Positions 1-64,000 of a DNA stretch of 64,000 nucleotides are shown in pieces. The DNA is taken from positions 3,575,001-3,639,000 of the forward strand of contig NZ_CP027668.1 of assembly GCF_003008515.1 (NCBI RefSeq), written 5' to 3'. Each line of letters opens with the position of its first letter. The stretch's first letter is position 1. The notes under the pieces are model-generated. The model saw nothing but the letters and a program-made list of their open reading frames with translations, was not told where the DNA came from and ran no database searches. This DNA is from Phreatobacter cathodiphilus. GTDB lineage: Bacteria > Pseudomonadota > Alphaproteobacteria > Rhizobiales > Phreatobacteraceae. The position numbers were made by a program, and so were the translations under genes.

Positions 1-745
1 CCGCCACCATGCGGGCGAGGCGGGCACGGGTCGACAGCATGCCGTGGGCGACGGCGCCCACCGCGCTCGACACCATGCCGCCGACGAAGCCGGGCTCGCG
101 GTCCTCCTCGGCCGGACGGCGGGCCTTGGGCGCGACGCGGTCGATCTCCTCCGCCAGCGTCTCGGGCTCCGGCCTGATGATGCGCCCGACGGCGGCGGCG
201 AAGAGCAGGAGGCCGATGCCGCCGGCCACCGCCATGGCGAGGTAGCGAGCGAGGCCGGTCGGACGGCCGAACAAGGCGGAGAGGACGGTCAGGCCGCCGT
301 CGCCGATGACACCGCCGATGCCGGTGGGCAGCGGCCAGCCCGAGGGCGAGGGCAGCAGTGAGGCCGCCACCGCCAGCACCATGGCGGCGCCGATGCCGAG
401 CGGCACGCGCAGGCCCTCCCGGTCGAAGGGGCGGGCGCGCAGCATCAGCCAGCCCCAGATCGCCGCGACGGCGAGAAGGGCGATGGCGGCGAGGCCGAAG
501 AGCTGCATCAGCAGGTCGGCGAGAATCGCGCCGGGGCGCCCCACCCAGTTCTTCACCGGTGCGTTGGTGGCGTGGCTGAGCGAGGGATCGCCCGCCGTCC
601 AGGTCAGCATGGCGACGGCGGCGACGAAGACGGCGGCGAGAACGCCGAGGCCGGCGAGACGACGCAGCTGGCGCCGCATGGCGCCGCCCAGGCCGTCGGG
701 AACCAGCGAAGGTCCGGTGTGCCGGCGCACCACTGCCATCGTCAT
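1..745 (-). CDS. ftsK: DNA translocase FtsK, N-terminal part (runs off the window)
   Basis: FtsK is a septum-anchored DNA pump that coordinates chromosome segregation with division. Only the first 248 residues are visible. They form the membrane domain, with hydrophobic segments near residues 31-50, 72-102, 115-131 and 168-190. The segment after the first helix (WTAGDPSLSHAT, then a Trp-Gly-Arg-Pro-Gly turn) is characteristic of FtsK in alphaproteobacteria. A charged linker begins near residue 192. The motor and gamma domains lie outside the window. The start chosen is ATG at 745; ATG at 739 or an overlapping ATG at 749 in another frame are alternatives. The gene follows amtB on the same strand, but a strong terminator separates them. 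Confidence 0.88.
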   Translation of the reverse strand, partial: MTMAVVRRHTGPSLVPDGLGGAMRRQLRRLAGLGVLAAVFVAAVAMLTWTAGDPSLSHATNAPVKNWVGRPGAILADLLMQLFGLAAIALLAVAAIWGWLMLRARPFDREGLRVPLGIGAAMVLAVAASLLPSPSGWPLPTGIGGVIGDGGLTVLSALFGRPTGLARYLAMAVAGGIGLLLFAAAVGRIIRPEPETLAEEIDRVAPKARRPAEEDREPGFVGGMVSSAVGAVAHGMLSTRARLARMVA

Positions 746-898
746 TCATCCCATGCGTGCGGGGAGCCGCGGCGGGACGGCAGGCGCCGAGCCCTCCCCG
801 GCAGGCCCTCCGGTTCGGCTGCGACCTTACCGAGGCAACGGTTGACGCCGGATTAACCATCGCCCCGCGGTCCGCACGCCGGGCGTGACCCCCCCGCG

Positions 899-932
899 AA
901 AAGAAAAACCCCGGCGCATCGCTGCGCCGGGG
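899..932 (-). terminator. Rho-independent terminator after amtB
   Basis: A perfect 10-bp GC stem (909-918 with 923-932, loop TCGC) is followed on the minus strand by a T-rich run (complement of 899-908). It lies 26 bases past the amtB stop, so it should insulate the glnK-amtB unit from ftsK. Confidence 0.88.
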
Positions 933-957
933 AGTCTTGCCTGTAGGAGGACAGGCT

Positions 958-2451
958 TCAGAGATTGTAGGCGCGCTCGCCGTGCTCGGCGAGGTCGAGA
1001 CCCTCGCGCTCGCGGTCCGCCGTCACCCTCAGGCCGACGATGACGTCGACGATCTTGAAGAGGATGAAGGAGCCGATGCCCGACCAGGCGATGGTGAAGA
1101 GCACCGCCTTCAGCTGGGCCCAGACGGCCGTGCCGAACTCGTAGGCGCCGACGGCGAGTTCGCCGGGCTTGGTCTCGTAGTCCGGGATGCCGGCGCCGCC
1201 GAGGGCGGTGTTCACCAGGATGCCGGTGGCGATGGCACCGATGATGCCGCCGACGCAGTGGATGCCGAAGACGTCCAGCGTGTCGTCGTAACCGAAGGCG
1301 TTCTTCACCGTCGAGCAGAAGATGAAGCAGACGCCGCCGGCGACGAGGCCGAGCACGATGGCACCCATCGGACCGGCGAAGCCCGCCGCCGGGGTCACGG
1401 CGACGAGGCCGGCGATGGCGCCCGAGACCGCACCCAGGAGCGACGGCTTGCCCTTGGCGGCCCATTCGACGAAGAGCCAGGACAGGGTGGCCGCGCCGGT
1501 GGCGACATAGGTGTTGATCGCGGCCATGGCGGCGGTGCCGTTGGCCTCGAGGTTGGAACCGGCGTTGAAGCCGAACCAGCCGACCCAGAGCAGGGCGCCG
1601 CCGATCAGCGTCATCACCAGCGAGTGGGGAGGCATGAGCTCCTTGCCGTAGCCGATGCGCTTGCCGATGACGATGCAGCCGACGAGGCCGGCGATGCCCG
1701 CATTGATGTGGACCACCGTACCGCCGGCGAAATCGAGCGCGCCCCAGGAGAAGAGCAGACCCGCATCGGCCTTGACCTCGGCGAGCTTGGCCTCGGCCGC
1801 GGCCTTGGCGGCGGCATCCGTGCCGGCGGCGGCGACCGCCTTGACGGCGTCGGCGATGGCGTCGGGGCCGGCCCAGTACCAGACCATGTGGGCCATCGGG
1901 AAGTAGATGAAGGTGACCCAGAGGACCGTGAAGAGCAGCAGGGCCGAGAACTTCACGCGCTCGGCGAAGGCGCCGACGATGAGGGCGGGCGTGATGCAGG
2001 CGAAGGTCATCTGGAAGAGGATGTAGGCATATTCCGGAATGACGACGCCGTTGGAGAAGGTCGCGGCGGTGGAATTGCCGTCGACGCCCATCAGGAAGGC
2101 CTTGGAGAAGCCGCCGACGAAGCTGTTGAGCCCGCCGCCCGAGGTGAAGGACAGCGAGTAGCCGTAGGTCACGTAGATGATCGACACCAGGGCGACGATG
2201 ACGAAGACCTGCGTTAGCACCGACAGCATGTTCTTGGCCCGCACCAGGCCGCCGTAGAACAGCGCCAGGCCCGGGATGACCATCAGCAGCACGAGATAGG
2301 AGGAGAAGAGGACGAAGGCCGTGTCGCCGGAATTGGGCTTCGGCGGCGTGGCGGCCGGCGCCTGGGCGAGGGCCGGCTCGGCGAGGGCCGCGGCAAGACC
2401 TGCCAGCGCCAGCGCGCCGAGGCCCCACCTGGAAAGGCTCGATCTCATCAT
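958..2451 (-). CDS. amtB: Ammonium transporter AmtB
   Basis: AmtB is an inner-membrane ammonium channel of the Amt/Mep/Rh family. The start used is the ATG at 2451, giving 497 residues: GGAG lies 9 bases upstream, while longer frames up to 2499 would overlap the glnK stop. A cleavable signal peptide ends near a QA-rich stretch at about residue 30, as usual for proteobacterial Amt proteins, followed by about 11 membrane helices. Family hallmarks are visible: DFAGGTVVHINAGIAGLVG with the pore histidine region, and FGIHCVGGIIGAIATGIL with the second one. An Ala/Lys-rich insertion sits in an outer loop near residues 195-225. It is co-transcribed with glnK, whose product plugs the channel when nitrogen is plentiful. 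Confidence 0.96.
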   Translation of the reverse strand: MMRSSLSRWGLGALALAGLAAALAEPALAQAPAATPPKPNSGDTAFVLFSSYLVLLMVIPGLALFYGGLVRAKNMLSVLTQVFVIVALVSIIYVTYGYSLSFTSGGGLNSFVGGFSKAFLMGVDGNSTAATFSNGVVIPEYAYILFQMTFACITPALIVGAFAERVKFSALLLFTVLWVTFIYFPMAHMVWYWAGPDAIADAVKAVAAAGTDAAAKAAAEAKLAEVKADAGLLFSWGALDFAGGTVVHINAGIAGLVGCIVIGKRIGYGKELMPPHSLVMTLIGGALLWVGWFGFNAGSNLEANGTAAMAAINTYVATGAATLSWLFVEWAAKGKPSLLGAVSGAIAGLVAVTPAAGFAGPMGAIVLGLVAGGVCFIFCSTVKNAFGYDDTLDVFGIHCVGGIIGAIATGILVNTALGGAGIPDYETKPGELAVGAYEFGTAVWAQLKAVLFTIAWSGIGSFILFKIVDVIVGLRVTADREREGLDLAEHGERAYNL

Positions 2452-2495
2452 GTGGACAATCTCCAGAGGCATGTCTTTTGCGGTGGGAAGGCGCA

Positions 2496-2957
<462 letters not shown>

Positions 2958-3030
2958 CACGCGGCAGGCCTGGAATTTCGTCGCCATTTCAGAGGCTTGA
3001 CCGAGAGGACGGGACAGCATGTCGCGGCGG

Positions 3031-3049
3031 TTCGGGCCATATGCCCGAA
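3031..3049. promoter_or_regulatory. 19-bp perfect inverted repeat upstream of glnK
   Basis: Seven-base arms TTCGGGC / GCCCGAA flank a CATAT spacer. It lies about 75 bases upstream of the sigma54-like promoter and about 80 bases past the tesB stop. The distance suits an activator-binding site, but it could equally be a weak terminator hairpin of tesB. It does not match the usual NtrC box. Confidence 0.4.
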
Positions 3050-3126
3050 TTTTAGGCAAGGGTCGAAGTTCGCCCGAGTTCGGCCGTCATTTGGGTCCGG
3101 GAATGCCTAGGAATGCGGCAGGTGCC

Positions 3127-3984
3127 TCAGCCGCGCTTCTTGCGCAGCAGCCCTTCCTGGGCGACGGAAGCCACCAGCACGCCCTGCCGCGTGTAGATCG
3201 AGCCTCGGGTAAACCCCCGCGAGCTCTGCCCGGATGGCGAATCGTGGGCATAGAGCAGCCAGTCGTCGGCGCGGAACGGCCGGTGGAACCACATGGCGTG
3301 GTCGAGGCTCGCCGCCTGCACCGACTGGTCGAAGAACGAGCGGCCGTGCGGCACGTTGGCCGCATCCAATAGCGTCATGTCCGAGGCATAGGCCAGCACG
3401 CAGCGATGGACGACCGGATCGTCGGGAAGGGGCGCCGTGGTGCGGATCCAGACGTGGAACTTGCCTTCCGGCTGGCGCTCGCCGGTATAGCGGCCGAATT
3501 CCACGGGGCGGATCTCGATCGGCCGTTCCCGGGCGAAATAGGCCTTCATCGCCTCGGGCATATGGGCGTGGAAGAGCTGGCGCACGTCCGCCTCCGACTT
3601 CAGCTCCTCCGGCGGCGGCACGTCCGGCATGGCGAACTGGTGCTCCTCGCCCTCCTCCTCGACATGGAAGGAGGCTGACAGCGAGAAGATCGCCGCGCCG
3701 TGCTGGATCGCCTTCACCCGCCGCGTCGAGAAGCTGCGCCCGTCGCGCACCCGCTCCACCTCGTAGATGATCGGCGCCTTCGGGTCGCCCGGCAGCACGA
3801 AGTAGCCGTGCAGCGAATGCGGCCGGCGGTCCTCCACCGTGCGGCAGGCGGCCACCAGCGCCTGTCCGATGACCTGGCCGCCAAAGACGCGCTGCCAGCC
3901 GTCCTGCGGGCTCTTGCCGCGGAAGAGGTTCACCTCGAGCCGTTCGAGGTCGAGGATTCCGAGGAGATTGGCGACGGCGGACAT
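3127..3984 (-). CDS. tesB: Acyl-CoA thioesterase II (TesB)
   Basis: This cytosolic double hot-dog enzyme hydrolyses acyl-CoA to fatty acid and CoA. It is 285 residues, the usual length (about 286). The N-terminal hot-dog contains FGGQVIGQALVAACRTV. The C-terminal half carries the expected active-site positions: Asp in SLDHAMWFHR, a Thr/Ser in RGFTRGSIYTRQG, and the Gln in SVAQEG near the C-terminus. The start at 3984 gives the standard beginning of the family. It is followed by 142 bases to the glnK promoter region and does not look functionally tied to it. Confidence 0.94.
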   Translation of the reverse strand: MSAVANLLGILDLERLEVNLFRGKSPQDGWQRVFGGQVIGQALVAACRTVEDRRPHSLHGYFVLPGDPKAPIIYEVERVRDGRSFSTRRVKAIQHGAAIFSLSASFHVEEEGEEHQFAMPDVPPPEELKSEADVRQLFHAHMPEAMKAYFARERPIEIRPVEFGRYTGERQPEGKFHVWIRTTAPLPDDPVVHRCVLAYASDMTLLDAANVPHGRSFFDQSVQAASLDHAMWFHRPFRADDWLLYAHDSPSGQSSRGFTRGSIYTRQGVLVASVAQEGLLRKKRG

Positions 3985-4052
3985 GGGGGCTCGCGGAACG
4001 GACGGGGGTCAGTCGCCAGAAATCACCCTCGCGGCCCCCGGGTCAACCGCCG

Positions 4053-4844
4053 TCAATGCGCCGCCGCGCTGCGCTTGGTGGCGAGCGAGGCCGCGATCAC
4101 CAGCACGGTGACGGCAGCGATCATCAGGGTGGAGATGGCGTTGATCTCCGGCGTCACGCCGAGCCGCACCTGGCTGTAGATGCGCATCGGCAGCGTCGTC
4201 GAGCCCGGCCCGGTGGTGAAGGAGGCGATGACCAGATCGTCCAGCGACAGGGTGAAGGCGAGAAGGAAGCCCGCCACCACGGCCGGAGCGATGATCGGCA
4301 GGGTGATGCGGCTGAACACCTGCCAGGGCCTGGCACCGAGATCGGCGGCGGCCTCCTCGAGCGACCGGTCGAAGGTGACGAGCCGCGACTGCACCACCAC
4401 CGCCACGAAGCCGCAGGTGAAGGTGGCGTGCGCCACCGTCACCGTCCAGAAGCCGCGGTCGATGCCGAGCGAGACGAAGAGCAGCAGCAGCGACAGGCCG
4501 GTGATCACCTCCGGCATGACGATGGGCGCATAGACGAGGCCAGAGAACAGCGTGCGGCCGGCAAAGCGCGTGTAGCGAGTCAGGGCGAGGGCCGCGAGCG
4601 TGCCCACGACGGTCGCGAACGCGGCCGACGCCGCGGCGACCTTCACCGTCATCCAGGCCGCGTCCATGAGCTGGCGGTTCTGCCAGATCGACGCATACCA
4701 GCGCGTCGAGAAGCCGCCCCAGACGGTGACGAGCTGGCTCGCATTGAAGGAGAAGATCACCAGGATGACGATCGGCAGGTAGAGGAAGGCGAAGCCGAGC
4801 GTCAGCGCCGTGGCGTCGAGGAAGCGGGAGCGGGGAGAGGTCAT
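4053..4844 (-). CDS. potI: Putrescine ABC transporter permease PotI
   Basis: This is the second membrane subunit of a polyamine importer, 263 residues with about six helices. The inner-membrane-component signature is visible (EEAAADLGARPWQVFSRITLP), as is the downstream TGPGSTTLPMRIYSQVR segment typical of PotI/PotC proteins. The start ATG at 4844 overlaps the potH stop by four bases (ATGA), indicating translational coupling. It is the last gene of the potFGHI run on this strand; tesB follows after about 70 bases. Confidence 0.93.
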   Translation of the reverse strand: MTSPRSRFLDATALTLGFAFLYLPIVILVIFSFNASQLVTVWGGFSTRWYASIWQNRQLMDAAWMTVKVAAASAAFATVVGTLAALALTRYTRFAGRTLFSGLVYAPIVMPEVITGLSLLLLFVSLGIDRGFWTVTVAHATFTCGFVAVVVQSRLVTFDRSLEEAAADLGARPWQVFSRITLPIIAPAVVAGFLLAFTLSLDDLVIASFTTGPGSTTLPMRIYSQVRLGVTPEINAISTLMIAAVTVLVIAASLATKRSAAAH

Positions 4845-5743
4845 CGCCCGGCCTCCAGCTGCCGCGCCTGCTGGCGCTGGTAGACCATGATCGGCCCGAC
4901 GAGGATGGCGAGCAGCAGGACCGCAACCGCCGAGGCCACCGGCCAGTCGCGGTTGGAGAAGAACTCCGTCCACAGCGTCTTGCCGATCATCAGCGTGTCT
5001 GAGCCACCGAGCAGGTCCGGGATCACCACCTCGCCGGTGATCGGGATGAAGCAGAGGAAGCAGCCCGCGACGATGCCCGGCAGGGAGAGCGGCACGGTGA
5101 TGCGCCAGAACGCCTTCCACGGCGGACAACCGAGATCGGCGGCGGCCTCGAGCAGCGTGCGGTCCATCCGCTCCAGCGTCGCGTAGAGCGGCAGCACCAT
5201 GAAGGGCAGATAGGAATAGACGACGCCGATCAGCACCGCCGTCTCGGTGTTGGCGATCTGGAGCGGCGCGCCGATCAGCCCCAGGGCGAGCAGCAGCTCG
5301 TTGAGCAGGCCCTCGGGCTTGAGGATGCCGATCCAGGCGTAGACGCGGATCAGGAAACTCGTCCAGAACGGCAGGATCACCGCCATGACCAGGATCGGCC
5401 GCCAGCGCTCGGGTGCCCGCGCCATGGCATGGGCCATGGGATAGCCGACCAGGAGCAGGATCGCCGTGCCGATCAGCGCGATGCGGATCGAGGACAGGAA
5501 GGCGTCGATATAGAGCCGGTCGCCGGCGATGACGGCGTAATTGTCGGCCGAGAGCTCGCGCGCCTTGGCGAGCCAGCCCTCGGGGCCGTCCGCGAGCCCG
5601 AAGGTCGGCGTATAGGGTGGAATCGCCGTCGCCACCTGCGACAGCGACATCTTCGCCACGATGGCGAAGGGCACGAGGAAGAACAGCGCCAGCCACAGAT
5701 AGGGCACGAGGATGACGGTGCGGCGGGTGGCGCGCTCGCTCAT
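4841..5743 (-). CDS. potH: Putrescine ABC transporter permease PotH
   Basis: This is the first membrane subunit of the polyamine importer, 300 residues. The start at 5743 (MSERATRR) has GGAG eight bases upstream; the frame stays open further upstream but that part is intergenic repeat DNA. An N-terminal helix near residues 12-33 precedes a periplasmic loop, then the five-helix MetI-like core with EAAADLGCPPWKAFWRITVP as the ATPase-coupling EAA loop. It forms the channel with PotI. It is separated from the ATPase gene by about 490 bases containing hairpin repeats, unusual inside an operon. Confidence 0.94.
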   Translation of the reverse strand: MSERATRRTVILVPYLWLALFFLVPFAIVAKMSLSQVATAIPPYTPTFGLADGPEGWLAKARELSADNYAVIAGDRLYIDAFLSSIRIALIGTAILLLVGYPMAHAMARAPERWRPILVMAVILPFWTSFLIRVYAWIGILKPEGLLNELLLALGLIGAPLQIANTETAVLIGVVYSYLPFMVLPLYATLERMDRTLLEAAADLGCPPWKAFWRITVPLSLPGIVAGCFLCFIPITGEVVIPDLLGGSDTLMIGKTLWTEFFSNRDWPVASAVAVLLLAILVGPIMVYQRQQARQLEAGR

Positions 5744-6233
5744 GGGGCGAACTCCGCTGCAAATCCCGCACGCGAGCCGCCACCTAGCCGGATCATGCCG
5801 TTCCCGTGGCTCCCACCGCACGTCACCCCCGGCGAGGCCGAAGGCCGAGGGAAGGGGGTCCAGGGGCCGAAGGGCCCGGCCGTTGGAGCCGGCGCAGCGG
5901 GATAGCAGCCGCCCGCGTTCATCAGGCAACTCCTGGATCCCCTTCCCCTCGCTTCGCTCGGCCGGGGATGACGGACGGCGGGATGAGCCGGGTCGCCGTG
6001 ACCCTCGAGCCGCGCCGCCGCTTTACCTCTCCCCGGCGGGGAGAGGTCGGCCGCAGGCCGGGTGAGGGGGAGAGAGCGGGCAGCGCCACATCGGCAGGAG
6101 CCACCCTCACCGTCATGGCCGGGCTTGTCCCGGCCATCCACGACTTGAACACGCCGCTCTGGAGAAAGTCGTGGATGCCTGGGACAAGCCCGGGCATGAC
6201 GACGCGAAGCGGCCAGCGTCAGATACCCCGCCA
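5744..6233. repeat. Intergenic hairpin repeats between potH and potG
   Basis: No gene is credible here. The stretch holds two repeat types common in Hyphomicrobiales. One is a CCTCTCCCC-ggc-GGGGAGAGG palindrome (6026-6046) with a following gaggggg stretch. The other is a large imperfect hairpin at 6112-6200, whose 35-base arms match at 32 positions (starting GTCATGGCCGGGCTTGTCCC). Spurious peptides containing PGLVPGIHDF arise from the second type on the minus strand. Confidence 0.8.
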
Positions 6234-7379
6234 TCATCGCACCAGCAGGATGAGCGCGTCCGGCGCGACGGCGAGCTTCACCGCGTCTCCCGCCGCGACC
6301 GGCCGCTCGACGCTGCGCGCGGCGTTCGCCACCGCCGCCTTCAGCTTGAGACCCGCAGCCTCCACGTGGTAGGTCGTGCGCCCGCCCAGATAGCCGACAT
6401 CGTGCACCGTGCCGGCCATGGTGGCGCGGCCGTTGGAGATCGCCTCCTCCGCCCGCACGATGCGGGTCTTCTCGGGCCGCCAGGCCACCGCCACCGCCTG
6501 TCCGACCGACACGCTCTCCGCCCCTCCGGCCACGACGAGATTGCCGGCGGCCGTCGCCACCGTCACCCGGCCCGCTTCCACGGCCGAGACCCGGCCCTCC
6601 ACGAGGTTGATGTCGCCGATGAAGCCGGCGACGTAGCGGCTCGCCGGCGCCTCATAGACCACCGGCGGCGTGCCGACCTGAGCGATCCGCCCCTTGTCCA
6701 TCACGGCGATGCGGGTCGCCATGGTCATGGCCTCGTCCTGGTCGTGGGTGACGATGATGAAGGTGAGCCCCAACCGCTCCTGCAGCGCCATCAGTTCGAA
6801 CTGCGTCTCCTCGCGCAACTTGCGGTCGAGGGCGCCCAGCGGCTCGTCGAGCAGCAGCACCTTCGGCCGCTTGACCAGCGCCCGGGCGAGCGCCACGCGC
6901 TGCCGCTGGCCGCCGGAGAGCTGGTGCGGCTTTCGCCCGGCGAGGGTCTCGAGCTTCACCATGCGCAGCGCGTCGCCGACACGCTGCCCGATCTCGTCGC
7001 GCGGCCGGCCCTCCATCTCCAGCCCGAAGGCGACGTTCTTCTCAACGCTCATATGCGGAAAGAGCGCATAGGACTGGAACATCATGTTGACCGGCCTGAG
7101 ATGCGGCGGCACGCCAGCGAGATCCTCGCCCGCCAGCAGCACGCGTCCCTCGCTCGGCGTCTCGAAGCCGGCGAGGAGGCGCATCAGCGTGGACTTGCCG
7201 CAGCCTGACGGCCCGAGCAGCGCGAAGAACTCGCGCTCGTGGACGGCGAGCGTCAGCTCGGCGACGGCGGTCTCGGACCCGTAGCGCTTGGTCACGCGAT
7301 CGAACAGGACGAGCGGCACCGCGGCCGGGTCGTCCCATGGCGCGAAGACGGTGCGCGCCGGCCGGCCGGGAGGCTCCAC
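6234..7379 (-). CDS. potG: Putrescine ABC transporter ATP-binding protein (PotG/PotA)
   Basis: This cytosolic ATPase powers the polyamine importer. With a GTG start at 7379 it is 381 residues, beginning four bases after the potF stop; an ATG start at 7442 would overlap potF by about 60 bases. Walker A GPSGCGKST is at about residues 56-64, the Q-loop FQSYALFPHM follows, the signature LSGGQRQRVALARAL is near 155, Walker B VLLLDEPLGALD near 175, and the H-loop IIVTHDQDEA after it. The C-terminal third is a TOBE regulatory domain. The shine-dalgarno match before the GTG is poor, so the exact start is uncertain. Confidence 0.94.
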   Translation of the reverse strand: MEPPGRPARTVFAPWDDPAAVPLVLFDRVTKRYGSETAVAELTLAVHEREFFALLGPSGCGKSTLMRLLAGFETPSEGRVLLAGEDLAGVPPHLRPVNMMFQSYALFPHMSVEKNVAFGLEMEGRPRDEIGQRVGDALRMVKLETLAGRKPHQLSGGQRQRVALARALVKRPKVLLLDEPLGALDRKLREETQFELMALQERLGLTFIIVTHDQDEAMTMATRIAVMDKGRIAQVGTPPVVYEAPASRYVAGFIGDINLVEGRVSAVEAGRVTVATAAGNLVVAGGAESVSVGQAVAVAWRPEKTRIVRAEEAISNGRATMAGTVHDVGYLGGRTTYHVEAAGLKLKAAVANAARSVERPVAAGDAVKLAVAPDALILLVR

Positions 7380-7383
7380 GGTG

Positions 7384-8487
7384 CTAGCGGCCGGTCTTCG
7401 CCCGCGTCCAGGCGCGGGTGATGACGCGCTGCAGGCGGGCATCCGGGCTCGTCACGGTGAAGAGCCGCGCCATCACCGCATCGGGCGGATAGACGGAGGG
7501 GTTGTCGCGCACGGCCGGCGCGATCATCGGCTTCGCCGCCAGGTTGCCGCTGGCATAGGAGACGAAGCTCGCCACCTTGGCGATGACCTCGGGCCGGTTG
7601 AGGTAGTTGATGAAGGCGTGGGCGAGGTCGGCGTTCGGCGCGTCGGCGGGGATTGCCATCTGGTCGAACCACATCTGCGCGCCTTCCTTCGGGATGACGT
7701 ACTGGATGTCGACGCCGTTGCCGGCTTCCTTCGCCCGCTTCTGCGCCTGGAAGATGTCGCCCGAATAGCCGACCGCCAGGCAGATGTCGCCGTTGGCGAG
7801 AGCCGAGATATATTCGGAGGAGTGGAACTTGGTGACGAGAGTCCGCAGCTTCTGCACATGCGCCGCGGCGGCCTCCCAGTCCTCGGGTTTCTTCGAATTG
7901 GGGTCGCGGCCGAGATAGCGCATCACCGAGGGCAGGAAGTCCTCGGCGGTGTCGAGGAAGTGGATGCCGCAGTCCTTGAACTTCGCCAGCGTGTCGAAGT
8001 CGAAGGCGAGCTTCCACGAATCGAGCGGCGCGTCGGGCATGCGTTCGCGGATCTTGGCCACGTTGTAGCCGATGCCGGTCGTGCCCCACAGATAGGTCAC
8101 CGAAAAGGCGTTGCCGGGGTCGTAGGCGGCCACCCGCCGCTGGATCTCCGGCCAGAAGTGGACGCGGTTCGGAATCTTCGCCATGTCCAGCCGCTGGTGG
8201 ACGTTGGCCGCGATCTGCCGCGACAGGAAGGGCGCCGAGGGCACCACGATGTCGTAGCCGGTGCGCCCCGCCAGCAGGCGGGTCTCCAGCACCTCGTTGG
8301 AATCATAGGTGTCGTAGGTGACCTTGGCGTTGAACTCGCGCTCGAAGTCGCGCAGCACCTGCTCGTCGATATAGTTCGACCAGTTGAAGATCCGAAGCTC
8401 CCTGGGGGCCTGCGCGGCGGCGGCGGCCGCAAGACCGAGCGTCGCGAGACCCGCGACGGCGATTGTCACGAGGAAGCGTGGGACCAT
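7384..8487 (-). CDS. potF: Periplasmic putrescine-binding protein PotF
   Basis: This is the solute-binding subunit of the importer, 367 residues. A signal peptide (about residues 1-26, ending AAAAAAQA) is followed by the diagnostic opening LRIFNWSNYIDEQVLRDFE of the PotD/PotF family. YDIVVPSAPFLSRQI and the segment near VGYSGDIFQAQKR line the ligand pocket in homologues, and IPKEGAQMWFDQMAIP is conserved. It is the first pot gene in transcription order, followed directly by potG, potH and potI. Homospermidine synthase about 4 kb away uses putrescine, so import and use may be metabolically linked. Confidence 0.95.
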   Translation of the reverse strand: MVPRFLVTIAVAGLATLGLAAAAAAQAPRELRIFNWSNYIDEQVLRDFEREFNAKVTYDTYDSNEVLETRLLAGRTGYDIVVPSAPFLSRQIAANVHQRLDMAKIPNRVHFWPEIQRRVAAYDPGNAFSVTYLWGTTGIGYNVAKIRERMPDAPLDSWKLAFDFDTLAKFKDCGIHFLDTAEDFLPSVMRYLGRDPNSKKPEDWEAAAAHVQKLRTLVTKFHSSEYISALANGDICLAVGYSGDIFQAQKRAKEAGNGVDIQYVIPKEGAQMWFDQMAIPADAPNADLAHAFINYLNRPEVIAKVASFVSYASGNLAAKPMIAPAVRDNPSVYPPDAVMARLFTVTSPDARLQRVITRAWTRAKTGR

Positions 8488-8532
8488 GATGCCATCCTTG
8501 ATGCGGCCGGAAAGGGATGGGGCAATCTAGGC

Positions 8533-8546
8533 AAACGGGCCCGTTT
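8533..8546. promoter_or_regulatory. 14-bp perfect palindrome ahead of potF
   Basis: AAACGGGCCCGTTT is self-complementary over 14 bases. It sits 46-59 bases upstream of the potF start and overlaps the last codons of the amidohydrolase gene. It could be a repressor operator for the pot genes; no regulator family is recognised from the sequence. Confidence 0.3.
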
Positions 8547-9984
8547 AGCAACAGCCGAGGCGCTCGCCGAAGTGGCGGCAGATCGTCGTCTCCAGCTCCG
8601 GGAGCACCGCGCGGAATCCCTCCCCCGCCACCATGCCGGACCTGAGCCGGCTGCGCACCTCGTGGTGGACGGCCTCCTGGTCGATGCCGGTGACCCGCCC
8701 GTCGCTGAGGACGGTGCGCCCGGCGACGATCGTCTCCTTCACATGGCGGGCCGTCGCCCGGGCGAAGAGGAGTTCGACCGGCTCCACCGGCATCAGGGCG
8801 TCGGCATCGAGCGCCGCCCTGTCGACGAGCACGAGGTCGGCCGGCGCACCGGCAGCGATTCGCCCCGTCACCGGCGAGTTCAGCGTCGCGTGCCCGTTGG
8901 CGAGGACCGCCTCCAGCACGTCCTCGACCCTCATCTCCCGCTCGAAGCCCCAGCCGGCATGCAGCGACCAGATCAGCCGCATCTCGCGCAGGAGGTCGTC
9001 GTCCTCGTCGAAGGCCTGGCCGTCGATGCCGATGGCGAGCTTCACCCCCGCCTTCAGCAGGGCGGCGACCGGCGCGAGGCCCGAGCGCAGCGCCAGGTTG
9101 GAGGAGGTGTTGACCGAGACGGTGACCCCCGCCTCCGCCAGCAGGTCGATTTCGCCCGGCCGCGCCCAGACGCAATGCGCCAGCGTCAGCCGGGGCGACA
9201 GGAGCCCGATCTCCTTGAGGTGGGTGACGATCCCCTGCGGGAAGGCGGCATCGGCATAGTCGCGCTGGTAGCGCGTCTCGAGGAGATGCATGTGGACGCG
9301 CCTGCCCGTTCTCGCCGACGCCTCGGCGATGGCCTCGAGCAGCTCCGGCGTCGCCCATTGCACGCCCTGCGGCCCGTATTGCACGTCGACCATCGGCCCG
9401 CCGATGGCCTCGGCGACCGCGTCGACCCGTTCGAGCTGCGCCGCCACGGGCAGCGGCGCCACCGACAGGAAGCGCTTTTCCACCTCGGCCCGCGCCTCCG
9501 GCGAGAGGTGGTCGAGCACCGGCGCGCTGTCGCCATAGACCAGCGGATTCTGGTTGCGCATGGCGACGGCGAAGGCGATGCGCAGCCCCGCGTCGGACGC
9601 CGCCCGCGCCACCTCCCTGACTTCGTCGACGTAAGGGGTCAGGCCCTGCACGCCGGTATAGTGGACCATGGCCGCGCCCTGCCCGCCGGCGACGGCGCGG
9701 GAGAAGGGGGCGGCCGCCGCCAGATAGGGATCGAGCGGGGCGAAGAGCCGGAGGCGATGCAGCCAGACCTCCAGTGGCCGACCGAAGCCGCCGATGGAGG
9801 AGGTGCGGATGGTGCGGCCGTGGTCGTGGGCATTGGCCAGCGCCGGCATGACCACGAGGTCGTCATGGGGCTCGCCGGCGGGCAGCGCCTCCACCGCCGT
9901 GATCGTCCCGCCGTCGAGCGTCAGCCGCGAGGGTCCGCGCGTGCCGTCACGGTCGACGAGGGCGGAGCAGGTGATGGTGCGCAT
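8545..9984 (-). CDS. Amidohydrolase family protein (cytosine deaminase/TRZ-ATZ type)
   Basis: This is a 479-residue metal-dependent hydrolase that should deaminate or hydrolyse a small cyclic nitrogen compound in the cytosol. The start at 9984 has GGAG seven bases upstream. Metal ligands of the amidohydrolase barrel are visible: His-x-His in NAHDHGRT (about residue 63), His in VHMHLLET, His in TLAHCVW, and Asp in IGIDGQAFDED. A C-terminal beta-sandwich half (ADLVLVDRAAL, VAGRTVLSDGRV) completes the fold. It lies directly downstream of an SsuB/SsuC-type permease and ATPase, suggesting the imported compound is its substrate. Which compound (pyrimidine, triazine-like or purine derivative) cannot be said. 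Confidence 0.85.
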   Translation of the reverse strand: MRTITCSALVDRDGTRGPSRLTLDGGTITAVEALPAGEPHDDLVVMPALANAHDHGRTIRTSSIGGFGRPLEVWLHRLRLFAPLDPYLAAAAPFSRAVAGGQGAAMVHYTGVQGLTPYVDEVREVARAASDAGLRIAFAVAMRNQNPLVYGDSAPVLDHLSPEARAEVEKRFLSVAPLPVAAQLERVDAVAEAIGGPMVDVQYGPQGVQWATPELLEAIAEASARTGRRVHMHLLETRYQRDYADAAFPQGIVTHLKEIGLLSPRLTLAHCVWARPGEIDLLAEAGVTVSVNTSSNLALRSGLAPVAALLKAGVKLAIGIDGQAFDEDDDLLREMRLIWSLHAGWGFEREMRVEDVLEAVLANGHATLNSPVTGRIAAGAPADLVLVDRAALDADALMPVEPVELLFARATARHVKETIVAGRTVLSDGRVTGIDQEAVHHEVRSRLRSGMVAGEGFRAVLPELETTICRHFGERLGCC

Positions 9985-10012
9985 GGGTGGTCTCCGCCCC
10001 GCCGTCCCGGTC

Positions 10013-10098
10013 GTCATGCCCGGGCTTGGCCCGGGTATCCACGCATTCCTGCACCCGGGTTTTCAAGTCGTGGGTGCCCGGGACGAGCCGGGCACGAC
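10013..10098. repeat. Dispersed hairpin repeat (second copy)
   Basis: This is a large imperfect inverted repeat of the same family as the one at 6112-6200: arms of about 35 bases beginning GTCATGCCCGGGCTTGGCCC at 10013 and ending GCCGGGCACGAC at 10098, with a short spacer. It fills the gap between the permease and amidohydrolase genes. Confidence 0.8.
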
Positions 10099-10109
10099 GC
10101 GGTGAAGCG

Positions 10110-10889
10110 TCACGTCACCGCCAGGTCCTTGCGGTGGGCCCAGCCGGTGACGCGGCTCTCGGCCAGCGAGAACAGCGCGTAGAGCCCGACGCCGAGGCCG
10201 GCGAGGATGAACAGCCCGGCGAAGACCAGCGGCACGTTGAAGGTGGAGGAGGCCACCATCATCATGTTGCCGATGCCGCGATTGGAGGCGACCGTCTCCG
10301 CCACCACGGAGCCGACGAAGGCGAGCGTCACCGCCACCTTCAGGGAAGCGAAGAAATAGGGCATGGAGCGCGGCAGCGAGACGTTCCACAGGATGTCCCA
10401 CTTCGACGCCTTCAGCGTCTTCATGACGTCCTCCAGCTCCGGCTCGACCGTGGCGATGCCGGTGGCGACGTTCACGACGATCGGGAAGATGGAGATGATC
10501 GCCGCCGTGAGGATGGCCGGCACGGTGCCGGCGCCGAACCACAGGACGAAGATCGGCACCACCGCCACCTTGGGGATCGAGGAGACGCCGACGAGGAGCG
10601 GATAGGCCGTGTCGTAAGCGAGGCGGGAGGAGCCGATCCCGACCCCGAACAGGATGCCGATGACGACGCCGATCGCGAAGCCCACCAGCGTCGTGAACAG
10701 CGTCTGCGCCGCATGTGGCTGGATCGCCGGCCAGTACTCGATCAGCGAGGCGATGATCTGGGTCGGGCGCGGCAGCACGATGTCGGAAATGCCGCCGACG
10801 AGGCAGGCGACCTCCCAGAACACGAAGACGCCGACGATGAGGGCGATGGAGGCGGACTTGCGCCGGATGAGCTCGCGGATGTCGTCCAT
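10110..10889 (-). CDS. ABC transporter permease, SsuC/TauC (NMT1-importer) type
   Basis: This inner-membrane subunit of 259 residues has about six helices. The coupling region KTLKASKWDILWNVSLPRSM and the preceding IPKVAVVPIFVLWFGAG motif are typical of permeases serving nitrate, taurine, sulfonate or pyrimidine importers. The start lies one base after the stop of the ATPase gene, so the two are coupled. No substrate-binding protein is encoded next to it. It is clearly paralogous to the permease at 36374-37255: both share long blocks around FPIVVNVATG and MPYFF. Confidence 0.91.
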   Translation of the reverse strand: MDDIRELIRRKSASIALIVGVFVFWEVACLVGGISDIVLPRPTQIIASLIEYWPAIQPHAAQTLFTTLVGFAIGVVIGILFGVGIGSSRLAYDTAYPLLVGVSSIPKVAVVPIFVLWFGAGTVPAILTAAIISIFPIVVNVATGIATVEPELEDVMKTLKASKWDILWNVSLPRSMPYFFASLKVAVTLAFVGSVVAETVASNRGIGNMMMVASSTFNVPLVFAGLFILAGLGVGLYALFSLAESRVTGWAHRKDLAVT

Positions 10890-10890
10890 G

Positions 10891-11796
10891 TCAGTGTCCC
10901 CCCGCCTGGACGATGCCGGTGCCCCCGCGCGCCTCGACGATGAGGCTGCGCAACTGCTGGTTCAGCGCCACGAAATCCGGCTCGTAGGTCATGTCGATGG
11001 TGCGGGGACGGGCGAAGGCGACCGTCGAATCGTCGAGGATGCGGCCTGGCCGGGCGCTCATTACGCAGATGCGGTTGGCGAGGAAGGCCGCCTCGCGCAG
11101 GTCGTGGGTGACGAGGAGCACCGTCGTCTTCTTCGCCATCCACAGCTCCTGCATGATCTGCCAGAGCTCCTCGCGGGTGAACTGGTCGAGGGCGCCGAAG
11201 GGCTCGTCGAGCAGCAAGAGGTCCGGCTCGTGGACGAGGGCGCGGCAGAGGTTCGCCCGCTGCATCATGCCCCCCGAGAGCTGCCAGGGGTACTTGTCGC
11301 CGAAGCCGGCGAGGCCGACCTGCGCCAGCAGCGCATCCGCCCGGTCGCGGAACTCGCCCTTGCGCTTGGCCCGGAACGCGGAGCGGAACGGCGGCACGAT
11401 CTTCAGCGGCAGCATGACGTTGTCGCGGATGCTGAGCCAGGGCAGCAGGGTCGGATTCTGGTAGGCCATGCCGATGCGGATCGGCGTCGCGCCGAGCTCG
11501 CGCCCGCCGACGAAGACGTGGCCGGTGGAGGGCTTCAAGAGGTCGCCGACGAGCTTCAGAAGCGTGGACTTGCCGCAGCCGGACGGGCCGACCAGCGCGA
11601 CGAAATCGCCCTCGCGGACGGAAAGGCTCGTCTCCGACAGGGCCTGGACCTTCTTGTCGCCCTTGCCGAAGCGCACCGAGACCTTCTCGAATGCGATGAA
11701 CGGCCGGGCGTGGGAGACGAGCGGCGATGTGCCCGATTTCTGGGCAGCCGCCTCCTCATCGTCGCGGGGAACGGCGGCGGGGGAAGCGAGGGTCAT
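10891..11796 (-). CDS. ABC transporter ATP-binding protein, SsuB/TauB type
   Basis: This 301-residue ATPase partners the permease that follows it. The start is ATG at 11796; longer frames exist but would run through the promoter region. The first 45 residues are an Ala/charged extension not needed for the fold. Walker A GPSGCGKST (about 85-93), Q-loop AYQNPTLLPW, signature QLSGGMMQRANLCRAL, Walker B DLLLLDEPFGALD and the H-loop VTHDLREA are all intact. It heads a minus-strand series continuing with permease, amidohydrolase and possibly potFGHI. A sigma54-like promoter lies just upstream. Confidence 0.92.
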   Translation of the reverse strand: MTLASPAAVPRDDEEAAAQKSGTSPLVSHARPFIAFEKVSVRFGKGDKKVQALSETSLSVREGDFVALVGPSGCGKSTLLKLVGDLLKPSTGHVFVGGRELGATPIRIGMAYQNPTLLPWLSIRDNVMLPLKIVPPFRSAFRAKRKGEFRDRADALLAQVGLAGFGDKYPWQLSGGMMQRANLCRALVHEPDLLLLDEPFGALDQFTREELWQIMQELWMAKKTTVLLVTHDLREAAFLANRICVMSARPGRILDDSTVAFARPRTIDMTYEPDFVALNQQLRSLIVEARGGTGIVQAGGH

Positions 11797-11847
11797 GGCA
11801 ATTCCGGGCTGGGGGCGCACGGCGGCCCGTGAAGGTCCCCTCGCCGT

Positions 11848-11863
11848 GGCAAGACGGATGCCA
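11848..11863 (-). promoter_or_regulatory. Candidate sigma54 promoter of the ABC/amidohydrolase genes
   Basis: The minus strand reads TGGCAT-CCGTC-TTGCC: GG and GC are separated by exactly ten bases, as sigma54 requires, with only the last base of each half off consensus. The -12 element is about 52 bases before the ATPase ATG. It implies nitrogen-limited, activator-dependent expression of the import and amidohydrolase genes. Confidence 0.55.
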
Positions 11864-11978
11864 AGGAACGCCCTCAGGACAGCCCGTGAGACCGTTCGGG
11901 GTCCGGCCGACGGCTGCGTTGCGCTGCCCCACCGGCTCGGGCAGGCTCGCTGGGGCATTCCCCGGACCGGAGACATCT

Positions 11979-12470
11979 ATGGACCTCGACGCCATCGCCG
12001 CCCGCATCGGCCGCCTGCTCGTCGAGCGGCGCGAGACCGTCGCCGTATCGGAATCCTCCGCCGGCGGGCTGATCTCCGCGGCGCTCCTCTCGGTGCCCGG
12101 CGCCTCGGCCTATTATCTCGGCGGCGCCGTGGTCTACACGCCGAAGGCCCGCGACGCGCTGCTCGGCATCTCCACCCGGCAGATGGTCGAGTCCGGCATC
12201 CGTTCGGCCTCCGAGCCCTGGGCGGCGCTGATGGCGAAGACCATCCGCGAGAGCCATGGCGCCACCTGGGGCCTCTCCGAGACCGGCGCCACCGGCCCCA
12301 CCGGCAACCGCTACGGCGATCCCGCCGGCCATGCCTGCCTCGGCCTGGACGGACCAACGGTCATGGCCATGACGCTCCGCACCGGGTCCGACGACCGCAC
12401 CGCCAACATGCGCGCCTTCGCCGCCGCCGCACTCGGCCTGTTCGAGGATGCGCTGGAGGGGCGGAACTGA
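11979..12470 (+). CDS. CinA C-terminal domain protein (nicotinamide-nucleotide amidohydrolase-like)
   Basis: This 163-residue stand-alone CinA C-terminal domain is related to PncC, which deamidates NMN to nicotinate mononucleotide in the pyridine-nucleotide cycle. GGAG lies seven bases before the ATG at 11979. The opening ESSAGGLISAALLSVPGAS corresponds to the usual ESCTGG motif with the catalytic Ser region, but Cys-Thr is changed to Ser-Ala. The later ETGATGPTGNRYGDPAG replaces the usual G-[IV]-A-G-P-G-G loop. These changes make the PncC activity less certain; it may be a divergent family member. It is transcribed away from the ABC gene on the other strand. Confidence 0.8.
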   Translation: MDLDAIAARIGRLLVERRETVAVSESSAGGLISAALLSVPGASAYYLGGAVVYTPKARDALLGISTRQMVESGIRSASEPWAALMAKTIRESHGATWGLSETGATGPTGNRYGDPAGHACLGLDGPTVMAMTLRTGSDDRTANMRAFAAAALGLFEDALEGRN

Positions 12471-12517
12471 GGGACCAGTTGTCGACCCTCGCGCCTCGGA
12501 CTCTCCTGCCAGATCTG

Positions 12518-12670
12518 CCCCTCACCCTTACCCTCTCCCCGCCCGCGGGGAGAGGGGGACTACCGCGCCGCGACTTCTCTCATCGATTGAGCCTGGCCCG
12601 ACGGTGCCGGATGGGCGGGTCGTCATAGCCCCCCTCTCCCCGCGGGCGGGGAGAGGGTAAGGGTGAGGGG
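12518..12670. repeat. Perfect 41-bp inverted repeat with 71-bp spacer
   Basis: The left arm (12518-12558) and right arm (12630-12670) are exact reverse complements over 41 bases. Each arm also contains its own CTCTCCCCGC/GCGGGGAGAG stem. It lies between two convergent genes. It may act as a bidirectional terminator, but the perfection of the arms points to a paired copy of a mobile REP-like element. Confidence 0.85.
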
Positions 12671-12696
12671 CCGGGGAGCAGGCGTACCAAACACGA

Positions 12697-12719
12697 AGGG
12701 CGGACCCATGGCCCGCCCT
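12697..12719 (-). terminator. Possible terminator after homospermidine synthase
   Basis: A seven-base stem AGGGCGG/CCGCCCT (12697-12703 with 12713-12719) lies 25 bases beyond the gene stop, followed on the minus strand by TCGTGTTTGG. The T-run is weak. Confidence 0.45.
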
Positions 12720-12744
12720 CCGCATGCGATCCGCCTCGTCCCGC

Positions 12745-14181
12745 TCAGTCGCGAACGAGAATGTTCCTGAACTGCCAGGGGTCCGAGGTGTCGATGTCCT
12801 CCGGGAAGAAGCCCGGGCGCCCGGCGAGCGGCGTCCAGTCGGTGTAGGTGCCGATCACCGGTCCGAGATAGGGCTTCTGCACCTCGAGGCAGCGGCGGAA
12901 GTCCATGTCGTCGGCTTCGACGATGCCGGCCTCCGGGTTCTCCAGCGCCCAGACCATGCCGGCGAGCACGGCCGAGGTCACCTGCAGGCCCGTGGCGTTC
13001 TGATAGGGCGCGATGCGCCGCGTCTCCTCGATCGAGAGCTGCGAGCCGTACCAGTAGGCGTTGCCGGCATGGCCGTAGAGCAGCACGCCGAGTTCGTCGA
13101 TGCCGTCCTCGATCTCGTTCTCGTCGAGGATATGCCACGTATCCTGCCGCTTGCCGGCGGCGCCGAACATCTCGTGCAGCGACAGCACCGCGTCGTTGGC
13201 GGGATGGTAGGCGTAGTGGCAGGTCGGCCGGTAGGTGACCTTGCCCGAGGCGTCGCGCACCGTCAGGTAGTCGGCGATCGAGATCGCCTCGTTGTGGGTG
13301 ACGAGGAAGCCGTACTGGGCGCCGGGCGTCGGGCACCAGGAGCGCACGCGGGTGTTGGCGCCGGGCTGCAGCAGGTAGATGGCGGCCCCGCAGCCGGTCT
13401 CGTGGGTGCCCGCATTGGCCGGCATCCAGGTCTCGTGCGTGCCCCAGCCGAGCTCGGCCGGCTGCAGGCCCTCCGACACGAAGCCCTCGACCGACCAGGT
13501 GTTGACGAAGACGTTCGGCGGCTTCGGCTTCTTCGAGCGCTGGGTGTCACGCTCGGCGATGTGGATGCCCTTGACGCCGACCTTGGCGGCGAGCGCCGCC
13601 CATTCCGCCTTGGTCTTCGGCTCGGTGAACTCGACCTTGTGGTCGGTGGCGACGTTGAGCAGCGCCTGCTTGACGAACCAGGACACCATGCCCGGATTGG
13701 CGCCGCAGCAGGACACGGCGGTGATGCCGCCCGGCTTACGCGCGCGGGCTTCGAGCACCCGCTCGCGCAGCATGTAGTTGGAGCGCGCCGCCGGCCCTTT
13801 CGACGTGTCGAAATAGAAGCCGGCCCAGGGCTCGGCCACCGTGTCGATGTAGAAGCAGCCGAGTTCGCGGCACAGCTCCATGATGTCGACGGAGGAGGTG
13901 TCGACCGACAGGTTGACGCAGAAGCCCTTGCCGCCGCCGGCGGTGAGCAGCGGTGTCAGCAGGTCGCGGTAGTTCTCCTGCGTCACGTGCTGCTGCACGA
14001 AGCGGATGCCGCGCTCGTCGAGGAGCTTGCGGTCGGTGTCGACCGGATCGATGACCGTCAGGCGCGTCTGATCATATTTGAAATGCCTCTCGATCAGCGG
14101 CAGGGTGCCGCGGCCGATGGAGCCGAAGCCGATCATCACGATCGGTCCGGTGATTTCATGATAGACGGGCCATGAGCTCAT
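12745..14181 (-). CDS. hss: Homospermidine synthase
   Basis: This 478-residue enzyme, the standard length for bacterial homospermidine synthase, makes homospermidine from putrescine (or putrescine plus spermidine) using NAD. Homospermidine is the main long polyamine in many alphaproteobacteria. The start at 14181 has GGAG six bases upstream. The N-terminal Rossmann motif GFGSIGRGTLP, the segment CFYIDTVAEPWAGFYFDT, and SCCGANPGMVSWFVKQAL are typical of the saccharopine-dehydrogenase-like fold used by this enzyme. The central Trp-rich segment near WGTHETWMP lies by the substrate pocket in structures of the family. The potFGHI putrescine importer is nearby on the same strand. Confidence 0.95.
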   Translation of the reverse strand: MSSWPVYHEITGPIVMIGFGSIGRGTLPLIERHFKYDQTRLTVIDPVDTDRKLLDERGIRFVQQHVTQENYRDLLTPLLTAGGGKGFCVNLSVDTSSVDIMELCRELGCFYIDTVAEPWAGFYFDTSKGPAARSNYMLRERVLEARARKPGGITAVSCCGANPGMVSWFVKQALLNVATDHKVEFTEPKTKAEWAALAAKVGVKGIHIAERDTQRSKKPKPPNVFVNTWSVEGFVSEGLQPAELGWGTHETWMPANAGTHETGCGAAIYLLQPGANTRVRSWCPTPGAQYGFLVTHNEAISIADYLTVRDASGKVTYRPTCHYAYHPANDAVLSLHEMFGAAGKRQDTWHILDENEIEDGIDELGVLLYGHAGNAYWYGSQLSIEETRRIAPYQNATGLQVTSAVLAGMVWALENPEAGIVEADDMDFRRCLEVQKPYLGPVIGTYTDWTPLAGRPGFFPEDIDTSDPWQFRNILVRD

Positions 14182-14336
14182 GCGAGGTCTCCGCTCTTGC
14201 ATGGGAACTGAAAACGGGTCCGCGGCGGCCACGCCGGGACCCGGATGAGGTAACGGCGCGTCTTTGGACACGGCGCGACCCGTCCGTCAACACCCTCTTC
14301 GCGTGACGGCGTGATGACGACGGCCGAAGAAGCGCC

Positions 14337-15113
14337 TCAGCGCGCCCGCCCCTTGGCCTGCACGCCGGCCCTGCGCGCAGCCAGATCCTCCGGTGCCAGC
14401 GCCCCGTTGTGGCGGCGCGACCGCTCTGCCTCCAGCGCCATAGCTTCGCCGAAGGCGAGGTCGTAGCCCTCGTCCACCAGCCGCTTGTAGTCGGTGAGGA
14501 AACCGGCATCGACCTCGGCGATCTCCTGCGCCAGGGCCATGACGTCGGCCATCAAGCCGGCGGCGGGTACGGCCCGGCTGACGAGGCCCCAGGCGCTCGC
14601 TTCCGTCGCGGTGATGAACCGGCCGGAAAAGGCCATCTCCTTCGCCCGCGAGGGCCCGATGATGCGGGAGAGCTTCTGGCTCAGCCCCCAGCCGGGAACG
14701 ACGCCGACGCGCTGGTGCGTATCGGCGAACCGTGCCGTGTCGGCGGCAATGAGGATGTCGCAGGCGAGCGCCAGCTCGAAGCCACCGGTGATGGCGACGC
14801 CGTTCACCGCGGCGATGACCGGCTTCGGGCACTGCGCGATGGCGTGGATCGGGTTCGGCCGCTCGCCGTCACCCTCCACCATGCCGAGGAGGCCGGAGGT
14901 GGCGCCGAGCTCCTTCAGGTCGAGGCCGGCGGAGAACGCGCGCTCTCCCGCCCCGGTCAGCACCAGCACCCGCGCCGTTTCGTCACGCCCGAGCGCGACG
15001 ACCGCCGCGGTGAGCGAGCGGATCAGCGACTGCGACAGGGCGTTCATCGCCTGCGGGCGGTTGAGGGTCAGCACCGCCACCGGCCCGTGGCGTTCGATGA
15101 GGAGTTCGGTCAT
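14337..15113 (-). CDS. Enoyl-CoA hydratase/isomerase (crotonase) family protein
   Basis: This 258-residue crotonase-fold protein has a start at 15113 with GGAG before it. The oxyanion-hole segments are present: AFSAGLDLKELG and VNGVAITGGFELALACD, the latter carrying the first catalytic-type Glu. The position of the second Glu, normally in a GQPE segment, reads FADTHQRVGVVPGWGLSQKL here, so that Glu is missing. Family members with this change are often annotated as hydratases but need not hydrate enoyl-CoA. No fatty-acid genes adjoin it, so the substrate is unknown. Confidence 0.88.
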   Translation of the reverse strand: MTELLIERHGPVAVLTLNRPQAMNALSQSLIRSLTAAVVALGRDETARVLVLTGAGERAFSAGLDLKELGATSGLLGMVEGDGERPNPIHAIAQCPKPVIAAVNGVAITGGFELALACDILIAADTARFADTHQRVGVVPGWGLSQKLSRIIGPSRAKEMAFSGRFITATEASAWGLVSRAVPAAGLMADVMALAQEIAEVDAGFLTDYKRLVDEGYDLAFGEAMALEAERSRRHNGALAPEDLAARRAGVQAKGRAR

Positions 15114-15320
15114 GGCGGTCTCCGGCAAGGTCCGGCCGACTGTGCGGCGACCGGCTCCGTCGCGCATCCCGGCGGTTCGGCGGAGGGGTGGGATGTTCGG
15201 ATCGACCGCCTGGCCGAAGTGAGCGACGAGCGTAGCGAGGCGGTGAGGGGGAGAGCGGCACGCGGAGAAGCCTAAGCCCCCTCGCCCGGCCTTCGGCCCA
15301 CCCGTCGCCCCCGGCGCGAG

Positions 15321-15887
15321 CTACCGCGCGAGCGCCTTCTCGACCTCCGGCCGGATCACCGCCGCCAGCACCTGCGCCGTGATCGGTCCCACATGCTTGA
15401 ACAGGATCGTGCCGTCGCGGCCGACGATGAAGGTCTCCGGCACGCCGTAGACGCCCCAGTCGATCACCGCCCGGCCCGCCGGATCGACGCCGACCAGCGC
15501 ATAGGGATTGCCGTTGCGGCCGAGGAAGCGCCGCGCATTGTCCGGCTGGTCCTTCTGGTTGATGCCGGCGAGGCGGATGCGGCCGTCCTTCGCCAGTTCC
15601 ATCAGGAAGGGATGCTCCTCGTGGCAGGGAATGCACCAGGAGGCGAAGACGTTGACCACCGTGACATGCCCCGCGAGATCCGCCCTGCGGAAACCCGGCC
15701 GGTCGATGCCGTCGAGCGGCGCGAGGTCGAATTGCGGTGCCGGCCGGCCGATCAGCGCCGAGGGCAGACGCTGCGGATCGCCGCGCAGGCCGACGACGAA
15801 GACCACCACCAGCGCCGCGAACAGCGCCAGCGGCAGGAAGGCGAGCCAGGAGCGCCGCTTCGGCACCGGGGCCGCGGTATCGCTCAC
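15321..15887 (-). CDS. ccmG: Thiol:disulfide interchange protein CcmG/DsbE
   Basis: This membrane-tethered periplasmic thioredoxin reduces apocytochrome c or its handling partners during cytochrome c maturation. With a GTG start at 15887, overlapping the ccmD stop (GTGA), it is 188 residues. A single N-terminal helix (about residues 15-35) precedes the thioredoxin fold. The active site is in FASWCIPCHEEHPFLMEL, and the cis-proline loop is GVYGVPETFIVGRDG, the acidic CcmG pattern. It is the last gene of the ccmC-ccmD-ccmG run. Confidence 0.94.
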   Translation of the reverse strand: MSDTAAPVPKRRSWLAFLPLALFAALVVVFVVGLRGDPQRLPSALIGRPAPQFDLAPLDGIDRPGFRRADLAGHVTVVNVFASWCIPCHEEHPFLMELAKDGRIRLAGINQKDQPDNARRFLGRNGNPYALVGVDPAGRAVIDWGVYGVPETFIVGRDGTILFKHVGPITAQVLAAVIRPEVEKALAR

Positions 15888-16066
15888 GAGGAGGCGCTCC
15901 CGCCGCGGGCCGAGCGGCGGCTGATGCCGCGGGCCTCGAGCTCGGAGAGCCGGGCCTTCTGGTTGCGGTAATCCACGACGATCCACGCCGCGAGCGCCAC
16001 CACCGTCACGGCGGTCACCGCATAGGAGGCGAGGATGAACCCGGCATGGGGATCGGATCCGAACAT
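15884..16066 (-). CDS. ccmD: Heme exporter protein CcmD
   Basis: CcmD is a 60-residue single-helix protein that helps release holo-CcmE from the CcmABC complex. One membrane span (about residues 11-31) is followed by the family's Y-R-N-Q-K cytoplasmic segment (VDYRNQKARLSELEARG). The start at 16066 has GGAG five bases upstream. It begins two bases after the ccmC stop and ends overlapping ccmG, so the three genes are translationally coupled. Confidence 0.9.
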   Translation of the reverse strand: MFGSDPHAGFILASYAVTAVTVVALAAWIVVDYRNQKARLSELEARGISRRSARGGSASS

Positions 16067-16068
16067 GG

Positions 16069-16827
16069 TCACTCCCCCGGCACCGGCTGGGCACCCGCCG
16101 GCATCTCGCGCTGCGCCGCCATCATCTGCATGGCACGGACGCGGCGGCGCAGGATCTCGTTGCGCATGGCGGCGAGGTGCAGCGTCACGAAGAGCAGGGT
16201 GAAGGCGACGGCCGCCACCATCAGCGGCGTCAGGATGGACGGGTGGATGGTCGGGCCGCCGAGGCGGAAGACCGAGGCCGGCTGGTGCAGCGTGTTCCAC
16301 CAGTCCACGGAGAACTTGATGATCGGCAGGTTGATGGTGCCGACGAGGGTCAGCACCGCCGCCGCCCGGCCGGCGCGGCCCGGATCGTCCACCGAGCGCC
16401 ACAGCGCCATCAGGCCGAGATACATCAGGAGCAGGACCAGCTCGGAGGTCAGCCGCGCGTCCCAGATCCACCAGGTGCCCCACATCGGCCGGCCCCAGAG
16501 CGAGCCGGTGGCGAGGCAAATGAAGGTGAAGGCCGCGCCGATAGGCGCCGCCGCCTTGGCCGAGACGTCGGCGAGCGGATGGCGCCAGACCAGCGTGCCG
16601 ATGGAGGCCGCCGCCATCACCGCGTAGCAGAACAGCGACAGCCAGGCCGCCGGCACGTGCAGGTACATGATGCGCACCGTGCCGCCCTGCTGGTAGTCGG
16701 CCGGGGCGCTCATGGCGAGCCAGAGGGCCGCCGCCATGGCGAGCGCCGTCGCGGCCGCGAGCCAGGGAAGCGCCCGGGCGACCAGCGCGAGGAAACGGGT
16801 GGGATTGGCGAGGTCTGTGAGCGCCAT
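16069..16827 (-). CDS. ccmC: Heme exporter protein CcmC
   Basis: This inner-membrane heme-handling protein of 252 residues has six helices. It carries the tryptophan-rich WWD-type motif GTWWIWDARLTSELVLLL and flanking periplasmic histidines (YLHVPAAW and FSVDWWNTLHQPAS) that bind heme for transfer to CcmE. It is first in a ccmC-ccmD-ccmG cluster. The ABC genes ccmA and ccmB, usually just upstream, are absent; an outer-membrane protein gene lies there instead. Confidence 0.95.
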   Translation of the reverse strand: MALTDLANPTRFLALVARALPWLAAATALAMAAALWLAMSAPADYQQGGTVRIMYLHVPAAWLSLFCYAVMAAASIGTLVWRHPLADVSAKAAAPIGAAFTFICLATGSLWGRPMWGTWWIWDARLTSELVLLLMYLGLMALWRSVDDPGRAGRAAAVLTLVGTINLPIIKFSVDWWNTLHQPASVFRLGGPTIHPSILTPLMVAAVAFTLLFVTLHLAAMRNEILRRRVRAMQMMAAQREMPAGAQPVPGE

Positions 16828-16893
16828 GCCGGACTTCTAGAGCCCGGGGACCGGGCTGGCAATGCGGCCGATCAACCGGCCCTCGACAAGCGA

Positions 16894-16917
16894 ACGGCCC
16901 GGGCGAGCCCGGGCCGT
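16894..16917 (-). terminator. Strong hairpin after the outer-membrane protein gene
   Basis: A perfect ten-base stem ACGGCCCGGG / CCCGGGCCGT with a CGAG loop lies 27 bases past the stop codon. There is no clear T-run, so it may act with Rho or stabilise the mRNA end. Confidence 0.55.
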
Positions 16918-16943
16918 CGTCGGTCACGCGAGGTGTCGCGCGA

Positions 16944-17612
16944 TCAGAAGCGGTAGTTCACGCCCGTGCGGATCGTGTGGTTCGTCATGCCGATACGCGG
17001 CGCACCCGAGAGGTTGGTGTAGGTGGCGCGGCCGAGATCGGTGTAGCGATACTCGAGCAGGGCCGACCAGTTCGGAGTGAACTTGTACTCGCCGCCGGCG
17101 CCGAGGGTCCAGCCGGTGAGGGTGCGCGACTGGCTGACCACCGCCGGAGCGAGCTCGCGGGCATTGACCTGGCCGAGGGCGAGACCGCCGGTGGCGTAGA
17201 TCAGCAGGTTGTCCTGCACCGCATAGCCGAGGCGGGCGCGCAGCGAGCCGTGCCAGTTTTCCGTGGCGCGCACGTCGGTCGGGGCGGCCGAGACGAAGCG
17301 GCGCGAGATGCTGCCGTAGGAGATGTCGCCGGCCGCACCGAGCACGAAGCGGTTGATCTGGTAGTCGTAGCCGGCCTGCAGGCCGCCGAAGAAGCCCGAG
17401 GCGCCGCCCAGCGAGTAGCCGATGTCGTTGCGGAAGTTGGACGAGAACCCGGCACCCAGATGGGCACCGACATAGAAGCCCGTCCAGACGCCGGCCGGGG
17501 CGGCCGGGACGTAGACGGTGTCGGCGACCGGCTGGCGGCGCGGAATGTCCGCCGCGAAGGCGGGGGTGGCGAGCATGGCGGCGGCCGCCGCGGCCCAGAC
17601 GATCTTCTTCAT
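16944..17612 (-). CDS. Outer-membrane beta-barrel protein (Omp25/Omp31-like)
   Basis: This 222-residue exported protein has a clean signal peptide (residues 1-20, AMLATPAFA|A). After a short Pro-rich linker comes WTGFYVGAHLGAGF, the typical entry to an eight-stranded barrel of the OmpA-like/Omp25 family. Alternating strands follow (GGLQAGYDYQINRFVLG, LRARLGYAVQDNLLIYATGG, LGAGGEYKFTPNWSALLEYRYTDLG). It ends in Phe (TGVNYRF), the usual signal for Bam-dependent insertion. Such proteins are abundant structural porin-like proteins in Hyphomicrobiales. It stands alone, with a long regulatory region upstream. Confidence 0.9.
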   Translation of the reverse strand: MKKIVWAAAAAAMLATPAFAADIPRRQPVADTVYVPAAPAGVWTGFYVGAHLGAGFSSNFRNDIGYSLGGASGFFGGLQAGYDYQINRFVLGAAGDISYGSISRRFVSAAPTDVRATENWHGSLRARLGYAVQDNLLIYATGGLALGQVNARELAPAVVSQSRTLTGWTLGAGGEYKFTPNWSALLEYRYTDLGRATYTNLSGAPRIGMTNHTIRTGVNYRF

Positions 17613-18139
17613 GGTCTACTCCTGTCCCACGGACGACACCGGCGACCGGCGGCGTCCCTGTTATGATGCGGTGAACAATGCATAACCGCATTCATTCGAA
17701 TTTTCGCGTCTTCCTTGGTGTCGTCCTTAATGGAGCGTTACCGCCAGAAGGGCTGCAACCGTCAATCGACGGCATAGGCGTTCCATTTCCATCGCTTGGT
17801 GTCTGAAATGAGGCGGAAGATCGCAAGTCATAATTGGAAATAGTGTGTTACTTCTCGTCTCGATACATATTAGGCGCTGAAGAACGCGGACACATACTAT
17901 CGGATTGCTGGAGACCTGTGGCACAACCGTGGCGGCGACAGGACCAAGTTCGGGCGAAGAAGGTGAACCGCCCCGCCGGGTCTGCCGTAGAGCGTGGTGC
18001 AGTGCGGCAGCCGGGCGGACGAGACAGTCGATCCCCCGGACGATACTGACAGGCGGTGGCATCGCCTTGCGACACGGGTTGTGGCATTTCGGCACCGTTG
18101 CGCCGGCAATGCGCGAAGGCGCCGGGAGAGGGGACCTTC
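17613..18139. other. 527-bp intergenic region, AT-richer than its surroundings
   Basis: No credible gene is seen between the divergent outer-membrane protein and SDR genes. The part from about 17660 to 17890 is clearly richer in A+T than flanking DNA. A 7-base inverted repeat ATGCGGT-N12-ACCGCAT lies at 17666-17691, about 55 bases upstream of the outer-membrane protein start, and may be an operator. No tRNA fold was recognised. Confidence 0.6.
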
Positions 18140-18895
18140 ATGGGCGAGACGGGCGTGGCGCTGGTCACCGGCGGGGCGAAGCGGGTCGGACGGTCCATCG
18201 TCGAGGCCCTGGCGGGGGCGGGCTATGCGGTCGCCATCCACGCCCACCGGTCGCGCGAGGAGGCCGCCGCCCTGGCCGGGCGCATCACGGACGTCGGCGG
18301 GCGCGCCGCCGTCGTCACCGCCGACCTCGCCGAACCCGGCGACGTCGACACCCTCGTCTCCCGCGCCGCCGCGGCGCTCGGCCCCCTCACCCTTCTCGTC
18401 AACAACGCCAGCGAATTCGTCGAGGACCGGCTCGGCACGCTGACGCGCGAGGTCTGGAACCGCCAGTTCCGCGTCAACATCCAGACGCCGTCCTTCCTCG
18501 CCCAGGACTTCGCGGCCCAGGCGCCCGACGGCTCCGCCATCGTCAACATCGGCGACCAGCGGGTCTTCAAGCCGACGCCGCAGTTCTATTCCTACGCCCT
18601 CACCAAGGCGGCGCTGGCCGCCGCCACCGTCGCCATGGCGCAGGCCCTCGCCCCGCGCATCCGCGTCAATGCCGTCGCGCCCGGCCCCTCCGTTCAGGGC
18701 GAGCGGCAGGGACCGGAGGACTTCGCCCGCCAGGTCGCCGCCACCCTGACCCAGGGTGGCAGCCCGCCGGACGAAATCGCCCGCGCCGTGCTCTATCTCG
18801 CCCGCGCCACCGCGGTGACGGGCGTCACCCTGCCCGTCGACGGCGGCCAGCACCTCGTCTGGCAGACGCCCGACGTCACCGGCCTGCGCGAATAG
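18140..18895 (+). CDS. Short-chain dehydrogenase, FolM/pteridine-reductase-like
   Basis: This 251-residue cytosolic SDR is preceded by a purine-rich site at GAGGGGACC. The NADP-binding motif is TGGAKRVGRSIVEAL, with an Arg pattern typical of dihydromonapterin/pteridine reductases. NNAS follows in the central strand and the catalytic Tyr-x3-Lys lies in YALTK. Where most SDRs have a catalytic Ser there is IVNIGDQRVFKPTP, as in FolM-like proteins. It is 25 bases upstream of uvrC on the same strand, a conserved pairing in related bacteria, so the two may be co-transcribed although no shared pathway is obvious. Confidence 0.85.
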   Translation: MGETGVALVTGGAKRVGRSIVEALAGAGYAVAIHAHRSREEAAALAGRITDVGGRAAVVTADLAEPGDVDTLVSRAAAALGPLTLLVNNASEFVEDRLGTLTREVWNRQFRVNIQTPSFLAQDFAAQAPDGSAIVNIGDQRVFKPTPQFYSYALTKAALAAATVAMAQALAPRIRVNAVAPGPSVQGERQGPEDFARQVAATLTQGGSPPDEIARAVLYLARATAVTGVTLPVDGGQHLVWQTPDVTGLRE

Positions 18896-18920
18896 GCCGC
18901 CCGTCTTCCGCTGATGCCAG

Positions 18921-20981
18921 ATGCCGGACGCGGCGATCGCCTATATATCGCCCGTCATGATCCGCTCCGGCCGCACCAACATCGATCCCGACCTGCGCGA
19001 CCCCGAGGCCGCCGCCGCCGACGAGGCCGATGCTCCCGTCCTCGACCTCGCGGCGGAGGAGGAGGAGGCGCCTGCCGAGGGCACCGTCGCCGCCGGGATG
19101 GAGGTGATCAAGGCGGCGGTGAAACACGCGCCCAAGGGGCCCGGCGTCTACCGGATGATCGGCGCCAAGGGCGAGGTGCTCTATGTCGGCAAGGCGAAGT
19201 CCATCGCCAAGCGGGTGATCTCCTATGCCCGCCCCACCGGCCTCGTCACCCGCATCGCCCGCATGGTCGCCGCCACGACGGCGATGGAATTCGTCTCGAC
19301 CAAGACCGAGACCGAAGCGCTGCTGCTCGAGGCCAATCTCATCAAGCAGCTCCGCCCGCGCTTCAACGTGCTGATGCGGGACGACAAGTCCTTCCCCTAT
19401 ATCCTCATCACCGCCGACCACCCGGCGCCGCGCATCGCCAAGCACCGCGGCGCCCGCGTCGCCAAGGGCGACTATTTCGGCCCCTTCGCCTCGGCCTGGG
19501 CGGTGGGGCGCACCATCAACGCGCTGGAGCGCGCCTTCCTGGTGCGCTCCTGTTCCGACGCGGTCTTCGAGAGCCGCACGCGGCCCTGCCTGCTCTTCCA
19601 GATCAAGCGCTGCGCCGGTCCCTGCACCGGCGAGGTCGCCGCTCCCGACTACGAGGCGCTGGTGAAGGAGGCCAAGCTCTTCCTCTCCGGCCGCAGCCAG
19701 GCGGTGAAGCAGCTCCTCGCGCGCCAGATGGAGGAGGCGGCCGAGGCCATGGAGTTCGAGCGCGCCGCCGTCTATCGCGACCGCCTCGCCGCGCTCTCCG
19801 CCGTCCAGGCGACGCAGGGCATCAACCCCCGCGGCGTCGAGGAGGCCGACGTCTTCGCGGCCGTGCAGGAGGGGGGCCAGACCTGTATTCAGGTCTTCTT
19901 CTTCCGCACCGGCCAGAACTGGGGCAACCGCGCCTATTACCCCAAGGCCGACCGCTCGCTGGAGGCGGGGGAGGTGCTCGCCTCCTTCGTCGCCCAGTTC
20001 TACGACGACAAGCCGCCGCCCGGCCTGGTCCTGCTCTCCCACGAGGTGGAGGACCAGCCGGTTCTCGCCGACGCGCTCTCCGCCCTGGCGGGCCGCCGGG
20101 TGGAGGTGCAGGTGCCCCGCCGCGGCGAGAAGAAGGACCTCGTCGACCACGCCGCCCAGAACGCCCGCGAGGCGCTGGGCCGCCAGCTCGCCGAGAGCGC
20201 CTCGCAGCTCAAGCTCCTCCAGGGCCTCGCCGAGGCCTTCGGCCTGCCGGCCCCGCCCCGCCGCATCGAGGTCTACGACAACTCCCACATCATGGGCTCG
20301 AATGCCGTCGGCGGCATGATCGTCGCCGGCCCCGAGGGATTCCGCCGCCGCGACTACCGCACCTTCAACATCAAGTCGGACATCGCCCCCGGTGACGATT
20401 TCGGCATGATGCGCGAGGTGCTGGAGCGCCGCTTCAAGCGCCTCCTGAAGGACGCACCCCGCGCCGGCGAGCCCGCCGAAGGGGAGGTTGCTGCCGACAC
20501 CCCGGCGGAAGAGGCGGAGGCCGACGGCTCCTGGCCCGATCTCGTCATCATCGACGGCGGCCCCGGCCAGCTCGCCGCCGCCCGCGCCATTCTCGACCAT
20601 CTCGGCATCGCCGACGTGCCGCTCGTCGGCATCGCCAAGGGCCGCGACCGCGAGGCCGGCCGCGAGACCTTCCACATGACCGGCCGCGAACCCTTCCGCC
20701 TGGAGCCGCGCGATCCCGTGCTCTACTTCGTCCAGCGCCTGCGCGACGAGGCCCACCGCTTCGCCATCGGCACCCATCGCGGCCGCCGCAAGAAGGACAT
20801 CCGCTCCGCCGGCCTCGCCGAGATCGGCGGCATCGGTCCCGCTCGCAAGCGCGCCCTGCTCAACCATTTCGGCACGCTGAAGGCCATCGAGCGGGCGAGC
20901 CTGGAGGACCTTCAGCGCGCCCCCGGCATCAACGCCGCCACCGCCCAGGCGGTCTACAACTTCTTCCGGCCCCAGGGCTGA
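18921..20981 (+). CDS. uvrC: UvrABC system protein C
   Basis: This is the nucleotide-excision-repair endonuclease that cuts on both sides of a lesion marked by UvrAB. It is 686 residues with an acidic N-terminal extension of about 60 residues. The GIY-YIG domain starts [21 protein letters not shown] (residues about 74-94). [19 protein letters not shown] is the Cys-rich element, the UVR motif lies near [20 protein letters not shown], and the RNase-H-like nuclease includes [11 protein letters not shown] and IDGGPGQL. A helix-hairpin-helix pair ends the protein ([14 protein letters not shown]). The start could be 18921 or the Met at 18957; neither has a strong ribosome site. No SOS box was seen upstream. 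Confidence 0.96.
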
Positions 20982-20987
20982 GGACGG

Positions 20988-21722
20988 CTATTCGCCCTCG
21001 CCGCGCGCCCGCGATTCGGCGATCAGCCGGTTGGTCGCGCCTTCGATCTCCGCCTCCAGCCTCGCCGCGAAGTCGGCCGGCGGCAGGCCGGGCGGGATGG
21101 GATCGAGGAATTCGACCAGCACGGTGCCGGGACGGCGGGTAAAGGACTTGCGGCTCCAGAACATGCCGGAGTTCAGCGCCACCGGCTGGCAGGGCAGGCC
21201 GAGCGTCCGGTAGAGATGGGCGACGCCGAACTTGTAGTCCGGCGGCGCGCCCACCGGCCGCCGCGTGCCTTCCGGGAAGATCATCACCTGCCGGCCGATC
21301 GCCGCCGCCTTCTTTGCGCCGGCGGTGATGGAGGCCAGCGCCTCGGCCTTGCGCCCCCGGTCCACGGGGATCTGCCGGGCCTTCCAGATCAACCAGCCGA
21401 ACAGCGGCACATAGGCGAGCTCGCGCTTGTAGATATAGGCCGGCCGCGGGAAGGGCACGAAGAAGGCGAAGGTCTCCCAGGCCGACTGGTGCTTGGCGGC
21501 GACGAGGATCGGCCCGTCCGGGATCTTCTCCATGCCGCGCCACTCCACGGTCATGCCGCAGATGACGCGCAGCGCCCAGAGGTTGCCTCGGCCCCAGAGG
21601 TCGCCGATGGCGAGGATCGGCCGGTCGTTCGGCCAGAGGAGCGTCGGCACCAGGATGAGGACGAGGAGGGCGGTCCAGAGGTAGAAGAAGACGTTGAAGA
21701 GCAGAGAACGCAGATGGAGCAT
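20988..21722 (-). CDS. plsC: 1-acyl-sn-glycerol-3-phosphate acyltransferase (PlsC family)
   Basis: This membrane-associated enzyme of 244 residues adds the second acyl chain to make phosphatidic acid. An N-terminal helix (about residues 8-30) anchors it. Acyltransferase block I is AAKHQSAWETFAFF, with His-x4-Glu in place of the more common His-x4-Asp. Block II is IPVDRGRK, block III is MIFPEGTRRP, and block IV surrounds LPCQPVALNSG. It is convergent with uvrC, seven bases away, and is downstream of the DUF218 gene on its own strand. Confidence 0.9.
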   Translation of the reverse strand: MLHLRSLLFNVFFYLWTALLVLILVPTLLWPNDRPILAIGDLWGRGNLWALRVICGMTVEWRGMEKIPDGPILVAAKHQSAWETFAFFVPFPRPAYIYKRELAYVPLFGWLIWKARQIPVDRGRKAEALASITAGAKKAAAIGRQVMIFPEGTRRPVGAPPDYKFGVAHLYRTLGLPCQPVALNSGMFWSRKSFTRRPGTVLVEFLDPIPPGLPPADFAARLEAEIEGATNRLIAESRARGEGE

Positions 21723-21753
21723 CGGGCGGATCCTTGCCGCCCGGTCCGGCGGT

Positions 21754-22464
21754 TCAGGTGCGGGCGGTGCGCAGCGGGGGAACCGGCGGATCGGCGGTCG
21801 CCCGATCCAGCCGCAGCCCCACCGCCGCCATCAGGTACTTGGCATATTCGAAGCCGAGAATCTTCACGCTCGCCGCGTCTTTCCACCATCGCTGCGGATT
21901 CAGCGCTCCCGTCTGCACGGGGAAGGCGACGAGCCTGACGTCCGGCATCAGCCGCTGCAGCTCCAGCATGGTGCGTGGCATGTGGTAGCTCGAGGTCACC
22001 ACCAGCAGCGACCGGAAGGCATGCAGCCGCGTCCACTTGGCGGTCTCGATGGCATTGCCGCGGGTGTTCAGGGCCCGGTGGTCGAGATCGATGCAGCAGG
22101 CCATGAGCGGGGAGGCCGCCGGCACGGCACGGGCGAGCTCGCGCTCCCGCACCATCGGATTGACGCCGCTGATCAGGAGCCGCCGGCCATGGCCGGCGCT
22201 GAGCAGCGTCACCGCGTCGCTGACCCGGTAGCTGCCCCCCGTCATCGCCACGATCGCCTCGGTGCGCGGACTGTCGGGATCGTAGGGGCGGGTGGCGGTT
22301 TCGGCGAAGGCGATGAAACCGGCGCCGAGGCCGAGGGCGCAGGCGGCAACGACGGCCGGCAGGATGAAGGACGGGCGCAGCACCGCGCGGAGCAGCGAAG
22401 GCCGCGGAGAGGCCTTGGTTCCGGGCGCCAGACCGGGCGCGCTGTCGATGCGCATGGGCGTCAT
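21754..22464 (-). CDS. DUF218 (YdcF/SanA-like) membrane protein
   Basis: This 236-residue protein has one N-terminal membrane helix (about residues 33-55) and a DUF218 domain facing the periplasm. Family motifs are present: AIVAMTGGSYRVSDAV, LLISGVNP, the RGNAIETAKW segment and TSSYHMPRTMLELQR. Members such as ElyC and SanA affect envelope integrity, but the biochemical activity is unclear. It lies 31 bases upstream of plsC on the same strand and is probably co-transcribed. Two in-frame ATGs (22464 and 22455) could start it. Confidence 0.87.
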   Translation of the reverse strand: MTPMRIDSAPGLAPGTKASPRPSLLRAVLRPSFILPAVVAACALGLGAGFIAFAETATRPYDPDSPRTEAIVAMTGGSYRVSDAVTLLSAGHGRRLLISGVNPMVRERELARAVPAASPLMACCIDLDHRALNTRGNAIETAKWTRLHAFRSLLVVTSSYHMPRTMLELQRLMPDVRLVAFPVQTGALNPQRWWKDAASVKILGFEYAKYLMAAVGLRLDRATADPPVPPLRTART

Positions 22465-22643
22465 GATACCCTAGGATAGCACCGAATGAGGCAATCAGAA
22501 GTCGCGTTCGTGGCCGCCTGCCATGGTCTGACGCCTTGTCTCGCGTCGTGCGACCGGATTCGACCCTCCCTTCCTTCGGCCGGATTGACTCCACGCCGGG
22601 CCGCACCGAAGCCTTGGCGCCCCGTTCCCTGGAGAGAGCCGAC

Positions 22644-23618
22644 ATGAAAGCCGTCCTGTGCAAGGCCTACGGGCCGCCCGAGAGCCTCGTCGTCGAGGAC
22701 CTCCCCGATCCGGTGGCCGGCCCCGGCGAGGCGGTGGTGCGGGTGACGGCCGTCGGCCTCAACTTCTTCGACAATCTGATCATCCAGAACAAGTATCAGG
22801 TGAAGCCCGACCTGCCCTTCTCGCCGGGCTCGGAATTCGCCGGCCGCGTCGAGAGCCTGGGCGAGGGCGTCACCGGCCTGAAGGTCGGCGACCGGGTGCT
22901 CGGCAACATCTCCCACGGCGCGGCGCGCACCCACATCGTCGTCAAGGCGGCGGCCCTCGCCCCGATCCCCGATGGCCTGTCGGACGAGCAGGCCGCCGGC
23001 ATGATCATCACCTACGGCACCACGATCCACGCCCTGAAGGACCGCGCCCAGTTGAAGCCCGGCGAAACCCTCGCGGTTCTCGGCGCCGCCGGCGGCGTCG
23101 GCCTCGCGGCGATCGAGCTCGGCAAGGCCATGGGGGCCCGCGTCATCGCCTGCGCCTCCTCCGACGAGAAGCTCGCCTTCTGCCGCGCCCACGGCGCCGA
23201 CGAGACGCTGAACTACGCCACCCACGACCTCAAGGAGGGCCTGAGGGCGCTGACCGGCGGCAAGGGGCCGGACGTCATCTACGATCCCGTGGGCGACAAG
23301 CTGGCCGAACCGGCGCTGCGCGCCATCGCCTGGGAGGGCCGTTTCCTCGTCATCGGCTTCGCCGGCGGCGAGATTCCGAAGATCCCGCTCAACCTCACCC
23401 TGCTCAAGGGCTGCGACATCCGCGGCGTCTTCTGGGGGGCCTTCACCCAGAAGGAGCCGGAGAAGAACCGCGAGAACCTCATGCAGGTCGCCCGCTGGAC
23501 CGCCGAGGGCAAGCTGTCGCTCCACGTCCACGGCACCTTCCCGCTGGAGAAGATCGCCGAGGCGCTCGGCGAGCTGACCAGCCGCAGGGCCCAGGGCAAG
23601 GTCATCCTGAAGCCCTGA
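22644..23618 (+). CDS. NADPH:quinone oxidoreductase family protein
   Basis: This 324-residue zinc-less medium-chain dehydrogenase begins [19 protein letters not shown] lies upstream of the ATG at 22644, which defines the start within a longer open frame. The catalytic domain has [13 protein letters not shown] and [11 protein letters not shown]. The nucleotide-binding motif is [20 protein letters not shown], of the AAGGVG kind typical of quinone oxidoreductases. The C-terminal GKVILKP is the usual end. No zinc-binding cysteine pattern is present. The substrate is probably a quinone or an unsaturated carbonyl compound. Confidence 0.9.
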
Positions 23619-23628
23619 CCGGCCTCCG

Positions 23629-23657
23629 GCTCCCCGCGGCGAAAGATCGCGGGGAGC
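23629..23657 (+). terminator. Hairpin after the quinone oxidoreductase gene
   Basis: A ten-base perfect stem GCTCCCCGCG / CGCGGGGAGC with a nine-base loop lies ten bases past the stop. The following TTCGCCCC is not a proper T-run, so terminator activity is likely but not certain. Confidence 0.55.
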
Positions 23658-23755
23658 TTCGCCCCTCCCCGGGAACCGGTGATGAGCGGCAGCGTCTTAC
23701 CATGTCGGCGGCTCCCCGGCCGCACCGCCTCTCTCCGACGCCCCGAGGACACCCC

Positions 23756-24532
23756 GTGGAAGACATCGTCAGGCTCGCCGCAGATCCGACCGCCTGGGCC
23801 GCGCTCGCGACCCTCATCGCCATGGAGGTCATCCTCGGGATCGACAACCTCATCTTCATCTCGATCCTGACCAACAAGCTCCCCGAGGGGCAGCGCGAGA
23901 AGGCCCGCCGCATCGGCATCGGTCTCGCGCTCATCATGCGCCTGGCGCTCCTCGGCACCATCGCCATCATCGTCTCGCTGACCCAGCCGGTCTTCTCCGT
24001 GCTCGGCAAGGCCTTCTCCTGGCGCGACATCATCCTCATCGCCGGCGGCCTGTTCCTCTTGTGGAAGGCGACCAAGGAGATCCATCACAACGTCGACGCC
24101 AGCGGCGGGCACGAGGCCGACACCGGCGCGGTGGTCATCGCCAATTTCGGCTCAGCCATCGTGCAGATCATCCTGCTCGACATCGTCTTCTCGGTGGACT
24201 CGATCATCACCGCCGTCGGCATGACCGACGAGATCATCATCATGGTCATCGCCGTGGTGGTGGCCGTCACCGTCATGCTGCTCGCCGCCGATCCGCTGGC
24301 GAACTTCATCGAGGCCAACCCGACCATCGTCATGCTGGCGCTCGCCTTCCTCATGATGATCGGCATGACGCTGATCGCCGAGGGCTTCGGCGTGAAGGTG
24401 CCGAAGGGCTACATCTACGCCGCCATGGCCTTCTCGGCGCTGGTGGAGGGCCTCAACATGCTCTCGCGCCGGGCCGCCGTGCGAAAACGGGCGAAGGTGG
24501 AGGGCGAGCCGCGCATCCCCGTGCGCCGCTGA
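23756..24532 (+). CDS. TerC family integral membrane protein
   Basis: This 258-residue protein starts with GTG, preceded by AGGA about eight bases upstream. It has seven to eight membrane helices with the TerC signature of acidic residues inside helices: [16 protein letters not shown] near the start and [19 protein letters not shown] in the middle. The family is linked to tellurite resistance and, in several bacteria, to manganese or other metal export during protein secretion. No tellurite genes and no recognisable manganese riboswitch accompany it. A cytoplasmic basic tail ends the protein. Confidence 0.9.
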
Positions 24533-24542
24533 TCCCGGCTGC

Positions 24543-24935
24543 TCAGGAAACCACCATCGAGCGCCGGCCCGCCGCGGCTTCGGGCGCGGCGGTGCAGAGG
24601 TCGGCCTCGGCCGCCGCGCGGTCGGCCTCGCTCTCGGCGATGAGGTGGATGTGCACCTCGCCGGCCCGCTTCATCTGGGCGAGGCGCGCAAGGGCCGCGG
24701 GCGAAGCCGGCGAGCGGCCGGCCCACAGCGCCACGCGCGTGCCGTCGGGCTCGGCGCGGGCGAGGACGATGACGGCGCCCGGATAGGCGGGCGCGGTCGC
24801 AGCGGCATGGACGGTGGCGAGATAGCGCCGTCCCGAGACGCCGCGCCAGGTATGGAAGCGCGCGGCGAGGCCGGAGACCCTCAGCGCGGAGGGCGTGCCG
24901 GCGTCGAAAGCATGGATCGTTCGGCCTTTGTTCAT
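24543..24935 (-). CDS. Unrecognised 130-residue protein with an SOS-type promoter
   Basis: No family was recognised. The 130-residue product starts MNKGRTIHAFDAGTP. A first half rich in Arg, His and Tyr contains RFHTWRGVSGRRYLATVH, and a second half is Ala/Glu-rich with a repeated-alanine tail. No signal peptide or membrane segment is seen. The ATG is two bases after a GTTC-N7-GTTC box and twelve bases downstream of a good -10 sequence, so the mRNA is probably leaderless. It is convergent with terC. The likely role is in the DNA-damage response, but this rests only on the promoter. Confidence 0.7.
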   Translation of the reverse strand: MNKGRTIHAFDAGTPSALRVSGLAARFHTWRGVSGRRYLATVHAAATAPAYPGAVIVLARAEPDGTRVALWAGRSPASPAALARLAQMKRAGEVHIHLIAESEADRAAAEADLCTAAPEAAAGRRSMVVS

Positions 24936-24937
24936 TG

Positions 24938-24971
24938 GAACATTATGAGAACAAACCAGCGTTACGGTCAA
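24938..24971 (-). promoter_or_regulatory. Promoter with an alphaproteobacterial LexA box
   Basis: On the minus strand: -35 TTGACC (24966-24971), an 18-base spacer, and -10 CATAAT (24942-24947). GTTC-TCATAAT-GTTC (24938-24952), an exact match to the alphaproteobacterial SOS box GTTC-N7-GTTC, overlaps the -10. LexA bound here would block polymerase. The predicted transcription start falls at or next to the ATG at 24935. Confidence 0.75.
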
Positions 24972-25338
24972 TGCCGCCGGGGTTCGTCGCAGGGAGCTTG
25001 CTGACAGCGTTGTGGCAGGAGGGAGCGGGTTCCGACGCCGGTCGGAATCGCTCGCCCTGCATGAAGCCAGTGCGTCCTTCGAGGCTCGCCCTCCGGCTCG
25101 CACCTCAGGATGAGGAGGGTGGTGAACCGCACGTCGGTGGAAGGGCACGGGGCTCTCGCGTCATTCGGCCCCGGTGCCACTCACGACCCTCCTCATCCTG
25201 AGGTGCGAGCGGCGGCGATGCGTCAGCATCGTCCGGCGGCGAGCCTCGAAGGACGCACTGGCGTCATGCAGAGCACCCGGTCTGCCAGCGGCCGAGCCTC
25301 GAAGGACGCGCGTGGGGCGTGCAGGTCTCCGGTGCCCG
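24972..25338. repeat. Intergenic region with a long inverted repeat
   Basis: No gene is seen. Two inverted copies of a dispersed element face each other: arm segments 25066-25090 and 25238-25262 are exact reverse complements over 25 bases, and 25098-25120 pairs with 25187-25209 over 23 bases. A third partial copy (GAGCCTCGAAGGACGCG) lies at 25294-25310. Such elements are frequent in Hyphomicrobiales genomes and generate false peptides containing ASFEA or LRCE. Confidence 0.8.
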
Positions 25339-27093
25339 TCAGTGCCCCGCGGCCAGCGTGCCGCGCTGGCGCGTGTCCGCCGCCCCGGCCCAGCCGCCCG
25401 GCACCGCCACGATGGCGTTGACGTTGCCGAAGGCGCCGCGCGGCGCGATCCGGTGGCCGCGCCCCTCCAGCAGCCGGACCGTATCCGGCGACAGCCCGCC
25501 CTCCATGTCGATCGCATCCGGCAGCCACTGGTGGTGGATGCGCGGCGCCGCCACCGCCTCGGCGATGTTCATGCCGTGGTCGACCACGTTGAGGATGGTC
25601 TGCAGCGTGATGGTGATGATGCGGCTGCCCCCCGGCGAGCCCGTCACCATCGCCACCTTGCCGTCGCGGAACAGGATGGTCGGCGTCATCGAGGAGAGCG
25701 GCCGCTTGCCCGGCCCGGGGAGATTGGCGGCGCCCTGCACCAGACCGAAGGCGTTCACCGCCCCGGCCTTGGCGGCGAAGTCGTCCATCTCATTGTTGAG
25801 GAGGATGCCGGTGCCCTCGGCGACGAGGCCGAGGCCATAGGAGAAGTTGAGCGTATAGGTGTTGGAGACGGCGTTGCCGAACCGGTCGACCACCGAGAAA
25901 TGCGTCGTCTGCTCGCCTTCGTGCGGCGCCGGGTCGCCGGCGCGGATCTCGGCGGAGGGGCGCGCCCGCTCCGGGTCGATCCGCAGCCGAAGCTTCTGCG
26001 CATAGGCCTTGGCGATGAGTCCGCGCACCGGCACCGCGACGCTGTCGGGATCGCCGAGATGCTGCGCCCGGTCGGCATAGGCGAGTTTCATCGCCTCCAC
26101 CATGAGATGGATCGTCTCGGCGCTGTTGTGGCCGCGCCGCCCGAGCTCCATCGGCTCGAGCAGGTTCAGCATCTGCACCAGATGCACCCCGCCCGAGGAG
26201 GGCGGCGGCATGGAGGCCACGCCATAGCCCTTGTAGGTCCCGCGCACCGCCTCGCGGATCACCGGCCGGTAGGCCCGGAAATCCTCCAGGGTCATGATGC
26301 CGCCGTGGGCGGCGAGCGCCGCGACGATGCGCGCCGCCGTCGCGCCCTCGTAGAAGCCGGCCGGGCCCTGCTGGGCGATGGCCTCCAGCGAGCGGGCGAG
26401 ATCCTCCTGCACCAGCCGGTCGCCGCGGCCGGGGGCGCTGCCGTCGGCCTTGAGGAAGATGCGGCGCGACGAGGGAAAGCGCCCGAGCCGCGCCGCCGCG
26501 CGAGGCAGCGAATCCGCCAGGTCCTCGTCGACCGGAATGCCGTCCCGGGCGAGGCGGATGGCCGGCGCGATCAGTTCGGCGAGGCCGAGCCTGCCCGACC
26601 CCCAGCGGCGATGGGCCTCCGCCAATCCCGCCACGGTTCCCGGCACCCCGGCGGCGAGGCCGGAATCGCGGGACTTGCGCGGGTCCGGCTCGCCGTCGGC
26701 CCCCAGGAACATGGTCGGCGTCGCCGCCGCCGGTGCCGTCTCGCGGTAGTCGATGGCCACCGTCTCGCCCCGCTCGGCGAGATGCACCAGCATGAAGCCG
26801 CCGCCGCCGAGATTGCCGGCCCGCGGCAGGGTCACCGCCAGCGCGAAGCCCACCGCCACCGCCGCGTCCACCGCATTGCCGCCGCGCTCCAGGATCTCGA
26901 CGCCGACGCGGGTCGCCCGCGCCTCCTGGCTCGCCACCATGCCGTTCGCCGCCAGCGCCGGATGCACCCGCGCCGCCTCGGCGATGATCGGCCAAGCGGC
27001 CGGTGCAGCGGGCGGCGTCTGCGCCTGCCCGGCGGCGGGCGCCAGCGCCAGGAGCGCGGCGGCGACGAGGCGCCTCCCGTAAGCCATGTCCAT
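25339..27093 (-). CDS. ggt: Gamma-glutamyltransferase
   Basis: This periplasmic glutathione hydrolase/transpeptidase of about 584 residues has a signal peptide (about residues 1-26, ending GQAQ). It is a self-processing Ntn hydrolase. The nucleophilic threonine after autocleavage is in EGEQTTHFSVVDRFGN. The large subunit precedes it, with LPRAGNLGGGGFMLVH and SSGGVHLVQMLNLLEP. The small-subunit glycine loop MVTGSPGGSRIITI and PLSSMTPTILF are intact. Starts at 27093 or the nearby Met codons at 27096 and 27087 are possible. It lets the cell recover cysteine and glutamate from glutathione. Confidence 0.94.
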   Translation of the reverse strand: MDMAYGRRLVAAALLALAPAAGQAQTPPAAPAAWPIIAEAARVHPALAANGMVASQEARATRVGVEILERGGNAVDAAVAVGFALAVTLPRAGNLGGGGFMLVHLAERGETVAIDYRETAPAAATPTMFLGADGEPDPRKSRDSGLAAGVPGTVAGLAEAHRRWGSGRLGLAELIAPAIRLARDGIPVDEDLADSLPRAAARLGRFPSSRRIFLKADGSAPGRGDRLVQEDLARSLEAIAQQGPAGFYEGATAARIVAALAAHGGIMTLEDFRAYRPVIREAVRGTYKGYGVASMPPPSSGGVHLVQMLNLLEPMELGRRGHNSAETIHLMVEAMKLAYADRAQHLGDPDSVAVPVRGLIAKAYAQKLRLRIDPERARPSAEIRAGDPAPHEGEQTTHFSVVDRFGNAVSNTYTLNFSYGLGLVAEGTGILLNNEMDDFAAKAGAVNAFGLVQGAANLPGPGKRPLSSMTPTILFRDGKVAMVTGSPGGSRIITITLQTILNVVDHGMNIAEAVAAPRIHHQWLPDAIDMEGGLSPDTVRLLEGRGHRIAPRGAFGNVNAIVAVPGGWAGAADTRQRGTLAAGH

Positions 27094-27246
27094 CATCCCA
27101 ATGATCCATCCCCTGAAAGGCGCACTGCCGTCCCGCGTCGGCGGCCCTTGGCAAGCGCCCGCCGTCCGCCATGATGAAACCGGTTGCGGATCTGAGTCGG
27201 TCACATCCGCGCGACCCCATAAGAACAACCGACGCGAGACCCGTCC

Positions 27247-27810
27247 ATGGCCGCCCCCGATCGCCTGCCGCCCATCCCGCCCGCCGACTACACGCCCGAG
27301 CAGGAAGAGGCCGCCGCCGATTTCCGCCGTCGCCGTGGTGTCGAGCCCTTCGGCCCCTATGCGCCGCTGATGCGCTCGCCGAAGGTGATGATCGACGTGG
27401 AGGCGCTCGGCCGCCGCCTGCGCTACGGCTCCTGCCTCTCCGAGAACCTGAAGGAGCTCGCCATCTGCCAGGTGGCGCGCTCCTGGTCCCAGCAGTTCGA
27501 ATGGTCGGTCCACGCCATGGAGGCGGAGAAGGCCGGCGTGTCGAAGGAGATCCTCGCCGCCGTCGCCGAGGGCCGCCGGCCCGACGGGATGAGCGCCGAC
27601 GAGGCGCTGATCTACGACGCCGTGGCCGAGTTGCTGGCGACGAAGCGCTGGTCCGACACCACCTATAACCGCATCGTCGCCCGTCACGGCGAGCAGGGCG
27701 CGGTGGAGATCCCGACCCTGGTCGGCATCTATTCGCTCCTCGCCATGGTCCTCAACGTCGCCCGCACCCCGGCCGACGGCGCCGAGGGTCTCTCCCGCTG
27801 GCCGGAGTGA
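27247..27810 (+). CDS. Carboxymuconolactone decarboxylase (AhpD-like) family protein
   Basis: This 187-residue all-helical protein starts at ATG 27247. The central region SENLKELAICQVARSWSQQFEWSVHAMEAEKAGV is the CMD domain, with the Glu and His seen in carboxymuconolactone decarboxylases; the Cys pair of the AhpD peroxidase type is lacking. Members of this subgroup are usually annotated by domain only. It is followed on the same strand by an Atg22-like transporter about 100 bases on. The biological substrate is unknown. Confidence 0.85.
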   Translation: MAAPDRLPPIPPADYTPEQEEAAADFRRRRGVEPFGPYAPLMRSPKVMIDVEALGRRLRYGSCLSENLKELAICQVARSWSQQFEWSVHAMEAEKAGVSKEILAAVAEGRRPDGMSADEALIYDAVAELLATKRWSDTTYNRIVARHGEQGAVEIPTLVGIYSLLAMVLNVARTPADGAEGLSRWPE

Positions 27811-27907
27811 TACCTCTCCCGATTGTGATTTCCGCATCGCGTGCAGCCCCCGCAAACAACCGCGACGCCTGAGTCCCTCCGGCGCGGAATACGTCGAAGG
27901 CCCCGTC

Positions 27908-29299
27908 ATGCTCCCCCCGCTCACCGTCTCGGGTGAGGCCGCCGCCAAGCCGGCCCCCCGCTCCGCCATTGCCGGCTGGGTTCTCTTCGACTGGGCGGCG
28001 CAGCCCTATTTCACGCTGATCAACACCTTCGTCTACGCGCCCTTCTTCGCGAGCGCGGTGGCCGCCAATCCGGTGGAGGGGCAGGCCATGTGGGGCTTCG
28101 CCACCAGCGCCGCCGGTGTCGCCATCGCCCTGCTCTCTCCCGTTCTGGGGGCGATCGCCGACGCCTCCGGGCGGCGCAAGCCCTGGATCGCCGCCTTCGG
28201 CCTGCTGCTGGTGGCGGGTGCGTCGCTGCTCTGGCTCGGCCGGCCCGGGGCGCCGGAGACCATCGCCATCGTGCTGGTCGCCTTCGTCCTCGCCACGATC
28301 GGCGCCGAATTCGCCACCGTCTTCAACAATTCGATGATGCCGACCCTGGTGCCGCCGGAGCGCATCGGCCGGCTCTCCGGCCTCGGCTGGGCCATCGGCT
28401 ATGTCGGGGGCATGATGTCGCTGATCTTCATGCTGGGCTTCCTCGTCGCCAGCCCGGAGACCGGCCGCACCCTCATCGGCCTCGAGCCGCTCTTCGGTCT
28501 CGACGCCGCCCAGCGCGAGGGCGACCGCGCCGCCGGCCCGCTGACGGCGCTCTGGTTCCTCGTCTTCGTCGTACCGCTCTTCCTCTTCACCCCCGACGTG
28601 CCCGCCCGCATGGGCATGGGGGCGGCGGTGCGCTCCGGCTTCGCCAGCCTGAAGGGCACGGTGAAGGAGGTGCGGCGGCACGGCAACGTGCTCACCTTCC
28701 TCGTCGCCAACATGATCTACATGGACGGGCTGGTGGCGCTCTTCGCCCTCGGCGGCATCTATGCCGCCGGCGTCTTCGGCTGGACCACCATCGAGATCGG
28801 CCTCTTCGGCATCCTCCTCACCATCACCGGCACGGCCGGCGCCCTGCTCGGTGGCCGCCTCGACGACACGCTCGGCTCCAAGGCGGTGATTCTCGGCTCC
28901 ATAGGCTTCCTCACCTTCGCCGTCGTCACCATCCTCCTCATCGGGCCCGGCCACGTCTTCTTCATCTTCCGCACGGCGGTTCCCGCACCCGGCGACGGGC
29001 TCTTCGCCACGGCGCCCGAGCAGGTCTATCTCGTCCTTGGCGGATTGATCGGCGCCGCGGCCGGGCCGCTGCAGGCGGCCTCGCGGTCACTGCTGGTGCG
29101 CCTCGCCCCGCGCGAGCAGATCGGCCAGTTCTTCGGCCTCTTCGCCCTCTCCGGCAAGGTCACCGCCTTCGTCGGGCCGTTCCTGGCGAGCGTCGTCACC
29201 CTCGCCCTCAACGACCAGCGCGCCGGGCTCGGCATGCTGGCGGTCATGTTCCTGATCGGCGCGACGGTCCTGTCCTTCGTGCGGGTCGAGAGGCCCTGA
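27908..29299 (+). CDS. MFS transporter, UMF1/Atg22-like family
   Basis: This 463-residue integral membrane protein has about 12 helices. Residues 22-40 (AIAGWVLFDWAAQPYFTLI) are the family signature shared with yeast Atg22 vacuolar effluxers. The MFS-type cytoplasmic loop GAIADASGRRKPWIA follows helix 3. Bacterial members are thought to export amino acids or other small metabolites, but no substrate is established. It may share a transcript with the CMD-family gene upstream (97-base gap). It ends before a short CTCCC/GGGAG repeat near 29350. Confidence 0.9.
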   Translation: MLPPLTVSGEAAAKPAPRSAIAGWVLFDWAAQPYFTLINTFVYAPFFASAVAANPVEGQAMWGFATSAAGVAIALLSPVLGAIADASGRRKPWIAAFGLLLVAGASLLWLGRPGAPETIAIVLVAFVLATIGAEFATVFNNSMMPTLVPPERIGRLSGLGWAIGYVGGMMSLIFMLGFLVASPETGRTLIGLEPLFGLDAAQREGDRAAGPLTALWFLVFVVPLFLFTPDVPARMGMGAAVRSGFASLKGTVKEVRRHGNVLTFLVANMIYMDGLVALFALGGIYAAGVFGWTTIEIGLFGILLTITGTAGALLGGRLDDTLGSKAVILGSIGFLTFAVVTILLIGPGHVFFIFRTAVPAPGDGLFATAPEQVYLVLGGLIGAAAGPLQAASRSLLVRLAPREQIGQFFGLFALSGKVTAFVGPFLASVVTLALNDQRAGLGMLAVMFLIGATVLSFVRVERP

Positions 29300-29388
29300 G
29301 GTTCTGCACGCCCGGAGGGGGCTTGCACCCCACCCGTCCCCGCTGCGCTCGGCCGACCCTCCCCCACCAGGGGAGGGTGAAGAGGCGG

Positions 29389-29778
29389 TCAGCGCTGGCC
29401 GCCCCAGGGCGGCACCGAGCCGCCGAAGCCGGTGGGCTGGGTCGGCGCCTGCTGGCCCATCAGCATCTCCACCGTCACGGCGGTGCCCGAGACCGAGACC
29501 ATGAGCATCGACTTGCCGAGGGTCTCGTAGTCCACGTCGATGCCGACGATGGCGTTGGCGCCGAGCCGCTGGGCCTCCGCCATCATCTCCTGGAAGGCGG
29601 TGTTGCGGCCGTCGCGCAGCACCGTCTCGTAGGAGCCCGCCCGGCCGCCGACGATGTCGCGGATCGAGGCGAAGAGGTCGCGGAAGATGTTGGCGCCGAG
29701 AATGACCTCGCCGGTGACGATGCCGTTGTAGCGGATGATCCGGCCGCCCTCGAGGGTCGGCGTGGTGGACAGCAGCAT
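29389..29778 (-). CDS. YbjQ family (heavy-metal-binding domain, DUF74) protein
   Basis: This 129-residue cytosolic protein starts at 29778, with GGGAG before it. The first 107 residues are a complete YbjQ domain: [20 protein letters not shown] at the start, then [39 protein letters not shown] and a final beta-strand. The domain forms a pentameric ring in known structures; the heavy-metal-binding label is based on weak evidence. A Gln/Pro/Gly-rich tail of about 20 residues is added. It lies 44 bases downstream of purH and may be its transcript partner. Confidence 0.9.
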
Positions 29779-29822
29779 GAGGGTCTCCCTTGATCGCCCG
29801 CGCCGGATGTGGGGATGCGTGC

Positions 29823-31439
29823 TCAGTGGCGGAAGTGGCGCACCCCGGTAAAGACCATGGCGAGGCCCGCCTCGTCCGCCGCCGCGATCACCTCGGCGTC
29901 GCGCATCGACCCGCCCGGCTGGATGACGGCGGTGGCACCCGCCTCGACGGCGGCCAGGAGACCGTCGGCGAAGGGGAAGAAGGCGTCGGAGGCGACCACG
30001 GAGCCCTTGGTGAGCGGGGTCGTCCAGCCGCCGGCCTCCGCCGCGTCCTCGGCCTTGCGGGCGGCGATGCGGGCCGAATCGACACGGCTCATCTGTCCCG
30101 CGCCGATACCGACCGTGGCGCCGGCCTTGGCATAGACGATGGTGTTCGACTTCACGTGCTTGGCGACGCGGAAGGCAAAGCGGAGATCGGTCAGCTCCTC
30201 CGCCGTCGGCGCGCGCTTCGTCACTACCTTGAGGTCCATGGCATCGACCACCGCATTGTCGCGCGACTGGACGAGGAGGCCGCCGGCCACGGTCTTGACG
30301 GTGATGCCCGGCGCCTTCGGATCGGGCAGGCCACCGGCGAGCAGCAGCCTGAGGTTCTTCTTGGTCGCGAGGATGGCCTTCGCCTCTTCCGTCGCATCGG
30401 GGGCGATGATCACCTCGGTGAAGATCTCGACGATCTTCCGGGCCGCCTCCGCGTCCAGTGTGCGGTTCAGCGCCACGATGCCGCCGAAGGCCGAAACGGG
30501 ATCGCAAGCCAGCGCCTTCTCGTAGGCCGCCAGGAGATCGGGACCCTCGGCGACGCCGCAAGGGTTGGCGTGCTTGATGATGGCCACCGCCGCCGTGCGG
30601 GCGGGATCGAACTCGCCGACCAGCTCATAGGCCGCGTCGGTGTCGTTGAGGTTGTTGTAGGAGAGCTCCTTGCCCTGGAGCTGGCGGATCGTCGCCACCC
30701 CCGGCCGCGGCGTCGCGCCCTGGGGCGTCTTGTAGAAGGCCGCCCACTGGTGCGGGTTCTCGCCATAGCGCAGGCCCTGGGCGAGCGTGCCGCCGAAGGC
30801 GCGGTAGGGCGTCGCCGTCTCGTCGAGCTGGTCGAACAGCCAGTTGGAGATGGCGGCGTCATAGGCGGCGGTGCGCGCATAGGCCTTGGCCGCGAGGCGG
30901 CGACGCAGGTCGAGGGTCGTCGCCCCGCCGTTCGCCTTCATCGCCGTGATCACCGCGGCGTAGTCGGAACCGTCGACCACCACCGTCACGGCGTCGTGGT
31001 TCTTCGACGCCGCGCGGATCATCGCCGGGCCGCCGATGTCGATGTTCTCGATCGTGTCGTCCCAGGAGGCGCCGCGGGCGATCGTCGCCTCGAAGGGATA
31101 GAGGTTCACCACCAGCAGATCGATCGGCAGGATGCCGTGGGTGCTCGCCGCGGCCTCGTGCTCGGCATTGCCGCGGATGGCGAGAAGCCCGCCGTGCACT
31201 TTCGGGTGCAGCGTCTTCACCCGGCCGTCCATCATCTCCGGAAAGCCGGTGAGTTCGGCGACCTCGGTGACGGCGAGGCCGGCGTCCCGAAGCGTCTTGT
31301 AGGTGCCGCCGGTGGAGACGAGGGCCACGCCGAGGCCTGCGAGGTCGCGGGCGAAATCGACGATCCCCTCCTTGTCGGAGACGGACAGAAGGGCGCGGGC
31401 AATGGGCTTCACGGTCGACAAGGCGGGCGGCTCCGGCAC
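29823..31439 (-). CDS. purH: Bifunctional AICAR formyltransferase / IMP cyclohydrolase
   Basis: This catalyses the last two steps of purine synthesis, AICAR to FAICAR to IMP. It is 538 residues, the usual size. The N-terminal cyclohydrolase (MGS-like) domain opens [18 protein letters not shown] with [10 protein letters not shown] and [14 protein letters not shown]. The formyltransferase half has [30 protein letters not shown] and the catalytic Lys-His of [11 protein letters not shown]. The C-terminal [18 protein letters not shown] and TGVRHFRH are conserved. A heparinase-like gene lies directly upstream on the same strand, an arrangement widespread in Hyphomicrobiales. Confidence 0.97.
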
Positions 31440-31512
31440 AGGCGGGGAATGCCGCGCGCTCTAGCACGCGCAGGCCGCCGCCGAAACCGCTTTCGCGCGC
31501 CGTCGACCGCCC

Positions 31513-33216
31513 TCAGAGCGGCAGTTCGGGCTCGTCCTCGGCGCGCGGGGGCGGCCGCGGCCGCTCCAGTTTCTGGAAGGACCAGGACACCGCCGGCGTC
31601 GCGGCGGAGGAGGCCACCGCCACGGTGATCTGCATGGTGCGGCGCGGCCCCTCGGCGAGCGCCAGCGCCACGCTCTCCTCAACCTGGACCGGCTGGTCGG
31701 CGAGGAAGCGCCAGCCCTCGCCGCTCGGCAGCCGCAGCAGCGCCGCGCGCGGATGCTCGGTCGGGATCAGCGTCACCGCCGGATGGATGTGGAAGCGCAG
31801 GACATAGGACCGGTCCTCCCCCTCGATCCGGTCGACGCCCTCGAGCAGGTCTCCGGCCGCCGACAGGGCGAGCCGCCGGCCGTGCCGCACCCCGACGCGG
31901 CCGAGATAGCCGTCGTGGCGCGCCTCCAGCGTCAGGTCCTGCCGGCGGCAGGTGACATCGCGCGGCCCGGAGAGGACCAGGCCGTCGGTGTAGAGTCCCC
32001 GGCCGAGGGTCATGGACGACCGCTCGGCGACGGTCACGGTCGAATGGGCGGCGGTCTTGCGGGCCTGGATCCGCCAGGTGGCGCGCTGCAAGGAGGGGCT
32101 GCCGCAATTGATGACGATGGTTTCGAGGCCGGAGGACAGCTCGAAGGAGAGGCAGCCGGCATGGGCCCTGGCGCTGAAGCCGGGCGGCGGCGCCGGGCCG
32201 CAATCCACCAGCGCGACCGTGCCGCCGGCTTCGAGCCGCTCGTAGCCGCCGCGCGGCGCGGAAGCCGGCGTGAGGCCGCGCGTCTCGTCATAGGCGAGCG
32301 CCGTCGCCACCTGGTCGATGGCGGTCTGGCCCATGCCGTTGAAACGGGCGAGCGTGCCGTCGCCGTGCTGGAAGAAGCGGATCATCGGCATCATGCGGTC
32401 CACCGCCGTCAGGATCGCCGCGGGCGGCGTCGCGTTGCGGGCCGGAAAGAGCTGGCGCAGCGGCAAAAGGTCGAGCACCAGCGCCACCAGCACGCCGGGA
32501 TCGCGGCTGACATGGCAGCCGTCCGGCAGGATCTGGCGGTCGAGCTCCTCGCCGAGCAGCCGGGAGGCGCGCGACACCAGTCTCTCCTCGCCCTCCATGC
32601 ACAGGCCCGCCGTGACCAGCGCCACCAGCACCGCCAGCCGCCCGACGCCGGGCGGCAGGCGGGCGATCGCGAAGTCGAGCTGCCGGACCTGACGCCACAG
32701 CGCCCGCGAGAAGCGTCGGTAGAACACCTGGTCGGCGCCGGCGAGCAGCAGGCCCGAGGCGCCGATCCAGGCCCGCACGCGCTCCGCCGCGACGGTGACG
32801 GAGGACGGCCGTGACCGGCCGCGCGCCTCTGCCTCCATCCAGCCGGAGACGAGGCGCCGCGCGGCCTCGGCCGCCTCGGGCGTGCCGGCGGCGCGCAGGT
32901 GCCGCAGCCAGGAAAAGCCCGCCAGCGCCTCGGCCCAGTCGCGGTTGGGCGGCCTCGCGGCGAAGGGATCGGCGTCGGTGATGATGCGGCCGGCGAAGAC
33001 GTAGACGCCGGAGATCAGCTCGTCGGCTCGCACCGGATCGGCCGTCCGCAGATCCTGCGGCACCAGGACGATGGCGGGCGCAGGGGTGGCGCCGAGGGCG
33101 ACCCGCAGCCGGCCGGGCACGGCCGTGAGTCCGGTGGCCGCGCGCAGGCTCGCTGCCGCGACGAGCGACAGGGCCGCCCGCCGCTCCCCGATCAAGGCCC
33201 TCCAGGCGATCCCCAA
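31513..33216 (-). CDS. Heparinase II/III family protein
   Basis: This 567-residue protein has an alpha/alpha toroid followed by a beta-sandwich of the heparinase II/III type. Recognisable blocks are the helical part around DADPFAARPPNRDWAEALAGF, SRDPGVLVALVLDLLPLR and FQHGDGTLARFNGMG. The sandwich follows, with SFELSSGLETIVINCGSPS and TAAHSTVTVAERSS, the latter matching the H-N-T-type motif of the family. No signal peptide is obvious. Relatives sit beside purH across the order yet have no proven substrate; uronic-acid-containing polysaccharide is a guess. The C-terminus is Pro/Glu-rich. Confidence 0.88.
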   Translation of the reverse strand: MGIAWRALIGERRAALSLVAAASLRAATGLTAVPGRLRVALGATPAPAIVLVPQDLRTADPVRADELISGVYVFAGRIITDADPFAARPPNRDWAEALAGFSWLRHLRAAGTPEAAEAARRLVSGWMEAEARGRSRPSSVTVAAERVRAWIGASGLLLAGADQVFYRRFSRALWRQVRQLDFAIARLPPGVGRLAVLVALVTAGLCMEGEERLVSRASRLLGEELDRQILPDGCHVSRDPGVLVALVLDLLPLRQLFPARNATPPAAILTAVDRMMPMIRFFQHGDGTLARFNGMGQTAIDQVATALAYDETRGLTPASAPRGGYERLEAGGTVALVDCGPAPPPGFSARAHAGCLSFELSSGLETIVINCGSPSLQRATWRIQARKTAAHSTVTVAERSSMTLGRGLYTDGLVLSGPRDVTCRRQDLTLEARHDGYLGRVGVRHGRRLALSAAGDLLEGVDRIEGEDRSYVLRFHIHPAVTLIPTEHPRAALLRLPSGEGWRFLADQPVQVEESVALALAEGPRRTMQITVAVASSAATPAVSWSFQKLERPRPPPRAEDEPELPL

Positions 33217-33387
33217 GATCCCTCATCCCCCACGATCCGCCTCTCCGCAGCGCTCGCGAGGCGGGCCGTGGGGGGGCATTGCCCTCATCAAGCCACAGCG
33301 GGATTTCCAAGCCATTAACCATTTCGCGCTTTGATGCGGCCATGCCGGGTGGCGCTGTCCGGCTCCGTTGGTCCTGGAGTGTGTCCC

Positions 33388-34200
33388 GTGTCCCGATCGA
33401 CCCTGCCCGTCGCCGCCGCGCTGCTGTCGTGCCTTGCCGTGCCGGCCCTCGCGCAGGAGCGGGTCTCCGCCCGCTACGAAATCCTCATCGGCGGCCTCCA
33501 GGTCGGCATCGCCGGCTTCGAGGGCCGCGTGTCCCAGGACAGCTACCAGGCCTCGGTCTCGCTCCGCCTGTCGGGCGTCTCCCGCATCATCGCCTCCGGC
33601 CGAGGCTCGGCCATGGCGTCGGGCCGCATCGCCGGCGGCCGCGCCGTGCCGGCGAACTACACCCTCACCCTCGCCACCACCCAGCAGAACGACACCATCC
33701 GCATGGCCATGGCCGGCGGCAGCGTGCGCTCCCATTCCGCCGAACCCGAGCGCCCGGCGGCGGCCGACCAGGTGCCGCTCACCGCCGGCCACCGGCAGGG
33801 CGTCCTCGACCCGCTCTCCGCCGGCTTCTTCTTCGTCCCCGGCAGCGGCCCGACCACGGTGGCGGAAGCCTGCGCCAAGACCTTCCCGGTCTTCGACGGT
33901 CGCCAGCGCTACGACCTCTCCTTCTCCTTCGCCCGGACCGAGACCCTGAAGGTCGCCGGCTATGAGGGGCCGGCGGTCGTCTGCAACGCGCGCTACCGCG
34001 CCATCGCCGGCCATCGCCCCGCCGTGACGGCGCCGATGGAGGCGAACCGCGACATGCAGATCTGGCTGGCGCCGGTCGCCGGGACCAGGGCGCTGGTTCC
34101 CGCCCGCATCGCCATCCGCACGCCGGTCGGCATGGCCGAGATCCAGCCGACGCGGCTCGAACTCGGCGCCCCCGCGACGACTGCGTCGGTGAGTCGCTGA
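33388..34200 (+). CDS. DUF3108 exported protein
   Basis: With a GTG start at 33388 (GGAG nine bases upstream) it is 270 residues with a good signal peptide, VSRSTLPVAAALLSCLAVPALA|Q. The mature part is beta-rich and begins RVSARYEILIGGLQVGIAGFEG, the typical DUF3108 opening. Two cysteines (AEACAKTF, VVCNARYR) could form a disulfide. Function is unknown; DUF3108 proteins are periplasmic and often occur near envelope or translation genes. It is divergent from the heparinase-like gene with about 170 bases between. Confidence 0.85.
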   Translation: MSRSTLPVAAALLSCLAVPALAQERVSARYEILIGGLQVGIAGFEGRVSQDSYQASVSLRLSGVSRIIASGRGSAMASGRIAGGRAVPANYTLTLATTQQNDTIRMAMAGGSVRSHSAEPERPAAADQVPLTAGHRQGVLDPLSAGFFFVPGSGPTTVAEACAKTFPVFDGRQRYDLSFSFARTETLKVAGYEGPAVVCNARYRAIAGHRPAVTAPMEANRDMQIWLAPVAGTRALVPARIAIRTPVGMAEIQPTRLELGAPATTASVSR

Positions 34201-34227
34201 GGCCTCCTGCCCGGGGGTTAGCCAAAC

Positions 34228-34244
34228 TGCCTGGATTCTAGGCA
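34228..34244. promoter_or_regulatory. Small inverted repeat ahead of the NMT1-type ABC operon
   Basis: TGCCT-N7-AGGCA (34228-34244) lies in the 200-base gap between the DUF3108 gene and the ABC binding-protein gene. It could be an operator for the importer or part of a weak terminator. No TPP element or clear sigma54 promoter was found in this gap. Confidence 0.25.
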
Positions 34245-34401
34245 AATCGCCGGTGTCCCCGCGAAAAACCGGTTGCCGTCCGTTACGGCATGGTCTTTGC
34301 TGCCATTGGTAAAACCACGGTGCCCGCGTCATCCGCGGTCATCGTCCGGCCATCCCCCGGGGTTAGGCCTCGCGTTCACCGACCGACAGAAGGCCCGCCG
34401 A

Positions 34402-35451
34402 ATGTCCGAGTTCCGTTTCCTGCCCACCCGCCGTGCGGCGCTCAAGCTCGCCGGCGCCGCCTCGCTCGCCCCGCTCTTCGCCCCCGCCGTCCATGCCCAG
34501 GCGACCACGAACGTCCGTTTCACGCTGGACTGGCGCTTCGAGGGTCCCTCCGCCCTCTTCTTGACGGCGCTGGAGAAGGGCCATTTCCGCGCCGAGGGCC
34601 TCAACGTCTCGATCGACGCCGCCTCAGGCTCGCGCGAGGGCGTCACCCGCGTCGCCTCCGGCACCTATGACATCGGCTTCGGCGACATCAACTCGATGAT
34701 CCGCTTCCGCGACGAGAATCCGACCGTGGATCTCAAGGCGAACATGATCGTCTACGACCGGCCGCCCTTCGCCATCGTCGGCCGCAAGTCGCGCGGCATC
34801 ACCACCGACGTGAAGAGCCTCGAGGGCAAGAAGTTCGGCGCCCCGGCCCCCGACGCGGCCTATGCCCAGTGGCCCATCTTCAAGACCGTCAACAAGCTCG
34901 ACGACAGCAAGATGCGCTTCGAGAACGTCGGCTTCCCCGTCCGCGAGCCCATGCTCGCCTCCGGTGAGGTGGACGCCATCTTCGGCTTCGCCAACTCCTC
35001 CTACATCAACCTGAAGTCGCGCGGCGTGCCGGAGAACGACATCGTCGTCCTGCACATGTACGACTACGGCGTCGAGCTCTACGGCAACGGCATCATGGCG
35101 AGCCCGGCCTTCCTCGCCTCCAACCGCGCCGCCGTCGCCGCCTTCAACCGCGGCCTGGTCAAGGGCATCCGCGACACGATCGCCGACCCGGCGGCCGGCG
35201 CCAAGCTGGTCGTGGCGCGCAACGACGTCGCCCGGCTCGACACCGAGACCGAGCGGCTGAAGATGACCATCGACAACTACGTGCTGTCGCCCTGGGTGAA
35301 GGCGAACGGCATCGGCGGCATCGATCCCGCCCGCATGGCCACCGCCATCGACCAGATCGGCCTCACCTTCACCTTCAAGAACAAGCCGAAGCCGGAGGAC
35401 GTCTTCATCTCCGACCTGCTGCCGGCCGCCGCCGACCGCAAGGTGGCCTGA
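34402..35451 (+). CDS. ABC transporter substrate-binding protein, NMT1/SsuA-like
   Basis: This 349-residue periplasmic binding protein begins with a twin-arginine-like signal (FLPTRRAALKLAGAASLAPL, cleavage near AVHAQ). The mature part starts TTNVRFTLDWRFEGPSALFLTALEKGHF, the NMT1/THI5-like pattern. SGSREGVTRVASGTYDIGFGD forms the first ligand loop, and GFPVREPMLASGEVDAIFGF the second. The family binds pyrimidine precursors of thiamine, sulfonates, nitrate or aromatic compounds; the ligand here is not predictable. It is followed by its ATPase and permease genes on the same strand. Confidence 0.91.
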   Translation: MSEFRFLPTRRAALKLAGAASLAPLFAPAVHAQATTNVRFTLDWRFEGPSALFLTALEKGHFRAEGLNVSIDAASGSREGVTRVASGTYDIGFGDINSMIRFRDENPTVDLKANMIVYDRPPFAIVGRKSRGITTDVKSLEGKKFGAPAPDAAYAQWPIFKTVNKLDDSKMRFENVGFPVREPMLASGEVDAIFGFANSSYINLKSRGVPENDIVVLHMYDYGVELYGNGIMASPAFLASNRAAVAAFNRGLVKGIRDTIADPAAGAKLVVARNDVARLDTETERLKMTIDNYVLSPWVKANGIGGIDPARMATAIDQIGLTFTFKNKPKPEDVFISDLLPAAADRKVA

Positions 35452-35544
35452 GGCTTGCTTTATCCAGGGTTGCGGGGTGCGCGAATGCCCCCGCCCCACG
35501 TCCCCGGACCCCCGCCGGACCGCCGCTCCCTGCCCCCCGCGTGA

Positions 35545-36363
35545 ATGCACCGCTCTGAAAGCGCTCATCCCTTGCGTCCCTTCGTCGAACTGACCGGCGT
35601 CAGTCACACCTATGCGACCGGCGGCACCCTGGCCGTCGACGGGCTCGACATCCGGGTCAACGAGGGCGAGTTCGCCGCGGTGGTCGGCCCCTCCGGCTGC
35701 GGCAAGTCCACGCTGATGAAGCTCGCCACCGGCCTGCAGTTCCCGCAGGCGGGAGCCGTCGTCGTCGACGGCCAGGAGGTGCGCGACCCCGTCAAGATCG
35801 CCGGCATGGCCTTCCAGGCGCCGACGCTCCTGCCCTGGCGCACCACGCTCGAGAACCTGATGCTGCCGCTCGAGATCGTCGAGCCGCACCGTTCGCGCCT
35901 GCGCCGGAACAAGGCCGAGTATGTCGCCAAGGCCGAGGCCCTGCTGGAATCGGTGGGCCTCAAGGGCGCCGGATCGAAATTTCCCTGGCAGCTCTCGGGC
36001 GGCATGCAACAGCGCGCCTCGCTCTGCCGCGCGCTGATCCACGAGCCGAAGCTGCTCATGCTCGACGAGCCCTTCGGCGCCCTCGACGCCTTCACCCGCG
36101 AGGAGCTGTGGTGCGTCATCCGCGACCTCCACGCCCGCATGGCCGGCTCGCTGACGGTGATCCTCGTCACCCACGACCTGCGCGAGGCGGTCTTCCTCGC
36201 CGACCGCATCTTCTGCATGTCGTCGCGGCCGGGAAAGATCATCGCCGAGCGCGAGGTCGGGTTCCCGCGGCCCCGCGACCTCGAGATCACCTACACGCCG
36301 GAATTCTCCGACATCGTCCACGACCTGCGCGGGCGCATCGCCCACGCCCGGTCGACGGCCTGA
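35545..36363 (+). CDS. ABC transporter ATP-binding protein, SsuB/TauB type
   Basis: This 272-residue ATPase energises the NMT1-type importer. It has Walker A GPSGCGKSTLMKL (near residue 50), Q-loop AFQAPTLLPW, signature QLSGGMQQRASLCRAL, Walker B KLLMLDEPFGALD and H-loop VTHDLREAVFLADR. The Q-loop and downstream sequence closely resemble those of the ATPase at 10891-11796. It starts 93 bases after the binding-protein stop and ends ten bases before the permease start. The start at 35545 has a weak ribosome site; the next in-frame methionine lies inside the fold. Confidence 0.92.
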   Translation: MHRSESAHPLRPFVELTGVSHTYATGGTLAVDGLDIRVNEGEFAAVVGPSGCGKSTLMKLATGLQFPQAGAVVVDGQEVRDPVKIAGMAFQAPTLLPWRTTLENLMLPLEIVEPHRSRLRRNKAEYVAKAEALLESVGLKGAGSKFPWQLSGGMQQRASLCRALIHEPKLLMLDEPFGALDAFTREELWCVIRDLHARMAGSLTVILVTHDLREAVFLADRIFCMSSRPGKIIAEREVGFPRPRDLEITYTPEFSDIVHDLRGRIAHARSTA

Positions 36364-36373
36364 GGACCCTGCC

Positions 36374-37255
36374 ATGGACGCGCTCGGCGAGTTCCTGCTC
36401 ACCTCCTGGCCGGCGGCGCTGGCCATCGGCGTCGTCGGCTACATCGCCTGGCTGCTCTACAAGGTGATCGGCGCCTCCGCGCTCGACCGCACCAAACTGT
36501 CGCTGCAGCTCGCGCCGCTGTTCTGCACCATCGGTACGTTCCTGGTGTGGGAACTGCTCTGCAAGGCCTTCGCCGTCTCCACCTTCGTGCTTCCCGCCCC
36601 GAGCGACATCGGCCTCGCCATTTGGCAGTTCCGCCGCCAGATCGGCTTCCATTCTTTCCACACCGCCTGGATGACGCTGGCCGGCTTCGGCCTGGCCGTC
36701 GCCTTCGGCATCGCGCTCGGCCTCCTCCTCGGCGCCAGCCGCTTCTTCTATGCGGGCTTCTACCCCCTGCTCGTCGGCTTCAACTCGATCCCGAAGGTCG
36801 CGGTGGTGCCGATCCTCGTCATCTGGTTCGGCGTCGGCTGGCTGCCGGCCGTGCTCACCGCCTTCATGATCTCCTTCTTCCCCATCGTGGTGAACGTCGC
36901 CACCGGCCTCGCCACCATCGAGCCGGAAACCGAGGACGTGCTGAAGGCGCTCGGCGCCTCCAAGCTGCAGATCATGACCAAGGTCGGCATCCCCCGCTCG
37001 ATGCCCTATTTCTTCGGCTCGCTGAAGGTCGCCATCACGCTGGCCTATGTCGGCTCCGTCATCGCCGAGTACAACGCCTCGCGCTACGGCATCGGCAACC
37101 TGATGGCGCGCGCCTCCGCCGACTTCAACGTGCCGCTGCTGTTTGCCGCCCTCATCGCCCTCGCGATCCTCGGCGTCGCCATGTACATGGCCACCGTCTG
37201 GCTCGAGAACCGCATGACCGGCTGGGCCCAGCGCTCGTCCTTCGCCGCCACCTGA
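36374..37255 (+). CDS. ABC transporter permease, SsuC/TauC type
   Basis: This is the membrane subunit of the NMT1-type importer, 293 residues with about seven helices. An extra N-terminal segment (about residues 10-33) is absent from the paralogue at 10110-10889. NSIPKVAVVPILVIWFGVG and the coupling loop KALGASKLQIMTKVGIPRSM are clear. The C-terminus (ENRMTGWAQRSSF) matches the paralogue's ESRVTGWAHRKDL. It ends the three-gene operon; YggT follows after 87 bases. Confidence 0.92.
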   Translation: MDALGEFLLTSWPAALAIGVVGYIAWLLYKVIGASALDRTKLSLQLAPLFCTIGTFLVWELLCKAFAVSTFVLPAPSDIGLAIWQFRRQIGFHSFHTAWMTLAGFGLAVAFGIALGLLLGASRFFYAGFYPLLVGFNSIPKVAVVPILVIWFGVGWLPAVLTAFMISFFPIVVNVATGLATIEPETEDVLKALGASKLQIMTKVGIPRSMPYFFGSLKVAITLAYVGSVIAEYNASRYGIGNLMARASADFNVPLLFAALIALAILGVAMYMATVWLENRMTGWAQRSSFAAT

Positions 37256-37342
37256 GGGCGGCGCCTGCGACCGCGCGCTTGCCCCGTCCGAGCCGACACC
37301 CCATAAATCGGGTCCGGCATCCTCATCCTCCACGGCGGACCC

Positions 37343-37633
37343 ATGAAAGCCATTCTCGACGTCGTCCTGATCGCCCTGAACCTCTACTGGTGGGTGATCA
37401 TCATTCAGGCGGTCCTGTCCTGGCTGATCGCATTCAATGTTGTGAACTACCGCAACCAGATCGTCGCGCAGATCGACACCACGCTGCGGGCCCTGACCGA
37501 ACCCGTCCTCGCGCCGATCAGGCGACGCATGCCGAACATGGGGGCGATCGACATCTCGCCCATCGTGCTGCTGCTCGGCATCATCCTGATCCAGCAGGTC
37601 ATCATCCGCTACATCTACCCCAACGTCTTCTAG
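37343..37633 (+). CDS. YggT family membrane protein
   Basis: This 96-residue protein has two hydrophobic segments (about residues 4-30 and 70-90), as expected for YggT. The loop RALTEPVLAPIRRRMPNMGAIDISP is the family signature. YggT proteins are linked to cell-division or osmotic phenotypes in various bacteria without a defined mechanism. It is followed 11 bases later by the DUF167 gene, a conserved pairing, so the two are probably co-transcribed. Confidence 0.93.
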   Translation: MKAILDVVLIALNLYWWVIIIQAVLSWLIAFNVVNYRNQIVAQIDTTLRALTEPVLAPIRRRMPNMGAIDISPIVLLLGIILIQQVIIRYIYPNVF

Positions 37634-37644
37634 GAGGGAGGCCC

Positions 37645-38262
37645 GTGGACGCCCTCCCCTACCGCATCGAGCGCGAGCGCCTGCTGGTCGACGTGCGCCT
37701 GACGCCGCGCGGCGGCCGCGACGCGGTGGAGGGCGCCGAGACGCTCGCCGACGGCCGCGCCGTGCTGAAGGCGCGGGTGAGGGCGGTCCCCGAGGACGGC
37801 AAGGCCAATGCGGCGCTGGAGAGCCTCATTGCCGCCGAGCTCGGCATCGGCCGGTCGCAGGTCGCCGTGATCCATGGCAAGACGGCGCGGCTGAAGACCC
37901 TGGCGGTGCAGGGCGATCCTGCCCGCCTCTCCGCCGGCCTGGCGCGGTTCCTCGCCGCCGCGCTGCTCCTGCTGCTGACGCTGGCCGGCACGCCCGCCTC
38001 GGCCCAGTTCATGACGCGCGGCGACATCTGCTCCGACCCCTCCCAGTTCCTGCGCAGCCGCGCCACCGTCGAGCGGGCCGGCCTGCCGACCCCCGACCGC
38101 GCCCGCCTGGTGCGCACGCTGCGCGCCGCGCAGTCGCTCGCCCGCGACGCCTGCCCCAACCGCGACGGTTGGCTGGTGCGGCGGGCCGTCGGCATGCTCA
38201 ACGCGGTCAACCGCGAGGTGCGGCTGCCGCCGGTGGACCTGCCGCTCTTCCTCAGGGAGTGA
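37645..38262 (+). CDS. DUF167 (YggU) protein with an internal export-signal-like segment and extra domain
   Basis: With a GTG start (AGGAGGGAGG upstream) the frame encodes 205 residues, twice the usual DUF167 length. Residues 1-97 are the DUF167 domain, including RLTPRGGRDAVEG, VPEDGKANAALESLIAAELG and HGKTARLKTLAVQGDP. Directly after it a hydrophobic run (about 102-114) ends in GTPASAQF, exactly like a signal peptide with an Ala-x-Ala cleavage site. A small domain with two cysteines follows (GDICSDPSQFLRSRA and RDACPNRDGWLV). It could be one fusion protein, or two products if a GTG or CTG codon near residue 88-98 also starts translation. The C-terminal part was not recognised. Confidence 0.8.
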   Translation: MDALPYRIERERLLVDVRLTPRGGRDAVEGAETLADGRAVLKARVRAVPEDGKANAALESLIAAELGIGRSQVAVIHGKTARLKTLAVQGDPARLSAGLARFLAAALLLLLTLAGTPASAQFMTRGDICSDPSQFLRSRATVERAGLPTPDRARLVRTLRAAQSLARDACPNRDGWLVRRAVGMLNAVNREVRLPPVDLPLFLRE

Positions 38263-38269
38263 CGGCGGC

Positions 38270-38608
38270 TCAGCCGCCGCCGGCCACCGCCACCGGACCC
38301 TTGTGCAGCTTCTCGGCGAGGCCGTAGAGCCGCTCGCGCCGCTCCATCTCCTGCCAGACCTCGGCCGGGGCGATGCCCATGTCGGTCCACAGCACCGTCA
38401 GATTGTAGATGAGGTCGGCGCTTTCGCGGACCACCGCGGCGCGGTCGCCGGCCACCGCGTCGAGGGTCACCTCGGTGGCCTCCTCGACCAGCTTCTTCGC
38501 CATCTTGGCGCGCCCGCCCGCCATCAGCTTCGCCGTGCGCGATGCCGGCGCATCGGTCTGGCGGATCGCCTGGACGGCGGCGTGGAGGCGGTCGATGGCG
38601 TCGGACAT
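38270..38608 (-). CDS. hisE: Phosphoribosyl-ATP diphosphatase (HisE)-like protein
   Basis: This 112-residue all-alpha nucleotide pyrophosphohydrolase of the MazG-like fold starts at 38608. The metal-binding helix pair is intact: KMAKKLVEEATEVTLDAV with the Glu-x2-Glu motif, and ESADLIYNLTVLW with Glu/Asp. HisE removes pyrophosphate from phosphoribosyl-ATP in histidine synthesis. It is not beside other his genes here, so it could be a second copy or act on another nucleotide. It is convergent with the DUF167 gene (eight-base gap). Confidence 0.83.
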   Translation of the reverse strand: MSDAIDRLHAAVQAIRQTDAPASRTAKLMAGGRAKMAKKLVEEATEVTLDAVAGDRAAVVRESADLIYNLTVLWTDMGIAPAEVWQEMERRERLYGLAEKLHKGPVAVAGGG

Positions 38609-38777
38609 GGCGGCCTTTCGCAGTCGCGCGCGGGCCGAATCAAATGGTCCAGTCCTGCGGACGATTCGAGGCTCGCACAGAACTGTCACCTGTCAATGAC
38701 GGCGGCTGCTGACAGAGATCGGGTGGCGGAACACCGGCCGCTCGCCTAGACACGGTGGCCAATCGGAGCCGCCCCCC

Positions 38778-39686
38778 GTGAGCCTGCGCGACTGGATCCT
38801 GCTCATCACCCTCTCCGTCCTCTGGGGCGGCACCTTCTTCTTCGTCCGCATCGCGCTCGACGACCTGCCGCCGCTGACCCTGGTGCTGGCGCGCGTCGTC
38901 ATCGGCGCCGCCGTGCTCTACGCCGTGCTGCGCGCAACGGGCGAGCATTTCCCCCGCGGCCGCGCCGTGTGGACGACGCTGGCGGTGATGGCACTGCTCA
39001 ACAACGTCATTCCCTTCTCGCTGATCTTCTGGGGCCAGACCGCCATTCCCGCCGGTCTCGCCGCCATCCTCAACGCCACGGCGCCGCTCTTCAGCGTGGT
39101 CGTCATGCACCTCTTCACCGCGGACGAGAAGGCGACGCCGGGCAAGGCGGCGGGCGTCGCCTTCGGTTTTCTCGGCGTGGTGGTGCTGGTCGGGCCGGCG
39201 GCGCTGGGGCGGATCGACACGCCGCTCTGGGCCGTCGCCGCCTGTCTCGGCGCGACGCTCTCCTACGCTTTTTCAGGACTCTGGGGCCGGCGTATCAAGC
39301 CGCTCGGCCTGACGCCGACCTTCACCGCCTGGCTGCAGCTCACCATCACCAGCCTCGTCATGGCGCCCGCCGTCGGCCTTCTCGACCGGCCCTGGACCCT
39401 CGCCATGCCAGGCTGGCCGGCGATCCTCGCGGTGCTGGCCCTCGCCGTCCTGTCGACGGCGCTCGCCTACATCATCTTCTTCCGGCTGCTGGCGACTGCC
39501 GGCCCGAGCAATCTCCTGCTCGTCACCTTCCTGATCCCGGTCTCGGCCATCCTGCTGGCGGGTCTCTTCCTCGGCGAGCGGCTGGCCTGGACCCATTTCG
39601 CCGGCATGGCGCTCATCGGCCTCGGCCTCGCCGCTATCGACGGGCGGTTGTGGCGGCGGCTGACGGAGGGAATGCGCCCGGCCTGA
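38778..39686 (+). CDS. EamA/DMT family transporter
   Basis: This 302-residue inner-membrane protein has ten helices in two EamA repeats. A GTG start at 38778 has GGAG about eleven bases before it. The first repeat opens LITLSVLWGGTFFFVRIALDDLPP; the second starts near LGATLSYAFSGLWGRRI. STALAYIIFFRLLATAGPSNLLLVTFLIPV is typical of the family's C-terminal helices. Members export amino acids or other metabolites. No substrate can be assigned. It is convergent with dnaJ (seven bases apart). Confidence 0.92.
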   Translation: MSLRDWILLITLSVLWGGTFFFVRIALDDLPPLTLVLARVVIGAAVLYAVLRATGEHFPRGRAVWTTLAVMALLNNVIPFSLIFWGQTAIPAGLAAILNATAPLFSVVVMHLFTADEKATPGKAAGVAFGFLGVVVLVGPAALGRIDTPLWAVAACLGATLSYAFSGLWGRRIKPLGLTPTFTAWLQLTITSLVMAPAVGLLDRPWTLAMPGWPAILAVLALAVLSTALAYIIFFRLLATAGPSNLLLVTFLIPVSAILLAGLFLGERLAWTHFAGMALIGLGLAAIDGRLWRRLTEGMRPA

Positions 39687-39693
39687 CCCGGGC

Positions 39694-40827
39694 TCAGCCC
39701 TCCTTGGCGAGCCCGTCCCAGAAGGCCTTGGCCTTGGCGAAGAAGCCCGCCGTCTCCGGCTGGGTGTCCTTCGAGCTCTCCTTCTCGAACTCGGCGAGAA
39801 GTTCCTTCTGCCGCTTGGTGAGCGCCCGCGGCGTCTCCACGTCCACCTGCACGTAGAGATCGCCGACCGCCTTGGAGCGCAGCACCGGCATGCCCTTGCC
39901 CGACAGGCGGAAGCGCTTGCCCGACTGGGTGCCCTCGGGAACCTTCACCTGGGCCCGCCCACCGTCGATGGTCGGCACCTCGAACGCGCCGCCCAGCGCC
40001 GCCGTCACCATGGAGACGGGAGCCCGGCAATAGAGGTCCTGGCCGTCGCGCTGGAAGAAGGCGTGCGGCTCGATGGAGAGGAAGATGTAGAGATCGCCGG
40101 GCGGTCCGCCTCGGAAACCGGCCTCGCCCTCGTTGGCGAGGCGGATGCGGGTGCCGTCCTCGACGCCGGCGGGAATGTTCACCGAGAGCACGCGCTCCTT
40201 GGTGATGCGGCCGGAGCCAGAGCAATTGCCGCAGGGATCCTCGATCACCTGGCCGCGGCCCTGGCAGGTCGGGCAGGTGCGCTCCACCGAGAAGAAGCCC
40301 TGCGAGGCGCGGACGCGGCCGTGGCCGCCGCAGGTGCCGCAGGTCTTCGGCTTGGAGCCCGGCTTGGCCCCGGTGCCGGAACAGGCCTCGCAGGAGACCG
40401 TGGTGGGAATGCGGAGCTGGGCGGACTTGCCGGCGAAGGCCTCCTCCAGCGTGATGTCCATGTTGTAGCGCAGGTCGGCGCCACGCTCGCGGCCGCCCGC
40501 GCCGCGGCGCCGTCCGCCGGACATGCCGAACAGCTCCTCGAAGATGTCGGACATGGAGGAGGCGAAGTCGCCGCCGAAGCCGGGATGGCCGCCGCCGCCG
40601 TTTTCGAAGGCCTGGTGGCCGAAGCGGTCGTAGGCGGCACGCTTCTGCCCGTCGGAGAGCACCTGATAGGCCTCGTTCAGCTCCTTGAACTTGGCCTCGG
40701 CCTCGGCGTCGTCGGGATTGCGGTCGGGGTGATACTGCATCGCCTTCTTGCGGAAGGCGGATTTCAGCGCCGCTTCGTCGGCGTCGCGGCCGACCCCCAG
40801 GGTTTCGTAATAGTCGCGCTTGGACAT
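39694..40827 (-). CDS. dnaJ: Chaperone protein DnaJ
   Basis: DnaJ is the Hsp40 co-chaperone that delivers substrates to DnaK and triggers its ATPase. It is 377 residues. The J-domain (about 1-70) has the HPD motif in [12 protein letters not shown] Gly/Phe-rich linker follows ([14 protein letters not shown] region). The zinc-binding domain carries four CxxCxGxG repeats beginning [29 protein letters not shown] and CGNCSGSG. The C-terminal client-binding sandwiches complete the protein. It lies 78 bases downstream of dnaK, with a strong hairpin in the gap that may lower dnaJ expression relative to dnaK. Confidence 0.98.
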
Positions 40828-40857
40828 CGACCCAGCTCTTGCCCCCGTTCAAGCGAA

Positions 40858-40882
40858 GGCCCCCGGAATGACTCCGGGGGCC
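40858..40882 (-). terminator. Hairpin between dnaK and dnaJ
   Basis: A ten-base stem GGCCCCCGGA / TCCGGGGGCC with a five-base loop lies 24 bases past the dnaK stop. There is no T-run. It probably acts as a partial terminator or as an mRNA end stabiliser separating dnaK from dnaJ levels. Confidence 0.6.
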
Positions 40883-40905
40883 CGCTGGAAAGACCCCCTC
40901 GGGCC

Positions 40906-42801
<1,896 letters not shown>

Positions 42802-43175
42802 GGTCTTCTCCTTTTCAAGCGGGTCGACCGGGCCCGAAGCACCCGTGAGGCTGACGGCCCGCGGACGAAGAGGGATTTTCGCCGGGACCGCCCGCGCCGA
42901 CCCCTTCATCAAGCTGGGGTTTGAAGCTGGTGATCGCAGGACGGAAAGACGCGAGACATCGCCGCTTTCCGCCGGTTGCGCCGGATATAGGGGGGGCGTC
43001 ATGGCGCCGCAAGCGTCACGGTCACCCCGCCGTGAAGGAAAAGCACTCAACGCTCGCCGGCAAAGGGTGCGTCCTTGGCGCAACATCGCCGCCCCCATGC
43101 ATGGCGCAACGTCACGGGCTGGTGACCGCGGGTTTCCGGCAGGCTATGTGTCGGGTCCCTTCCTACGGATGAATC
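42802..43175. other. dnaK leader and divergent intergenic region
   Basis: This 374-base stretch separates divergent dnaK and the secreted-protein gene. It holds the predicted heat-shock promoter at 42985-43013 and about 175 bases of dnaK leader. No other gene or RNA element was recognised; the frame extending upstream of dnaK here is not considered coding. Confidence 0.6.
42985..43013 (-). promoter_or_regulatory. Candidate RpoH (sigma32) promoter of dnaK
   Basis: The minus strand reads CTTGCG, a 16-base spacer and CCTATAT, close to the alphaproteobacterial heat-shock pattern CTTG...C-y-TAT-n-T. The start of transcription would lie about 175 bases before the dnaK ATG. No HrcA-type CIRCE element was seen. 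Confidence 0.5.
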
Positions 43176-44075
43176 ATGCCCCGCCGCGCCGTCCTGCTGC
43201 TCTCCCTCGCCTTTGCCGCCGTCGGCGGGGAGCACGCTGCGGCCCAGATGCAGCTGCCCGGCGCCGTGGCGCCGACGCCGCAGGGCGCCACCACGCCCCA
43301 GGGCCGCCCGCAAGCGCCCCGCGCCACCGTCGACGGCATGAGCGGCCTCGCGGGACGCAGCGTTCCCGCCTCCACCCTGCGCCGCTGGGAAGAGGCCCTG
43401 CCCGGCAGGACGCTGCGCTTCCTCGGCCAGCACGGCTCGCTCGTCATCTCGCGCGCCGGCACCCCGACGCAGCCGACCTACACCATCGCCGCCACCGGCG
43501 TCATCGGCCGGCGCGGCAACGACATCCGCAACATCTGCACGCCCGATCTCGGCGGCGGCCGGCCCGTACCGCTGCGGCCGCTCGGCCGGCCCGACGGCCT
43601 GCCGCGCTTCGAGGCGAACTTCACCGGCTGCACCATCACCCTCGACCTGATGGCCGATGCCGCCTTCGTCACCGCGCCGGGCGGGGCCTGCAGCTTCGAC
43701 GACTGCGTCGTCGACCCCGCCGGCCTCTGGGGCCCGAACGATCGCGAGATCCCGGCCGACCGCGAGATCGAGCGCGCCCGCGGCGTCGCCGAGCGCCGCC
43801 TCAACGACGCCCGCCGCATCCTCCAGGCGCGGCTGCGCACGACGCCCGAGGGGCGCCAGTTCCTGCAGGAACAGGCGGGGTTTCCCGCCAACCGCGAGCG
43901 GCTCTGCCGCAACTACGGCACCACCGACATCGGGCCCGCCTTCTGTGCGCTGAAGTTCACCGAGGCCCGCGCCGAGAACCTCGCCGCCCGCGTCGGCGGC
44001 CCGCCCGCGGATGCGCCCCCGCGCCGTCCCGCCCGTCCGCGGCCGCCACCGCCGCCGGCCGCTCCGCAACAGTGA
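43176..44075 (+). CDS. Exported protein of unknown function
   Basis: This 299-residue protein has a signal peptide (about residues 1-24, ending GEHAAAQ). A Pro/Gln/Ala-rich linker follows, then a globular part with Cys residues at IRNICTPDL, FTGCTITLD and a closely spaced pair in GGACSFDDCVVDP. The later helical part (REIERARGVAERRLNDARRILQARL) is charged. It ends in a Pro/Arg-rich tail. No family was recognised. Its stop overlaps the alkB start (GTGA), so it is probably co-transcribed with alkB. The ribosome site before the ATG at 43176 is weak. Confidence 0.75.
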   Translation: MPRRAVLLLSLAFAAVGGEHAAAQMQLPGAVAPTPQGATTPQGRPQAPRATVDGMSGLAGRSVPASTLRRWEEALPGRTLRFLGQHGSLVISRAGTPTQPTYTIAATGVIGRRGNDIRNICTPDLGGGRPVPLRPLGRPDGLPRFEANFTGCTITLDLMADAAFVTAPGGACSFDDCVVDPAGLWGPNDREIPADREIERARGVAERRLNDARRILQARLRTTPEGRQFLQEQAGFPANRERLCRNYGTTDIGPAFCALKFTEARAENLAARVGGPPADAPPRRPARPRPPPPPAAPQQ

Positions 44076-44692
44076 CCGCGGTCCCGGTCGTTCCGGGCTG
44101 CACCTGGCATCCCGGCTACCTCGCGCCCGCCGACCAGACGGCGCTTCTCGCGACCCTTCGTGATTTGCTGCGGCAGGCGCCGCTGTTCCAGCCGGTCATG
44201 CCGCGCACCGGCACGCCCTTCTCGGTGCGCATGACGAACCTCGGGTCGCTCGGCTGGGTCTCGGACAAGGCGGGCTATCGCTACCAGCCGCACCACCCCG
44301 TGACGGGAGAGCCCTGGCCGCCGATCCCCGATGCGATCCTCGCCGTCTGGGACGCGGTGTCGGGTTATCCGCATCCCCCCGAGGCCTGCCTCGTCAACTG
44401 GTACGGGCCCGGCGCCCGCATGGGACTGCATCAGGACCGCGATGAGGAGGACCTTTCCGCCCCCGTCGTGTCGCTGTCGCTCGGCGAGACCGGTCTGTTC
44501 CGCATCGGCGGCACGACCCGTGGCGGCAGGACCGTGCCGGTGAAGCTCGCCTCCGGCGACGTGCTGGTCTTCGGCGGCATCGCGCGCCTCGCCTATCACG
44601 GCGTCGACCGCCTGCTCCCCGGAACCAGCACGCTCCTCAAGGACGGCGGCCGGATCAACCTGACGCTCAGGCGGGTGACGAAGCCTGTGTGA
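44072..44692 (+). CDS. alkB: Alpha-ketoglutarate-dependent DNA repair dioxygenase AlkB
   Basis: This 206-residue Fe(II)/2-oxoglutarate enzyme oxidatively removes methyl groups from 1-methyladenine and 3-methylcytosine in DNA or RNA. The GTG start overlaps the previous stop. Iron ligands are His and Asp in MGLHQDRDE and the distal His in LAYHGVDR. The 2-oxoglutarate-binding Arg is in GRINLTLRRV. NWYGPGARMG and the nucleotide-recognition lid around MTNLGSLGWVSDKAGYRY match E. coli AlkB. No Ada gene or SOS box accompanies it. Confidence 0.95.
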   Translation: MTAVPVVPGCTWHPGYLAPADQTALLATLRDLLRQAPLFQPVMPRTGTPFSVRMTNLGSLGWVSDKAGYRYQPHHPVTGEPWPPIPDAILAVWDAVSGYPHPPEACLVNWYGPGARMGLHQDRDEEDLSAPVVSLSLGETGLFRIGGTTRGGRTVPVKLASGDVLVFGGIARLAYHGVDRLLPGTSTLLKDGGRINLTLRRVTKPV

Positions 44693-44925
44693 AGGCGAAA
44701 CCCGCTTGTTCTCATCACCCCGGCGTCGCGGCTGCAGCGCTATTCCCCTCCCCGGCTTGCGGCGAGGAGGGGTCAGGAGTGGCGGCCCTGCTTCGCGGCG
44801 ACCCGCCTGGGTGCACCCCCCACCCGGCCCTCCGCTACGCTCGGTCACCCTCCCCGTCGCAAGCGGGGGGGAGGGGTGACGCGGGCCTCGCGCCATTGTC
44901 GGATGGGAGGCGAGGGTCGACGCCC
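44693..44925. repeat. Intergenic CTCCCC/GGGGAG-type repeats
   Basis: There is no gene in these 233 bases. Two inverted copies of a dispersed element are present: CCCCTCCCCGGCTTGCGGCG near 44735 and CGCAAGCGGGGGGGAGGGG near 44860. They can fold against each other and lie between convergent alkB and VOC genes. Confidence 0.65.
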
Positions 44926-45306
44926 TCAGCTCGCCGGGGCCGCGGCCGGCTTCATCAGGCCGAGCACGGCGCCGGCCGGATCCTCGACCACGGCGATGCG
45001 GCCGACATTCGGAATGTCCAGCGGCTCCTGCAGCACCTGGCCGCCGCTGCTCGTCACCGCCGAGACCGCCCGGTCGAGATCGTCGACCTGCACATAGGAG
45101 AGCCAGCCCGGCTGGGATTCCGTGTCCTGCGGATCCATCGGCATGATGCCGGCGGTCGGCGTGCCGTCGGGCGCCTTGGCGATCCAGTATTCGCCGTCCG
45201 GCATCGGGAACGGGTCGAACGTCCACCCAAGGGTCTGGCCATAGAAGGCCTTCGCCTTGGCGATGTCGTTGGTCATCAGCTCGTTCCAGTTGAACCTGCC
45301 GCTCAT
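44926..45306 (-). CDS. VOC (glyoxalase/dioxygenase-fold) family protein
   Basis: This 126-residue protein is a single VOC module pair. It opens FNWNELMTNDIAKAKAFYGQTLGWTFD, the typical first beta-alpha-beta unit, then has EYWIAKAPDGTPTAGIMP and a second unit, GWLSYVQVDDLDRAVSAVTSSGG, ending VVEDPAGAVLGLMKP. Such proteins include antibiotic-binding and metal-dependent enzymes. The metal ligands expected in true glyoxalases are not clearly all present, so catalysis is uncertain. It stands alone between repeats and hrcA. Confidence 0.87.
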   Translation of the reverse strand: MSGRFNWNELMTNDIAKAKAFYGQTLGWTFDPFPMPDGEYWIAKAPDGTPTAGIMPMDPQDTESQPGWLSYVQVDDLDRAVSAVTSSGGQVLQEPLDIPNVGRIAVVEDPAGAVLGLMKPAAAPAS

Positions 45307-45408
45307 GCGGGGCCTCCTCCTTGGATGCGCGCGGCGGGAGATGTCCCCGCCGTCGACGGCAAGGAAGCATGGTCCGATTGCAGCCGGGCGACAATGAGGC
45401 AGAGGCGC

Positions 45409-46506
45409 TCAGGTGATGAGGCGCGACAGGACGCGGGCCGTGTAGTCCACCATCGGCACGATGCGGGCATAGTTCAGCCGCGTCGGGCCGATGACGCCGA
45501 GCACGCCGACGATGCGGCGCTCGGCGTCGCGATAGGGCGCCACCACCATGGACGAGCCCGACAGCGAGAACAGCTTGTTCTCCGAGCCGATGAAGATGCG
45601 CACGCCCTCCGCCGTCTCGGCCCGGCCGAGCAGGTCGACGAGGTCGCGTTTGGATTCGAGGTCGTCGAAGAGCAGGCGGATGCGCTCGAGGTCCTCCATC
45701 GCCCTGAGATCGCCGAGAAGGTTCGCCTGGCCGCGGACGATCAGCTTGCGCTCGGCCGGCTCGCCGCCCGACCAGGAGGCGAGGCCCGCCTCGACCAGCT
45801 TCTGTGTCAGCCCGTCGAGCTCGCTGCGCGCCTGGTCGAGGCTCTTCTGCATCTCGGCCCGCGCTTCCGCCAGGGTGCGGCCGCGGATATGGGCGTTGAG
45901 GAAATTGGAGGCCTCCACCAGCGCCGAGGGCGGCAGCCCCGCCGGGATCGGCACGATGCGGTTCTCCACCTGCCCGTCCTCGGAGACGAGGACGACCAGG
46001 GCCCGCTCCGGCTCGATGCGGACGAACTCGATGTGTTTCAGCCGGACGTTGCTCTTGGAGGTGAGCACGACGCCGGCGCCGCGCGACAGGCCGGAGAGGA
46101 GCTGGGTTGCGTCGGCCAGAACCGATTCGAACGACTGACCGCGGGCGGAGGCGGCCACCTGCGCCTCGATGGCGTTGCGCTCGTCGGCCGCGAGGTCGCC
46201 GAACTGCATGAGCGCATCGACGAAGAAGCGCAGGCCCGTCTCGGTCGGCAGGCGGCCTGCCGAGGTATGGGGGGCGTAGATGAGGCCGGCCTCCTCGAGG
46301 TCCTGCATGACGTTGCGCACCGACGCCGGCGACAGGGTCATGGGCAGGATCTTCGACAGGTTGCGCGAGCCCACGGGCTCACCGGTCGCCAGATAGCTCT
46401 CGACGATCTGGCGGAAGATCTCGCGCGAGCGTTCGTCGAGCTTGGCCAGCGCCGAATTGGCGAGCGCCTGCAGCTTCTGGTCGGATCGCGGGATTTCGGC
46501 GGACAA
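45409..46506 (-). CDS. hrcA: Heat-inducible transcription repressor HrcA
   Basis: HrcA normally represses groESL (and sometimes dnaK) by binding CIRCE elements. With a TTG start at 46506, seven bases after GGAGG, it is 365 residues; an upstream ATG at 46560 has no good ribosome site and would extend it with unrelated sequence. The winged-helix DNA-binding region has [27 protein letters not shown] and [18 protein letters not shown], followed by [19 protein letters not shown]. The C-terminal GAF-like part ends with [22 protein letters not shown]. It is divergent from rph, a conserved arrangement in the order. No CIRCE was found in this window. Confidence 0.95.
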
Positions 46507-46663
46507 GGGGCAACCTCCACCGCAAATCTGGTGGCAGCGGCGGCTTTGATCAAGCATCATTTCCGCCGATGCCGGGATCGTGCGGACGGCGCCGCCCGTC
46601 CTTGCCGCGCCGGCCGTTCGGCCCTATGACCCGCCGATCCCCTCTCGTGGAACGGAATCCGCC

Positions 46664-47377
46664 ATGCGTCCCTCCAAACGCGCCCCCGATGCGCTGCGCC
46701 CCGTCTCGCTGGAGCGCGCCGTCGCCCGCTATGCGGAGGGCTCCTGCTTCGTGAAGTTCGGCAACACCCATGTGCTCTGCACGGCCTCGCTCGAGGAGAA
46801 GCCGCCGCCGTGGCTGCGCGGCCAGGGCCGCGGCTGGGTGACGGCGGAATATTCCATGCTGCCGCGGGCGACGCTGGAGCGCACCCGCCGCGAGTCGACC
46901 TCGGGCAAGCCATCCGGCCGCACCCAGGAAATCCAGCGCCTCATCGGCCGCTCGCTGCGCACCATCGTCGACCTGCCTGCCCTCGGCGAGCGGCAGATCA
47001 CCATCGACTGCGACGTGATCCAGGCCGACGGCGGCACCCGCACGGCGGCCATCACCGGCGCCTGGGTGGCCCTCCACGACTGCATCGCCTGGATGACCGC
47101 CCGCTCCATGCTGAAGGTGAACCCGATCCGCGACCATGTCGCGGCGGTCTCCTGCGGCATCTACCAGGGCACGCCGGTGCTCGACCTCGACTATGCCGAG
47201 GATTCGGAAGCCGACACGGACGCCAATTTCGTCATGACCGGCGCGGGCGGCATCGTCGAGATCCAGGGCACGGCGGAGAAGACCCCCTTCAGCCAGGAGG
47301 AACTCCTCGGCCTCCTCGACCTCGCCCGCGGCGGCTGTGCCCGCCTCGTCGACCTGCAGAAGACGGCGGTGGCATGA
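46664..47377 (+). CDS. rph: Ribonuclease PH
   Basis: This phosphate-dependent exonuclease trims tRNA 3' ends. It is 237 residues from the ATG at 46664 ([18 protein letters not shown]), which matches the standard N-terminus; the frame's earlier ATG at 46580 is leader. Family blocks include [64 protein letters not shown] and the phosphate-site region near [13 protein letters not shown]. The stop overlaps the rdgB start by four bases (ATGA), so the two are coupled. Confidence 0.97.
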
Positions 47378-48009
47378 GCGCCCGGCTCGGCCCCGGCACG
47401 CGGCTGGTCGTCGCCACCCACAATGCCGGCAAGCTCGCCGAATTCCGCGACCTGTTGGGGCCGCACGGCATCGACCTCGTCTCGGCCGGCGAACTCGGGC
47501 TGCCCGAGCCGGCCGAGACCGGCACGCTCTATGCCGAGAACGCCGCCATCAAGGCCCGCGCCGCGACGGATGCCACCGGCCTTCCCGCCATCGCCGACGA
47601 TTCCGGCCTCGCCGTCGAGGCGCTCGACGGCGCGCCGGGCCTCTTCACCGCCGACTGGGCCGGCCAGCCCCGCGACTTCGCCGCCGCCATGGCCCGGGTC
47701 GACCGTGAGCTCACCCTGCGCGGCGTCACCACCGCCGGCGCCCGGGCCCATTTCGTCTCGGCCTTGGCCCTGACCTTCCCCGACGGCTCGCAGCAGATCT
47801 TCGAGGGCCGCGTCTTCGGCACCCTCGCCTGGCCGCCGCGGGGGACGAAAGGCTTCGGCTACGATCCCATGTTCCTGCCCGACGACCACGCCCTCACCTT
47901 CGGCGAGATGAGTGCGGAGGAAAAACACGGCCTGCCGCCGAAGGGCGAGGGTCTCTCCCACCGCGCCCGCGCCTTCATGGCGCTGCAGAAGGCGGTTTTC
48001 GGCAGTTGA
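47374..48009 (+). CDS. rdgB: dITP/XTP pyrophosphatase (RdgB/HAM1)
   Basis: This cytosolic house-cleaning enzyme hydrolyses dITP, ITP and XTP to monophosphates, keeping deaminated purines out of DNA. It is 211 residues. The substrate-binding start [18 protein letters not shown], the acidic [21 protein letters not shown] and the C-terminal [13 protein letters not shown] and [12 protein letters not shown] motifs are all present. It is translationally coupled to rph. The next gene on the strand lies beyond a TPP riboswitch and belongs to a separate unit. Confidence 0.96.
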
Positions 48010-48092
48010 GCCGGGCAGGGACGGGCGCGAGCGCATCACGGCCCCGCGTCCCTCCGCTTGACTTCGCCGGCCAACCATCCACATTGGACCCC

Positions 48093-48200
48093 GTCCAAGG
48101 GGGGCCCCGACGAGGGGGCTGAGAGGCCGCACCGTTCCGATCCGGAACTCCGCAGCGACCCTTGAACCTGATCCGGGTCATGCCGGCGGAGGGATGGGAC
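48093..48200 (+). ncRNA. TPP riboswitch (THI element)
   Basis: The conserved pyrimidine-sensing core GGGGGCTGAGAGGC (48115-48128) and the pyrophosphate-sensing part CCCTTGAACCTGATCCGGGT with following ATGCCGGCGGAGGGA are both present. The 3' end contains GGAGGG and GGGA, which can serve as the ribosome site of the gene starting at 48205. Thiamine pyrophosphate binding would therefore most simply block translation start. It controls the small membrane protein gene and probably thiC behind it. Confidence 0.95.
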
Positions 48201-48204
48201 GCAC

Positions 48205-48606
48205 ATGCTGACTTCAGTCTATTTGGCGCGCCTGATCGGCCCGGTCATGCTGACCGTGGGGATCGGGCTCCTCGTCCGGCCCGCCGCCTATCGCGCGGCC
48301 GCCGACGAACTCGCCAAGAGCTCCGCCCTGATCGTCCTCTCCGGCCTGCTCATGATGCCGGCCGGCCTCGCCATCCTGCTGTCGCACCGGGTCATCGGCG
48401 GCGACTGGCGCATGCTCATCACCCTGATCGGCCTCGCCCTCTTCGTCGTCGGCGCCTGGCGCATCGTCGCGCCCGACTGGGCGGCCGGCGTCGCCCGGCA
48501 CCTCATCGTGCGCGAGGGGACGCTCAAGATCGCCGCCGCGATCTGGCTCATCCTCGGCGCCATCCTCACCATCGCCGGCTACTGGCCGCAGTCACCCACG
48601 CCATAA
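48205..48606 (+). CDS. Small membrane protein of unknown function under the TPP riboswitch
   Basis: This 133-residue protein has four hydrophobic helices (about residues 8-26, 42-60, 70-88 and 107-126) joined by short loops. YLARLIGPVMLTVGIGLL at the start resembles a family of small membrane proteins seen widely in Hyphomicrobiales, none with known function as far as is recalled. It starts five bases after the riboswitch and ends 21 bases before thiC. Its position suggests a thiamine-related job, such as helping move a pyrimidine, but nothing in the sequence proves it. Confidence 0.82.
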   Translation: MLTSVYLARLIGPVMLTVGIGLLVRPAAYRAAADELAKSSALIVLSGLLMMPAGLAILLSHRVIGGDWRMLITLIGLALFVVGAWRIVAPDWAAGVARHLIVREGTLKIAAAIWLILGAILTIAGYWPQSPTP

Positions 48607-50526
<1,920 letters not shown>

Positions 50527-50802
50527 GGCCCGCGTCGGCCGCAGTCTCCGGCCGGCTGCTCAGGCGGACGCGCCGATTTCGAACGATCCCCTCCCGGCAA
50601 CGGGGAGGGGAAGGTGGGGAGCTTGGCTCCCGATCCGGCGCGCAGCGCGCGCGCCGCTGCCGGTATCTCCGTAACATCACTTACGCTTGGGAAGCCTGTC
50701 CGACCTTTCGCGACTGCGGGTAACGCGCTACGGTTCCGACAACCGGAGGATGGTGGGCACCCTTCCGGGATACCCCCACGTCCCCTATTGCGGATCGCCA
50801 CC
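50527..50802. other. Intergenic region after thiC
   Basis: These 276 bases hold no clear gene. An eight-base hairpin of the dispersed CCCCTCCC/GGGAGGGG type lies at 50588-50610 and may terminate the thiC transcript. A small CGTAA-N6-TTACG inverted repeat lies at 50670-50685, upstream of the cysteine-module protein gene. Confidence 0.5.
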
Positions 50803-51357
50803 GTGTTCATTTCCCATCGTGCCCCCCGCGCGCGGACTTTCGCCGTGCCCGCCGCCCTTGTCTTGCTCGCGGCTCTCGTCTGTCTCGCCCCGACCCCGGC
50901 CGCCGCCCAGCGCGACGCCTGCAACGACTATGCGAACCAGCAGATGTCCTTCGACCAGCGCGCCAGGCAGCAGCGCTGCACCGGCTGGACCGGCCATTCC
51001 AACTACCAGGCCCACTACGACTGGTGCCGCCGGCAGACGCCGCAGCGGGTCCAGCAGGCGGTGGCCGACTGGGGCTCGGCCTTCCAGCGCTGCCAGTTCC
51101 AGGCGAGCGGCAGCCCCGCCGCCGGCGCCGGCCGGCCGGCCTGGAACATCCAGTGGGTGCAGGTGGGCGGCGGATGGCGGTCCGGTGTCTACCGGGTCGC
51201 GACCGACCGCTGCACCCATGGCGCCGCCGGCTCCTACTGCGGACCGAACGAGGACTGGCGCGGCGAATACGGCAACGGCGCCGTGACGCAGTGGCGCCGC
51301 GGCGGCTGCCAGAACCCCGTCATCTCCATCCGCTGCACGGTCACCCGCGCGCCCTGA
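50803..51357 (+). CDS. Exported four-cysteine-module protein A
   Basis: With a GTG start at 50803 it is 184 residues with a signal peptide (cleavage near PTPAAA|Q at about residue 35). Residues 40-99 form a module with cysteines spaced C-x18-C-x15-C-x21-C and conserved GW-x2-HSN, His-x3-WC and QTPQRVQQA elements. A second, unrelated C-terminal domain follows (WNIQWVQVGGGWRSGVY to the end) with four more cysteines. Two disulfides per domain are likely. The next two genes encode related modules. No enzyme motif is seen; similar His-x2/3-Trp-Cys modules occur in other exported Hyphomicrobiales proteins. Confidence 0.78.
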   Translation: MFISHRAPRARTFAVPAALVLLAALVCLAPTPAAAQRDACNDYANQQMSFDQRARQQRCTGWTGHSNYQAHYDWCRRQTPQRVQQAVADWGSAFQRCQFQASGSPAAGAGRPAWNIQWVQVGGGWRSGVYRVATDRCTHGAAGSYCGPNEDWRGEYGNGAVTQWRRGGCQNPVISIRCTVTRAP

Positions 51358-51414
51358 AGGCGGTGCTGCCGGACCTGCCGATCCAGTCTCACGATCCCCA
51401 ACAGGAAAATGGTC

Positions 51415-51927
51415 ATGTCCACGTTGATCCACGCCTCGCTTTTGCGGACTTTCGTCGCGGCCGCCGCCCTCGTGCTCGCAGCCCTCTTCTCCCTCTCTCC
51501 CGCCCCCGCCGCGGCGCAGCGCGACCGCTGCGCCGACTATGCCAACGGCATGGTCGCGCAGGACCAGCGGGCCCGCCAGATGCGCTGCCCCGGCTGGAAC
51601 AGCCATTCCAACTATGGCGGCCACTACAACTGGTGCCGGGCGCAGACGCCGCAGCGGGTGCAGCAGGCCATCTCCAACTGGCAGACGCGGTTCCAGGCCT
51701 GCCAGTTCGCCGCCGGCGGCAGCCCGGCCGCCCGTGCCGACGCTTCCCGCTGCGTCGCCTATGGCGACGAGATGGTCCGCATGGACCGGATGGCCCGGCA
51801 GCAGGCCTGCCGCGGCTGGAACAGCCATTCCAACCGCAACAATCACATCCAGTGGTGCCAGTTGCAGACGCCGGAGCGCGTCAACCAGGCGCTGAGCAAC
51901 TGGCGCCAGCGCCTTAGGGGCTGCTGA
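51415..51927 (+). CDS. Exported four-cysteine-module protein B (two tandem modules)
   Basis: This 170-residue exported protein (signal peptide to about residue 35) has AGGA eight bases before the ATG at 51415; ATG at 51409 is less well placed. It contains two copies of the module: cysteines at 39, 58, 74, 96 and at 113, 132, 148, 170, both with spacing C-x18-C-x15-C-x21-C. GWNSHSN is identical in both copies, and QTP-x-RV-x-QA-x-SNW recurs. The second copy ends at the C-terminal cysteine. Internal duplication of the module is clear. Function is unknown; it lies 57 bases after protein A and is probably co-transcribed. Confidence 0.8.
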   Translation: MSTLIHASLLRTFVAAAALVLAALFSLSPAPAAAQRDRCADYANGMVAQDQRARQMRCPGWNSHSNYGGHYNWCRAQTPQRVQQAISNWQTRFQACQFAAGGSPAARADASRCVAYGDEMVRMDRMARQQACRGWNSHSNRNNHIQWCQLQTPERVNQALSNWRQRLRGC

Positions 51928-51958
51928 GGCCGAAGCCTCCGCGCGACGTGCCGTGCTT

Positions 51959-51986
51959 CCGCCGGACGGGCCGCACCGTCCGGCGG
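51959..51986 (+). terminator. Terminator after protein B
   Basis: An eleven-base perfect stem CCGCCGGACGG / CCGTCCGGCGG with a six-base loop lies 31 bases past the stop, followed by GTCTTGT. It separates genes for proteins B and C. Confidence 0.65.
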
Positions 51987-52043
51987 GTCTTGTCGCCACC
52001 AGCCCAGCCTGAGGCCGAAGCCTCTCCACCGGGAGCCCGTCCC

Positions 52044-52349
52044 ATGAAAGCCATCACCTCCGCCGCACTCGCCCTCGCTCTCCTGATGCCGACCGCCGCC
52101 GGCGCCCAGATCTTCAGCAACGAGGAAATGTCCTGCGTTCAGTACGGCAACTGGGCCGTGCAGGAGATCCGCCGCGCCCAGGGCCTCGGCTGCGACGTGC
52201 AGCGCGCGAGGGAAATCCTCGAACCCCGTCCCCACATGACCTGGTGCATGCGCCAGACCGACCAGATGATGCGCCGGGCGGCGCTGATCCACACCACCGG
52301 CGTCGCCCATCGCTGCGCCCAGCAGGGCATCGACGTTCGCCGACGGTGA
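52044..52349 (+). CDS. Exported four-cysteine-module protein C (diverged)
   Basis: This 101-residue protein has a signal peptide (MKAITSAALALALLMPTAAGA|Q) and a site GGGAG before the ATG at 52044. The mature part is one module with cysteines spaced C-x18-C-x17-C-x22-C, retaining Cys-x2-Tyr, His-Met-Thr-Trp-Cys and the trailing Arg-rich helix, but lacking GW-x2-HSN. It is therefore a diverged relative of the modules in proteins A and B. Function is unknown. Confidence 0.75.
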   Translation: MKAITSAALALALLMPTAAGAQIFSNEEMSCVQYGNWAVQEIRRAQGLGCDVQRAREILEPRPHMTWCMRQTDQMMRRAALIHTTGVAHRCAQQGIDVRRR

Positions 52350-52387
52350 GGCGATGATGGCGCGGCCCCCGCAGGAGCACCGTCGCC

Positions 52388-53017
52388 ATGACCAGACCAC
52401 CCGGCTTCGACCACTGGGAGGAGCGCTTCGCCGGCGCCGAGTTCCGCTTCGGCCGCGAGCCGAACCCGTTCCTCCTCCACTGCAAGCCGCTTCTGCCGGC
52501 GTCGGGGAAGGCCCTGGCGGTGGCCGATGGCGAGGGGCGCAACGGCGTCTGGCTCGCCCGCCAGGGTCTCGACGTGGTCTCCACCGACTTTTCGCCGACG
52601 GCTCAGGCGAAGGCGCGGGCGCTCGCCGCCGAGCACGGCGTCGCTGTCAGCCTCATTGAGGCGGACGCCCACGCCTGGGACTATCCGGAAGCCGCATTCG
52701 ACGTGGTGGCGGAGATCTTCACCCAGTTCTCGCCGCCCGAGGGCCGGGCGCTGAAATGGGCCGGCATGAAGCGGGCGCTGAAACCCGGCGGGCTCCTCAT
52801 CGTCGTCGGCTACACGCCGAAGCAGCTCGACTACGGCACCGGCGGGCCGAAGCAGCTGGAGAACCTCTACACCCGCGCCATGCTGGAAGAGGCCTTTGGC
52901 GACTTCGCGGATTTGTCCATCACCGAGGAGGAGACGGAGCTGCAGGAAGGCGCCGGCCATTCCGGCATGTCCGCGGTGATCGGCCTGACGGCGAGGAAGA
53001 GGAAGGGAAGCGGGTGA
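52388..53017 (+). CDS. Class I SAM-dependent methyltransferase
   Basis: This 209-residue cytosolic methyltransferase has the SAM-binding motif I AVADGEGRNGVWLARQG (about residues 44-60), acidic motif II STDFSPTAQAKA, motif III SLIEADAHAWDYP and the later FDVVAEIFTQF and RALKPGGLLIVVGYTP. The pattern resembles TehB-like and thiopurine-type methyltransferases acting on small molecules. The C-terminal region HSGMSAVIGLTARK is conserved in that group. The substrate is unknown. It follows protein C after 38 bases but is probably unrelated in function. Confidence 0.89.
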   Translation: MTRPPGFDHWEERFAGAEFRFGREPNPFLLHCKPLLPASGKALAVADGEGRNGVWLARQGLDVVSTDFSPTAQAKARALAAEHGVAVSLIEADAHAWDYPEAAFDVVAEIFTQFSPPEGRALKWAGMKRALKPGGLLIVVGYTPKQLDYGTGGPKQLENLYTRAMLEEAFGDFADLSITEEETELQEGAGHSGMSAVIGLTARKRKGSG

Positions 53018-53044
53018 AAGCCCTCCTGATCGGTAGCCGAAACC

Positions 53045-53506
53045 CTAGGCGGAGACGCCGAACGGATTGGGGGTGGGCGGCCAGTCCCCCCAGTCCAGGG
53101 GCTGGTCGTCGGCTCTGATGGGCCGGCCCAGATGAAACGCGATTGTCTTGAGGTGCCCCGGCAGCAACGCCCTGATCAGCCCGTCCAGAACGACGTCATG
53201 CCGTACATAGAGACCCATTTCGGCCCGGGGCGTTTTGAGGTCGTCAGGGCAGCACGCGACGACGATCTCCCAGTCCGGCATGTCGTGAAGGGTACGCCTC
53301 AGGGCCTCGACGAAATCTGCGGTCAACGTCCTGTCGGGGACGTAGACCTTGATCTGCCGGACACCCCAGTAATCCTCGTGGATCCAGTAGCTTCCGCGGG
53401 CGAGTGTGCCGTCGTCGTCCCCAAAAATTGCCAAGGCGCCACGCATTCTCTCGTATAGCCGGTCGAACTCGCGGACTTCCCATTCCCTTTGCGCGTCGGA
53501 TTTCAT
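53045..53506 (-). CDS. Putative immunity protein of the adjacent toxin-like gene
   Basis: This 153-residue acidic, soluble protein has no signal peptide or membrane segment. No family was recognised; the sequence has many Asp/Glu and Trp residues (YWIHEDYWGVRQIKVYV, HDMPDWEIVV), as immunity proteins often do. It starts only three bases after the stop of the toxin-like gene, so the two are translated from one message. Base composition is lower in G+C than neighbouring genes. The immunity role is inferred from position and size only. Confidence 0.6.
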   Translation of the reverse strand: MKSDAQREWEVREFDRLYERMRGALAIFGDDDGTLARGSYWIHEDYWGVRQIKVYVPDRTLTADFVEALRRTLHDMPDWEIVVACCPDDLKTPRAEMGLYVRHDVVLDGLIRALLPGHLKTIAFHLGRPIRADDQPLDWGDWPPTPNPFGVSA

Positions 53507-53509
53507 GGT

Positions 53510-54172
53510 TCAATCCCTGATTCTGTAGCGCCGGAGCAGATAGTAGAGCTGCCTTCTGTAGATCTGGAGGTTGAAATCGCGGATCCGCGGGTCCGTTGAT
53601 GATCGGATCGAGGCAGCGAACTCACGGGCCTGCGCGGCGGTCATATCCTGCGGGCGGATACCTCTCTCTGCCAAGAATTGGTCCAATTTTTCTCGCACTG
53701 CGTCGTTATAAACTGCATGTGCCGTGCTCCATCCATGGCGAGGCCCCAAAAGTGGGCCCGTCTTTTCACGGTCGAATGCGCGAATGGCTTCGTCTGACAA
53801 ATGCAATTCCTTCGCCGTGGCCACGGCTCCGGGAACGAAATGGTGGCCATTCGCAGCAACTTCGATCCAGTCACCAGCAGTGCTGTCCTGAACCTCGTCA
53901 AGTTCTCCCGGGCTTCCCCCAAACAGGCTCGTCCACTGCCCGCCGTCCGGGTTGCCTGCGGGAACCCTTGGTTGATCGGGATTGTACGCGCGCTCGCTGG
54001 CGGCCCGACCGAACGCCTCCATCGCCCGGGCAAGGCGCAAGCCCTGAACATGCGCCTTGAACTGCAGGATTTCCCGGCGGGCCGATGCCAGCAACAGTCC
54101 GAAACGCTTCCAGGCTGCGAGTTCTTCGGCCTCGGCCCGGACACTCCTCCAATCGACGTTCGTTTGTCCCAT
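53510..54172 (-). CDS. Putative polymorphic-toxin-like protein with HH nuclease-type motif
   Basis: This 220-residue protein has GGAG eight bases before the ATG at 54172. The N-terminal 60 residues are helical. Residues 64-80 carry NPDQPRVPAGNPDGGQW, a linker motif seen before toxin domains in phage-head-like and polymorphic toxin proteins. The C-terminal domain has NGHHFVPGAV (about 108-117), resembling the double-His motif of HNH/endonuclease VII-type toxins, then GPRHGWSTAHAVYNDAVREKL and a Tyr/Arg-rich end (IYRRQLYYLLRRYRIRD). G+C is visibly lower than in flanking genes. It is followed at once by a putative immunity gene. Nuclease activity is inferred, not shown. Confidence 0.6.
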   Translation of the reverse strand: MGQTNVDWRSVRAEAEELAAWKRFGLLLASARREILQFKAHVQGLRLARAMEAFGRAASERAYNPDQPRVPAGNPDGGQWTSLFGGSPGELDEVQDSTAGDWIEVAANGHHFVPGAVATAKELHLSDEAIRAFDREKTGPLLGPRHGWSTAHAVYNDAVREKLDQFLAERGIRPQDMTAAQAREFAASIRSSTDPRIRDFNLQIYRRQLYYLLRRYRIRD

Positions 54173-54568
54173 CGACCAACTCCAATGATGGAACTGTTCC
54201 TACTATGTCCTTTATCCTATGTAAAGCATATTTTCCTATTTAGCCGCAGATTGTCTCCTTCGCAAGCGGGGTGAGGAGAAGCGCTCGCGTCTGATGGCGC
54301 CGCGAGACTTCCGGACGCCCTCCGGCGACAGCTGCAATCGATTCAGGCGGCGCACCGACGCGCATCGAGCCCTCCCCCCGCCCAGCCGAGGATAGGGTGG
54401 CCCGCGCGTAGCGGAGGCACGTGTGGGGGCTCATCGGCAGTTCCGGTCGAGCCGTCGTCACCCCCCACCCCTGGCCCCTCCCCTCCGCAAGCGGGGGATG
54501 GGAAGCGCCAGCCCGATCGATGCACGGAAGCGTCGAAGACGCCTCCGCAGAGTCGCCGGCGCCTCCTT
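54173..54568. repeat. AT-rich toxin promoter region and dispersed repeats
   Basis: There is no gene in these 396 bases. The part from 54173 to 54240 is AT-rich (minus strand includes GCTTTACATAGGATAAAGG) and is probably the toxin-gene promoter. The remainder holds copies of the CCCTCCCC.../GCAAGCGGGG dispersed element near 54255, 54365 and 54485. Confidence 0.6.
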
Positions 54569-55150
54569 TCACGTGGTGACGTTGTAGGCGTGCACCGTCG
54601 CCGTCGTCAGGTCGCAGTCGAAGACGATCGTCACCCCTTCGTAGTCGCCCGAGCCCCAGAGCGAGACGCCGACAGTAGCCGGCGGCGTCACGCAGACCAC
54701 GAGCTGTCCTTCGGGTCGATCGGGCATGTTGGGGAATCGCTTGGCGAAATCGGCATAGCTGCGCGGTGTCGCCGTCGCGAGCGCCAGCGGTACGAAGGGC
54801 AGCAGGGCGGGGAAGTCGCGGTATGGCCAGTCGTCGAGTGACCGCGTGGTGGACATGTGAACCACCTCGACCGGGCCGTTGGGCACGAGCCGGTATTTCA
54901 TCTCGCAGCCGTCGAAACACATGCCGTAGATCAGGGGAAAACTGGAGATGTAAGGACGGCTCAAGGCGGGGATCACGCTGGCGCTGAGGCACCCTATGGC
55001 GTGGAGCCGCCGGGGACCGTGCGCGAGGCCCGTTACCTCGCGTTCGAGCGGACCGCCGAAGCAGATCGACGTCAACCTGTTGGCTCTCACGAAGGTGTAG
55101 TCCACCCCGTCGCAATGGGCGTGGAGCAGTCTCTCTTTGGCCGCGCGCAT
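54569..55150 (-). CDS. Unrecognised protein in the accessory patch
   Basis: From the ATG at 55150 (GAGGGGG seven bases upstream) it is 193 residues; an upstream in-frame ATG at 55174 is possible. No signal peptide or family was recognised. The central part is Pro-rich (FPALLPFVPLALATATPRS) and the end is beta-rich (GVSLWGSGDYEGVTIVFDCD). It lies 21-45 bases downstream of the DUF4375-like gene on the same strand and close to the toxin-like gene. An immunity-type or contact-system accessory role is possible but unproven. Confidence 0.6.
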   Translation of the reverse strand: MRAAKERLLHAHCDGVDYTFVRANRLTSICFGGPLEREVTGLAHGPRRLHAIGCLSASVIPALSRPYISSFPLIYGMCFDGCEMKYRLVPNGPVEVVHMSTTRSLDDWPYRDFPALLPFVPLALATATPRSYADFAKRFPNMPDRPEGQLVVCVTPPATVGVSLWGSGDYEGVTIVFDCDLTTATVHAYNVTT

Positions 55151-55195
55151 GCGTCGCCCCCTCTTCGATGACATGCCGAAGTCGACATCCCCGCC

Positions 55196-55732
55196 CTATT
55201 GCACCTGCCCGAGATAGCGCCGGAACAGACCCTCGTTGGCCGCGAGCCACGACAGGAGGGCGAGATGGGCGTCGTCGCCGTAGAAGACGTGTTGCCATTG
55301 GCCGTCGTCATAGGCGCGGGCGCGGTCCAGAAACTCGCCGAACAGCGGATAGGTGTGGACGAGGAAATTGCGCTCGGCGATGGCGCGCCGCTTCGTGGCC
55401 ATGGCGTCCGCCTCGCTGTGCAGGCAGCAGCGGCGCAGGTCGCCCAACGCCTCAGCGTGCCGCGGCGCGCCGGTCATCGGATAGGCCTTCTCGGCGATGT
55501 CGATCATGAGCCGCCAGTGCGGCAGGCAGTTCCAGAGAAACTGCCCCCATCCGCCATTGGCGATGTTGTATTCGATAGACCCCAGGACGAACAGCATCCG
55601 CACCTCGAAGGGCTCGGCCGCCAGGGTGTGATAGTCGGGTTCGCCCCATTCCGGGCCGGTGCCGTATTTCTCGTCGAGATGGGTGGCTACCGCATCCCAC
55701 AGGGCCCGGCCCTTTCGCTGCGCATCATCCAT
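55196..55732 (-). CDS. DUF4375-like protein
   Basis: This 178-residue soluble protein starts at 55732 (MDDAQRKGRALWD). The core RMLFVLGSIEYNIANGGWGQFLWN matches the YN-x2-NGG-x2-QFL pattern of DUF4375, a domain found in many presumed immunity and stress proteins. A helical part with a Cys pair (LRRCCLHSEAD) follows. It is probably co-transcribed with the unrecognised gene downstream. The function of the domain is not established; its place beside a toxin-like pair favours an immunity role. Confidence 0.68.
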   Translation of the reverse strand: MDDAQRKGRALWDAVATHLDEKYGTGPEWGEPDYHTLAAEPFEVRMLFVLGSIEYNIANGGWGQFLWNCLPHWRLMIDIAEKAYPMTGAPRHAEALGDLRRCCLHSEADAMATKRRAIAERNFLVHTYPLFGEFLDRARAYDDGQWQHVFYGDDAHLALLSWLAANEGLFRRYLGQVQ

Positions 55733-55898
55733 CCCGGCGCCCCCTCGGCTGGAACAGGCAGGCACGGCACTGATGTTGCCATTTTGTTCTGTCCTAATTC
55801 CTCCGTCAAGCGGCGCGTTCCAGTCCCAACGGGGGAGATGCGGCGAGGGCCCCGCCGTGCTTCTCTTGCGCCTCCCCCTCAGCCGCGAACCCCATCTC

Positions 55899-56909
55899 AT
55901 GCCCACCTCCCGCCGCGTCGTCCTCGCCGCCCGCCCGGACGGCATTCCGCAGGCCGAGCATTTCCGCATCGAGGCCTATGAGCCGGCGGACCTGAAGCCC
56001 GGCGAGATCCTGGTGCGCAACCAGTTCCTCTCCGTCGAGCCGGCCATGCGCGGCTGGGTCTCGGCGGTGGCGAACTATGCCCAGCCGGTCGGCATCGGCG
56101 AGGTCATGCGGTCCTTCGCCTCCGGCGAGGTCGTCGCCTCCAACCATCCGGGCTATGCCCCTGGCGACAGGGTGACGGGGATGTTCGGCTGGCAGGAGAT
56201 GGCCGTGGTCCCGGCCTCCGCCGTCTCGCGCAAGGTGACCGAGAGCGACCTGCCGCTCTCCACCTCGCTCGGCGTCCTCGGCCTCAACGGCATCACCGCC
56301 TATTTCGGCCTCCTCGACGTCGGACAGCCGAAGCCCGGCGACACGGTGGTGGTCTCGACCGCGAGCGGCTCGGTCGGCTCGGCGGTGGGGCAGATCGCGA
56401 AGATCATGGGCTGCCGCACGGTCGGCATCGCCGGGGGCAAGGACAAGGTGCGGCAGTGCCTTGAGGACTTCGGCTATGACGCGGCCATCGACTACAAGGC
56501 GGTGAACGACATCGCCGCGGCGGTGGCGAAGGCCTGCCCTGGCGGCGTCGACGTCTATTTCGACAACACCTCGGGGCCGATCTCCGACGCCGTGCTGCCG
56601 AACCTTGCCATGGGCGCCCGCGTCGTCATCTGCGGCACGGCCTCGATCTCGTCCTGGGATCCCTGGCCGACGGGGCCGCGCCCCGAGCGGCATCTCCTCG
56701 TCAGGCGCGCCCGCATGCAGGGCGTGCTCGCCTTCGACTATGCCCATCGCTATGGCGAGGCGCTGGCGCGGCTGGCGGGCTGGATCCGCTCAGGCCAGCT
56801 CCGCTACGCCGAGGATATCCTCGACGGGCTCGAGGCCGCCCCCGACGCCATCGCCTCGCTCTATCGCGGCGACAACCGCGGCAAGCGCCTCATCCGCCTG
56901 CACGGCTGA
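55899..56909 (+). CDS. NADP-dependent oxidoreductase (MDR, alkenal/one reductase type)
   Basis: This 336-residue medium-chain reductase begins MPTSRRVVLAARPDGIP, the normal family start; the longer open frame upstream is not coding. It has no zinc sites. LSVEPAMRGWVSAVANYAQPV and LGLNGITAYFGLLDVGQPKPGDTVVVS are typical of the leukotriene B4 dehydrogenase/curcumin reductase group, with NADP-binding ASGSVGSAVGQIAKIMG. It reduces activated carbon-carbon double bonds; the substrate is unknown. It is convergent with the VOC gene. Confidence 0.91.
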   Translation: MPTSRRVVLAARPDGIPQAEHFRIEAYEPADLKPGEILVRNQFLSVEPAMRGWVSAVANYAQPVGIGEVMRSFASGEVVASNHPGYAPGDRVTGMFGWQEMAVVPASAVSRKVTESDLPLSTSLGVLGLNGITAYFGLLDVGQPKPGDTVVVSTASGSVGSAVGQIAKIMGCRTVGIAGGKDKVRQCLEDFGYDAAIDYKAVNDIAAAVAKACPGGVDVYFDNTSGPISDAVLPNLAMGARVVICGTASISSWDPWPTGPRPERHLLVRRARMQGVLAFDYAHRYGEALARLAGWIRSGQLRYAEDILDGLEAAPDAIASLYRGDNRGKRLIRLHG

Positions 56910-56913
56910 GCGC

Positions 56914-57441
56914 TCAGCCCTTCGCCGGTGCCTCGGCGAGCAACGCCTGAAGGTCGAGGCGCTTCGTCACCATGGCGAGGGTGCCGTCGGGATTGCGCGG
57001 CCATTCGGCCTGCGGCCGGTCGCGGTAGAGCTCGACGCCGTTGCCGTCGGGATCGGAGAGATAGAGCGCCTCGGAGACCCCGTGGTCGCTGGCGCCGTCC
57101 AGGCGGATGCCGGCCTCCACCAGTCGGCGCAGCGCATCGGCGAGGGCCGCCCGGTGGGGATAGAGAATGGCGGTGTGGTAGAGCCCCGTCGTGCCGGGCG
57201 CCGGCGGGCGGCCGCCCTTGCTCTCCCAGGTGTTGAGGCCGAGATGGTGGTGATAGCCGCCGGCCGAGAGGAACACCGCCTGGTCGCCGTAGCGCTGCAT
57301 CACCTCGAAGCCGAGCACATCGCGATAGAAGGCGAGGGCCCGGTCGAGATCGGCGACCTTGAGGTGGACGTGGCCGATGCGGGTGCCGGCGGCGACCGGG
57401 TCGGGATGGCGTTCGGCGGGCTGAAGCGCGGCGGGGGTCAT
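56914..57441 (-). CDS. VOC family protein (catechol-2,3-dioxygenase-like)
   Basis: This 175-residue protein starts at 57441, with GGAG seven bases upstream. The first half has IGHVHLKVADLDRALAFYRDVLGFEVM with the potential first metal His. GGYHHHLGLNTWESKGG carries a His cluster, and SEALYLSDPDGNGVELYRDRP carries the terminal Glu, so a metal site is likely. Residues LYHTAILYP include another His. The sequence resembles CatE/YwbC-like VOC proteins annotated as biphenyl-diol or catechol dioxygenases. The actual substrate is unknown; no aromatic pathway is nearby. Confidence 0.88.
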   Translation of the reverse strand: MTPAALQPAERHPDPVAAGTRIGHVHLKVADLDRALAFYRDVLGFEVMQRYGDQAVFLSAGGYHHHLGLNTWESKGGRPPAPGTTGLYHTAILYPHRAALADALRRLVEAGIRLDGASDHGVSEALYLSDPDGNGVELYRDRPQAEWPRNPDGTLAMVTKRLDLQALLAEAPAKG

Positions 57442-57559
57442 GGCAGGTCTCCGGTGGGTGGCGGCTCTCCGCCGCCTTCTGTCCACAGATGACGCCTGCC
57501 CGCCCACCCCGCGAGGGGGGCAAGCCGATTCGTGCATCGGTGCAAGCGGGCCTTGCCGG

Positions 57560-58837
57560 TCAGGAGAGCCGCGTCGCCAGAATCTTGTCGATGCGCCGGC
57601 CGTCGAGATCGACCACCTCGAAGCGCCAGCCAGCCTTGTCGAACCCTTCGCCCACCGCCGGCAGCCGCTGCATCTCGTGCAGCACGAAACCGGCCACCGT
57701 GTGGAAGTCGCCCTCCGGGTCCACCGGCACGCCGAGCTGGATGGAGAACTCGTCCGCCGCCATCCAGCCGGCAACGAGCAGCGACCCGTCGGCACGCGCG
57801 GCGATGGCCGGCTCCTCGTCGTCCTCGTCCGGCAGGGCGCCGACGATGGCCTCCAGCACGTCGGTGGCGGTGATGATCCCCTCGAAATGCCCGTATTCGT
57901 CGAAGACCAGCGTCATGTGGGCGCTGGCGGCGCGCAGCGTCCTCAGCACGTCGAGGGCGGGCGTCCGGTCGAGCACGATCGGCGCCTCCTGCACCAGGCT
58001 GCCGTAATCGGGGCGGCCGCGGCCGCCGAGCGCCTCGATGAGGTCCTTCACCAGCACCACGCCGATGATGGAATCGGCATCGCCGTCCTGCACGGGCAGG
58101 CGCGAGCGGCGGGTCGTGCGCAGCCGCCGGCGGATGGTCTCCGCCGGTTCGGCGAGGTTGATCATCTCCACCTCGCGGCGCGGCGTCATCAGCCCCCCGG
58201 CCGTGCGGTCGGCGAGGCGCATGACGCCGGCGATCATCTCGCCCTCGGCCCGCTCGATCACGCCGGCCGTCTCGGCCTCGGCGATGATGGTCTTCACCTC
58301 CTCCTCGGTGACCTTGTCGCCCCCGTCGCTCTTCTGCCCGAGGAGAGCGAGGATCAGCCGCCCCGATCCGTCCAGCAGCCAGACGAGGGGCGCAGCCACG
58401 CGCGACAGCAGCGCCATGGCCGGCGCCACCGCCGCGGCGATGCGCTCGGGGTCGCGCAGGGCGATCTGCTTCGGCACGAGTTCGCCGACGATCAGCGAGA
58501 GATAGGTGATGAGCACCACGACCGAACCGACGCCGAGCCAGTCCGCCACGCCCGCCGACAGGCCGAGGCTCTGCAGCCCGTCGCCGGCGCGCACGCCGAG
58601 CGTCGCGCCGGAAAAAGCGCCCGAGAGCACGCCGACGAGGGTGATGCCGATCTGCACCGTGGAGAGGAAGCGGCCGGGATGATCCGCCAGGGTCAGCGCC
58701 ACGGCGGCGCCGCGGCTGCCCTGGTCGCTCAGCACCTTGAGACGCGCGGGGCGGGAGGAGACCACCGCCAGCTCGGACATGGCCAGGACGCCGTTCACCA
58801 GCGTCAGGACCAGAATGATCGCTATCTCGAGGTACAA
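57560..58837 (-). CDS. Hemolysin-family CNNM/CBS-domain membrane protein (TlyC/CorC-like)
   Basis: With a TTG start at 58837 it is 425 residues beginning (M)YLEIAIILVLTLVNGVLAMSELA, matching the usual family N-terminus; no ATG fits. The DUF21/CNNM membrane domain has about four helices, with SELAVVSSRPARLK and GELVPKQIALRDPERIA. A CBS pair follows (VMRLADRTAGGLMTPR and GVVLVKDLIEALGG; FDEYGHFEGIITATDVLEAIVG). The C-terminal CorC_HlyC domain starts near DGSLLVAGWMAADEF. These proteins are linked to magnesium or cobalt efflux; true haemolysis is doubtful. Confidence 0.91.
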   Translation of the reverse strand: MYLEIAIILVLTLVNGVLAMSELAVVSSRPARLKVLSDQGSRGAAVALTLADHPGRFLSTVQIGITLVGVLSGAFSGATLGVRAGDGLQSLGLSAGVADWLGVGSVVVLITYLSLIVGELVPKQIALRDPERIAAAVAPAMALLSRVAAPLVWLLDGSGRLILALLGQKSDGGDKVTEEEVKTIIAEAETAGVIERAEGEMIAGVMRLADRTAGGLMTPRREVEMINLAEPAETIRRRLRTTRRSRLPVQDGDADSIIGVVLVKDLIEALGGRGRPDYGSLVQEAPIVLDRTPALDVLRTLRAASAHMTLVFDEYGHFEGIITATDVLEAIVGALPDEDDEEPAIAARADGSLLVAGWMAADEFSIQLGVPVDPEGDFHTVAGFVLHEMQRLPAVGEGFDKAGWRFEVVDLDGRRIDKILATRLS

Positions 58838-59029
58838 AGATCTCTCACGTGCTGCGGCACCCGCACCCGTCGGCGGGCCGCTTCCGGCTCCCTCATACAG
58901 GATGGAGAGGCCCCGGCACCATGCCCCCCGTGCGGGCCGCGCAATGGCGCTGCGGCGGGGCGTCGCTTGACAGGACCTGACGGCACGGGGACAAGGCGCG
59001 ACAGATCCTGACGTCACGCGGAACCCGCC

Positions 59030-59872
<843 letters not shown>

Positions 59873-59894
59873 CCGCGAAGGAAGGCACCCCGCC

Positions 59895-60362
59895 ATGGCC
59901 GGGATCGACTGGACGAACCGGCAGATCTGGCTCGAGCCGGCGGCCTGGCGCTATCTCTTCCTCGATTTCGAGGGCCGCATCCCGCGCCTGCCCTTCTGGG
60001 TGGCGGCGGTGGCGCTCAACGTCTTCGCCTTCATCGGCGACCGCCTCGCCATGGATTTCGGCGGCCATCCCGCCGCCGCCGTGGTCGGCCTCGCCTTCCT
60101 CTATCCCTCGCTCGCGCTCGCCATCAAGCGGGCCCACGATCGCGGCCATTCCGACCTCTACCTGCTCTTCCTCTTCCTGCCGGCCTTCCTCGTCAGCCTG
60201 TTGCAGGTGCTCGGCTATTTCGACTCCGCCGGCCCCATGGGGCCCGTCCTCTCCGTCCTAGGCCTGTGGGTCCTCGTCGCCCTCATCGTCCTCGTCATCG
60301 ATCTCGGCCTGCTGCGCGGCGAGGCGGGCCCCAATCGTTTCGGGCCCGACCCCCTCGCATGA
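59895..60362 (+). CDS. DUF805 membrane protein (first of pair)
   Basis: This 155-residue protein has four membrane helices. The DUF805 hallmarks are the aromatic entry LFLDFEGRIPRLPFWVAAVAL and the mid-protein AIKRAHDRGHSDLYLLFLF with R-x-HD-R-G. It ends with the family's GPNRFGPDP tail. The function of DUF805 is unknown. It starts 22 bases after dapD and precedes a second DUF805 gene, so all are likely on one transcript with dapE. Confidence 0.9.
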   Translation: MAGIDWTNRQIWLEPAAWRYLFLDFEGRIPRLPFWVAAVALNVFAFIGDRLAMDFGGHPAAAVVGLAFLYPSLALAIKRAHDRGHSDLYLLFLFLPAFLVSLLQVLGYFDSAGPMGPVLSVLGLWVLVALIVLVIDLGLLRGEAGPNRFGPDPLA

Positions 60363-60444
60363 CACGCCCTTGAAACCTTGGGCGTTGACCTTGCCGCCAC
60401 CGCCCGTCAGTCTCGGCGGGCCCGAGGGATCGCAGAGGCCCATC

Positions 60445-60900
60445 ATGAACTTGCAACACCTCTTCCTGAACGGCGACGGCCGCATCGGCCGGCAGGACTT
60501 CTGGATCGGCATGGTCATCCTGATCGTCGCCAATATCGTGCTCGGCTTCGTCGCCGGCCTCGTCGGCTGGGCGGCAGCCGGCATCTGGGGCGCCGCCATC
60601 CTCGCCGGCCTCGTCGGCCTCGCCATGACGCTGCCGGCCTATTTCCTGCTGGTGAAACGGTCGAACGACCGCGACTACCCGCAGACCTATGTCCAGGCGC
60701 TGATGGCGCTGAACATCGCCTTCCAGATCAAGAACATGGTCGTGCCGATCGAGCTCGGCGGCCCGAGCCTCCTGTCCATGCTCTTCTCGCTGGCCATCGC
60801 GGTCGCCGGCCTCTGGGCCCTGGTCGATCTCGGCTTCTTCCAGGGCACCCGCGGGCCCAACCGCTACGGCCCCGACCCGCTGTCGGTTCCCGCATCCTGA
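60445..60900 (+). CDS. DUF805 membrane protein (second of pair)
   Basis: This 151-residue protein starts at the ATG at 60445. The opening [21 protein letters not shown] and the loop [13 protein letters not shown] correspond to the first copy's motifs, and the tail is [11 protein letters not shown]. About four helices are predicted. The two DUF805 proteins are paralogues from an old duplication; shared identity is limited mainly to these motifs. It ends 13 bases before dapE. Confidence 0.9.
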
Positions 60901-60913
60901 GGACCCATCCCGC

Positions 60914-62074
60914 ATGAGTGCAGATCCGGTCGCGCTGACGCGCGCCCTCGTCCGCTGCCCCTCCGTGACCCCGGCGGAGGGCGGCGCCCTCGACGCGCTG
61001 GAAGCGGTGCTGCGGCCGGCCGGCTTCGCCGTCGACCGGATCACCTTCTCCGAACCCGGCACGCCGGACGTGGAGAACCTCTACGCGCGCATCGGGACGG
61101 AAGCGCCCTATCTCCTCTTCGCCGGCCATACCGACGTGGTCCCGCCGGGCGATGCCGCGGCCTGGCGCCACGACCCCTTCGCAGGCGAGATTGCCGGCGG
61201 CGAACTCTACGGCCGCGGCGCGGTGGACATGAAGGGCGGCATCGCCTGTTTCCTCGCCGCCGTCCTCGATCATCTCGCGGCGAACGGCGGCAAACCTCAG
61301 GGCTCGGTCGGCTTCCTCATCACCGGCGACGAGGAGGGTCCTTCCGTCAACGGCACGGTCAAGGTGCTGGAATGGGTCCATGCCCGCGGCGAGCGCTTCG
61401 ACCATTGCATCGTCGGCGAGCCGAGCAATCCGCAGGCCCTCGGCGACATGATCAAGATCGGCCGCCGCGGCTCGCTCTCCGCCATCGTCACCGTCGAGGG
61501 GCGCCAGGGCCACGTCGCCTATCCCGACCGCGCCGCCAATCCCATTCCCGTGCTGCTCGACATCCTCGCCCGGCTGACGGAACGACCGCTCGACGCCGGC
61601 AACGCCCATTTCCAGCCGTCCAACCTCGCCATCACCTCGGTGGACGTCGGCAACGCCGCCACCAACGTCATCCCGCAGACCGCCACCGGCCGCTTCAACA
61701 TCCGCTTCAACGACGAGCACACGCTCGACGGGCTGAAAGCCTGGATCGAGGGCGTCGCGGCAGCGGCCGCAAGGCCCGGTATCACTGCGACCGTGACCTG
61801 GGCCCGCGGCAATTCTCAGAGCTTCATCACCAAGCCGGGGCCTTTCGTCGCGATGGTCAGCGAGGCCATCGCCGAGATCACCGGACGGCAGCCGGAGCTC
61901 TCCACCTCCGGCGGCACCTCCGACGCCCGCTTCATCAAGGACTATTGCCCGGTCATCGAGTTCGGCCTCGTCGGACAGACCATGCACGCGGTGGACGAGC
62001 GGGTGCCGGTCGCCGATCTCATGGCCCTCACCGCCATCTACCGACGCATCATCGACCGCTATTTCGCCGGCTGA
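60914..62074 (+). CDS. dapE: Succinyl-diaminopimelate desuccinylase
   Basis: DapE is a dizinc M20 peptidase-family enzyme that cleaves N-succinyl-LL-diaminopimelate to LL-diaminopimelate and succinate. It is 386 residues. Zinc and catalytic motifs are in order: [27 protein letters not shown] (bridging Asp), [13 protein letters not shown] (general-base Glu pair), IVGEPSNP, and the terminal His in [13 protein letters not shown]. The dimerisation domain lies between ([19 protein letters not shown]). It acts in the same branch as dapD, four genes upstream on one strand. Confidence 0.97.
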
Positions 62075-62081
62075 GAGCGTC

Positions 62082-64000
62082 TCACCCCTCGCCGCCGGCG
62101 AGCAGGCTGGCATTGCCCCCCGCCGCCGCCGTGTTCACCGTCACCACCTGCTCAAGGGCAAAGCGCGGCAGGTAGTGAGGGCCGCCGGCCTTCGGCCCCG
62201 TTCCCGACAGGGCCGAGCCGCCGAAGGGCTGGGTGCCCACCACGGCGCCGATCATGTTGCGGTTGACGTAGACATTGCCGTGGGAGAGCCGCGCCACGAC
62301 CTCCTCCACCACCTGGTCGATGCGCGAATGGATGCCGAGGGTGAGGCCCGTGCCGTTGCCGGCGATGGCCTCGGTGAGCTCGGCAAGCCGGCCGGCCTTC
62401 CAGGTCGTGACGTGCAGGACGGGGCCGAAGACCTCCTCGGTCAGGTCCTCCGGCCTCGCCACGCGGATGATCGCCGGGGCGACGAAGAGCCCCGCCGGCG
62501 CGCCTGAGGGAAGGCTCGCCTGCCAGACGAGGCGACCCTCGGCCCGCGCCTTCTCCACCACCGCCTCCAGCCGCGCCTTCGCCTCCTCGTCGATCACCGG
62601 GCCGACATGGGTCGCGGGATCGGCGGGATCGCCGATCTTCAGCTCCGCCGCGGCGCCGCGGATCATCTCCAGCATGCGCTCGGCCACGTCCTCCTGCAGG
62701 CAGAGGAGCCGCAGCGCCGAGCAGCGCTGGCCGGCCGAGCGGAAGGCCGACATGACCACGTCGTCGCTCACCTGTTCGGGCAGGGCGGTGGCGTCGACGA
62801 TCATGGCGTTGATGCCGCCGGTCTCGGCGATGAGGGGCACGATGGGGCCGCGCTTTACGGCGAGCTGCTGGTTGATCTTCCACGCGACCTCGGTCGAGCC
62901 GGTGAAGGCGACGCCCGCGACCCGCGGCTCGCCCACCAGCAGGGCGCCCACGCGCCCGTCGCCCGGCACCAGCGCCAGCACGTCGGCGGGAATGCCCGCC
63001 CGGTGGGCGAGCGCCACCGCGGCGGCGGCCACAAGCGGCGTCTGCTCGGCGGACTTGGCGATGACGGCGTTGCCGGCGGCGAGCGCCGCCGCCACCTGGC
63101 CGAGGAAGATGGCGAGCGGGAAGTTCCACGGGCTGATGCAGACGATGGTGCCGCGGCCGCGCAGCGTGAGCCGGTTCTCCTCGCCGGTCGGGCCCGGCAT
63201 GGCGAGGCCCTCGCCGAAGTGGCGGCGCGCCTCCTGGGCGTAGTAGCGGCAGAAGTCGACGGCCTCGCGCACCTCGGCGACGCCGTCGTCCAGCGTCTTG
63301 CCGGCCTCGCGCGCGAGCAGCGCGCAGACCATGCCGCGCTCCGCCTCCAGCGCATCGGCGAGCCTCTCCAGCGCCTCGGCGCGGGTGCTCGCCGGCGTGC
63401 GGCTCCAGGTCTTGAACCCTTCGGCCGCGCGGTCGAAGGCGGCCTTCACCACCGCCGCGTCCGCCTCTTCCACGGCGCCCACCACAGCGCCGTCCACCGG
63501 GCTCGTCACCGAGCGGATGGCACCGCGCATCGCCCTGCCGCCGACCAGCGGCCGGGCGCTGGCGGGAAAGCCCGCCGGTCCCTTGCCGACCTCCGCCAGG
63601 AAGGCGGCGAGCGCCTTGGCGTCGCCGAACTCGACGCCGGCCGAATTGACCCGGCCCGGGGCGTAGATGTCTTTCGGCAGCGGCAGCTTGCGCGGCCGCG
63701 CGTCCGCGGCATTGCCGATCCAGCTCTGCGGCCGCGCCAGCAGGCTCTCCACCGGCACGGCGGGATCGGCCGAGGCCGAGACGAAGGAGGAATTGGCGCC
63801 GTTCTCCAGCAGGCGGCGGACGAGATAGGCGAGGAGGTCGCGGTGGCCCCCGACCGGCGCATAGGTGCGGCAGGCCGCTTCGGGAAGCTTCGCCAGCAGG
63901 GAGTCGTACAAAGCCTCGCCCATGCCGTGCAGGCGCTGGAACTCGTAGCCCTCTGCGCCCCCGGCCTCCTCGAGGATCGTCGCGATGGTCAGGGCGTTGT
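62082..64000 (-). CDS. putA: Bifunctional proline dehydrogenase / P5C dehydrogenase PutA, C-terminal part
   Basis: PutA oxidises proline to glutamate in two linked active sites. The gene runs in from beyond the right edge; about 639 residues are visible. The edge shows the end of the proline-dehydrogenase barrel with YEFQRLHGMGE. The aldehyde-dehydrogenase domain follows, with ISPWNFPLAIFLGQVAAALAAGN, the Glu in AETGGINAMIVD and the catalytic Cys in SAGQRCSALRLL. The C-terminal end (LPRFALEQVVTVNTAAAGGNASLL) is typical of the shorter PutA class. It is convergent with dapE, seven bases apart. Confidence 0.97.
   Translation of the reverse strand, partial: NALTIATILEEAGGAEGYEFQRLHGMGEALYDSLLAKLPEAACRTYAPVGGHRDLLAYLVRRLLENGANSSFVSASADPAVPVESLLARPQSWIGNAADARPRKLPLPKDIYAPGRVNSAGVEFGDAKALAAFLAEVGKGPAGFPASARPLVGGRAMRGAIRSVTSPVDGAVVGAVEEADAAVVKAAFDRAAEGFKTWSRTPASTRAEALERLADALEAERGMVCALLAREAGKTLDDGVAEVREAVDFCRYYAQEARRHFGEGLAMPGPTGEENRLTLRGRGTIVCISPWNFPLAIFLGQVAAALAAGNAVIAKSAEQTPLVAAAAVALAHRAGIPADVLALVPGDGRVGALLVGEPRVAGVAFTGSTEVAWKINQQLAVKRGPIVPLIAETGGINAMIVDATALPEQVSDDVVMSAFRSAGQRCSALRLLCLQEDVAERMLEMIRGAAAELKIGDPADPATHVGPVIDEEAKARLEAVVEKARAEGRLVWQASLPSGAPAGLFVAPAIIRVARPEDLTEEVFGPVLHVTTWKAGRLAELTEAIAGNGTGLTLGIHSRIDQVVEEVVARLSHGNVYVNRNMIGAVVGTQPFGGSALSGTGPKAGGPHYLPRFALEQVVTVNTAAAGGNASLLAGGEG

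Follow-up and report, generated by a model that had tools for sequence, protein, structure and literature searches.

A putatively LexA-controlled, probably leaderless gene of the Hyphomicrobiales predicted to encode a GIY-YIG-derived protein devoid of the nuclease catalytic set

Cho, a UvrC-like GIY-YIG nuclease of Escherichia coli, is induced as part of the SOS response. According to the accessible portion of PMC1564403, Cho performs 3' incisions in repair and carries a C4-ChoCTD tail. In Alphaproteobacteria, the direct repeat GTTC-N7-GTTC is reported as the LexA motif, and the same motif is reported for Caulobacter, in the accessible portions of PMC8565304 and PMC12700426, respectively. Here, we scrutinized a stretch of 64,000 nucleotides from Phreatobacter cathodiphilus (contig NZ_CP027668.1, positions 3,575,001 to 3,639,000), hereafter the window, in which this repeat lies in the promoter of a small gene that the accessible portions of PMC8565304 and PMC12700426 do not name. 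Like Cho, the encoded protein appears to be a GIY-YIG-derived protein beside UvrC, and it is predicted to be under damage control. Unlike Cho, which has both a GIY-YIG domain and the C4/ChoCTD tail, it comprises only 130 aa, has lost the catalytic motif, and has no Pfam match.

The gene is located on the minus strand (24935..24543), with its ATG at 24935-24933 and its stop codon at 24543-24545. An exact GTTC-N7-GTTC repeat, GTTCTCATAATGTTC, occupies 24938-24952 on the same strand and represents the predicted LexA (SOS) box. A promoter scan identified a -10 hexamer, CATAAT (24942-24947), which the box overlaps, and a -35 hexamer, TTGACC (24966-24971), both on the minus strand and separated by an 18-nt spacer, with 10 of 12 bases matching the consensus. 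This was the single site returned across 24400-25400, against a mean of 0.0 in shuffled sequences. Hence, each element of the original prediction, which had placed an exact repeat over the -10 of a TTGACC/CATAAT promoter and the ATG about where transcription would start, was present at the correct coordinates, with 2 nt separating the end of the box from the ATG. The same frame remains open further upstream to a GTG (201 aa), and the ATG adjoining the box is the start conserved across the genus. Relative to the homologous locus L003, 12, 7, and 37 differences were found at codon positions 1, 2, and 3, respectively, a third-position bias as expected of a protein-coding frame. A second exact GTTC-N7-GTTC lies in the opposite orientation within the first codons (24919-24933, plus strand) and, among the 12 same-genus loci, is exact in the window and L002-L005 only. 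It may be a second operator, but more likely arose by coincidence within the coding sequence. No match to Rfam was found in the region 24000-26000.

The repeat by itself does not exceed chance within the window, where two copies were observed against 1.06 expected and at least two occurred in 28 of 100 shuffles. Significance from the motif alone was therefore rejected, and the box is significant because of its position and conservation. Across the whole genome (4,494,445 bases), 106 exact copies (57 + 49) were counted, compared with 23 for the backward-read pattern. The inner 7 bases of the window box ranked 20 among the 100 genome matches listed of the 106, using a matrix built from 76 boxes outside the genus and an assumed background of 68% G+C, and are not a strong match.

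To determine conservation of the box, we used homologous loci collected through protein similarity and not through the box. From 158 loci gathered, 7 repeating a genome were removed, 151 were scored, and 150 were matched (L158 was missed); the 141 loci with a core score of at least 50 formed the base for the box counts. In 88 of these 141 loci, a forward box was found no more than 220 nt ahead of the conserved core, whereas each of the other spacings, from 2 to 12, occurred in 0 to 6. In a control stretch 500-720 nt upstream, N7 occurred in 2 of 141 loci, but N8 in 12. One place in genome G342 was counted twice (L032 and L144), and by distinct core the boxed count is 87 of 140. Seven further loci had a reversed box only, and 46 had neither orientation within 220 nt. 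Among the 53 loci in which the forward box is absent, a search allowing one mismatch recovered 7 candidates versus 3 in the control stretch, and no clear hidden boxes. Of the nine loci below the cut, L146 and L155 have a forward box. Among 38 family labels, 23 have a forward box in one or more loci and 25 a box in either orientation, with reversed-only boxes confined to a single f15 locus and to label f42 (6/6 loci, among which one place was counted twice). In the genus of the window, all 12 loci carry the box. A set of 80 named loci, which overlaps the main genome sample, included 36 with a box, and one candidate scoring gave at least 8 of 385, at most 10 candidates per genome having been scored.

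The original prediction had taken the repeat to be the alphaproteobacterial LexA box, in agreement with the accessible portions of PMC8565304 and PMC12700426 and with its occurrence at lexA, recA, and ssb in this genome. Seventeen box sites were examined, chosen for AT-rich spacers among the 100 listed of 106. Genes near boxes that were identified with Pfam encode SSB, LexA (two boxes), RecA (reversed box), a ComM-type Mg-chelatase, a gyrase/topoisomerase IV subunit A, and an Lhr-type helicase. The boxed subunit A gene is presumably parC, and we take two further boxed genes, both returning no match in Pfam, to be imuA-like and SOS-peptidase-like from their sequences. Counting both orientations, a recA box was found in 19 of 30 genomes, against 0 to 3 at other spacings, and the figure for a single orientation was 5 of 30. 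In families f33 and f34, recA was boxed in 3/3 genomes each, yet the studied gene was boxless in every locus (0/8 and 0/10, respectively, within 220 nt), and hence seems to have dropped out of the regulon in these lineages. At L015 in f34, a reversed match rich in G+C was found at a distance of 276 nt. In f2, recA is also boxless (0/4 genomes tested: G012, G445, G512, and G669), so a boxless gene there is no evidence of lost SOS control. Judged from sequence conservation, it is very probable that the gene is under LexA control, and the best explanation of these patterns would be a nontextbook member of the Hyphomicrobiales LexA (SOS) regulon. Elsewhere in the sample, two small genes of 64 and 74 aa (L313:1270-1461, minus strand, and L307:2005-2226, plus strand, respectively) have AT-rich LexA-type boxes directly upstream. 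Their sequences are alike by eye and gave no match in Pfam, and they are possibly additional unnamed SOS genes.

With standard promoter spacing, a box in this position would overlie the -10, and the predicted start of transcription falls on or next to the ATG. This layout recurs among homologs: the ATG lies 1-2 nt past the box in 53 of the 88 boxed loci, and in 51 of these 53 a TTG[AC], the counterpart of the -35 in the window, starts 18-20 nt before the box, compared with 0 to 3 for five shifted controls. An operator over the -10 with the ATG at the predicted start was found in 14 family labels, and the mRNA is probably leaderless. In the remaining 35 boxed loci, an in-frame ATG was located 11-93 nt away, except for one in which none was found, and 19 of the 35 contain a Shine-Dalgarno-like tetramer. 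The box and the leaderless layout are both conserved upstream of homologs, then, as the original prediction had led us to expect. Leaderless messages are known in the same order, the accessible portions of the respective studies reporting 7% of messages in Methylorubrum extorquens, where leaderless was defined as a leader of 0-9 nt (PMC9320726), and 88 transcripts in Methylosinus sporium, where 92% of transcripts were leadered (PMC12403871).

We also considered the gene neighborhood. In 111 of 191 loci of the family (104 of 176 when counted by distinct core), the gene is preceded on its own strand by a plsC homolog, which was less than 700 nt away in 64 of 191 (58 of 176). A ydcF (DUF218) homolog often precedes plsC and, at the one locus annotated with Pfam (L173), an ABC-type ATPase and an unassigned ORF are followed by DUF218 and the acyltransferase. 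The recurrence of plsC and the order of the L173 cluster would fit an SOS-induced regulator of cell division or the envelope, functioning with the ABC-ATPase/DUF218/plsC cluster that precedes the gene in many families. However, the gene is equipped with a box and promoter of its own, a fold derived from GIY-YIG proteins suggests a link to DNA, and in the genus of the window the box is kept even though plsC is approximately 3 kb away; we give a division or envelope role very little credence. In the window, other genes separate plsC from the gene, and uvrC lies beyond plsC; TerC, quinone-oxidoreductase, and further names given to neighbors are our own reading. The uvrC gene (18921-20981, plus strand), which has a GIY-YIG match, is approximately 3.6 kb from the studied gene and is also nearby in other loci of the genus. 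Apart from plsC yet boxed throughout its genus, the gene is an independent unit. An operon with plsC was rejected as the main explanation, given the gene's own promoter and its separate position in this genus. Upstream of the gene, 25054-25325 contains a dispersed inverted-repeat element with arms CTCATCCTGAGGTGCGAGC, often paired approximately 75-110 nt apart. Genome-wide, 84 matches were recorded at up to 2 mismatches, against 0 for the control. The core of this element is also present at the locus in the closest relative (L002/L159) and absent from L003-L005, and it looks like a mobile or REP-type repeat.

The window protein had no match in Pfam, NCBIfam, PHROGs, or PADLOC, the first two bearing out its initial description as an unrecognized 130-residue protein. 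Likewise, tblastn against annotated phage records returned no match, and the best hit of the family profile to PDB sequences had an E value of only 0.51. One of 55 other family members matched phrog_7274 (E 0.0018). Homologs were found in 39 of 61 genomes, its own included, and in 12/12 of the genus. When a homolog (L014) was used as the query, 140 of 297 genomes of the order had a match, a single one in 139 of the 140, whereas the relative from Ensifer retrieved 7 of 289 class genomes, of which that of the window and one more belong to the same order. Five relatives on IMG/VR predicted viral contigs (L363-L367) were degenerate by eye and had no box in 350 nt. A search of open-licence titles and abstract openings on LexA, SOS, GIY-YIG, and Alphaproteobacteria returned no description of the gene among the entries listed.

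Direct comparison of the family with GIY-YIG proteins using hhalign was not significant (E 0.48 and 0.25), and intermediates were therefore sought. A relative encoded on a Bradyrhizobium barranii plasmid (WP_231146028.1) is annotated as a 'GIY-YIG nuclease family protein', and the Ensifer adhaerens relative (L219) carries the same complete motif. These small GIY-YIG nucleases resemble the window protein over approximately 100 residues as members of the same family and share its W-G-SG hairpin and E-x-H-x-H strand, but keep the motif residues Y, Y, G, R, H, E, and N, of which the window protein has only G and E. After adding second copies and distant members, the nuclease-like set comprised eleven proteins, in whose alignment Y33, G50, R58, H66, G76, E95, and N107 (L360 numbering) are invariant; in the wider alignment, they keep six or seven of the seven positions. 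Pfam GIY-YIG was detected in these relatives only below the cut-off (best E 0.0062 and 0.0029). The family profile A5, from which nuclease-like members were excluded, aligned with three nuclease-like relatives at E 1.5e-28 and with all eleven at E 7.3e-25. These relatives in turn aligned with GIY-YIG proteins of the order, UvrC included, at E 4.4e-7 and 5.3e-6 over approximately 30 columns. Significant through intermediates only, this chain makes descent from GIY-YIG proteins highly likely.

In the predicted structure of the window protein (pLDDT 84, pTM 0.77), an extra hairpin precedes elements arranged in the order of a GIY-YIG domain. This N-terminal hairpin, residues 27-44 (24804-24857, minus strand), bears a W-x-G-x-S-G-x-R-Y signature, and it is followed by a degenerate GIY-YIG-like core, residues 53-118 (24582-24779, minus strand), delimited by the model and the profile chain, with the predicted order strand, strand, helix, strand with E-x-H-x-H, and helix. 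The best structural match of the window model was 2lwf (Z 5.8, rmsd 5.3 over 86 residues), and other GIY-YIG entries, at Z 3.0-3.5, were tied with the unrelated synapsin (3.4) and CRP (3.3). For the Ensifer relative (pLDDT 81.7, pTM 0.71), nine entries scored from Z 7.8 to 5.0, ahead of the next at Z 4.0, and these included 2lwf (Z 7.8), UvrC 1ycz (Z 7.1, rmsd 2.3 over 73), 1yd6 (Z 6.1), and R.Eco29kI (Z 5.3). Four of the nine (1ycz, 1yd6, 3nic, and 3mx4) have GIY-YIG in their titles; we take 2lwf to be a GIY-YIG domain and, presumably, T4 EndoII and three 5hmC endonuclease entries among the nine are also GIY-YIG proteins. Foldseek returned nothing under E 0.001 for either model, the first match of the Ensifer model again being 2lwf (E 0.17). 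Since all Z values are below 8, the putative GIY-YIG fold rests on the pattern of matches and the sequence chain together.

On the conjugative Bradyrhizobium barranii plasmid pCC829_3 (L239), the complete member is located among transposase, integrase, and group II intron genes, a hint of mobile origin. At L356-L362 and L106, we also found small GIY-YIG proteins that have a similar hairpin at the N terminus and whose active site is complete or nearly so. Up to 350 nt upstream of such relatives, GTTC-N7-GTTC occurs in forward orientation at L106 and reversed at L356, L359, and L360, and the relatives at L356-L362 and L106 may be SOS-controlled, too. Matches to PDC-S14, a candidate defence model of PADLOC, extended across 32-57 residues around the GIY-YIG motif in three nuclease-like relatives, namely P0002 (L219:3614-4024; E 8e-6), L360:857-1219 (E 4e-4), and L106:2447-2809 (E 0.0045). 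These matches may merely reflect the shared motif, and a defence origin of the nuclease-like relatives is possible.

Among 195 distinct cores, derived from 219 rows in which some proteins stood twice (4 and 215 by row), all seven catalytic-motif positions were found in 4 and four or fewer in 191, with none having five or six. The window protein reads I/W/G/A/gap/E/A at these positions, and so the active-site tyrosines, arginine, histidine, and asparagine are lost and the GIY-YIG catalytic set is incomplete. Loss of GIY-YIG catalysis is strongly indicated by these substitutions, and the window protein should not cut DNA via this mechanism. Of the 87 distinct boxed cores, 86 have four or fewer positions and one, L106, keeps all seven; hence, SOS control is not always paired with catalytic loss. 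Despite this erosion of the motif, other residues are retained across the 195 cores, both in the hairpin (W30 in 190, G32 in 193, and S34 in 183) and in the core (E93 in 178, H95 in 181, H97 in 182, and D112 in 193), and the hairpin W, S, and G are nearly invariant in the nuclease-like relatives as well. Taken with the coding-type evolution of the gene, this retention suggests that something besides GIY-YIG cutting is under selection.

One candidate for that selected function is catalysis of another kind, whereby the fold was kept and an active site moved to W30, R37, Y38, E93, H95, H97, and D112, giving a divergent SOS-induced nuclease or DNA-modifying enzyme. Retention such as that of G32 and D112 (193/195 each) seems beyond the needs of a bare scaffold, and the E-x-H-x-H strand could bind metal. 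However, three members whose GIY-YIG active site is complete (P0001, P0002, and L300) have this strand as well, and it may therefore serve folding or DNA binding in both groups, which leaves a relocated active site unlikely in our assessment. Loss of catalysis in an otherwise conserved fold would also suit a decoy or inhibitor that occupies the DNA of active GIY-YIG enzymes, such as UvrC or nucleases of invading or mobile elements, and thereby shields forks or repair intermediates during SOS. In four genomes (L356, L357, L358, and L106), a degenerate copy indeed coexists with a complete GIY-YIG relative. The link to UvrC, however, consists only of the approximately 3.6 kb proximity in the window, and a shared substrate is hypothetical; we regard a decoy as quite improbable.

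Overall, we lean toward a gene that is repressed by LexA, is probably leaderless, and encodes a GIY-YIG-derived pseudonuclease, which would bind DNA or a partner in repair. In an undamaged cell, LexA would occupy the box covering the -10 and the promoter would be off. Upon damage, LexA would be cleaved, allowing synthesis of an mRNA starting at or beside the ATG, and this leaderless message would then be translated. The product would be a noncutting descendant of a small GIY-YIG endonuclease whose active site is lost, and its retained fold, W-G-SG-RY hairpin, and E-H-H strand would most likely provide for binding, either to damaged or branched DNA or to a repair protein. Among the roles first put forward for the gene, a nuclease helper or repair accessory fits best because the protein is GIY-YIG-derived and its catalytic set is lost, whereas the only hint of a division inhibitor came from the gene neighborhood. 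We give roughly even chances to the more specific proposal that the product is a noncatalytic repair accessory. More speculatively, and with considerable doubt on our part, a large part of the order may have converted a mobile, plasmid-borne type of GIY-YIG nuclease into a chromosomal, noncutting SOS protein, losing catalysis while fixing a binding surface (W-G-SG-RY and E-H-H) and, in many families, a leaderless LexA promoter.

These data extend the likely SOS regulon of a large order of bacteria by a conserved gene without a Pfam or NCBIfam family, and give it a testable identity, a nuclease fold minus the nuclease residues. Its promoter would also provide a clean model of leaderless, LexA-controlled expression. 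If the order did make the conversion suggested above, the product would act as a 'blunt' nuclease, induced by damage to mark or shield DNA structures, and SOS effectors of this kind were not described in the open-licence literature searched. SOS-controlled GIY-YIG proteins are expected to cut, and one that does not would indicate a structural or protective role in repair.
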